In this document: piece by piece, positions 1 through 32,830 of the stretch | Numbering within the stretch: the first letter of the stretch is position 1 | Layout of the letters: every line of letters begins with the position of its first letter | Source: an uncultured Pelagibacteraceae bacterium | GTDB lineage: Bacteria; Pseudomonadota; Alphaproteobacteria; Pelagibacterales; Pelagibacteraceae | Direction: 5' to 3' | Length of the DNA: 32,830 bases | Assembly (NCBI GenBank): GCA_902583585.1 | Contig: CACHWN010000001.1 | Location: 1-32,830, forward strand | The notes under the pieces: generated by a model | The model's input: only the letters and a program-made list of their open reading frames with translations | Database searches by the model: none | What the model was told of the DNA's origin: nothing | Made by a program: the position numbers and the translations under genes

Positions 1-501
1 TTGTTAAATAATTTAAAAAAAAATAAAAAAATATCTAAAATAGGTATCACAATATATGATACTAAAAATTTAAAAAAAATATTAAATAATTTTAATATAG
101 ATTTTATACAGATGCCCTATAATTTTTTGAATTATCGTACTTTTGAGACAACCAAAAAATTAATAAGAAATAAAAAAATTGAAACACACATAAGGTCAAT
201 TTTTTTACAAGGTCTACTTTTAAAAAAAAACTATGAATTACCATCTGATTTGAAAGGTCTCTCAAAATATTGGCTTAAAATAGATAAATATTTAAGTTCA
301 ATAGGAATGAGTAGATATTCAGCGTGCTTAAATTATGCGGCAAAATCTGGTGCTAATAAATTAGTTATTGGAATTGATAATGTGAGTCAATTAAAGCATA
401 TTTTTAAAATCAAAAATTCGAACATAAACATTCAGAAATTTAAAATTAAAGAAAAAAAATTAATAGATCCAGTTTATTGGTTAAGATTTAAGAAAAAATG
501 A
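1..501 (+). CDS. Aldo/keto reductase, C-terminal part (cut by window start)
   Basis: The frame is open from base 1, and its 166 residues match only the C-terminal half of an aldo/keto reductase (family members are roughly 280-320 aa). The true start therefore lies upstream, and the TTG at base 1 is probably an internal Leu. Family-like strands are visible: IGITIYD near residue 14, a 'DFIQMPYN' strand, and 'HIRSIFLQGLLL' at about 63-74, as in AKRs encoded in spore-coat/nonulosonate-type polysaccharide loci. The catalytic Tyr/His half is outside the window. It overlaps the next gene (GNAT) by 4 nt, which implies translational coupling. A role in reducing a sugar-nucleotide intermediate is inferred from context; the family call is fairly firm, the substrate unknown. 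Confidence 0.75.
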   Translation: MLNNLKKNKKISKIGITIYDTKNLKKILNNFNIDFIQMPYNFLNYRTFETTKKLIRNKKIETHIRSIFLQGLLLKKNYELPSDLKGLSKYWLKIDKYLSSIGMSRYSACLNYAAKSGANKLVIGIDNVSQLKHIFKIKNSNINIQKFKIKEKKLIDPVYWLRFKKK

Positions 502-1004
502 AAATTACAAAAGCTAAAAGAAAAGATTTAAAATTTTTATTCCAAATTTATAATTTTTATGTCAAAAAAAAATTATTTTCTTCAAGTAAAAAAATTGAAT
601 ATTTAGATCATAAAAGGTGGTTTGAAAAATACTATTTAAATGAAAAAAAAATTTATATATTTATCTCAAAAGTAAATAGGGTAAGAATAGGATATGTTAG
701 ATACGAATATATTAACAAAAATATTTTTGAAGTATCGATTGCACTAAAAAAAAAATATACTGGTCGAGGTCTAGGTACAAAAATGTTGAATATATCGTTA
801 AAAAAATTTTTAAAAAAAAAGACCTATTTAATTATTTCAAAAGTAAAAAAAAATAATAAAAATTCTATTTCTTGCTTTATTAAAAATAATTTTGAGCAAA
901 TAAAGTTTGACCATGATTATTTTTTTGATCTAAAAAATAGACGTAATTATTTTTTTCTTAAATATGTTGACAAACAAAACCCAATTGATAATTACAAAAT
1001 ATGA
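498..1004 (+). CDS. GNAT family N-acetyltransferase (sugar-modification type)
   Basis: This 168-aa protein has the GNAT fold signature: an N-terminal 'MKITKAKRKDL' strand, and an acetyl-CoA pyrophosphate loop 'YTGRGLGTKML' (R/Q-x-x-G-x-G/A) at about residues 91-101 preceded by the beta-4 strand 'FEVSIAL'. A later segment, 'NSISCFIKNNF', matches the usual 'N..s..ly.k.GF' motif. Its ATGA overlap with the aldo/keto reductase and the PIG-L deacetylase downstream suggest it acylates an amino sugar, as PseH-like enzymes do in nonulosonate pathways. That role is inferred from neighbours. The protein is extremely Lys-rich, like the rest of the island. Confidence 0.75.
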   Translation: MKITKAKRKDLKFLFQIYNFYVKKKLFSSSKKIEYLDHKRWFEKYYLNEKKIYIFISKVNRVRIGYVRYEYINKNIFEVSIALKKKYTGRGLGTKMLNISLKKFLKKKTYLIISKVKKNNKNSISCFIKNNFEQIKFDHDYFFDLKNRRNYFFLKYVDKQNPIDNYKI

Positions 1005-1022
1005 AATTTAAATTTAAATTTA

Positions 1023-1712
1023 ATGAAAATGAAAAATAAAACAGTTCTAGTTATAGCCGCTCATCCAGATGACGATGCTTTTGGTTGCGGAGGTACTATA
1101 AGAAAATTAGCTAATCAAAAAAACAGAATTTACGCGATTTATTTTACAGATGGAGTTTCTGCTAGAATAAACAAAAAAGGACTTAAAAAAAAAATAAATG
1201 ATAGAAAAAAAAACTCTGATAAAGCTTCAAAAATTATGGGTATTTGTAAGTGTATTTATCATTCATTTCCAGACAATCAATTAGATAAAGTCTCTTTGTT
1301 GGAAATAATACAAAAAATAGAAGAACAAATTAAAAAAATTAAACCAGATATAATTTTAACACATTTTGAAAATGATTTGAATTTGGACCACCAAATTATA
1401 AATAGAGCTGTGGTCACAGCCACTAGACCTAAACCAAATCTAAAATTAAAAAAAATTCTTTTATTTGAAACTTTATCAAGTACAGAGTGGAAATTTTCAA
1501 ATAAAACAAAAGTTTTTAATCCTAATTATTTTGTGGATATTTCTAAAACACTAAATCATAAAATAAAGTCAATTAAGTGCTACAAAGAAGAAGTTTTTAA
1601 ATGGCCTCATCCAAGATCAGAGAAGGGCGTTAAGACTCTTGCAATGTATAGAGGGCAATCTGTTGGTCTTAAGTTTGCTGAAGCATTTCAATTGTTAAGA
1701 AATATCGACTAA
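1023..1712 (+). CDS. PIG-L/LmbE family deacetylase
   Basis: This 229-aa protein is a zinc-dependent N-deacetylase of the PIG-L/LmbE family, which removes N-acetyl groups from amino sugars or sugar conjugates. The zinc-binding AHPDDD motif is at residues 13-18 (His14, Asp16-18), and the second metal/catalytic motif 'HFENDLNLDHQ' follows near residue 114. Length is typical. The start at 1023 (MKMKNKT) could equally be the second Met at 1029; both lie just before the first beta strand. It stands between a GNAT and an AsnB-like gene on the same strand with short gaps, so it probably remodels the N-acyl group of the sugar made by this cluster. No signal peptide, so a cytoplasmic precursor is the likelier substrate. 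Confidence 0.85.
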   Translation: MKMKNKTVLVIAAHPDDDAFGCGGTIRKLANQKNRIYAIYFTDGVSARINKKGLKKKINDRKKNSDKASKIMGICKCIYHSFPDNQLDKVSLLEIIQKIEEQIKKIKPDIILTHFENDLNLDHQIINRAVVTATRPKPNLKLKKILLFETLSSTEWKFSNKTKVFNPNYFVDISKTLNHKIKSIKCYKEEVFKWPHPRSEKGVKTLAMYRGQSVGLKFAEAFQLLRNID

Positions 1713-1733
1713 AATGTTTAGAAAATCAAAAAT

Positions 1734-3662
1734 ATGTGTGGAGTAGCAGGAATTTACAGTTTAGATGGATCAAGAATTAATGATTTAGAATTTAAATTAA
1801 AAAAAATTTTAAGCGAAATAAAACATAGAGGTCCTGATCAAGAAGGTATATATATAAGTAAAAAAAAAAATTGTGGATTAGTCAATAATAGATTAGCAAT
1901 AGTTTCTCCAAATGAAAAAATAAATCTTCCTTTCTCAAAGAATAAAAATCAATATTTGAGTTTTAATGGAGAAATTTACAATCATCGTGAAATTAGAAAA
2001 AACTTGATTAGTAAAAAAATTAATTTTGATGGGTCAACTGATACAGAGGTTTTATACGAATATTTAATCAACAGTGGTAACTCAAATAATTTTGAAGATT
2101 TAAACGGGATGTGGTCTTTTGCATTATATGATGATAATGAACATAAACTATTAATAAGCAGAGATCTTCTTGGGGAAAAACATCTTTTTTATACAGTTCA
2201 AAATAATGAACTAATTTTCTGCTCAGAAATTGATCCTATTATAAATTTAATCGAAAAAGCTGAAATTGATTATGAAAACTTAATTGGCGCATGGAAGTTT
2301 AACATCCCCTTACCCGGTAAAAGCTTAATCAAGAATATTTTTAGAATGAAAGCAGGAGAAAATATAATAATACAGAATAAGACCTTTACCAGACATGACA
2401 ATTCATCTCTACAGCCAGATAAATGGTTTCAATTTTTTAGGGAAATAAAAGATGAGAATGAAATTTTTAAGAAATTTGAAGAAATCTTTTCTGAGGAGCT
2501 AAGTCTCAGAATTCCAAGTGATGTTAGTTTCTTCTCAACGCTAAGCGGTGGTATTGACAGCACTACTCTTAACTATTTTCTATCAAATTTATCACCCAAT
2601 TTTAACTCAATATTTGGAATATCTAGTCCGTTGCAGAAAAATGAAAAATATAATTTAATTTCTGAAGTTGAACTTAGTAATAGGGTATCTAAATTATTAC
2701 AAACAAATCACTCACTTGAAAATCTTTATGAAAAAAAAGGTTATGAATTACTTAAAAATAATGCTCGTACTGCATTTGACGGATGCTTTGACCCTGGTTT
2801 AGCTAATATAATGGCTTTAGCAGAAAGTGTAAAACATAAAAAATCTAAAGTATTTTTTTTTGCAGATGGTCCGGACGAACTATTAAGTGGATATTCTTCT
2901 GATATAGAATTGAATAGAATAGATAACTTTTTGGGAAAAAAAAATAAGCAAAAAAAATTAGACTTTATTAGGAAATTTAAAATTTTTAAATTCGCTGTGT
3001 CTAGATATTTAAATTTAAAGAAAAATAATGAATTTAATTTTTCCTATAATCCTTTTATTACAAGACCAAACCATTTAATGTCACAAAACGAATTTTTGAG
3101 TAAAGTTTTTTCTAGTTACGATCAAGAAAAATTTTTCGATTTTTGTACATTAGACGAAAAATATAAACATCTGCTTGATTATATGGATCTTTCTCAAATA
3201 CGATCATTGATTTATGCAACTAAAACTTTACCTGATATGTTTAATTATAGATTGGACAAAGCTTCAATGCATTATTCTGTTGAGGCAAGACTTCCTTTTT
3301 TGTCAAAAAACATAGTTGAATTTTTTATAGCTATTCCATCTAAATATAGATTTTGTAAAGACAGCTCTAAAGGAAAAATGTTTTTAAGAAATTTTCTTAA
3401 ATCAAAGTCAAAAGAATTGGAAAAGTATGTGTGTAAAAGACCAAAGATGGGATTTGGAGATAATTTTTGGCAAATCAAATCTATAAATGATAAATTAGAT
3501 ATGAAAAAAAATATAAATGAAGATGCATTTGATAATAAATCCTTTAACAAAGGAGCATACAATTTTATTGCGAAAAACAATAAAATACATCAAGGCAATA
3601 TATGGAATTCATATGTTCTGTCTGAGACTCTTCAAACTATTAAAAATAAACAGAAAAGATAA
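1734..3662 (+). CDS. Asparagine synthase (glutamine-hydrolysing)-like amidotransferase
   Basis: This 642-aa protein begins MCGVAGIYS, so Cys2 is the N-terminal nucleophile of a class II glutamine amidotransferase once Met1 is removed. The glutaminase domain has 'HRGPDQEG', 'NNRLAIV', 'SFNGEIYN' and 'GSTDTEVL' in family order. The synthetase domain has the ATP-pyrophosphatase loop SGGIDS at residues 271-276 and the 'DGPDELLSGY' loop. All catalytic landmarks are intact. AsnB makes asparagine from aspartate, but paralogues in polysaccharide islands transfer ammonia to other carboxylates. With an aminotransferase and ATP-grasp enzyme beside it, I infer amidation of a sugar acid or sugar-linked acyl group. 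No housekeeping asparagine synthetase is seen for comparison, so plain AsnB cannot be excluded. Confidence 0.85.
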   Translation: MCGVAGIYSLDGSRINDLEFKLKKILSEIKHRGPDQEGIYISKKKNCGLVNNRLAIVSPNEKINLPFSKNKNQYLSFNGEIYNHREIRKNLISKKINFDGSTDTEVLYEYLINSGNSNNFEDLNGMWSFALYDDNEHKLLISRDLLGEKHLFYTVQNNELIFCSEIDPIINLIEKAEIDYENLIGAWKFNIPLPGKSLIKNIFRMKAGENIIIQNKTFTRHDNSSLQPDKWFQFFREIKDENEIFKKFEEIFSEELSLRIPSDVSFFSTLSGGIDSTTLNYFLSNLSPNFNSIFGISSPLQKNEKYNLISEVELSNRVSKLLQTNHSLENLYEKKGYELLKNNARTAFDGCFDPGLANIMALAESVKHKKSKVFFFADGPDELLSGYSSDIELNRIDNFLGKKNKQKKLDFIRKFKIFKFAVSRYLNLKKNNEFNFSYNPFITRPNHLMSQNEFLSKVFSSYDQEKFFDFCTLDEKYKHLLDYMDLSQIRSLIYATKTLPDMFNYRLDKASMHYSVEARLPFLSKNIVEFFIAIPSKYRFCKDSSKGKMFLRNFLKSKSKELEKYVCKRPKMGFGDNFWQIKSINDKLDMKKNINEDAFDNKSFNKGAYNFIAKNNKIHQGNIWNSYVLSETLQTIKNKQKR

Positions 3663-3667
3663 ATACA

Positions 3668-5719
3668 ATGTCAACTAACGTTATTATACAGTCGAGAATG
3701 GGTTCCAAAAGGTTGCCAGGAAAAAATTTATTAAGTGTGACAAAAAATAATCTTAGCTTAATTGAAGTTGTTATAAAAAGAATTAAAAAAAGTAAATTAA
3801 TTGATAATATAATACTGGCTACTTCAAAAAAAAAAGAGAATGACATTTTAATTAAAATTGCAAAAAAAAATAATGTTTTAACTTTTAGAGGAAAAGAGAA
3901 CGATACCCTTAATAGATTCTATAATGCAGCAAAAAAATATAATACAAAAACTATTATAAGAGTCACATCTGATTGTCCTTTGATTGATGCAAACCTCATC
4001 GATAATTTTATAAAAATTTACAAAAGAAAAAAAAGCTCTTACTTGTCCAATACTTATCATCTTATAGATAACAAATTTGTAAAAAATGAAAAATCTTATT
4101 ATCCAGATGGTCTTGATATTGAAATATTTAGCTTCGATTTATTGGAAAAAATTGAAAAAAAAACCCCAATTAATAAAAGATTTGAAGGTGGAGTTGTTAC
4201 ACCTTTTTTAAAAAAAAAAAATATAGATTTTTTAAAAAGATTAAAAATATGTATTCCCGAGTCTCCATATCCTAGTACTAAAAATTTAAAATTATCTGTT
4301 GATACGTCTAAAGATTTAAAAAAAGTTAGAGAAATTTTTAAAAATTTTTATCCAAATATTTTTTTTAGTTTTAAGGATATAGTTCATTTTATAAAAAAAA
4401 AACATAATTCTAATAAATCACGAAATTTAGATTATATGAATAAGGCAAAAGAAAATATAATGGGTGAAAATATGCTTTTGTCTAAAAATCATAAAATGAT
4501 ATTGCCTAATCTCTGGCCAACTTATTTTTTCAAAACTAAGGGAATTAATGTTTGGGATCTAAATAATAAAAAATTTTTAGATATGAGCACAATGGGAGTA
4601 GGAACAAATTTACTAGGTTACTCAATTAAACAAATTGATAATGCTGTTATCGAGACTGTAAAAAAAGGAAATCTAAGTACTTTAAATTGTCCTGAAGAGG
4701 TAAAACTGTCTGAAAAACTTTTAGAACTTCACCCGTGGTTTGGAAAAGTGAAATTTGCTAGAACTGGAGGAGAAGCTAACTCTGTAGCAATAAGAATTGC
4801 TAGATCTAATACAAAAAAACAAAACGTTGCTATTTGCGGATACCATGGATGGCACGATTGGTATTTAGCTGCAAATTTGAAAAGTAAAAAAAACTTAGAT
4901 AAACATTTATTAAAAGGCTTAACACCTTTAGGTGTTTCAAATAAACTTAAAGACACATCTTATCCCTTTAATTATGGTGATATTGAAGGTTTAAAAAGAT
5001 TAATTTTTAAAAAAAATATTGGAATCATAAAAATGGAGGTGTGCAGAAGTTCTAAACCAAATATAGCTTTTCTAAAGAAAGTTAAAAGCCTATGCATTAA
5101 AAATAAAATAATCTTAATATTCGATGAGTGTACGACTGGTTTTAGAGAATGTTTAGGAGGATTGCATAAGAAATTAAAAGTATATCCCGACATATTGATT
5201 TTAGGAAAAACACTTGGAAATGGTTATGCGATTACTGCAGTTTTAGGAACAAAAGAATTAATGAATAATTCAGCAAAAAGTTTTATCAGCAGCACTTTCT
5301 GGACTGAGAGAATAGGTCCAAGCGCAGGTTTAAAAACCATTGAGCTAATGGAAAAAATTAAGCCATGGAAAAAAGTAAATTCTATAGGCAAAACAATGAT
5401 GAACGTCTGGAAAACAACAGCTAAAAAAAATAAAATCAATATTAAAGTATTTGGAATTCCCACTTTAGCAAAATTTATGTTTTTAGAAAGACATGAAGAA
5501 TTTAAAACTTTTCTAACACAGGAATTTTTGAAAAAAAATATTTTAGGAACAACAAGTTTTTACCCAAGTTATGCCCATGATAAAAAAACATTGATTAAGT
5601 ATAAAAAAATACTAGATAAGATTTTTAAAAAAATAAGATTTTTTCAAAAAAATAAAATAAGCTCTTCAGAATTTTTAACAGATGAAGTCAGCCGAGCACC
5701 TTTCGGGAGACTAAATTAA
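3668..5719 (+). CDS. Fusion: SpsF/NeuA-like cytidylyltransferase + class III (GSA-like) aminotransferase
   Basis: One continuous 683-codon frame carries two enzymes. Residues 1 to about 245 are a nucleotidyltransferase of the SpsF/acylneuraminate cytidylyltransferase type: 'IIQSRMGSKRLPGK' near residue 6 and 'RVTSDCPLIDANLID' in the middle. Residues from about 258 are a PLP-dependent class III aminotransferase related to glutamate-1-semialdehyde aminomutase: 'ARTGGEANSVAIRIAR', 'YHGWHDWY', Asp486 in 'FDECTTGFR', and the probable Schiff-base Lys514 in 'LGKTLGNG'. Both halves look complete. Each domain is normally encoded separately, so the fusion suggests the amino sugar and its CMP/CDP activation lie in one pathway. 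It follows the AsnB-like gene by 5 nt and overlaps the ATP-grasp gene by 1 nt. Substrate unknown. Confidence 0.85.
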   Translation: MSTNVIIQSRMGSKRLPGKNLLSVTKNNLSLIEVVIKRIKKSKLIDNIILATSKKKENDILIKIAKKNNVLTFRGKENDTLNRFYNAAKKYNTKTIIRVTSDCPLIDANLIDNFIKIYKRKKSSYLSNTYHLIDNKFVKNEKSYYPDGLDIEIFSFDLLEKIEKKTPINKRFEGGVVTPFLKKKNIDFLKRLKICIPESPYPSTKNLKLSVDTSKDLKKVREIFKNFYPNIFFSFKDIVHFIKKKHNSNKSRNLDYMNKAKENIMGENMLLSKNHKMILPNLWPTYFFKTKGINVWDLNNKKFLDMSTMGVGTNLLGYSIKQIDNAVIETVKKGNLSTLNCPEEVKLSEKLLELHPWFGKVKFARTGGEANSVAIRIARSNTKKQNVAICGYHGWHDWYLAANLKSKKNLDKHLLKGLTPLGVSNKLKDTSYPFNYGDIEGLKRLIFKKNIGIIKMEVCRSSKPNIAFLKKVKSLCIKNKIILIFDECTTGFRECLGGLHKKLKVYPDILILGKTLGNGYAITAVLGTKELMNNSAKSFISSTFWTERIGPSAGLKTIELMEKIKPWKKVNSIGKTMMNVWKTTAKKNKINIKVFGIPTLAKFMFLERHEEFKTFLTQEFLKKNILGTTSFYPSYAHDKKTLIKYKKILDKIFKKIRFFQKNKISSSEFLTDEVSRAPFGRLN

Positions 5720-6792
5720 TGGTTAAAAAATCAAAAAAATCTTTAAGTTTAAATTTATTAATAACTTGTGTGGGTGGAGATTATGGTCCTGAGATTATTT
5801 TAAGATTCAAAAAAAACAAAATTACGAAAAAGATAAAAATATTTGGTACGGATATTAATAGAGGTGATGATTTAGTAGCCAGAAAATTTCTTGACAAATT
5901 TTACCAGGTTCCAAGAGGATATAAATCTGCATATCTAAAAAAAATTGATCAAATAGTAAAAAAAAACAAGATAAACTTGATATTAGTCACTTCCGACGAA
6001 GAAAGTCTTGCATTATCTAAAAAATATCAATTTTCAGATACTAAAATTGCTTGCAGTAAATATGAAAACTTAATCAAAATATCTAATAAAATAGAAACAT
6101 ACAAGTTATTGGAACAAAATAAAATAGAACTTCCTTATTGGTTAGAGATAAAGAATGAAGAAGAAGTTATGAGAGCAATAAAAAATTTTGAAAAAAAACG
6201 TTTAGAATTTTGTATTAAACCTGCAATCTCGAGAGGTGGAAGAAATGTTTATGTAATTAATAATAATTTAAAAAAAATTACGAGTTTTCAAAATAGTAGA
6301 GAAAAACATTTGAATTTAAAAGATTTCAAAAAAAATTATAAAAATCTTTTAAAGAAAAAGTATCCTTTATTGATGATGGAAAAATTAAAAACCCCAGTCT
6401 ATGATTTGGACATTTTATCAAAAAACGGTCTTTTGATTAATTCAGTTTGCAGGAGAAGAATACATTCAGCTTTGCCAAATAGTGGACATATTATTGTAAA
6501 TAATAAAAAGTTGCATTTATTAGCAAAAAAATTAAGTAAAATTTTTAATTTAAATTTTTTACACGATTGTGATTTAATGATTGATAATAAAAATAAGTTT
6601 AAAATACTGGAAATAAATCCAAGACCAAGTGGAAGTTTTGTGGTTGCAGAAGCAGCAGGTTTCCCACTAATAGATAATATAATTAAAATATATTTTAATG
6701 ACAAAAACTTTTTAAAACCATCGAAAGTTTATAAGAAAATCGTTCCTTATAAAAGTTTAAGTAATTTTGGTAGAGTCAAAATAAAAAGATAA
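5719..6792 (+). CDS. ATP-grasp domain protein (CarB-like)
   Basis: This 357-aa protein resembles carbamoyl-phosphate-synthase-large-subunit-like ATP-grasp ligases found in surface-glycan loci. The N-terminal region (about 10-115) is a Rossmann-like pre-ATP-grasp domain with 'LLITCVGGDYGPEIIL' and 'VTSDEESLAL'. The ATP-binding lysines lie in 'FCIKPAISRGGRNVYVI' (about 163-180), and the metal-binding 'LEINPRPSGS' motif is near residue 298. These enzymes form an amide or ester through an acyl-phosphate, so it could attach an amino acid or other acid to the sugar amine made by the neighbouring aminotransferase. That is inference. Start ATG overlaps the fusion gene's stop by one base, and it ends 1 nt before the SDR gene. 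Confidence 0.8.
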   Translation: MVKKSKKSLSLNLLITCVGGDYGPEIILRFKKNKITKKIKIFGTDINRGDDLVARKFLDKFYQVPRGYKSAYLKKIDQIVKKNKINLILVTSDEESLALSKKYQFSDTKIACSKYENLIKISNKIETYKLLEQNKIELPYWLEIKNEEEVMRAIKNFEKKRLEFCIKPAISRGGRNVYVINNNLKKITSFQNSREKHLNLKDFKKNYKNLLKKKYPLLMMEKLKTPVYDLDILSKNGLLINSVCRRRIHSALPNSGHIIVNNKKLHLLAKKLSKIFNLNFLHDCDLMIDNKNKFKILEINPRPSGSFVVAEAAGFPLIDNIIKIYFNDKNFLKPSKVYKKIVPYKSLSNFGRVKIKR

Positions 6793-6793
6793 T

Positions 6794-7573
6794 ATGAAGA
6801 AAGAAAAAATTGCCTTTATAACTGGAGCAAGCGATGGAGTAGGAAAAGCTATTTCAATGAATTTCGCAAAGAACGGATTTAGTATTTATTTAATGTCAAG
6901 ATCAAAACAAAAACTTAAAAAACTTAAAAAAGAAATCATTAGAAATTATTCAAATAATCGTGTTGAATTAATTCCATTTAATATGGAAAAAAAATTCTCA
7001 GATAATTTATTAAATTTTTGCAAAAAAAAATTAGGACCTCCAAATATTTTAATTAATAACTCAGGCGGTCCTGAACCAACAAACTTTTCAAGTACAAATG
7101 ACAGAATGTGGGAAAAAACAATAAATAGAAATTTATTAAGTGTAATAAAACTCTCTACTATATTTTCAAAACAAATGATTAAAAATAAATGGGGAAGAAT
7201 GATTACTATCTCATCAACAGTTGCCAAAGAGCCGTCACCAACAATGGTGCAATCAGCAACTTCAAGAGCGGCAGTACTAGCTTTTAATAAATCAATTTCG
7301 TTTGATCTAGCGAAATTTAATATAACAAATAATTCAATCTTATTAGGCGGAATAGAAACAAACAGGTTAAAAAAACTAATTAAAATTAATTCTACAAAAA
7401 TAAAAATTAGTGAGAAAAAATTAAGAAAAAATATCTTAAAAAATATTCCAGCAGGAAGATTTGGAGAACCTGATGAGGTAGCATCTTTAGTTGAATTTTT
7501 AATTTCAGACAATGGAAGATATATTAATGGTCAAAGCATTATAATAGATGGCGCAATGTCAAAAATAATTTAA
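6794..7573 (+). CDS. SDR family oxidoreductase with atypical active site
   Basis: This 259-aa protein is a short-chain dehydrogenase/reductase by fold: cofactor loop TGASDGVG at residues 10-17, NNSGG at 88-92 (the NNAG motif position), 'ITISS' with the catalytic-Ser position at 140-141, and C-terminal 'PAGRFGEPDEVASLVEFLISD' before 'INGQSIIIDG'. The usual Tyr-x-x-x-Lys is absent: the aligned segment reads S154-A-T-S-R158. Some FabG-like SDRs also carry Ser/Asn and Arg here, so this may be a divergent subfamily rather than a dead enzyme. It lies 1 nt after the ATP-grasp gene and is probably the last gene of that operon, since a 124-nt gap follows. Confidence 0.85.
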   Translation: MKKEKIAFITGASDGVGKAISMNFAKNGFSIYLMSRSKQKLKKLKKEIIRNYSNNRVELIPFNMEKKFSDNLLNFCKKKLGPPNILINNSGGPEPTNFSSTNDRMWEKTINRNLLSVIKLSTIFSKQMIKNKWGRMITISSTVAKEPSPTMVQSATSRAAVLAFNKSISFDLAKFNITNNSILLGGIETNRLKKLIKINSTKIKISEKKLRKNILKNIPAGRFGEPDEVASLVEFLISDNGRYINGQSIIIDGAMSKII

Positions 7574-7618
7574 TTAAAAAATGAGATAAACTGCTGAATA
7601 TTTTAGGAAATTTTAAAC

Positions 7619-7714
7619 ATGAGTAAAACTAAATTGATAGCAGAAAAGTTTTTGTTAAAAAATAAAAACAAAAAAATAAAAATTTGTATAAAAAACTATG
7701 AGCTTAAAACTTAA
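7619..7714 (+). other. Possible 31-aa small ORF or gene remnant
   Basis: The 124-nt gap after the SDR gene holds an ATG-initiated frame of 31 codons (begins MSKTKLIAEKF, ends KNYELKT). Its last 17 bases overlap the start of the methyltransferase gene in another frame. No Shine-Dalgarno sequence is evident, though 'aggaa' lies about 20 bases upstream. It could be a decayed N-terminus left by island rearrangement, a leader peptide, or chance. I do not recognise it. Confidence 0.2.
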
Positions 7715-8441
7715 CTTTAAACCTCAAAATAGTTTTAAATTAATAAGGTGTGGTAGAAATTTTGATGGTGGTTACCTTTTAACAAAAAAATCTATTGAAT
7801 TAGCAGAGTGTCTAGTTTCATTCGGTATCTTAGATGACTGTTCTTTTGAGGAAGAATTTTTGAAAATTAACTCAGTAAACAGTTATTGTTATGATCATAC
7901 TGTAAATAATTCTTATTGGAAAAAAAGAATTTATAATGATCTCGGTGCTTCAATTTACAATTTAAACTTAAAATTTTTTAAAAATACTTTAAACAGATAT
8001 ATAGAATTTAAAAAATTTTTTAAAAGAAAAACAAACTTTTTAGAAATAACTACCATCAAAAAAGGCAGTTTAGAAAAAATAATTTCTAAAAATAAATTAA
8101 GACAAAATATTTTTCTTAAGATTGATATAGAGGGATCCGAATATCGAATATTAGATGATATTATTAAAAATCGTGAAAAATTCACCGGTATAGTCATCGA
8201 GTTTCATGATGTTGATATAAATAAAGATAGGATTGAGAATTTTATTGAAAAATTAAATTTAAAACTCACTCATATTCATCCTAATAATTACGGAGGTGTG
8301 GATGAGTTTGGTGATCCTTTAGTAATTGAAATGACTTTTGAGAAAGATCCTGAAAAAAATAGTGAAGAATTTTCATTACCAAATAAATACGATCAACCTA
8401 ATAATCCTGAGGCCCAAGATATAAAGTTAATATTCGATTAA
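7698..8441 (+). CDS. FkbM-like methyltransferase
   Basis: This 247-aa protein has the hallmark FkbM motif 'LKIDIEGSEYRIL' in its middle, where the acidic 'D-x-E-G' follows the post-SAM strands, and a 'GGYLL' segment near the N-terminus like related methyltransferase-domain proteins. The family transfers a methyl group from S-adenosylmethionine to a hydroxyl, typically on a sugar of a surface polysaccharide. The glycine-rich SAM loop is less obvious ('VSFGILDDCSFEEEF', about 36-50), so the N-terminal half is divergent. The gene follows the SDR after 124 nt and precedes a GT4 by 6 nt, which suggests it modifies the same glycan. Acceptor unknown. Confidence 0.75.
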   Translation: MSLKLNFKPQNSFKLIRCGRNFDGGYLLTKKSIELAECLVSFGILDDCSFEEEFLKINSVNSYCYDHTVNNSYWKKRIYNDLGASIYNLNLKFFKNTLNRYIEFKKFFKRKTNFLEITTIKKGSLEKIISKNKLRQNIFLKIDIEGSEYRILDDIIKNREKFTGIVIEFHDVDINKDRIENFIEKLNLKLTHIHPNNYGGVDEFGDPLVIEMTFEKDPEKNSEEFSLPNKYDQPNNPEAQDIKLIFD

Positions 8442-8447
8442 ATTCAA

Positions 8448-9644
8448 ATGACAAGTTTAAATAAAATCGCTGTTGTTATGGAAAATCTCGAATATGGGGG
8501 AGCTACCACTCACTTGAAAGCTCTCATAAAAAACAAGGCATTTAATAAATCAAAGTTTATACTAATTACAAACAATTCAAATAAAGCAATAGATAAATTC
8601 TTTAAAACAAAAAATAAAAAAATTGAAATAATATTTTATAATTCGTTTAACGTTTTAAATTTGAATGCAAAAATATTTAAATTATTTTTCATAATATTAA
8701 AACCATTTCTATTTTTATTATCAATTTTACAAATGTATAAAATTTTTAAAAGATTAGAGTTTGATATTTTACTGGCTAATTGCGGAGGATATGGAGATTT
8801 TAGATCTGAGATGGCAGGTTTGATTGCTAATAAAATTTTAAAAAATAAAAAATCATTCTTACTTATTCACCACTGTTATTCAAAACCAATTCTTTGGAGT
8901 TCATTTGTTGATCTTTTTAATTATCTGGTAGCTAGAAGCGTTAACGGAATTATATTTGTTTCAAGGGCTACAAAGCTATCAATCAAAAAAAATACTTCAA
9001 TTCTTAAAAATTCAAAAAAAAACAATATTGTCATTCACAATGGTATTGAAATTAAAAAATTTTCAAAAAAAAAAATTGCTAGTTTTAAAATAAGAACAAA
9101 TAAAATTAAGATAGGCATGTTGTCTAGAATAGAAACTTATAAAGGTCAAACTGATTTGGTTGAAGGTTTTAATGATTTACCCATAGGTCTAAAATCTAAA
9201 TTTATAATTTTTTTTGTTGGCAACGGAAAAAAAGATGAAGTGAATTCTCTTAAAAAAAAAATTAGTGATTACAAACTTAACAAGAATTTCAAAATTTTGA
9301 GATATTTAAATGAAGATAGCTACAAAATTATAAATAATTTTGATTTGTTAATTTCTTTGACCAGAGATTTTGAAGCATTTGGATACTCTATAGCAGAAGC
9401 TTTGTATGTAAAAACTCCAGTAATTTGTACTAATGTTGGGGGAATAACAGAATTTGTAAATAGTCAAAACGCGATCATTATTAAACCTAAAAGAAGAGAT
9501 TTGATTACTAAATCTTTAAAAGAATTTTTGCTAAAAAAAGGATCAATACAAAAAAAAAAGACAAACGGTTTTAAAATAATAACAAAAAAATTTAATTCTG
9601 ACATAATGAGTAAAAAATTTCTTATGTATTTTTCTAATGCTTAA
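8448..9644 (+). CDS. Glycosyltransferase family 4 (GT-B fold)
   Basis: This 398-aa protein is a GT-B glycosyltransferase of the GT4 type. The N-terminal domain begins 'KIAVVMENLEYGGATTHL', a G-G-A acceptor loop. A hinge segment 'IVIHNGIEIKKF' near residue 200 precedes 'KIGMLSRIETYKGQTDLV'. The C-terminal nucleotide-sugar pocket has the E-x7-E-type motif in 'FEAFGYSIAEALYVKTPVI' followed by 'NVGGITEFV'. A hydrophobic stretch at about 80-95 may be membrane-associating. It probably transfers a sugar from an NDP donor onto a lipid-linked or LPS acceptor on the cytoplasmic face. It overlaps the next gene by 8 nt. Confidence 0.88.
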   Translation: MTSLNKIAVVMENLEYGGATTHLKALIKNKAFNKSKFILITNNSNKAIDKFFKTKNKKIEIIFYNSFNVLNLNAKIFKLFFIILKPFLFLLSILQMYKIFKRLEFDILLANCGGYGDFRSEMAGLIANKILKNKKSFLLIHHCYSKPILWSSFVDLFNYLVARSVNGIIFVSRATKLSIKKNTSILKNSKKNNIVIHNGIEIKKFSKKKIASFKIRTNKIKIGMLSRIETYKGQTDLVEGFNDLPIGLKSKFIIFFVGNGKKDEVNSLKKKISDYKLNKNFKILRYLNEDSYKIINNFDLLISLTRDFEAFGYSIAEALYVKTPVICTNVGGITEFVNSQNAIIIKPKRRDLITKSLKEFLLKKGSIQKKKTNGFKIITKKFNSDIMSKKFLMYFSNA

Positions 9645-10554
9645 AAAAATAATTCAAAAAAGGAAAATGTTAATAGTTGGAGGGACTGGTTTTATAGGCT
9701 ACCAACTTTCAAAATTAGCAATAGAAAGCGGTTGGAGCGTAGATAGTATTTCAAGGAAATTACCAAAAAAAAATAGAAAACTATCAAAAGTTAAATATTT
9801 GATTTGTGATATAACAAAATTTAAAAATATTAAAAAAAAAATAAAAAAAAAATACAGTTTTGTTGTCAATTTAGGAGGAGAGGTTGACCACAAAAATAAA
9901 GCCAAGGTATATCAAAGTCACTATATTGGCTGTAAAAATATTTCAAATTTTTTTTTGGATAAAAAAATTACAACCTTCGTTCAGATTGGTTCAAGTAGTG
10001 AGTATGCAAAACTAAAGTCTCCACATAAAGAAAGTTTTAAATGTGATCCAAAATCTTACTATGGAAAGTCAAAATATCTCGCAACAAAATTCTTGTTGAA
10101 TCTAAAAAAAAATGAGGATTTTCCTGTTGTAATTTTAAGACTATATCAAACATTTGGATCAAACCAGGACTCCAATAGATTGATACCATTTGTTATTAAA
10201 TCATGTCTCTCGGGAAAAAAATTTCCATGTTCTGACGGAAATCAATACAGAGATTTTTTAATAGTTGATCAGGTGGTTAAAGCTATTTTTAAATGTTATA
10301 AAAATCCAAAGGCTTACGGTCAAATTATCAATGTTGGATCTGGTAAAGCACGTAAGGTAAAAGATATAATTGAAGAGATTAAAAAGATAATTAAAAAGGG
10401 AAAACCACAATACGGTATGATAAAATTAAGATCTGAAGAAAGTATAAAAGCATATCCAAACTTACAAAAAGCAAAAAAACTTCTTAATTGGCAGCCAAAA
10501 GAAGATTTTAAAAAAGATCTTTCCAAAACAATTACATTTTATAAAAATAGATGA
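9637..10554 (+). CDS. NAD-dependent epimerase/dehydratase (sugar-nucleotide reductase?)
   Basis: This 305-aa protein is an extended SDR. The dinucleotide-binding loop GGTGFIG lies at residues 15-21, 'GSSSEYA' supplies the Ser, and 'YYGKSK' supplies the catalytic Tyr-x-x-x-Lys. 'VILRLYQTFG' and 'RDFLIVDQVVKAI' are typical substrate-domain segments. The start at 9637 gives an 8-nt overlap with the GT4 gene. An internal ATG at 9667 starts just before the fold (MLIVGG) and is a credible alternative. It sits directly upstream of the CDP-glucose genes rfbF and rfbG, so it may be the 4-keto reductase or epimerase that finishes the CDP-6-deoxyhexose made by them; this is inference from order only. 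Confidence 0.82.
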   Translation: MLKKIIQKRKMLIVGGTGFIGYQLSKLAIESGWSVDSISRKLPKKNRKLSKVKYLICDITKFKNIKKKIKKKYSFVVNLGGEVDHKNKAKVYQSHYIGCKNISNFFLDKKITTFVQIGSSSEYAKLKSPHKESFKCDPKSYYGKSKYLATKFLLNLKKNEDFPVVILRLYQTFGSNQDSNRLIPFVIKSCLSGKKFPCSDGNQYRDFLIVDQVVKAIFKCYKNPKAYGQIINVGSGKARKVKDIIEEIKKIIKKGKPQYGMIKLRSEESIKAYPNLQKAKKLLNWQPKEDFKKDLSKTITFYKNR

Positions 10555-11267
10555 AATCAAATAAAAAAATCTCAAAGGTAGTAATTTTAGCAGGCGGTAT
10601 GGGCACTAGAATTTCTGAGTATACAAAAACTATTCCAAAACCAATGATTAAAATTGGTAAATTTCCGATTATTGTTCACATTATAAGACATTTTAATAAA
10701 TTCGGTTACAAAAACTTTTTGATAGCTGCGGGATATAAAGGAAAAGTAATTAAGGATTATTTTAATAAGAAGAAAAAATTTTTTAAAAATCTAAATATAA
10801 ATGTAATTGATACTGGTCTAAAAACAATGACAGGGGGAAGAATAAAACGACTTAAAAAATATTTAAAAGATGAAGATTTTTTTCTAACTTATGGAGATGG
10901 TCTGTCTGATGTAAATTTAGATAAACTTTATAATTTTTATAAAAAAAGTAAAAAAAAAATTGTCCTGACTGCAGTAAGACCACCAGCAAGATTTGGTTAT
11001 ATTAAATTGAAAGATAGTGAGGTTGTTCAATTTAAAGAAAAATCGAGAATTGACGAAGGATGGATTAATGGAGGTTTTTTTGTAATGAGTAAAATTATCT
11101 TTAAATACTTGAAAAATGATAAAACTTATTTGGAAAAAGAGCCCTTAGAAACTATTGCTAAAAAATCTTTTTTAGGCGCGTATAAACATCATAAATTTTG
11201 GCAGTGTGTTGATACCAAAAGAGATAAAGATAATTTAGAAAATCTATTTAAAAAGAGAAAAAAATAA
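10551..11267 (+). CDS. rfbF: Glucose-1-phosphate cytidylyltransferase
   Basis: This enzyme makes CDP-glucose from CTP and glucose 1-phosphate, the first step to CDP-linked 6-deoxy and 3,6-dideoxy hexoses. The 238-aa protein has the nucleotidyltransferase signature 'ILAGGMGTRISEYTKTIPKPM' with the G-G-x-G-T-R loop at residues 15-20, then 'AAGYKGKVIKDYF', 'DTGLKTMTGGRIKRL', 'LTYGDGLSDV' (metal-binding Asp), and 'GWINGGFFV', the order expected for RfbF/DdhA. It is slightly shorter than classic RfbF (about 257 aa). It overlaps the upstream epimerase by 4 nt and is followed by rfbG, the next enzyme of the pathway. Confidence 0.92.
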   Translation: MKSNKKISKVVILAGGMGTRISEYTKTIPKPMIKIGKFPIIVHIIRHFNKFGYKNFLIAAGYKGKVIKDYFNKKKKFFKNLNINVIDTGLKTMTGGRIKRLKKYLKDEDFFLTYGDGLSDVNLDKLYNFYKKSKKKIVLTAVRPPARFGYIKLKDSEVVQFKEKSRIDEGWINGGFFVMSKIIFKYLKNDKTYLEKEPLETIAKKSFLGAYKHHKFWQCVDTKRDKDNLENLFKKRKK

Positions 11268-11284
11268 ATTTGAAATTACAAAAT

Positions 11285-12376
11285 ATGGATAAACAATTTA
11301 AACTTTTCAAAAATAAAAAAATATTAATAACGGGGCACACCGGATTTAAAGGCTCTTGGCTTACTCTTTGGCTAAGCAATATCGGAGCTAAAGTTTATGG
11401 AATTTCACTTAGAACGAAGGGTTTTAATCATTTCAATTCTTTAAGAATTAAAGGAGTAAAATCAAATTATTTTGATATCAAAGATCAAAATAAATTAAAA
11501 AAAGTTTTCAAAAAAATTAAACCTGATTTTGTTTTTCATTTAGCAGCACAAGCTTTAGTCAAACATTCTTATAAAAATTCAACTGAAACTTTTCTGAGTA
11601 ATTCTATTGGAACTCTTAATGTACTAGAGGGACTTAAAACTTTAAGAAATAATTGTATTGCAGTCATAATAACTAGCGATAAAGTTTATAAAAATTTTGA
11701 GGTAAAAAGAGGATATAAAGAGGATGATATAATTGGAGGACAAGATCCTTACAGTGCATCAAAAGGTTGTGCAGAATTGATTATAGAGTCTTACTTTTCA
11801 TCTTTTTTGCAAAAAAATAAAAATTTAAGAATTGCTACAGCTAGGGCCGGAAATGTTATAGGCGGTGGTGATTGGAGTCAGGATAGATTAATTCCAGATT
11901 GCGCTAAATCTTGGAAAAATAAAAAACCTGTTATGTTGAGAAATCCAAATTCAACAAGACCGTGGCAGAATGTTTTGGATGTAGTAAGAGGTTACATGAT
12001 ACTAGCTAAGGCATTAAAGACCAAAAGCAAATTAAATGGGAAGCCCTTTAATTTTGGACCGCAAAGTAAAGAAAATTACTCTGTAATAGATGTAATTAAA
12101 TTATTGAAAAAGAATTGGAAAAACTTTAATTTCAAAATTCAAAATTCAAAAAAAAATTATAGGGAAGCCAATCTTCTGAAACTAAATAGCAGTAAAGCAA
12201 ATAAAGTTCTGAAATGGAAGTGTGCTCTTAAGTTTAATCAATCAGTTGAATTAACTGCAAAATGGTATAAGAATTATCTCTATTCAAAAAATGTTAAAAA
12301 AACCTCACTAGATACTTTAAAAGATTATTACTATTATTTAAAAAAAAAAAACATTTTTTATAAGTCTGATATTTAA
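11285..12376 (+). CDS. rfbG: CDP-glucose 4,6-dehydratase
   Basis: This enzyme converts CDP-glucose to CDP-4-keto-6-deoxyglucose. It is an extended SDR: 'ILITGHTGFKGSWL' near the N-terminus has the G-x-x-G-F-x-G loop with the 'FKGSW' typical of RfbG. It also has 'FHLAAQALVKHSY', 'SDKVYKN', catalytic Tyr/Lys in 'DPYSASKGCAELI', and 'RAGNVIGGGDWSQDRLIPD'. I start it at the ATG at 11285 (363 aa); a TTG at 11270 would add five residues. It comes 17 nt after rfbF. The gene has a 12-A run near its 3' end (12340-12351) and stops 3 nt before tRNA-Val, marking the end of the glycan island. No RfbH-type dehydratase is visible in the window. Confidence 0.92.
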   Translation: MDKQFKLFKNKKILITGHTGFKGSWLTLWLSNIGAKVYGISLRTKGFNHFNSLRIKGVKSNYFDIKDQNKLKKVFKKIKPDFVFHLAAQALVKHSYKNSTETFLSNSIGTLNVLEGLKTLRNNCIAVIITSDKVYKNFEVKRGYKEDDIIGGQDPYSASKGCAELIIESYFSSFLQKNKNLRIATARAGNVIGGGDWSQDRLIPDCAKSWKNKKPVMLRNPNSTRPWQNVLDVVRGYMILAKALKTKSKLNGKPFNFGPQSKENYSVIDVIKLLKKNWKNFNFKIQNSKKNYREANLLKLNSSKANKVLKWKCALKFNQSVELTAKWYKNYLYSKNVKKTSLDTLKDYYYYLKKKNIFYKSDI

Positions 12377-12379
12377 TTT

Positions 12380-12454
12380 GGGCGTGTAGTTCAGTGGTAG
12401 AACGCTACGTTGACATCGTAGAGGTCATAAGTTCAATTCTTATCACGCCCACCA
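12380..12454 (+). tRNA. tRNA-Val(GAC)
   Basis: The cloverleaf closes cleanly: acceptor gggcgtg (12380-12386) pairs with cacgccc (12444-12450), anticodon stem ctacg/cgtag flanks the loop ttgacat with anticodon GAC, and the T-arm loop is ttcaatt. The discriminator is A and CCA is encoded (12452-12454). It lies 3 nt after rfbG and 72 nt before the 5S rRNA, so it sits on the border between the glycan island and the core genes. Confidence 0.95.
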
Positions 12455-12493
12455 CACAAAGAAAGACCTTTATTTAGATGAAATTAATGGGTA

Positions 12494-12522
12494 TTTACAT
12501 ACTTATTCAAAACCACTATAAG
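12494..12522 (+). promoter_or_regulatory. Candidate sigma-70 promoter of the 5S rRNA gene
   Basis: A -35 box TTTACA (12494-12499) and a -10 box TATAAG (12517-12522) each match the consensus at 5 of 6 positions and are exactly 17 nt apart. Initiation about 7 nt after the -10 box would fall at about 12529, within a base or two of the mature 5S 5' end (12527-12528). This would make the 5S independent of the 16S-23S transcript. It is prediction from sequence; the background is AT-rich, so chance -10 boxes are common, but spacing plus position are good support. Confidence 0.6.
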
Positions 12523-12526
12523 AAAT

Positions 12527-12644
12527 TGCCTGGTAATTATTGCGAAGGGGCTACACCCGATCCCATTCCGAACTCGGAAGTTAAGTCCTTCAGCGCCGAT
12601 GGTACTTTGTCTTAAGATATGGAAGAGTAGGACGTTGCCAGGCT
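12527..12644 (+). rRNA. rrf: 5S ribosomal RNA
   Basis: Helix I closes between gcctgg (12528-12533) and ccaggc (12638-12643). The conserved loop-B/C core 'acccgatcccattccgaac' and 'tcggaagttaag' lies in between, followed by 'cgccgatggtac' and the loop-E/helix IV-V region 'agagtagg'. Length is about 118 nt. Ends are accurate to a base or two. No 23S rRNA precedes it: the gene upstream is tRNA-Val and then a glycan island. There is no terminator-like hairpin between it and rpmJ, 8 nt downstream. Confidence 0.95.
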
Positions 12645-12652
12645 TAACAATT

Positions 12653-12778
12653 ATGAAAGTAGCTAGTTCATTAAAATCTTTAAAAAAAAGAGACTTAAAC
12701 TCAAAGCTCGTGAAGAGAAGAGGAAAACTTTACGTAATTAATAAAAAAAATCCAAAATTTAAAGCTCGTCAAGGTTAG
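12653..12778 (+). CDS. rpmJ: Ribosomal protein bL36
   Basis: This 41-aa basic protein begins [14 protein letters not shown] and ends [12 protein letters not shown], matching the long, cysteine-free (non-zinc) bL36 usual in alphaproteobacteria. It is a component of the 50S subunit. Its ATG lies only 8-9 nt after the 3' end of the 5S rRNA and no Shine-Dalgarno sequence fits in the gap. Translation must therefore start from a nearly leaderless processed message or from the unprocessed 5S read-through. The oxidase subunit IV gene starts 2 nt after its stop. Confidence 0.95.
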
Positions 12779-12780
12779 TT

Positions 12781-12891
12781 ATGAGTGAAAATGACTTCAA
12801 AAAAACTTACAATGGTTTTACTAAGTTTGTTTTATGGGGAACAATTGCAGTAATTGCGTTATTAATAATACTAGCAGTAACTTTGCTTTAA
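12781..12891 (+). CDS. aa3-type cytochrome c oxidase subunit IV (small)
   Basis: This 36-aa protein begins MSENDFKKTYNGFTKF and continues as one hydrophobic helix (about residues 17-36, 'VLWGTIAVIALL...'). A short charged N-terminus followed by a single transmembrane helix is the pattern of the bacterial aa3 oxidase subunit IV family, which in many alphaproteobacteria is encoded just upstream of the transhydrogenase alpha gene, as here. It would sit in the inner membrane at the surface of the terminal oxidase. Identification rests on size, topology, 'T..F.k' region and synteny. It is 2 nt after rpmJ and 19 nt before pntAA. Confidence 0.75.
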   Translation: MSENDFKKTYNGFTKFVLWGTIAVIALLIILAVTLL

Positions 12892-12910
12892 AATCAAAGA
12901 GATTAACTAA

Positions 12911-14005
12911 ATGATAGTAGGCTCAATTAAAGAAGATTTAACATTAGAGAAAAGAGTTTCAATTACACCAGAAACTGCAAAAAATATTATAGGTCTTGGT
13001 CTCAAGGTATGTATTGAAAAAAATTATGCCAGTCATTTAGGTTTAGAAGACAATGAATATGAAAATGTTGGAGTCGAAATAAAAGCTTCATCAAGTAAAG
13101 TTTTAGACTCAAGCGATCTAATTGTTAAAGTCAATTGTCCACTTGAAAATGAAATAATAAATCTGAAAGAAAATACAATTTTGATTGGAATGCTTAATCC
13201 TGCGAAAAATAAAGATTTAATTTCAAAAATAATGATTAAAAAAATTAAAACGTTTTCACTTGAATTACTTCCTCGAATTACAAGAGCTCAATCAATGGAC
13301 GTATTGTCTTCACAATCAAATTTAGCTGGTTATAGAGCGGTAGTTGAGAGTGTAGCAGAATTTGAAAAAGCTGTTCCAATGATGATGACAGCAGCAGGCA
13401 CTGTGCCGGCTGCAAAAATCTTAGTTATCGGAGCAGGTGTAGCAGGTTTACAAGCAATCGCTACCGCTAAGAGACTGGGTGCAATAGTTTCAGCTACTGA
13501 CGTAAGAGCTGCATCAAAAGAACAAGTAGAAAGCTTAGGTGGAAAATTTTTAACTGTCGAACAATCTGAAAATATGGAGACTAAAGGCGGATATGCAAAA
13601 GAAGCCTCTGATGATTATAAAAAAAAACAAGCAGAACTAATGAAAGACGCATTAAAAAAAAATGATATAGTTATATGCACTGCTTTAATTCCTGGAAAAC
13701 CTGCACCAAGAATATTAACTGAAGATTTAGTTAAATTGATGAAACCTGGTTCTATCATTTTTGATTTAGCTGCTGAACAGGGAGGAAATTCTGCATTTTG
13801 TGAGGCAGGAAAAATTAATACGGTTGATGGAATAAAGGTTATAGGAGTGAAGAGTTTAATGAATAGATTACCTCTTACTGCTTCAAGTTTATATGCTAAA
13901 AATTTATTTAGCTTCATAAGAAACTTGTATAGTAAAGAAAAAAAAGATTTTAATATTAACTTAGAAGATGAGATAATAGAAAAATCTTTAATAAAGGAGA
14001 CTTAA
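12911..14005 (+). CDS. pntAA: NAD(P) transhydrogenase subunit alpha 1 (domain I)
   Basis: This 364-aa soluble subunit binds NAD(H) in the proton-translocating transhydrogenase, which drives NADPH formation with the proton-motive force. 'KEDLTLEKRVSITPET' opens the alanine-dehydrogenase-like fold, 'SMDVLSSQSNLAGYRAV' is the conserved loop that meets domain III, and the NAD loop G-A-G-V-A-G is at residues 174-179. 'ALIPGKPAPRILTEDLV' and 'DLAAEQGGN' follow. It is a separate subunit, as in Rhodospirillum rubrum, not fused as in E. coli PntA. 'aaagaga' 9-15 nt upstream may be a weak ribosome site. pntAB begins 2 nt downstream. Confidence 0.97.
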   Translation: MIVGSIKEDLTLEKRVSITPETAKNIIGLGLKVCIEKNYASHLGLEDNEYENVGVEIKASSSKVLDSSDLIVKVNCPLENEIINLKENTILIGMLNPAKNKDLISKIMIKKIKTFSLELLPRITRAQSMDVLSSQSNLAGYRAVVESVAEFEKAVPMMMTAAGTVPAAKILVIGAGVAGLQAIATAKRLGAIVSATDVRAASKEQVESLGGKFLTVEQSENMETKGGYAKEASDDYKKKQAELMKDALKKNDIVICTALIPGKPAPRILTEDLVKLMKPGSIIFDLAAEQGGNSAFCEAGKINTVDGIKVIGVKSLMNRLPLTASSLYAKNLFSFIRNLYSKEKKDFNINLEDEIIEKSLIKET

Positions 14006-14007
14006 TT

Positions 14008-14319
14008 ATGGAAATAGATCCGTTTATATTTAGATTAAGTATATTTATTTTATCAATTTTTATCGGTTATTACGTGGTATGGAGTGTAACCCCATCCCTT
14101 CATACACCTCTTATGTCCGTCACTAATGCTATTTCATCTGTAATTATTGTTGGTGCGATCATCGCTGCTTTAGCAGGTGTTTCTGATAGTATTTTTAGCA
14201 CTTCGAGTATTTTTGGGTTTATTGCGATCGTTTTGGCTGCGGTTAACATTTTTGGCGGTTTTTTAGTGACCCAAAGAATGCTTCAAATGTATAAAAAAAA
14301 GAAAGATAAAAATAAATGA
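14008..14319 (+). CDS. pntAB: NAD(P) transhydrogenase subunit alpha 2 (membrane)
   Basis: This 103-aa subunit supplies part of the membrane domain II that carries protons. Three hydrophobic spans are visible at about 8-26, 40-57 and 68-90, and a basic tail (KKKKDKNK) ends it. 'PLMSVTNAISSVIIVGAI' in the second span is the family's conserved segment. 'aaaggag' lies 7-13 nt before the start and is one of the clearer ribosome sites in the window. It overlaps pntB by 4 nt. Confidence 0.96.
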   Translation: MEIDPFIFRLSIFILSIFIGYYVVWSVTPSLHTPLMSVTNAISSVIIVGAIIAALAGVSDSIFSTSSIFGFIAIVLAAVNIFGGFLVTQRMLQMYKKKKDKNK

Positions 14320-15719
14320 TATCTGCAAATTTATCAGCAATTTTTTATTTAGTCTCTGGAATACTTTTTATACTTGCATTAAGAGGATTGTCATCTCCAG
14401 ATACATCAAGGCAAGGAAATTACTTTGGAATTGTAGGAATGATAATTGCAATAGTAGTTACATTTTTATCTATAGGTAATTTTTCTGCATCATTAGTTTA
14501 TGTCATAATTTTCTTAACTATTGGTGGGGCAATCGGAGGTTTCATTGCTTTTAGAATTCCAATGACTGCAATGCCAGAATTAGTTGCAGGTTTTCATAGT
14601 TTAGTTGGTTTGGCAGCTGTTTTTGTTGCCATAGCAGCTTTTTTAAATCCTGAGGCTTTTAATTTAGGAAACGTAGGAAATATTAAACTTGCTAGTCTAA
14701 TTGAGATGTCCATAGGAGCAGCTGTTGGAGCAATAACTTTTTCAGGATCCATAATAGCTTTTTTAAAGTTGAGAGGGATCATGTCAGGTGCCCCAATTAC
14801 ATTTAGCGGGCAACATATTGTAAATTTATTACTTGGAATAGGTATTTTTGTTTTAATCTTTTATTTGTGCAAAACCCAGTCGTCAAATATTTTTTGGACT
14901 GTGATTGTAATTTCTTTTTTAGTTGGTGTTTTACTTATCATCCCTATTGGAGGAGCAGATATGCCAGTAGTAATTTCTATGCTTAACTCTTACTCTGGAT
15001 GGGCAGCAGCTGGTATAGGATTTACGTTAGAAAATACTGCTTTAATTATCACAGGTGCTCTTGTTGGATCCTCTGGAGCAATTTTATCTTACATAATGTG
15101 TAAAGCAATGAATAGATCTTTTATAAGTGTAATACTAGGAGGATTTGGTGCTGAAAGTTCATCTGATGATAAAAAAGAAAAAAAAGATCAAAAGCCAGTT
15201 AAGAGCGGTAATGCTGAAGATGCAGCCTTTTTAATGAAAAATGCTTCCTCGGTTATAATAGTTCCTGGATATGGTATGGCTGTGGCACAAGCCCAACATG
15301 CGCTTAGAGAGATGGTTGATAAATTAAAAAAAAATGACATTAAAGTTACTTACGCAATACATCCAGTTGCTGGAAGAATGCCAGGACATATGAATGTTCT
15401 ACTAGCAGAGGCCAATGTACCTTACGATGAAGTTTTCGAATTAGAAGATATTAACAATGACTTTGCTAACTCGGATGTAGCATTCGTTATTGGTGCAAAT
15501 GACGTTACCAATCCTATTGCAAAAACTGATCCTAAAAGCCCTATCTTTGGTATGCCAGTATTAGATGTAGAAAAATGTAAATCAGTTTTATTTGTTAAAA
15601 GAAGTTTATCACCTGGGTATGCTGGAGTAGACAATGAATTATTTTATAAAGACAATACATTAATGTTATTTGCCGATGCTAAAAAGATGACCGAAGATAT
15701 TGTTAAAAATCTGGATTAA
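14316..15719 (+). CDS. pntB: NAD(P) transhydrogenase subunit beta
   Basis: This 467-aa subunit has about eight or nine transmembrane spans (residues 1-270; domain II) followed by the soluble NADP(H)-binding domain III. 'FHSLVGLAAVFVAIAAF' and 'GADMPVVISMLNSYSGWAAAG' are conserved membrane segments. Domain III has the inverted Rossmann 'VPGYGMAVAQAQHAL' around residues 316-330, 'HPVAGRMPGHMNVLLAEA', and 'KRSLSPGYAGVDNELF' near the C-terminus. All three pnt subunits overlap or abut, so equimolar translation is likely. The transaldolase gene starts on the last base of its stop codon. Confidence 0.97.
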   Translation: MISANLSAIFYLVSGILFILALRGLSSPDTSRQGNYFGIVGMIIAIVVTFLSIGNFSASLVYVIIFLTIGGAIGGFIAFRIPMTAMPELVAGFHSLVGLAAVFVAIAAFLNPEAFNLGNVGNIKLASLIEMSIGAAVGAITFSGSIIAFLKLRGIMSGAPITFSGQHIVNLLLGIGIFVLIFYLCKTQSSNIFWTVIVISFLVGVLLIIPIGGADMPVVISMLNSYSGWAAAGIGFTLENTALIITGALVGSSGAILSYIMCKAMNRSFISVILGGFGAESSSDDKKEKKDQKPVKSGNAEDAAFLMKNASSVIIVPGYGMAVAQAQHALREMVDKLKKNDIKVTYAIHPVAGRMPGHMNVLLAEANVPYDEVFELEDINNDFANSDVAFVIGANDVTNPIAKTDPKSPIFGMPVLDVEKCKSVLFVKRSLSPGYAGVDNELFYKDNTLMLFADAKKMTEDIVKNLD

Positions 15720-16417
15720 TGAAAACCAAAATATTTTGCGATATCGCTGATCTTAAAACAATAGAATATTTTAATAAAAAAACTATTGTAGATGGATTCA
15801 CTACCAATCCAAGCTTAATGAGATTAGCTGGAGCCAAAAATTATAAAGATTATTCTCTTAAAATTCTAAAAGTATGTAAAAAAAAACCAATATCTTTTGA
15901 GGTATTTGCGGATAACCCGAAAGAAATGCTTGAACAAGCCTATGAAATTAATTCATGGGGAAAAAACGTTTATGTTAAAATACCAGTTGTTAATTCTAAA
16001 GGGATATTTATGGGTTCAGTTATCAATGAATTAAGCAAAAAAGGTATTAAACTGAATATTACTGCAGTATTTACATTCGAACAAACAAAAAAGATTTTCA
16101 AAAATTTAAACAAAAAAACAAAAACAATTATCTCTATATTCGCAGGTAGAATGGCTGATAAAGGAAAAGATCCACTTCCAATATTTAAAAAAAGCATTTA
16201 TTTAACAAAAAAAAATAAGAATATTGAGATCTTATGGGCTAGCACAAGAGAAGCATATAATTATACTCAAGCTAAACAATTAAACTGTGATATTATTACA
16301 ATGCCACCAAAAGTAATAAAACAAATCAGCAACTTTGGAAAAAACTTTAGCACAATGAGCATAGACACAGTAATAGGTTTTTTAAATGATAGTAGAAAAT
16401 CAAAATTTAAGATTTAA
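15719..16417 (+). CDS. tal: Transaldolase
   Basis: This 232-aa protein belongs to the short transaldolase/fructose-6-phosphate aldolase family (TalC type), which moves a dihydroxyacetone unit between sugar phosphates in the pentose phosphate pathway. 'FCDIADLKTIEYF', 'VDGFTTNPSLM' and the Schiff-base Lys87 in 'NVYVKIPV' are present. 'FAGRMADKGKDP' and 'ILWASTREAYN' follow in family order. It is coupled to pntB by a 1-nt overlap, and NADPH supply and pentose phosphates form a sensible pairing. Its last 11 bases overlap the convergent deacetylase gene. Transaldolase is preferred over FSA by the alphaproteobacterial context; the two are hard to separate by sequence alone. Confidence 0.88.
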   Translation: MKTKIFCDIADLKTIEYFNKKTIVDGFTTNPSLMRLAGAKNYKDYSLKILKVCKKKPISFEVFADNPKEMLEQAYEINSWGKNVYVKIPVVNSKGIFMGSVINELSKKGIKLNITAVFTFEQTKKIFKNLNKKTKTIISIFAGRMADKGKDPLPIFKKSIYLTKKNKNIEILWASTREAYNYTQAKQLNCDIITMPPKVIKQISNFGKNFSTMSIDTVIGFLNDSRKSKFKI

Positions 16418-17165
16418 ACCTAAATAACCTAAAAAATCTTAAAAAATATTCAGTAAAAAATCTTAAAACTAAACTTCTTAAACCATTATTTGTTTTTGTT
16501 AATGCATAATCAAAACTTATAATTTTTTTGCGATTTTTTTTTATGAATTTCACAAAATTTTCGAAATCTTTTTTATTCCATGTATTTAAATGTATTTGTG
16601 AAGATTGAATTCCAAATGGTAAAAAAACATTTTTATAAAATAGCTGAGGAATAAAATTAATACCCGACTCAGAATATGGAAAGAAACCATAACCATCTAT
16701 AACTTTGAATATACCAACTGTTTTTAACGCTCTAAATGTATTTGCGTCATAAGTATGATTAGGGGCAAAAAAACTTCTTACTTTTATATTATTTTTTTCA
16801 AAAATTTCACAACTTTTTTTTAACTTTGATATTTGATCTTCTAAAGAATATCCAAAAAATTCTGATTTTCCTCCGTAACTAAAATAGTCATTTTTTTTAG
16901 TGATTGAAACATATCTGTGATTGTAACCATGAATAGCAATCTCCCAACCGTAAGATTGCCATTGACGGACTTTCTCCCAAAAATTTTTTTTATGAGGAAG
17001 AGATAATAGTTTTTCATCTTCATTATTTGGAATAACGCCAAGAACAGGTTTAATTTTAAATTCTAAAAATAGCTTTTCGCATTTATCCATTAGCTCCCAG
17101 TTCATATTTGGTGCAATATCATCAAATCTTAAAAGAAGGCCGGTGTTTTCTTTAAAAAAATTCAT
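16407..17165 (-). CDS. DUF2334 polysaccharide deacetylase-like protein
   Basis: This 252-aa protein has the NodB-like metal-dependent deacetylase pattern of DUF2334. The Asp pair is in 'LLRFDDIAPN' (D15, D16), the His pair in 'IAIHGYNHRY' (H79, H83), and 'SFFAPNHTYDANTFRAL' carries the substrate Arg/Pro loop. It has no signal peptide, so it may act on a cytoplasmic precursor. Its 3' end overlaps the transaldolase on the opposite strand by 11 nt. It diverges from the GT2 gene across a 57-nt AT-only spacer. I regard it as the first gene of a small glycan islet. Confidence 0.82.
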   Translation of the reverse strand: MNFFKENTGLLLRFDDIAPNMNWELMDKCEKLFLEFKIKPVLGVIPNNEDEKLLSLPHKKNFWEKVRQWQSYGWEIAIHGYNHRYVSITKKNDYFSYGGKSEFFGYSLEDQISKLKKSCEIFEKNNIKVRSFFAPNHTYDANTFRALKTVGIFKVIDGYGFFPYSESGINFIPQLFYKNVFLPFGIQSSQIHLNTWNKKDFENFVKFIKKNRKKIISFDYALTKTNNGLRSLVLRFFTEYFLRFFRLFRFKS

Positions 17166-17222
17166 AAATTTCTATAATAAGTTATAATATATCAATCAAA
17201 ATAAATAAATTATTTAATAATA
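17166..17222. promoter_or_regulatory. Divergent intergenic spacer with candidate promoters
   Basis: This 57-nt spacer separates the deacetylase (-) from the GT2 gene (+). On the + strand two perfect TATAAT boxes lie at 17173-17178 and 17183-17188, leaving a short leader before 17223, but neither has a convincing -35. On the - strand TTGATT and TATAGA are 17 nt apart, but the -10 would sit only 5 nt from the deacetylase ATG. The spacer is nearly all A/T, so these matches are weak evidence; a promoter somewhere in it is required by the gene arrangement. Confidence 0.4.
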
Positions 17223-18122
17223 ATGGAAGAAAAAAAAGGTTTAGTAAGCATAATACTTAATTGCTACAATGGTGAAAAATATCTTCAAGCAGCTATAAAC
17301 ACTGTAATTCATCAAAGCTATAGTAATTGGGAGTTAATTTTTTGGGATAACAGATCAAGTGATAACAGTAAAAAAATTTTTGACTCAAATAGATCTGATA
17401 AATTAAAATATTTTTTATCCAAAACCCACACATCTTTATACGAGGCAAGAAAATTTGCATTAAAGGAGTGTAATGGAGAATATATTGCATTTATTGATGC
17501 CGATGACACTTGGGAAAAAGATAAACTAGAAAAACAAATTAAACTTTTTAAAAATCATGCTGTAGGTGTGGTGTACGGAAATATGTGGATTTATAACGAA
17601 AGATTAAAAAAGAAAAAAATTTTTGCCAAAACTAATTTAATTAAAGGAAAAATTTATGAAAAAATTTTTTCTGATTATAAAATTGGAGTAATTTCATCAA
17701 TGATAAGAAAAAAAGTTCTGTTACAAAATAAAATAAACTTTGAACGTAAATATAATCATATCGGAGATTTTGATTTATTTGTAAAACTCTCACGAATTTG
17801 TGAATTTGATGCTGTTCAAGAACCAGTAGCAACTTACAGAATCCACGGGGGAAACTTATCGTTAAAAAATACAGACATAGAAATTTCAGAAATGAAATAT
17901 TGGCTGAAGTTAAATGGGCGTAATTTAGATACCAATCAAATGCATCAATATAATAATAGAATGATAAATAGAGAATTTATTAATATTAAATTTAAAAATG
18001 ATTTTATAAATACTTTGAGATTTTTTTTTAAAAAAAAAAAATACTTGATGAAATATTTAAAGAATTATTTTTTTCTTCTTACTCCGATTTTTATACTTAA
18101 GAAAATAATGTGGTATAAGTAA
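17223..18122 (+). CDS. Glycosyltransferase family 2 (GT-A fold)
   Basis: This 299-aa protein opens with the GT2 nucleotide-sugar fold 'VSIILNCYNGEKYLQAAINTVIHQSYSNWEL', followed by 'DNRSSDNSKKI' and the metal/UDP-binding DAD motif in 'YIAFIDADDTW' (D92, D94, D95). A later 'HIGDFDLFVKLSR' matches the acceptor-site ED/GD..L motif. It has no transmembrane domain apart from a hydrophobic C-terminal stretch (about 280-294). The 3' end contains T9A12 at 18021-18041, the longest homopolymer pair I noticed. The GNAT gene follows by 1 nt. Confidence 0.9.
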   Translation: MEEKKGLVSIILNCYNGEKYLQAAINTVIHQSYSNWELIFWDNRSSDNSKKIFDSNRSDKLKYFLSKTHTSLYEARKFALKECNGEYIAFIDADDTWEKDKLEKQIKLFKNHAVGVVYGNMWIYNERLKKKKIFAKTNLIKGKIYEKIFSDYKIGVISSMIRKKVLLQNKINFERKYNHIGDFDLFVKLSRICEFDAVQEPVATYRIHGGNLSLKNTDIEISEMKYWLKLNGRNLDTNQMHQYNNRMINREFINIKFKNDFINTLRFFFKKKKYLMKYLKNYFFLLTPIFILKKIMWYK

Positions 18123-18123
18123 A

Positions 18124-18630
18124 ATGTATCAATTTTTCAAAAAATTAATAATATATTTTAGAACTATCGAGATTTATGAGAAAAATACTTCTCTGGATTC
18201 AAAAAATTTAAAAAAATATAAATTTAAAATTTTTAAAAATCTTTCGAGTGTAAAATCAGAGGAAATTTCGAATTATTTCAAAATATACAAAGAAAAAAAA
18301 AAAAGATTTAATCAAAATTCTATTTTCTTAACTTTATCTTTTAAAGGAAAACTAGTTTCAAGTGGTTGGCTTTTTAAAGGCAAAAGTTGGAAAATTACTG
18401 AAATTGATCGCAAAATAAATGTTAAAAATAAATTAGTTATTTTTGATTTTATCACTCCACTAAATTATAGAAATAAGGGTTTTTATACAAAATTATTGAA
18501 ATTTATTCTTACTAAATTTAAAAATAAGAATATCTTAATCTATGTTTTATCTTCTAATATTTATAGTAAAAAAGCGATTTTAAGAGCAGGTTTTAATTTT
18601 AAGTATCTACTAAAAAAAAATATAATTTAA
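18124..18630 (+). CDS. GNAT-like acetyltransferase
   Basis: This 168-aa protein has a recognisable C-terminal GNAT core: 'FDFITPLNYRNKGFYTKLLKFILTKF' supplies the beta-4 strand, the acetyl-CoA loop (R-N-K-G-F-Y in place of R-x-x-G-x-G) and the following helix, and 'SNIYSKKAILRAGFNF' is the usual late helix. The N-terminal 60 residues are not recognised. The gene contains a 12-A run at 18293-18304. It overlaps the start of the next, FemAB-like gene by 1 nt, so the two are probably co-translated. Substrate unknown; the setting suggests surface glycan modification. Confidence 0.6.
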   Translation: MYQFFKKLIIYFRTIEIYEKNTSLDSKNLKKYKFKIFKNLSSVKSEEISNYFKIYKEKKKRFNQNSIFLTLSFKGKLVSSGWLFKGKSWKITEIDRKINVKNKLVIFDFITPLNYRNKGFYTKLLKFILTKFKNKNILIYVLSSNIYSKKAILRAGFNFKYLLKKNII

Positions 18631-19691
18631 TGAACAATAATCTTACTTTTAAAATTTTTAATAAACTTGAAGATAAATTGAAAGAGGACTGGTTAAATTT
18701 GGAGTCAAATAGTAATTTTTTCTTTTTCCAAAAATACTATTATGTCAAAAACCTTATAGAAACTCTAAACTTAAATTCATTTTTTATTACTGTGATTTAT
18801 AATGAAAATTCACCTGTTGCAATTTTACCTCTTGAGATAAAGATTTATAAAAAAATTAAAATTTTACAATGGCTTGGTACTGATCAATCTGATTATTGTT
18901 GTCCAATTATTAAAGATGATGTTTTTATAAATCACCAAAAGTTTATATTTGTCTGGAAAACAATTCAAAAAGAAATAGATGATTTTGATATCGTTTACTT
19001 GAACAAACAACCTGAATATATTGAAAAAACTCTCAATCCTTTTGTTCGATTTCTAAAAAATAATTTTCATTCGTACGTTTATCAAATTCAAATTTCTAAA
19101 ATTGACGATGATATCTTATCTTATATAAAAAATAAAAAATTTACTTCTGAATTTAAACGAACAAAAAAAAAATTAATAGAAAATCATCAAGTAAGATTTC
19201 ACAACTATTATTCAGTAAATCAAATTGATTTAATAGATGAAATTATTAAAAAAAAAATTTCTTATCTTGAAGAAAAAAAAATTTTTCACTCTGTAAATGA
19301 TAACCTCATACATTTAAATAAAAATTTAACCAAAATTTATCCTGATAAATTGGTTATAGGTATGTTAAAAATAGATAACGAAACTGTTGCAGCAAATATC
19401 GGGGTAATTGAAAACAAAAGGTACTATTATTTAATTCCCGTAATTTTTTCAAATAAATATAGTTCTTTTTCCCCAGGCAAACTATTAATCTATAAACTTA
19501 TAAAATGGTCCAAAAATAACAAAATTAACAAATTTGATTTTGGAATAGGAGATGAGGCTTATAAAAAATATTGGAGCAATGTCTCAACAAAAATTTTCAG
19601 GCATGTAGATTATAAAGGGATAAAGGGATTTGTTTTTTACTTAATTATAAAATTTTCTCTAAAGATGAAAGAAATAATCAAGAAGTTTTAG
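18630..19691 (+). CDS. FemAB/CelD (BioF2-like) GNAT acetyltransferase
   Basis: This 353-aa protein resembles the double-GNAT CelD/BcsL (BioF2-like) family encoded in exopolysaccharide loci. 'LQWLGTDQSDYCCPI' in the first half is the family's 'G....dy..pl' segment, and 'FDFGIGDEAYKKYWSN' near residue 306 is its typical C-terminal motif. It probably transfers an acyl or aminoacyl group to a glycan or lipid-linked sugar. It ends 4 nt before the 3' end of the opposing tRNA-fMet gene, leaving no room for a terminator, so convergent transcripts likely overlap. Confidence 0.75.
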   Translation: MNNNLTFKIFNKLEDKLKEDWLNLESNSNFFFFQKYYYVKNLIETLNLNSFFITVIYNENSPVAILPLEIKIYKKIKILQWLGTDQSDYCCPIIKDDVFINHQKFIFVWKTIQKEIDDFDIVYLNKQPEYIEKTLNPFVRFLKNNFHSYVYQIQISKIDDDILSYIKNKKFTSEFKRTKKKLIENHQVRFHNYYSVNQIDLIDEIIKKKISYLEEKKIFHSVNDNLIHLNKNLTKIYPDKLVIGMLKIDNETVAANIGVIENKRYYYLIPVIFSNKYSSFSPGKLLIYKLIKWSKNNKINKFDFGIGDEAYKKYWSNVSTKIFRHVDYKGIKGFVFYLIIKFSLKMKEIIKKF

Positions 19692-19695
19692 ATTT

Positions 19696-19772
<77 letters not shown>

Positions 19773-19776
19773 ATAA

Positions 19777-19980
19777 TTACTTTTTCTTTATATTAATAGC
19801 TTGAAGTTTATCTTTCTCTTCTTTTATATCGTAAACAATTGATTGTTCTTCCTTTAAAACTCTTAACTTTGATTTTTCAAGTGCTGACACGTGAAGAAAT
19901 ATATCTTTTTGTGTTTCATCATCTGTAATAAAACCATATCCCTTTTTAGAATTGAACCATTTAACTTTACCTGATGGCAT
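19777..19980 (-). CDS. csp: Cold-shock domain protein (CspA family)
   Basis: This 67-aa single cold-shock domain binds single-stranded RNA/DNA and melts mRNA structure. RNP1 is 'KGYGFI' at residues 13-18 and RNP2 is 'DIFLHVSAL' at 26-34, with 'MPSGKVKWFNSKKGYGFI' as the standard N-terminus. The frame is open upstream to 20091, but that extension runs antisense to nothing real: it overlaps rpsU in another frame. The ATG at 19980 has a good ribosome site AGAGGA (19987-19992 on the minus strand) six bases before it. It follows rpsU by 22 nt and precedes tRNA-fMet by 4 nt. Confidence 0.95.
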   Translation of the reverse strand: MPSGKVKWFNSKKGYGFITDDETQKDIFLHVSALEKSKLRVLKEEQSIVYDIKEEKDKLQAINIKKK

Positions 19981-20002
19981 TATGAATCCTCTCATTATAA
20001 TA

Positions 20003-20197
20003 TTAATATCTATTCTTAAGTTTTTGCAGTTTCTTAATTCTTTTAAGATTTTCTGTTTGAACTCTTTTTTTTCTCTCAGAAGGCTTTTCATAAGTGCTTT
20101 TCATTTTCATAACTTTGAAAAAACCTTCTTTTTGAAGTTTACGTTTTAAAACTCGTATTGCTTGCTCGACATTGTTATCTTTGACGTCTATTTTAAT
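20003..20197 (-). CDS. rpsU: Ribosomal protein bS21, apparent ATT start codon
   Basis: The frame encodes 64 aa matching bS21: after the first codon it reads KIDVKDNNVEQAIRVLKRKL, then 'QKEGFFKVMKMKSTYEKPSERKKR', with a basic tail. bS21 is a 30S subunit protein near the anti-Shine-Dalgarno region. Homologues start M-x-(V/I)-x-V-(R/K)-DNN, and the codon at the Met position here is ATT. No ATG, GTG or TTG lies in frame between the upstream stop TAA (20210-20212) and ATG codons deep in the protein; a CTG at 20209 is the only other near-cognate. A perfect GGAGG (20203-20207) sits 5 nt before the ATT, which strongly supports it. A one-base sequencing error (ATG to ATT) cannot be excluded. Confidence 0.88.
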   Translation of the reverse strand: MKIDVKDNNVEQAIRVLKRKLQKEGFFKVMKMKSTYEKPSERKKRVQTENLKRIKKLQKLKNRY

Positions 20198-20220
20198 AAA
20201 AACCTCCAGTTAATTTTCAT
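20188..20220 (-). other. Possible 10-codon leader ORF overlapping the rpsU start
   Basis: On the minus strand an ATG at 20220 opens the frame MKINWRFLLK and stops at 20188-20190 (TAG). It runs through the GGAGG of rpsU and ends 10 bases inside rpsU in another frame. It has no clear ribosome site of its own. It could be chance, but if translated it would occlude or couple to rpsU initiation. Confidence 0.2.
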
Positions 20221-20248
20221 GGTTGTTATCATTTGAAACTTTGTTTGT

Positions 20249-20833
20249 CTAGATAGAAGCTGTTTGCGCCTTCTTTTCCTCTCTAATTTTAGCTTTTTTC
20301 TCTCTCTCAATTCTTCTTTTTGCTTTTTCCAAACTCTTCTGAAAAGCTTCTTGAGTACATAAAGCTAAAATAACAGGGTCTCTTGGTTTAAGATTTGAAA
20401 AATTCCAATAACTTCTTTTTCTAATTAATGAAACAGTGCCTTTAGTACTGCCAACAAGCTTAGATATTTGCCCGTCTGTTAGTTCCGATGCATTTTTGCA
20501 TAACCATAATATTGCATCAGGCCTATCTTGCCTTTTAGATAATGGAGTATATTTTGGTTTTTTTCTCTCCTTGACTTCAACTTCTTCTACCTTTTTAAGT
20601 AGACTTAATTTTTTATCAGGGTTTTTAGAGCACAATTCAATTTCTTCTCTTGAAACTTGACCAGCCAAAATAGGATTATAAGCTTTAATTCCCTTGGCCA
20701 CATCTCCATCGGCTATTCCTTTAATTTCAAGCTCGTGTAAATGACAAAATTCTGCAATTTGTTTGAAAGTTAGAGTTGTATTTTCGACTAACCAAACAGC
20801 TGTTGCTTTTGGCATGAAAGGAGTTTCTGACAT
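20249..20833 (-). CDS. trcR: DUF1013 protein, TrcR-like cell-cycle transcriptional regulator
   Basis: This 194-aa protein matches DUF1013, an alphaproteobacteria-restricted family annotated as cell-cycle regulator TrcR. Two similar helix-turn-helix-like blocks are visible: residues about 8-40 ('ATAVWLVENTTLTFKQIAEF') and about 104-140 ('DAILWLCKNASELTDGQISKLVG', then 'STKGTVSLIRKRSYWN'). The C-terminal 30 residues are highly charged (KAKRRIEREKKAKIREEKK). It likely binds DNA; targets in this organism are unknown. It begins 2 nt after rpmE and is the last gene before a 51-nt gap to rpsU. Confidence 0.85.
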   Translation of the reverse strand: MSETPFMPKATAVWLVENTTLTFKQIAEFCHLHELEIKGIADGDVAKGIKAYNPILAGQVSREEIELCSKNPDKKLSLLKKVEEVEVKERKKPKYTPLSKRQDRPDAILWLCKNASELTDGQISKLVGSTKGTVSLIRKRSYWNFSNLKPRDPVILALCTQEAFQKSLEKAKRRIEREKKAKIREEKKAQTASI

Positions 20834-20835
20834 AT

Positions 20836-21060
20836 TTATTTTTTATTTCTGAGATTGCTAAACTTTTTATTATATTTGCTAACGCGTCCCTTATCTAAAA
20901 TTTTTTGAGCACCCCCTGTCCAGGCGTAATGAGATTTTGGATCAATATCTAACTTGAGTGTATCATTTTCTTGACCCCAAGTAGATCGTGTTTCAAATTC
21001 TGTACCGTCAGTCATAACCACTTTAATTTTGTGATAGTTAGGATGTATGTTTTTTTTCAT
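20836..21060 (-). CDS. rpmE: Ribosomal protein bL31 (cysteine-free type)
   Basis: This 74-aa 50S protein begins [29 protein letters not shown] and ends '[13 protein letters not shown]', the usual alphaproteobacterial bL31. It lacks the four Cys of zinc-binding bL31, so it is the zinc-independent form. The 28-nt gap after suhB has no clear Shine-Dalgarno. trcR follows by 2 nt. Confidence 0.95.
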
Positions 21061-21088
21061 GATCGGAGTTTTATATTATTAATAGTTT

Positions 21089-21889
21089 TTACTCAATATC
21101 TTTTTTATTTATTAAATCTTTAAATTCATTATGAATCTTGGAATTTGTGGCTAAAATATTCTTTTCAAGTGGGTGATTTTTATTATTATCAAAAAATTCA
21201 ATAAAACCTCCAGCTTCTCTAAGAATAATTAGTCCTGCAGCTATATCCCAATAATTCAATTCTCTTTGCCAGTACCCATCAAATCTTCCACATGCAACAT
21301 AAGCTATATCTAATGCTGCACTTCCAAGCTTTCTTACGTTAGAAACATTTTTTGAAACAACTATATATTCAGAAAAGATTTTGTCTTTAATTTTGCTTGA
21401 GCCCTTTGGACCGCCAGTTACAATTAATGAATCTCTTAATTGTTTTTTGTTTGAAACTCTAATTCTAGTATTATTGAGATATGCACCATTTCCTTTTTCT
21501 GCACAAAACATTTCATTCATTATTGGGTTGAATATTACTCCACATAGAATATCACCCTCTTCTTCGTAACCAACAGAAATTGCAAATTGGGGTATTCCAT
21601 TTAAAAAATTCATAGTGCCATCTATAGGATCTATTATCCATCTATTTTTTGTGTTTGATTTATTTATTATACCACTTTCCTCTGTTACAATTCCATAATC
21701 AGGATGAGCTTTTTGTAATTCTTCAATAAGTATTTTTTCAGTTCTTCGATCTGCTGAGGTAACAAAATCTCCTGGGCCCTTAGTAGATACTTGAAGATTT
21801 TCGATTTCTCCAAAATCTCTAATTAAACTTCTCGAGGCTTTCATACATGCTCTCGAAATTAAATTAATTTGGGGAGAATTTAATCTCAT
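21089..21889 (-). CDS. suhB: Inositol monophosphatase family protein
   Basis: This 266-aa Mg-dependent, Li-sensitive phosphatase would hydrolyse inositol phosphates or related sugar phosphates; SuhB members also act on rRNA transcription complexes. Metal-binding residues are in place: E70-E71 in 'IVTEESG', D87-x-x-D90-G-T in 'IIDPIDGTMNF', and the C-terminal 'YWDIAAG' Asp. It overlaps efp by 4 nt. This pairing of suhB with efp is common in alphaproteobacteria. Confidence 0.92.
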   Translation of the reverse strand: MRLNSPQINLISRACMKASRSLIRDFGEIENLQVSTKGPGDFVTSADRRTEKILIEELQKAHPDYGIVTEESGIINKSNTKNRWIIDPIDGTMNFLNGIPQFAISVGYEEEGDILCGVIFNPIMNEMFCAEKGNGAYLNNTRIRVSNKKQLRDSLIVTGGPKGSSKIKDKIFSEYIVVSKNVSNVRKLGSAALDIAYVACGRFDGYWQRELNYWDIAAGLIILREAGGFIEFFDNNKNHPLEKNILATNSKIHNEFKDLINKKDIE

Positions 21890-22452
21890 TTATTAATTCT
21901 TTTCACATATTCCAATGTTCGAGTATCAATGACAATTTTTTCTCCACTTTCAATAAAGGGTGGAACATTGATTTTTATACCGCAATCGAGCAAAGCAGGT
22001 TTATACGAAGATGATGCTGTTTGATTTTTTAAAGCTACATCAGTTGACTCAATAGTGCACTCAATATTGTTTGGTAATTCTACTGAAATTGGTTTTTCTT
22101 CCATAAATGAAATTGTTACCTCTAAATTTTCTTTTAAAAGTTTATATTTTTCTCCCGTAACAGATTTGGGAATTTCAACCTGTTCATAATTAGAGCTTTC
22201 CATAAAATGACAATTTTCTCCGTCTAAGTATAAAAAATTGAATTTTCTTTCTTCTACCTCAGCTTTTTCTACTGTTTCGCTTGATCTAAATCTTTCATTT
22301 AGCTTCGTTCCTTTTAGAACACTCTTTAACTCAACTTGATTGAATGCGCCTCCTTTTCCAGGCTTTACATGTTGTGTCTTCAGCACATTCCAATAATCGT
22401 TTTTGTGTTCAATTATCATACCGGGTTTTATCTCAATAGCTGTAATTTTCAT
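21886..22452 (-). CDS. efp: Translation elongation factor P
   Basis: EF-P enters the ribosomal E site and relieves stalling at polyproline stretches. The 188-aa protein has the three-domain length; the loop tip is P-G-K33-G-G-A, so the Lys that EpmA-type enzymes modify is present (an Arg would have implied EarP). 'NFLYLDGENCHFMESSNYEQVEI' is the domain II signature and 'GEKIVIDTRTLEYVKR' closes domain III. It overlaps both thiE and suhB by 4 nt, indicating an operon. Confidence 0.97.
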   Translation of the reverse strand: MKITAIEIKPGMIIEHKNDYWNVLKTQHVKPGKGGAFNQVELKSVLKGTKLNERFRSSETVEKAEVEERKFNFLYLDGENCHFMESSNYEQVEIPKSVTGEKYKLLKENLEVTISFMEEKPISVELPNNIECTIESTDVALKNQTASSSYKPALLDCGIKINVPPFIESGEKIVIDTRTLEYVKRINK

Positions 22453-23051
22453 TTAAATTTTTCTATCGCTTTCTCAGGTTTAAGATTTGGGTTATCCCAA
22501 ATAAAACTTGAAATTGCAATATAATTTGCTCCAGAATTAATCAATTTTTTATAATTATAATTATTAATTCCACCAATTACGACAATTGGTTTTTTAATTT
22601 CTTTTTTTGCCCATTTCAAAATACTAATTTTAGCTCTTTTTGCATTAGGTTTGAGTTTAGATTTAAAAAAAGAACCAAGAGCAATATAATCTGCTTTAAA
22701 TTTAAGAGCGTTTTTCACTAGAATTTTTGAATTATGACAAGTAATTCCAAAAATTTTATTTTTAAGTTTTTTTCTAGCCTTCGTAAAAGATCCATCTAAT
22801 TGACCCATGTGACAACCATCTGCTTTAATTTGATCTATCAAAATAAAATTATCATTTAAGATAAACTTTACTTGATGTTTTCTTGTGATTTTTCTAATTT
22901 TTTTACTTTCTTTTAATAGGTAATTTTTTTTTGTATTTTTTAATCTTAATTGGAAATATTTAACATTTTTAAACGATAAAACTTTATCTAGTTTTCTATA
23001 AAAATTTTTTTCTATCTTATTGGGTGAAATTAAGTAAACAAATCTTTTCAA
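22449..23051 (-). CDS. thiE: Thiamine phosphate synthase-like protein
   Basis: ThiE couples HMP-pyrophosphate with thiazole phosphate to form thiamine phosphate. The TIM-barrel protein has 'YFQLRLKNTKK' (QLR strand), 'KFILNDNFILIDQIKADGCHMGQLDGS' (the DGVHLGQ-type loop), 'FGITCHNS', 'ADYIALGSFFKSKLKP' and 'IVVIGGINNYNY', all in family order, though divergent and Lys-rich. I choose a TTG start at 23051 (200 aa), which begins at 'LKRFVYLISPNK' and falls 5 nt after fba. An ATG at 23093 would add 14 non-homologous residues and overlap fba by 37 nt. Overlaps efp by 4 nt. Confidence 0.82.
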   Translation of the reverse strand: MKRFVYLISPNKIEKNFYRKLDKVLSFKNVKYFQLRLKNTKKNYLLKESKKIRKITRKHQVKFILNDNFILIDQIKADGCHMGQLDGSFTKARKKLKNKIFGITCHNSKILVKNALKFKADYIALGSFFKSKLKPNAKRAKISILKWAKKEIKKPIVVIGGINNYNYKKLINSGANYIAISSFIWDNPNLKPEKAIEKFK

Positions 23052-23056
23052 TGAAC

Positions 23057-24073
23057 TTAAGCCAAAGACTCTTTTTCTAAGTCCTCTGACCATTCTCCTT
23101 TTGAAGACAAACCATTCATTTTGGCTCTATGATTGAAAGCTTTTTGAATATTTTCTATATTACTCTGATTTTTTCCAAATTCTTTTAAGGCACTTGCTTG
23201 TAATCCTCTTCCATATGAAAATGTAATTAAAAAATTAGTATCATTAATTTTATTTATTTCATTTAAATTTTTACTAGCCTCGATTTCTGACTGACCGCCC
23301 GATAAAAAAGCTATTCCAGGAACACTTTTGGGGACATTTTTTTTTAAACATTCCAATGTTTTTTTTGCTATCTCTTCTGAACTAGATTTATCTTTACATT
23401 CAGAGCCTGGTATAATCATATTAGGTTTTAAAACAGTACCTTTTAAATCAACTTTATGAATTTCTAATTCATTATAACATTCATGCAAAACATTAGCAGT
23501 GGCTTCATAACATTTATTAATATTATGTGAACCATCCATTAGAACTTCTGGCTCAACAATAGGAACCATTTTTGCCTCTTGCACTAACGCTGCATATCTA
23601 GCCAATGCATGCGCATTAGACTTTATAGATTGAGATGATGGAAGTTTATCTGTTATTTTATATACTGCTCTCCACTTAGTAAACCTAGCACCGAATTTAT
23701 AATATTCTTTTAATCTTTCTCTTAATCCGTCTAAACCTTCAGTTACAGTTTCATCGTTAGATCCAGCTAGCAATTTAGCACCTTTATCCACTTTAATACC
23801 TGGAATTGCATTGCTCATTGAAATTAATTCCGGCACAGTTGGACCTAAAGTTGTTTTTTGTCTTATTGTTTCGTCAAATAAAATAACTCCACCAATAAAA
23901 TCTTTCATCGCGCTTGAATTAAATAATATTTGACGAAAATTAAGTCTATTCTTTTCTAAATTCTCAACATTGATACTTTTAAATCTTTTTGCTATTGTTG
24001 CTGTACTCTCATCTGCTGCTAAAATTCCTTTGCCTTTAGCACACATTTTTTTTGCTATTTCATTTAAATTCAT
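23057..24073 (-). CDS. fba: Class I fructose-bisphosphate aldolase
   Basis: This 338-aa enzyme interconverts fructose 1,6-bisphosphate and triose phosphates through a Schiff base. 'GKGILAADESTATIAKRF' is the class I N-terminal signature, Lys133 lies in 'FTKWRAVYKI', and the Schiff-base Lys216 is in 'VLKPNMI'. 'AFLSGGQSEIEAS' and 'TFSYGRGLQASAL' follow. It is the eukaryote-like class I form, not the zinc class II. It starts 10 nt after pgk and lies in the tkt-pgk-fba set, so it serves glycolysis/gluconeogenesis and pentose supply. Confidence 0.96.
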   Translation of the reverse strand: MNLNEIAKKMCAKGKGILAADESTATIAKRFKSINVENLEKNRLNFRQILFNSSAMKDFIGGVILFDETIRQKTTLGPTVPELISMSNAIPGIKVDKGAKLLAGSNDETVTEGLDGLRERLKEYYKFGARFTKWRAVYKITDKLPSSQSIKSNAHALARYAALVQEAKMVPIVEPEVLMDGSHNINKCYEATANVLHECYNELEIHKVDLKGTVLKPNMIIPGSECKDKSSSEEIAKKTLECLKKNVPKSVPGIAFLSGGQSEIEASKNLNEINKINDTNFLITFSYGRGLQASALKEFGKNQSNIENIQKAFNHRAKMNGLSSKGEWSEDLEKESLA

Positions 24074-24083
24074 AAGAGATTGT

Positions 24084-25274
24084 TTATTTTAAAACACTAA
24101 GACCAGGCAAGTCTTTTCCCTCTAAGTATTCTAAAAATGCACCACCTGCTGTTGATAAGTGGGAAAAAGAAAGTTTATTTTTACTCTTATTTATCGCAGC
24201 TAAAGTGTCTCCCCCGCCGAGAACCGAAATCAAACTTTTTTTTTTAGTATTATTTGAAATAAATTCCGCTATGGATATAGTCCCATTTAAAAAGTTTTCA
24301 TTCTCAAAATACCCTGCTGGCCCATTCCATAATACCGTTTTTGATTTATCAATTGTCTGTTTAATTTTTTTAATTGTTTTAAATCCAATGTCTAAAATAA
24401 GTTCATTTTCTAAAATTTGAGTTAAATCTTTATTTTTTCCCTTTCCCTCGAAGTTAGTTGCAACAATACAATCCTCTGGAATAAGAATTTCACATTTATA
24501 CTTGCTAGCTTCATGGTAAATTTTTTTTATAATTTCTTTGGTATTATTTTCAATTAGTGATTTACCGACACTAAAATTTTTATAAACGAAAAAATTATTA
24601 GCCATTGCACCAACAATTACTAGATTATTTATTTTCTTAACCAAATTAATAATTAAATTAATTTTAGTTGAAATTTTCGATCCCCCAATAATACATGTTA
24701 CAGGATCTTTTTTATCCTTAATTATAAGATTAATTGAATCAACTTCTTTTTTTAAAAGGGGTCCAGCGTAACTTTTACTTACGAATTTAGTAATTTTATG
24801 TATTGATGCCTGTTTTCTATGAGAACAGGAAAAAGCATCATTTATGTAAATATCACCGATTGAGCCCAACCTTTTTGAAAAATTTTCGTCATCTTTCATT
24901 TCCTCTTTAAAAAATCTAATATTTTCAACTACTATCACTTCGCTCTTTTTTAATTGAGAAAATTTATCTTGAACTTCGTTATCAAAATCTCCAGAGAAAA
25001 AATAAACATTAGTTTGAAGTATATTTTTAAGATATTTATAAATTGGAATTAAAGAAAGAGCAGGATCTCTTTCCCCCTTTGGCCGACCAAGATGGCTTAT
25101 AATTATTATTTTTGCTTTTTTTTCAATTAATCTTTTAATTAAAGGTAAACATAATGTTATCCTTGTATCATCTATAATTATTTTATCTTTAAGAGGAACA
25201 TTTAAATCTAGTCTTAAAATAACTTTTTTATTTTGCACATCCAAACTATCAGGAAAAAATTTTATTTTATCCAT
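24084..25274 (-). CDS. pgk: Phosphoglycerate kinase
   Basis: This 396-aa enzyme interconverts 1,3-bisphosphoglycerate/ADP and 3-phosphoglycerate/ATP. 'VILRLDLNVPL' and 'IISHLGRPKGERDPALSL' carry the substrate Arg/His residues, 'IGGSKISTKINLI' is the nucleotide-side Lys, and 'VLGGGDTLAAI' near the C-terminus binds phosphate. The ATG at 25274 is preferred over the TTG one codon earlier. It comes 9 nt after tkt. The gap (GAPDH) gene often found between tkt and pgk in alphaproteobacteria is absent here. Confidence 0.97.
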   Translation of the reverse strand: MDKIKFFPDSLDVQNKKVILRLDLNVPLKDKIIIDDTRITLCLPLIKRLIEKKAKIIIISHLGRPKGERDPALSLIPIYKYLKNILQTNVYFFSGDFDNEVQDKFSQLKKSEVIVVENIRFFKEEMKDDENFSKRLGSIGDIYINDAFSCSHRKQASIHKITKFVSKSYAGPLLKKEVDSINLIIKDKKDPVTCIIGGSKISTKINLIINLVKKINNLVIVGAMANNFFVYKNFSVGKSLIENNTKEIIKKIYHEASKYKCEILIPEDCIVATNFEGKGKNKDLTQILENELILDIGFKTIKKIKQTIDKSKTVLWNGPAGYFENENFLNGTISIAEFISNNTKKKSLISVLGGGDTLAAINKSKNKLSFSHLSTAGGAFLEYLEGKDLPGLSVLK

Positions 25275-25283
25275 CAATTTAAA

Positions 25284-27266
25284 TTATTCTCTTAATTTTT
25301 TTTGAATCAAATTAGCTATCTTTTCCTCTGATAAGCCAAAATGATTATAAACATCTTTGTATGGTGCGCTTTTTCCAAACTTATCTATACCAATATTTAT
25401 ACCTTTATTTTTTACAAATTTTTGCCAAGAAACTATACTCCCCGCTTCCAATGTAACAATTAAAGAGTCTTCATCTATAATATCTTTACGAAAATTTTCT
25501 GGTTGTTTATCAAAAAGTTCTATACATGGCATTGAGACGACTTTAGAGTGGATATTGTTTTGCTTAAGAATTTCTTGAATTTTTAAAGCTAGCTCTACTT
25601 CAGTTCCAGATGCTACTAATGTTACTTTGCTTTCATGAGAAGTAATATTAACTATATATGCGCCTTTTTCACATTTATTTTCTTTAGTGTTTTTGGGATT
25701 GATGTAAGGAACTTTTTGTCTTGATAAAGCAATAGCACTTGGAGTCCCATTGCTTTTTAAAGCTATTTCCCAACACTCTAAAGTTTCATTTATATCAGCT
25801 GGTCTAAAAACGTTTAAGTTTGGAATCGCTCTTAGTCCAGTAAGTTGTTCAATAGGTTGATGAGTAGGGCCATCCTCCCCTAGGCCAATGGAGTCATGAG
25901 AAAATATATATATTACTTTTAGACCCATTAAAGCAGATAATCTTATTGAAGGTTTACTGTAGTCAGAAAAAATTAAAAATGTTCCACCATATGGTATTAA
26001 ACCTCCATAAAGAGCCATTCCATTCATAATTGCAGACATACCGTGTTCTCTTACTCCATAATGTATGTAATTTCCGTTAAAATTTTTGGAATTTATAATT
26101 TTAGAATTATTAGTTTTTGTATTATTTGATCCACTTAAATCAGCAGAACCACCTATGAGCTGTGGCAGTAAAGTAGAAATACTTTCAATTGATGCCATTG
26201 AACACTGTCTAGTTGCTAGGCTTGGTTTAGAGTCAAAATATTTAGTTTTTTCTTTCTCAATTAAGCTTTCTAAATCCCTCGATTCAGAGTTTGAGTAATT
26301 TTTTTCTAATTCTCTTTTTATTTTTGAATTTTTTTTGTCGAGGGTTTCTTGCCATTTTTTTTCTAGACCTTCTCCCTTATTGCCAATTCTTCTCCACTCA
26401 TCTAACACTTCTTTAGGAATTTCAAACGGTTTATTATTCCATTTAAGTTTTTTTCTTACTAATTTGATCTCCTCATCACCAAGAGGTGAACCGTGCGAGG
26501 ATGCTTTCCCAGACTTATTTGGCGATCCGAAGCCAATAACAGTTTTGCAAGATATAATCGTTGGTTTGTTAGATTTGGATGCTTTAGAAATAGCTTTTGT
26601 GATTTGTTTTTCCTTATGCCCATTAATATCTATGAAATTCCAACCATATGACTCAAATCTTTTCTTATAATTATCAGAAACACTCAAAGAAGTAGAGCCA
26701 TCTATTGATATCCTATTATTATCAAAGAAAACTATTAAATTTTTTAATTTAAGGTGCCCAGCTAAACTCATTGCTTCGTGACTTATCCCCTCCATAAGAT
26801 CTCCATCACTAGCAATTACATAGGTTTTATTATTAATTATATTTGAACCAAATTTTTTTCTATAAATTTCCTCAGCTATTGCCATACCTACACCATTACC
26901 TAATCCTTGACCTAACGGACCAGTAGTCGTCTCAATTCCAGTTCCTTTTTTATACTCAGGATGGCCTGCACAAATAGAGTTAAGTTGTCTAAAATTTTTT
27001 ATATCTTCAATAGAAACACTTTTGTAGCCTGTTAAGTAAAGTAAAGAGTAAAGTAGCATTGAACCATGTCCAGCTGACAAAATAAACCTGTCTCTATTAA
27101 TCCAGCTAGGATTTTTTGGATTAAACCTGAGGTGGTATTTAAAAAGAACTGTAGCTACGTCAGCCATGCCCATTGGCATCCCAGGGTGACCAGAGTTTGC
27201 TTTTTGTACAGCATCGATTGATAAAAATCTAACTGCATTTGATAATTGATTTAAATTTATGTTCAC
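25284..27266 (-). CDS. tkt: Transketolase
   Basis: This 660-aa thiamine-diphosphate enzyme transfers two-carbon units among sugar phosphates. '[10 protein letters not shown]' and 'LSAGHGSML' hold N-terminal active-site His residues, the ThDP/Mg motif is '[14 protein letters not shown]...NN', and the pyrimidine domain has '[17 protein letters not shown]' and '[15 protein letters not shown]'. The start is GTG at 27266 (reads MNINLN), with only a weak AGG upstream. It heads the minus-strand core run (tkt-pgk-fba-thiE-efp-suhB-rpmE-trcR). Confidence 0.97.
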
Positions 27267-27323
27267 TTTTAATTACCTATATAGACTTAGAGAAAGTATA
27301 TCAATATTATGATATAAAACTTT
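27267..27323. promoter_or_regulatory. Divergent promoter region between tkt and the zapA operon
   Basis: This 57-nt spacer must drive tkt (-) and the coiled-coil/zapA operon (+). On the + strand TATGAT (27308-27313) is a good -10 but has no clear -35 and leaves a very short leader to 27324. On the - strand TTGATA (27299-27304) and TATATA (27278-27283) are 15 nt apart, a bit short. The calls are tentative because the spacer is AT-rich. Confidence 0.35.
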
Positions 27324-27647
27324 ATGAGCATAATTGAAGAGAAAGAAAAAAATCTAAATCAATTAATTAATAAGTTGAATTCTATTACTTTAACTTATTC
27401 ACAACCAAATCATGAACTGGAAAAAATTAAACATGAAAAAAGTGAAATATTGAGACAAAAAAATGAGTTAGAGAGAAAAAATCAAGAATTAATGAGAGAA
27501 CATAAATACTTAAAAGAAAAAATTCAAAATCTTCAATTAGAGATAAAAAAGAAATCTGAGTTGGAAGAAAATTTTAATCAAGAAATAGATGAATTAACTC
27601 AAGAGACAGAAAATTTGGTCTCTGATATCGAAAAATGGCAAATGTAA
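27324..27647 (+). CDS. Coiled-coil protein upstream of zapA (ZauP/DUF4164-like)
   Basis: This 107-aa protein is almost entirely a predicted coiled coil (residues about 1-103), rich in Glu, Lys, Leu and Asn, with heptad-like spacing from 'HELEKIKHEKSEILRQKNELE' onward. It has no signal or membrane span. Its ATG frame overlaps zapA by 13 nt. In Caulobacter a coiled-coil partner of ZapA (ZauP, 'ZapA upstream protein') is encoded in the same place, so I infer a Z-ring accessory role. Coiled coils align poorly, so identity rests on position. Confidence 0.65.
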   Translation: MSIIEEKEKNLNQLINKLNSITLTYSQPNHELEKIKHEKSEILRQKNELERKNQELMREHKYLKEKIQNLQLEIKKKSELEENFNQEIDELTQETENLVSDIEKWQM

Positions 27648-28081
27648 ATATAAAATTTAATAATAAAGATTATCTTCTCTCTTGCGACGACGGTCAGGAA
27701 GAGTCTCTCAAAAGACTAACAAAATTTTTAGATCAAAAATATTTAGAGTTAAAAGAAAAACTTGGAAATATTGGGGAAAATAAACTATTATTAATTACAA
27801 CAATTAAATTAATTGATGAATATTTTGACCTAAAGCAAAAGGTTTCAAATCAAAAATTAAAATTAGATGAAATTTCAAGTAAGTTTAAAGAGATTAAGTC
27901 TTTAGCAATAGAATATAAAAAAGATAAAGATAATGAGATTAATAAGCTAAATAAAGAATTAGAAATGTTTAGAAAATTAATTGAAAAAAATAACAATCTT
28001 TACGAGACTATGCTCGATAAAACCACACAGTCACTTGAAAAGATAATTTCAAATTCAGAGTCTCTATCTAAAATACAATAA
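27635..28081 (+). CDS. zapA: Cell division protein ZapA
   Basis: This 148-aa protein has the ZapA head 'ANVNIKFNNKDYLLSCDDGQEESLKRLTKFLDQKYLELKEK' and then 'ENKLLLITTIKLIDEYFDLKQK', followed by a long coiled coil (about 75-145). ZapA tetramers bundle FtsZ filaments at the division site. The C-terminal coil is longer than in E. coli ZapA (109 aa). It starts inside the ZauP-like gene and is followed without any gap by the cyclo-ligase gene. Confidence 0.9.
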   Translation: MANVNIKFNNKDYLLSCDDGQEESLKRLTKFLDQKYLELKEKLGNIGENKLLLITTIKLIDEYFDLKQKVSNQKLKLDEISSKFKEIKSLAIEYKKDKDNEINKLNKELEMFRKLIEKNNNLYETMLDKTTQSLEKIISNSESLSKIQ

Positions 28082-28630
28082 ATGGATAGAAAAGGGTTAA
28101 TCAGAAAGAAATTTTTTCTTAAAAGAAAAACTAAATATTTCGACATAAGTGAAAAATACTTTTTACCTCTTATTAATTTAATTAAAAAAAAATTTATAAA
28201 TAAAAAGAATATTTCATTATATTACCCAAATTCTTATGAAATCAATATATTTAGAATATTTGATGTAGAATATTTTAAATGTTTTAATTATTCATTACCA
28301 ATTATTGAAAAAGAAAAAGAGATGAATTTTTACAAATGGAAAAAAAATGAAATTTTAGTTTTAAATAAGTATGGCATACCGGAACCTTTAAAAACAAAAA
28401 AGATAGTTCCTAACATCGTTCTGGTGCCTCTACTGGCATTCGACAAGCACAAAAATAGAATTGGTTATGGCAAAGGTTTCTATGATAAATATCTTAATAA
28501 ATATCTAAAAATATACAAAAATATTCTTACAGTTGGTGTTGCTTTTTCTTTTCAAAAATCTCATAACCTGCCAGTAAATAAGAAAGATTTTAGACTTAAT
28601 TATATTCTTACAGAAAAAGGAATTTTTTAA
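28082..28630 (+). CDS. fau: 5-formyltetrahydrofolate cyclo-ligase
   Basis: This 182-aa enzyme converts 5-formyl-THF to 5,10-methenyl-THF with ATP. 'MDRKGLIRKKFFLKRK' is the usual basic N-terminal helix, and 'VPLLAFDKHKNRIGYGKGFYDKYL' is the family signature (G-Y-G-K-G-F-Y-D). It starts on the base after zapA's stop and overlaps ymdB by 1 nt. In many proteobacteria 6S RNA lies between zapA and this gene; there is no space for it here. Confidence 0.93.
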   Translation: MDRKGLIRKKFFLKRKTKYFDISEKYFLPLINLIKKKFINKKNISLYYPNSYEINIFRIFDVEYFKCFNYSLPIIEKEKEMNFYKWKKNEILVLNKYGIPEPLKTKKIVPNIVLVPLLAFDKHKNRIGYGKGFYDKYLNKYLKIYKNILTVGVAFSFQKSHNLPVNKKDFRLNYILTEKGIF

Positions 28631-29436
28631 TGAAAATTTTAGTCTTAGGAGACATAATGGGATTGTCTGGAAGAGATGTTCTTAAAAGAAAACTTCCAAA
28701 AATTATTAAAGACAATAAGATTGATTTTTCAATAGTTAACGGTGAAAATGCTGCAGATGATGGGAAAGGGATTACTAAAAAAATAGTAGAAGATATTTTT
28801 TTACTTGGTATTGATGTAATTACTTCAGGAAATCATATTTGGGACAAACAAGAAACTTCAAAATTTATTGAAAAAGAAAAAAGATTGTTAAGGCCCGCAA
28901 ATTTTGTTGAGGGGACTCCAGGCGACGGTTTTGGAATTTATACCACTAAGGACAATAAATACAAAATTGGAGTAATAAACTTGATGGGCAATGTTTTTAT
29001 GAGAAAAACAGATGATGTTTTTAAAAAAGCAAAAGATATTTGTAAAAAAATTATTTTGAAAAAGAATGTTGATTTTTTAGTAGTTGATTTTCATGGAGAA
29101 ATTACAAGTGAGAAGATGGCTATTGGATATTTTTTTGATGGTCTCTCGACTTGTGTAGTTGGTACTCACACACATGTTCCTACAGCCGATACAAGAATCT
29201 TAGAAAAAGGTACAGCTTATCAAACTGATATAGGCATGTGCGGAGACTATAATTCAGTAATTGGGATGAATAAAGAAAACTCTTTAAAAAGATTTTTAAA
29301 AGATAAAAGTGCGATGAGTCATTTTCCTTCAAGTGGAGAGGGTACATTATCGGGCGTCATAGTAGAAGCTGATCACAAAACAGGTTTGGCAAATAAAATT
29401 ACTAGATTAATTACCGGGGGAGAATTAGAAAAGTAA
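28630..29436 (+). CDS. TIGR00282/YmdB-type metallophosphoesterase
   Basis: This 268-aa protein belongs to the YmdB/TIGR00282 family of dinuclear-metal phosphodiesterases (2',3'-cyclic nucleotides and cAMP are known substrates of Bacillus YmdB). Metal ligands are visible: Asp in 'LVLGDIMGLSGRDVL', Glu/Asn in 'NGENAADDGKGIT', Asn/His in 'TSGNHIWD', His in 'VDFHGEITSEKMA' and 'GTHTHVPTAD'. It sits between fau and yebC with a 1-nt overlap and a 2-nt gap, as in other alphaproteobacteria. Confidence 0.93.
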   Translation: MKILVLGDIMGLSGRDVLKRKLPKIIKDNKIDFSIVNGENAADDGKGITKKIVEDIFLLGIDVITSGNHIWDKQETSKFIEKEKRLLRPANFVEGTPGDGFGIYTTKDNKYKIGVINLMGNVFMRKTDDVFKKAKDICKKIILKKNVDFLVVDFHGEITSEKMAIGYFFDGLSTCVVGTHTHVPTADTRILEKGTAYQTDIGMCGDYNSVIGMNKENSLKRFLKDKSAMSHFPSSGEGTLSGVIVEADHKTGLANKITRLITGGELEK

Positions 29437-29438
29437 AT

Positions 29439-30167
29439 ATGGCAGGACATTCTCATTGGGCTGGCATTAAGCATAAGAAGGGTAGGGCAGATAAAGAGAG
29501 GTCAAAAATATTTTCTAAACTTTCTAGAGAAATAACAGTCGCTGCTAAACTAGGTGATATAGATCCAAATACGAACCCTAGATTGAGAACAGCAATTCAA
29601 GCAGCAAAACAAGCAAACATGCCTAAAGACAATATATTAAGAGCTATAAGTAAATCGGAAATTTCTGGAGAGAAAAATTATGAAAATTTGAGATATGAAG
29701 GCTATGGACCTTTTAATATCGCATTTATCATTGAAACTTTAACAGATAATAAAAACAGGTCAGCATCTAGCATCAGAACAGTATTACAAAAAAATGGAGG
29801 TAGTTTAGGAGAATCAGGATCTACAACACATATGTTTACTAGTTGTGGAATTATTCATATTGAAAAAGCTAAAATTAGCGAAGAAGAAGCATTTGAAATA
29901 GCTATAAATTCTGGAGCCAAAGATTGTATAAGTATAAAAGATTTTTACGAAATTATTACAAAAAAAGAGGATTTTTATAAAATAAAAACAGAGTTGGAAA
30001 AAAAAATAGATAATTTTGTGTACTCGGCGATAGAGTGGAGAGCATCGAATTACTTAAAATTAAATAAAGTACAAAGTGAAAAAATGTTAGAAGTTTTAAG
30101 TGCACTTGAGGAATTAGATGATGTGCAAAATATATTTACTAATGCAATTTTAGAAAGCAAATTATGA
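29439..30167 (+). CDS. yebC: YebC/PmpR family protein
   Basis: This 242-aa protein begins 'MAGHSHWAGIKHKKGRADKERSKIFSKLSREITVAAKLG', the diagnostic YebC N-terminus, with 'RYEGYGPFNIAFIIETLTDNKNRS' and 'GGSLGESGSTTHMF' in the middle domain. Members are described as DNA-binding regulators, and recent work links some to ribosomes stalled on polyproline; its role here is not settled. It overlaps the ruvC-like gene by 4 nt. Confidence 0.96.
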   Translation: MAGHSHWAGIKHKKGRADKERSKIFSKLSREITVAAKLGDIDPNTNPRLRTAIQAAKQANMPKDNILRAISKSEISGEKNYENLRYEGYGPFNIAFIIETLTDNKNRSASSIRTVLQKNGGSLGESGSTTHMFTSCGIIHIEKAKISEEEAFEIAINSGAKDCISIKDFYEIITKKEDFYKIKTELEKKIDNFVYSAIEWRASNYLKLNKVQSEKMLEVLSALEELDDVQNIFTNAILESKL

Positions 30168-30652
30168 AAGTTGTTGGTATAGATCCTGGTTTAAGTGGAG
30201 CAATAGCTATTTTAAAAGATAAAAAGGTACTTAGCATTTTCGATATGCCTGTTATGGCTGAAGGAAAAAAAAATAAAAGACAATTAAATAGCGCTCAACT
30301 TGTAAACATTATAAAAGAAAATATATTAAAAAACGAGGATGTTGCTGTTGTAGTCGAGCAAGTCAACGCAATGCCTGGTCAAGGTGTAACAAGTATGTTT
30401 AATTTTGGGCAAACTTTTGGAGCTATTAAAGGTGTTTGTGCTGCGCTTAGTTTACCAATTTTTTTTGTAAGACCCTCCAAATGGAAAAAACATTTTGAAC
30501 TTATAAACTCTTCTAAGGATGCAAGTAGAACCAAAGTTATTGAGATGTATCCCTCTTTATCTAATCAACTAGCAAAAAAAAAGGATGTAAATAAGTCAGA
30601 TGCCATCTTAATTGCAAGATACTTTGATGATCAAAGGGCAAGGGAAAACTGA
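30164..30652 (+). CDS. ruvC: RuvC-like Holliday junction resolvase (phage-like subtype)
   Basis: This 162-aa RNase H-fold nuclease would cleave Holliday junctions. Acidic active-site residues are D7 ('GIDPGLSG'), E65 ('VVVEQV') and D146 ('KSDAILIARY'); position 143, aligned with D138 of E. coli RuvC, is Asn. The central 'EQVNAMPGQGVTSMFNFGQTFG' and 'RPSKWKKHF' look more like RuvC-like proteins of phages than textbook RuvC. Yet it sits in the normal ruvC place after yebC (4-nt overlap). The usual ruvA and ruvB are not downstream; tolQ begins 56 nt later. Function is well supported by residues and synteny, subtype less so. Confidence 0.82.
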   Translation: MKVVGIDPGLSGAIAILKDKKVLSIFDMPVMAEGKKNKRQLNSAQLVNIIKENILKNEDVAVVVEQVNAMPGQGVTSMFNFGQTFGAIKGVCAALSLPIFFVRPSKWKKHFELINSSKDASRTKVIEMYPSLSNQLAKKKDVNKSDAILIARYFDDQRAREN

Positions 30653-30708
30653 TATAAATTCTCAAAAAACGCCAAATTCATGACACATTCTAAAAGTAAT
30701 CAACTTTA

Positions 30709-31389
30709 ATGGAACAAGATATTGCAACTCAAATAGTTGGCCTAGGTGGAGCATCTGACTTTTCTTTATGGAAATTATTTTTGAGAGCAGATTTTGTAGT
30801 GAAATTTGTAATAATTTTGTTAATAGCTAGCTCAATTTTTTCATGGGCACTAATTTTTGATAAATTTAAGTTATTTAAAAGTATAAACATCTCAATAGAG
30901 GAATTTGAAAAAAAATTTTGGAAAGCTAAATCAGCAGAAAGTTTCAATAATAGTTTACCCGCAAACTCTACAGATCCAGCTACTTTAATATTTAAAGCTG
31001 CAATGGCTGAACTCTTAAAAACTAAAAGACAATCTTCCTCTGTACAAGCAGCAAGAGTTGGAAGAGTCATTGAGATTGCAACGGATAAAGAACTCAGAAA
31101 AGTTGAGAAAAATTTCACTTTTTTAGCAACTGTAGGATCAACAGCCCCTTTTATTGGTTTATTTGGAACTGTCTGGGGTATAATGAATTCTTTTCAATCT
31201 ATAGCAATTTCAAGAAACACAAGTTTAGCAATAGTTGCACCTGGAATCGCCGAAGCATTATTTGCAACCGCGTTAGGTCTTTTAGCTGCAATTCCAGCTG
31301 TTGTAGCTTATAATAAATTTAACAGCGATTCTCAAAAATATTTTTCAAGAGTTGACAACTTCTCAAAAAGATTTTTAACAATAATTTAA
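30709..31389 (+). CDS. tolQ: Tol-Pal system protein TolQ
   Basis: This 226-aa inner-membrane protein is a proton-channel subunit of the Tol-Pal machine that constricts the outer membrane during division. TM1 is at about 31-50, and TM2 and TM3 at about 137-160 and 172-200. 'TFLATVGSTAPFIGLFGTVWGIMNSF' and 'AIVAPGIAEALFATALGLLAAIPAVVAYN' are the MotA/TolQ/ExbB signatures. It follows the ruvC-like gene after 56 nt in which I see no clear promoter. tolR begins 3 nt after it. Confidence 0.96.
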   Translation: MEQDIATQIVGLGGASDFSLWKLFLRADFVVKFVIILLIASSIFSWALIFDKFKLFKSINISIEEFEKKFWKAKSAESFNNSLPANSTDPATLIFKAAMAELLKTKRQSSSVQAARVGRVIEIATDKELRKVEKNFTFLATVGSTAPFIGLFGTVWGIMNSFQSIAISRNTSLAIVAPGIAEALFATALGLLAAIPAVVAYNKFNSDSQKYFSRVDNFSKRFLTII

Positions 31390-31392
31390 ATA

Positions 31393-31806
31393 ATGTCTTT
31401 CAAATTTAACCGCTCTAGAAAAGAACCTATGAGCGAGATAAATGTGACACCTTTTGTGGATGTCATGCTTGTTCTCCTAATAATTTTTATGGTTACGGCG
31501 CCTCTTTTGACGGTTGGCGTGCAAGTAGATTTGCCCGAGTCTGCGGCGGACTCTTTGCCTGATGATCAAGAGCCTTTAACTATTAGCATCAACTCTAAAG
31601 GTGAAATTTATATACAAGAACATCAAGTTTCATATCAGCAAATGATACCAAAATTATTGGCAATTGCAAAAAACCGAACTGATACCAGAATATATGTAAG
31701 GGGAGATAAGAATATCAATTACGGAAGAGTTCTTGAAGTTATGGGGACTTTGTCCGGAGCAGGGTTTTCAAAAGTAGCGTTAATTTCAGAGCCATACAAA
31801 AGTTAG
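31393..31806 (+). CDS. tolR: Tol-Pal system protein TolR
   Basis: This 137-aa protein has one transmembrane helix (about 22-40) with the proton-carrying Asp23 in 'EINVTPFVDVMLVLLIIFMV', then a periplasmic domain ('VQVDLPESAADSLP', 'YVRGDKNINYGRVLEVMGTL'). It works with TolQ to energise TolA. The tolA start is 8 nt after its stop. Confidence 0.96.
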   Translation: MSFKFNRSRKEPMSEINVTPFVDVMLVLLIIFMVTAPLLTVGVQVDLPESAADSLPDDQEPLTISINSKGEIYIQEHQVSYQQMIPKLLAIAKNRTDTRIYVRGDKNINYGRVLEVMGTLSGAGFSKVALISEPYKS

Positions 31807-31814
31807 GATGAAAT

Positions 31815-32624
31815 ATGATAAGAAGCTTAATTTACTCGATATCCTTTCATGCATTAATGATCCTATTAACAGTTCTAAGCTTACCATTTATGCTTAGAGA
31901 GCCCGTAGATCTTCCCCCAATTATATCAGTAGAATTGATTCAAATTTCAGATAAAACAAATATTCCTTATGCCCCAAAAGCAAGAAAAATTATCCAAGAA
32001 ACAAAAAAAAAAGAGGAGGAGAGAGTAGTATCAGAGCAAGCACCTCCAGCTGCTAAAGCTAAAGAAAAACCTGATAGAATACCGTTACCAAATGATAAAA
32101 AAGAAGAAAAAAAAATAGTAAAAAAGAAACAAAATCCTGAGGAGGTAAAGCCTCAAATAAGACAGTCTTCTGAATTTGAAAAAAAAGAAATATTTGATAC
32201 CAACCAAATCGCAGCTCTAATTGATAAAGCAAAAGAGGTAGAGGCAGTTGAGCAAAAAAAAGATAATCAAATTACTCAAAGTAATAAAAAGAATTCATTT
32301 GCAAGCGGGCTTACACTTTCAGAGGAGGATGCATTAAGAGCACAAATTTTTGGATGTTGGAGTGTACCTTTAGGATTACCGTATGACGAAAATTTACTTG
32401 TCAGAATAAAACTACAATTAAAAAAAGACGGGACAATAATGAAGTCAGAAATTTTAGATCATGAAAGAATGAATAGACCAGGTCAAAAATTTTACAAAGT
32501 TTTAGCTGAAAGTGCCTTAAGAGCTGTGAGATTATGTCAACCCCTAAAGGTCCCTCCAACAGGTTATGATAAGTGGAAAGATTTACAGCTTAATTTTAAC
32601 CCAGTTGAAATGTTAAAAGGATAA
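31815..32624 (+). CDS. tolA: Tol-Pal system protein TolA
   Basis: This 269-aa protein has an N-terminal membrane anchor (about 2-26, 'LIYSISFHALMILLTVLSLPF'), a Lys/Glu/Pro/Gln-rich periplasm-spanning region (about 50-165) and a C-terminal globular domain 'EEDALRAQIFGCWSVPLG...' to 'LNFNPVEM', the TonB-like domain III that meets TolB/Pal. The middle is much shorter than in E. coli TolA (421 aa), in keeping with the small genome. It contains a 10-A run near 32003. tolB starts 1 nt after the stop. Confidence 0.92.
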   Translation: MIRSLIYSISFHALMILLTVLSLPFMLREPVDLPPIISVELIQISDKTNIPYAPKARKIIQETKKKEEERVVSEQAPPAAKAKEKPDRIPLPNDKKEEKKIVKKKQNPEEVKPQIRQSSEFEKKEIFDTNQIAALIDKAKEVEAVEQKKDNQITQSNKKNSFASGLTLSEEDALRAQIFGCWSVPLGLPYDENLLVRIKLQLKKDGTIMKSEILDHERMNRPGQKFYKVLAESALRAVRLCQPLKVPPTGYDKWKDLQLNFNPVEMLKG

Positions 32625-32625
32625 A

Positions 32626-32830
32626 ATGAAAAAAATTGTACTTATTATATTTACTTATTTTTTAATAATATCTAAATCTTCAGCACTAATTGAAGTTGAT
32701 ATTACTCGAGGAAATCTTGACCCTTTACCAATAGCAGTATCCCCGCTTCACGTGGATATAAAATCTGAAAATTACAGAGACCTGAAAGTGAAACTTTTGG
32801 GAGAAAATATTTCAAAAATAATTGAAAATA
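32626..32830 (+). CDS. tolB: Tol-Pal system protein TolB, N-terminal part (cut by window end)
   Basis: The frame opens at an ATG at 32626 and runs off the window after 68 codons. MKKIVLIIFTYFLIISKSSA is a Sec signal peptide with likely cleavage after 'SSA'. The mature part begins 'LIEVDITRGNLDPLPIAVSPL', which matches the start of TolB domain D1. Position right after tolA supports the call. TolB is the periplasmic beta-propeller linking TolA and Pal. Confidence 0.9.
   Translation, partial: MKKIVLIIFTYFLIISKSSALIEVDITRGNLDPLPIAVSPLHVDIKSENYRDLKVKLLGENISKIIEN

What the first reader, a model, noticed from the sequence alone, without database searches (positions are those of the whole stretch)
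20003..20207. rpsU (bS21) appears to start with ATT behind a perfect GGAGG
Seen: the codon at the conserved Met position is ATT, GGAGG (20203-20207) lies 5 nt upstream, and the only other upstream in-frame near-start is CTG. Known: AUU starts are very rare and are controlled by IF3 in E. coli infC. Inference: bS21 may be kept low or autoregulated through initiation fidelity. Automatic callers will miss or truncate this gene, so bS21 may look absent in related genomes.
Basis: partly seen in the sequence, partly recalled or inferred. Interest (0 to 1): 0.72.

Follow-up and report, generated by a model that had tools for sequence, protein, structure and literature searches.

The report
SAR11 ribosomal gene rpsU starts AUU
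In SAR11, one of the most abundant groups of ocean bacteria, the gene for ribosomal protein bS21 starts with the very rare codon AUU behind an unusually strong ribosome-binding site, and this odd pairing is kept in nearly every relative examined, which suggests that its production is throttled or self-regulated.

Summary
The rpsU codon at the Met position is ATT, 5 nt behind GGAGG. Among 184 distinct SAR11-family rpsU starts read, 177 are ATT, ATC or ATA (171, 3, 3), all 177 with a strong SD; 7 are ATG, all 7 without SD, and these 7 form one clade. So "AUU plus SD" was once swapped for "AUG without SD". A pattern scan of 397 family genomes found an ATN start in 326 and ATG in 7. The sister family uses ATA (12 of 12 read). 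An in-frame stop leaves no upstream NTG in 80 of 81 loci. GGAGG is otherwise rare at this genome's gene starts (2 of 184 ORFs). In other Alphaproteobacteria 12 of 98 rpsU loci lack a nearby NTG, while S16 is ATG in 30 of 30 loci from an overlapping set of genomes.

A start at AUU is close to certain. Best mechanism: SD-driven, IF3-disfavoured initiation keeping bS21 low, perhaps with feedback through bS21-poor ribosomes; regulation is inferred. Similar designs are known (infC, sigR, Staphylococcus, Flavobacterium rpsU): a new variant of a known kind. An initiator-tRNA gene follows rpsU in most SAR11 genera checked.

The parts
20003..20197 (-). rpsU, ribosomal protein bS21 (64 codons plus TAA), read from ATT
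   Evidence: PF01165 53.1 bits; codon periodicity from codon 2 on in 81 loci
20195..20197 (-). start codon ATT (AUU)
   Evidence: ATT 171, ATC 3, ATA 3, ATG 7 of 184 distinct SAR11-family starts, the 7 ATG without SD
20203..20207 (-). Shine-Dalgarno GGAGG, 5 nt before the start; predicted duplex with the 16S tail -10.4 kcal/mol here, -9.3 to -15.4 over the 25 AUH leaders computed
20210..20212 (-). in-frame stop TAA that leaves only CTG as an upstream near-start
   Evidence: no in-frame NTG between the last stop and ATH in 80 of 81 loci
19777..19980 (-). csp, cold-shock domain protein, downstream of rpsU
   Evidence: PF00313 on a fragment lacking the first three codons; spacing leaves no room for it before the tRNA in the g4 loci
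19696..19772 (-). tRNA-Met(CAT) with C1/A72, read as initiator tRNA, downstream of rpsU-csp
   Evidence: ARAGORN, sequence; conserved neighbour; the C1/A72 rule is recalled
20249..20833 (-). trcR, gene upstream of rpsU
   Evidence: PF06242
20836..21060 (-). rpmE (bL31), upstream of trcR
   Evidence: PF01197

Best explanation
rpsU is translated from AUU. Strong SD pairing positions the codon, and because AUU is the kind of start that IF3 proofreads against, initiation is slow and conditional, so bS21 is made at a low, adjustable rate. The most likely logic is feedback: 30S subunits short of bS21 (which sits near the SD/anti-SD site), or with relaxed IF3 stringency, initiate better on rpsU and refill the pool. 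Supported by comparison: AUU is the start (about 0.97). Inferred: low, IF3-sensitive initiation (about 0.8); bS21-dependent feedback (about 0.4).
For: Of 184 distinct SAR11-family starts read, 177 are AUH and all 177 have a strong SD (GGAGG 172, GGGGG 3, GGAGA 2); 7 are AUG and none of the 7 has an SD. The trait spans 12 genera, with ATA plus GGAGG in 12 of 12 sister-family loci. In a 397-genome scan 326 match an ATN start and 7 match ATG. The 7 ATG genes form one clade, support 98/99; five of them computed give +1.0 to -2.2 kcal/mol with the 16S tail, against -9.3 to -15.4 for 25 AUH leaders. GGAGG is rare at other starts (2 of 184 ORFs), as reported for Flavobacteriales where typically rpsU alone has an exceptionally strong SD (PMC9976891, section 32). 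S16 is ATG in 30 of 30. IF3 discriminates against non-NUG starts (PMC4611024 passages; PMC5472188 passages).
Against: No translation data from SAR11. One clade lives with AUG and no SD, so AUU is not indispensable. In E. coli bS21 is reported to provide for SD pairing (PMC10931766 passage), the opposite sign to the Flavobacterium model. SD pairing in the window (-10.4 kcal/mol) is weaker than the -13 stated for Bacteroidota, though computed with another program. The AUG swap is a single event, so start and SD changing together is one observation.
Confidence: 0.55

Rival explanations
1. Fixed-rate tuning without feedback: AUU (weak) plus strong SD gives about the same modest rate as AUG without SD; the combination only sets bS21 stoichiometry.
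For: The swap to AUG went with complete SD loss, as expected if net strength is conserved. Belinky et al. (PMC5622118, abstract only) report SD strengthening that compensates for weak GUG and UUG starts. An initiator-tRNA gene lies next door in most genera checked, so a strongly transcribed unit might need weak translation.
Against: AUH also occurs where the tRNA neighbour was not found (g5, g7, sister family) and in other alphas, and the AUG clade keeps the tRNA. GUG or UUG would tune as well, yet neither was seen among 184 distinct SAR11-family starts.
Confidence: 0.35
2. IF3 regulon member: bS21 level simply follows IF3 activity, as for infC in E. coli or sigR in Streptomyces, without bS21 feedback.
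For: infC itself seems to use AUH plus SD in SAR11 genera g5 and g12 (ATT) and in the sister family (ATA). AUA and AUU starts with extended SDs for infC, ccpN and cvfC1 are reported in S. aureus (PMC13009471 passages).
Against: In 6 of the 10 SAR11-family genera read, the window's among them, infC starts GTG right after a stop without SD, and in 2 it starts ATG, while rpsU keeps AUU. G296 and G410 have ATT rpsU but ATG infC. This does not exclude IF3 acting on rpsU.
Confidence: 0.3
3. Translation really starts elsewhere: at the upstream CTG, at a downstream NTG, or by frameshift from an upstream ATG.
For: CTG is in frame in the window, and an ATG in another frame lies upstream.
Against: CTG is not conserved (T at its middle base in 54 of 81), third-position variation begins at codon 2, the first in-frame NTG downstream is codon 30 in 55 of 81 loci and between codons 10 and 29 in the other 26, and one clade has ATG exactly at the ATT position.
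Confidence: 0.03
4. Sequencing or assembly error, or a decayed gene.
For: None beyond the oddity; the source genome is a partial assembly.
Against: Same codon class in 177 of 184 distinct sequences; strong constraint on the frame.
Confidence: 0.01

Closest known systems
E. coli infC (IF3) AUU autocontrol
   Same: Non-NUG start of a gene whose product acts on the 30S subunit during initiation; start class that IF3 discriminates against (PMC5472188 and PMC4611024 passages).
   Different: The product is a ribosomal protein, not IF3; no in vivo control shown; in 8 of 10 SAR11-family genera read infC itself starts with GTG or ATG.
Flavobacterium johnsoniae rpsU autoregulation by bS21-less ribosomes (PMC9976891)
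   Same: Same gene; strong SD in a genome where SDs are otherwise rare.
   Different: That paper's main text has no 'AUU', so no such start is reported there; SD pairing reported there is 9 to 13 bp, here 5 to 11 bp by a different program; anti-SD sequestration is unknown in SAR11.
S. aureus infC (AUA), ccpN (AUA), cvfC1 (AUU) with extended SD (PMC13009471, passages)
   Same: Weak start plus strong SD; for cvfC1 both are said to be conserved among staphylococci.
   Different: Other genes, other phylum; bS21 there is said to be shorter and had no density in their structure.
Streptomyces sigR GTC start repressed by IF3 (PMC5472188, abstract and passages)
   Same: Conserved non-NUG start used as a regulatory device and misannotated.
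   Different: Codon GTC; the gene encodes a stress sigma factor.

Membership tests
bS21 (rpsU) | match to PF01165 over its curated cut-off | tested here: met
   53.1 bits against 27
infC-type initiation-codon control | conserved non-NUG start codon | tested here: met
   177 of 184 distinct starts
infC-type initiation-codon control | IF3 represses and IF3 shortage derepresses translation | not testable with these tools
   needs a reporter and IF3 titration
infC-type initiation-codon control | AUU-to-AUG change abolishes control | not testable with these tools
   a natural swap was seen only together with SD loss
Flavobacterium-type bS21 autoregulation | strong SD at rpsU in a genome with few SDs | tested here: met
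   1 of 38 starts, rpsU itself; GGAGG at 2 of 184 ORFs, any of four SD-like strings at 22 of 184, in 193 of 922 kb
Flavobacterium-type bS21 autoregulation | extended SD pairing below about -13 kcal/mol | tested here: inconclusive
   -10.4 in the window, -9.3 to -15.4 over 25 AUH leaders, different energy program
Flavobacterium-type bS21 autoregulation | anti-SD held by bS21/bS18/bS6 and ribosomes lacking bS21 prefer rpsU | not testable with these tools
   needs SAR11 ribosomes

The most novel reading that the evidence does not exclude
In SAR11, which uses few strong SD sequences, rpsU, the initiator tRNA gene and (ancestrally) infC form an initiation-stringency homeostat: bS21 made from AUU reports how readily 30S subunits accept a weak start, so bS21 supply, initiator tRNA dosage and IF3 stringency are coupled, with the strong SD and the near-cognate start both reserved largely for this gene.
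Probability: 0.25. Interest if true: 0.85.

Novelty: new variant of a known kind. Interest (0 to 1): 0.68.

Why it matters
rpsU regulation in E. coli is described as unknown (PMC10931766 passage). Here a natural, long-kept weak start marks bS21 in a very abundant group of marine bacteria, with a ready natural control clade (AUG, no SD). Gene callers that require NTG starts may miss or truncate bS21 in such genomes (not tested on annotated records). Pelagimyophages are reported to carry S21 as a core gene (PMC7029224 passage); the two pelagiphage copies read here start at ATG and TTG, which would escape such control.

Tried and rejected
Upstream CTG start, downstream NTG start, frameshift from an upstream ATG, assembly error: rejected as under rivals. 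A folded mRNA operator: 25 leaders folded one by one show no obvious common hairpin at the SD; no consensus fold was run, so this is weak. A published search for structured RNAs in Pelagibacter has no mention of S21 in its text (PMC2704228, passages). Tree of the AUG switch: a first tree that included variable sequence beyond the tRNA gave 4 changes, with weak support and long-branch warnings; rebuilt on codon 2 to about 285 nt downstream (rpsU, tRNA) it gives one change and one clade, 98/99, though the bootstrap had not settled. 16S 3' end: a DNA pattern matched 0 of 10 genomes; found by an Rfam search instead, in 3 genomes; a script with too strict a motif found nothing in 30 loci; replaced. 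Phage lead: viral contigs gave 2 relatives. Papers: searches listed nothing that I could recognise as a non-NUG start of rpsU; the library is open-licence PMC only and several lists were capped, so this is weak evidence of novelty. The class survey was not random: 30 best-scoring loci, 48 loci from hand-picked, mostly small genomes (2 more of the 50 picked were already among the 30), and 20 others. L291 (infC of G482) could not be read; infC of G002 (g3) and G006 (g6) matched but was not fetched.

Full report
What is there. On the minus strand the window reads TAA-CTG-GAG-GTT-TTT-ATT-AAA-ATA-GAC. GGAGG (20207-20203) lies 5 nt before ATT (20197-20195). The 64-codon frame is bS21 (PF01165, 53.1 bits, cut-off 27). 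It lies between trcR (PF06242, with rpmE/bL31, PF01197, upstream of that) and a cold-shock gene (PF00313), followed by a tRNA-Met(CAT) whose C1/A72 ends mark it as initiator (the C1/A72 rule is recalled).

Is ATT real and is it the start? In the 80 genome-contig loci kept (of 242 relatives, the best by similarity to a query that begins with Ile, a mild bias) the codon is ATT 76, ATA 3, ATC 1 and no NTG. A wider choice over genera, own genome plus 90 further Pelagibacteraceae loci from 12 genera, gave ATT 88 and ATG 3; two of the 14 genera sampled gave no bS21 match. These sets overlap, so all SAR11-family loci were pooled: 244 loci, 184 distinct sequences, ATT 171, ATC 3, ATA 3, ATG 7. In the sister family all 12 loci read have ATA one codon earlier than the position aligned with the SAR11 ATT, with GGAGG before it. 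A pattern scan of 397 family genomes found ATN at this place in 326 and ATG in 7; by subtraction about 319 are ATT, ATC or ATA. Over 81 loci the first two start bases do not vary, third-position variation starts at codon 2, the GGAGG columns are nearly fixed, no NTG lies in frame between the last stop and ATH in 80, and the first in-frame NTG downstream is codon 30 in 55 and codon 10 to 29 in 26.

The swap. Of the 184 distinct starts, all 177 AUH have an SD (GGAGG 172, GGGGG 3, GGAGA 2) and none of the 7 AUG has one. The seven are all from genus g4, whose 13 other loci fetched alongside (11 ATT, 2 ATC) have GGAGG. On a tree of rpsU plus tRNA the seven form one clade (98/99) and one change suffices; an earlier tree on noisier sequence gave four changes. 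Predicted SD to anti-SD energy is -9.3 to -15.4 kcal/mol for 25 AUH leaders (-10.4 in the window) and between +1.0 and -2.2 for the five AUG leaders computed, using the tail GAUUACCUCCUUUCU seen in three SAR11 16S genes.

How special is it. This genome rarely uses GGAGG: 1 of 38 gene starts in the window, rpsU itself, and 2 of 184 ORFs of at least 100 aa in 193 of 922 kb; counting AGGAG, GGAG and GAGG too, 22 of 184. In that sample only rpsU has GGAGG-ATH with no in-frame NTG since the last stop; one other hit has such an NTG. In 98 other alphaproteobacterial rpsU loci an automatic reading gives a nearby GTG in 44, ATG in 27, TTG in 15, and none in 12; 11 of those 12 have ATA, ATC or ATT at the expected place, three of the 12 have an NTG farther upstream, and the twelfth (L256) could start at CTG. 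In 68 rpsU loci from a phylum-wide draw, 65 of them from other classes, all have NTG (ATG 52, GTG 13, TTG 3). The control gene S16 is ATG in 30 of 30 loci read (31 of 32 genomes matched), among them genomes with AUH rpsU.

infC. Fetched from 30 of the 32 genomes with a match and readable in 29. In g1, g2, g4, g8, g10 and g13 it begins GTG directly after a stop, without SD; in g7 and g9 ATG; in g5 and g12 the only candidate is ATT, in the sister family ATA, each behind a purine-rich SD. So some SAR11 lineages seem to have lost the classical infC design while keeping it at rpsU. G296, G410 and G319 have AUH rpsU but ATG infC, so the two are not tied.

Initiator tRNA. tRNA-Met(CAT) lies downstream of rpsU on the same strand in 54 of 54 loci scanned (SAR11 of genome contigs and g1, g2, g4; some are the same species twice), in 12 of 20 of a wider set (present in g3, g6, g8, g9, g10, g12, g13; not found in g5, g7 and the sister family; one g5 stretch ends at its contig end), and in 20 of 20 further g4 loci, AUG clade included. 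In g4 it follows rpsU within about 10 nt. No tRNA-Met was found in 55 of 55 other alphaproteobacterial loci, up to 1.5 kb either side. I read only five of these tRNAs in full; the initiator label for the rest is inference.

Mechanism. Shown by comparison: AUH is the start and is kept with a strong SD. From literature: IF3 discriminates against starts other than AUG, GUG, UUG (PMC4611024 passages; PMC5472188 passages), and in S. aureus non-canonical starts gave about 10% of AUG in reporters, up to 30% for one of them in rich medium (PMC13009471 passage). Inferred: rpsU initiation is therefore slow and sensitive to IF3 and to SD access. The SD helix, as placed in Thermus structures that lack S21, would clash with E. 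coli S21 (PMC4611024 passage), and in Flavobacterium bS21-less ribosomes translate rpsU better through its SD (PMC9976891, abstract, passages and section 32). A similar loop in SAR11 would explain both halves of the signal, but E. coli data point to bS21 helping SD pairing (PMC10931766 passage), so the sign is open. Fixed tuning remains a serious rival.

Verdict. Observation confirmed and extended to a family-wide trait; start at AUU near certain; regulation plausible, untested. Literature searches listed no report that I could recognise of a non-NUG rpsU start, within open-licence PMC only.

Noticed in passing
window 19696-19772 (-): An initiator-type tRNA gene sits just after rpsU-csp and is a conserved neighbour in most SAR11 genera checked; its anticodon stem has A29-U41 in place of the first of the three usual G-C pairs (numbering and rule recalled).
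   Followed up: partly
L262, L270, L272, L273, L275, L279, L281, L285, L288 (infC loci): infC appears to start at ATT, ATA or ATC in two SAR11 genera, the sister family and some other alphas, but at GTG without SD in 6 of the 10 SAR11-family genera read.
   Followed up: partly
L202, L233, L235, L241, L243, L246, L250, L258, L372, L375, L385: Other alphaproteobacterial families also lack a nearby NTG at rpsU, with ATC, ATA or ATT at the expected place, so the trait may recur.
   Followed up: partly
L344, L345: Pelagiphage copies of S21 start at ATG (HTVC008M) and TTG (Mosig), unlike the host gene.
   Followed up: partly
L424-L426: The three SAR11 16S genes read end GGATTACCTCCTTTCT, with T where the usual GGATCACCTCC has C (usual form recalled).
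   Followed up: no
G114:C1:103887-104076, G038:C32:2039-2206 and G068:C12: Two genomes show rpsU matches interrupted by stops; a third (G068) has two equally scoring copies on one contig, perhaps an assembly repeat.
   Followed up: no
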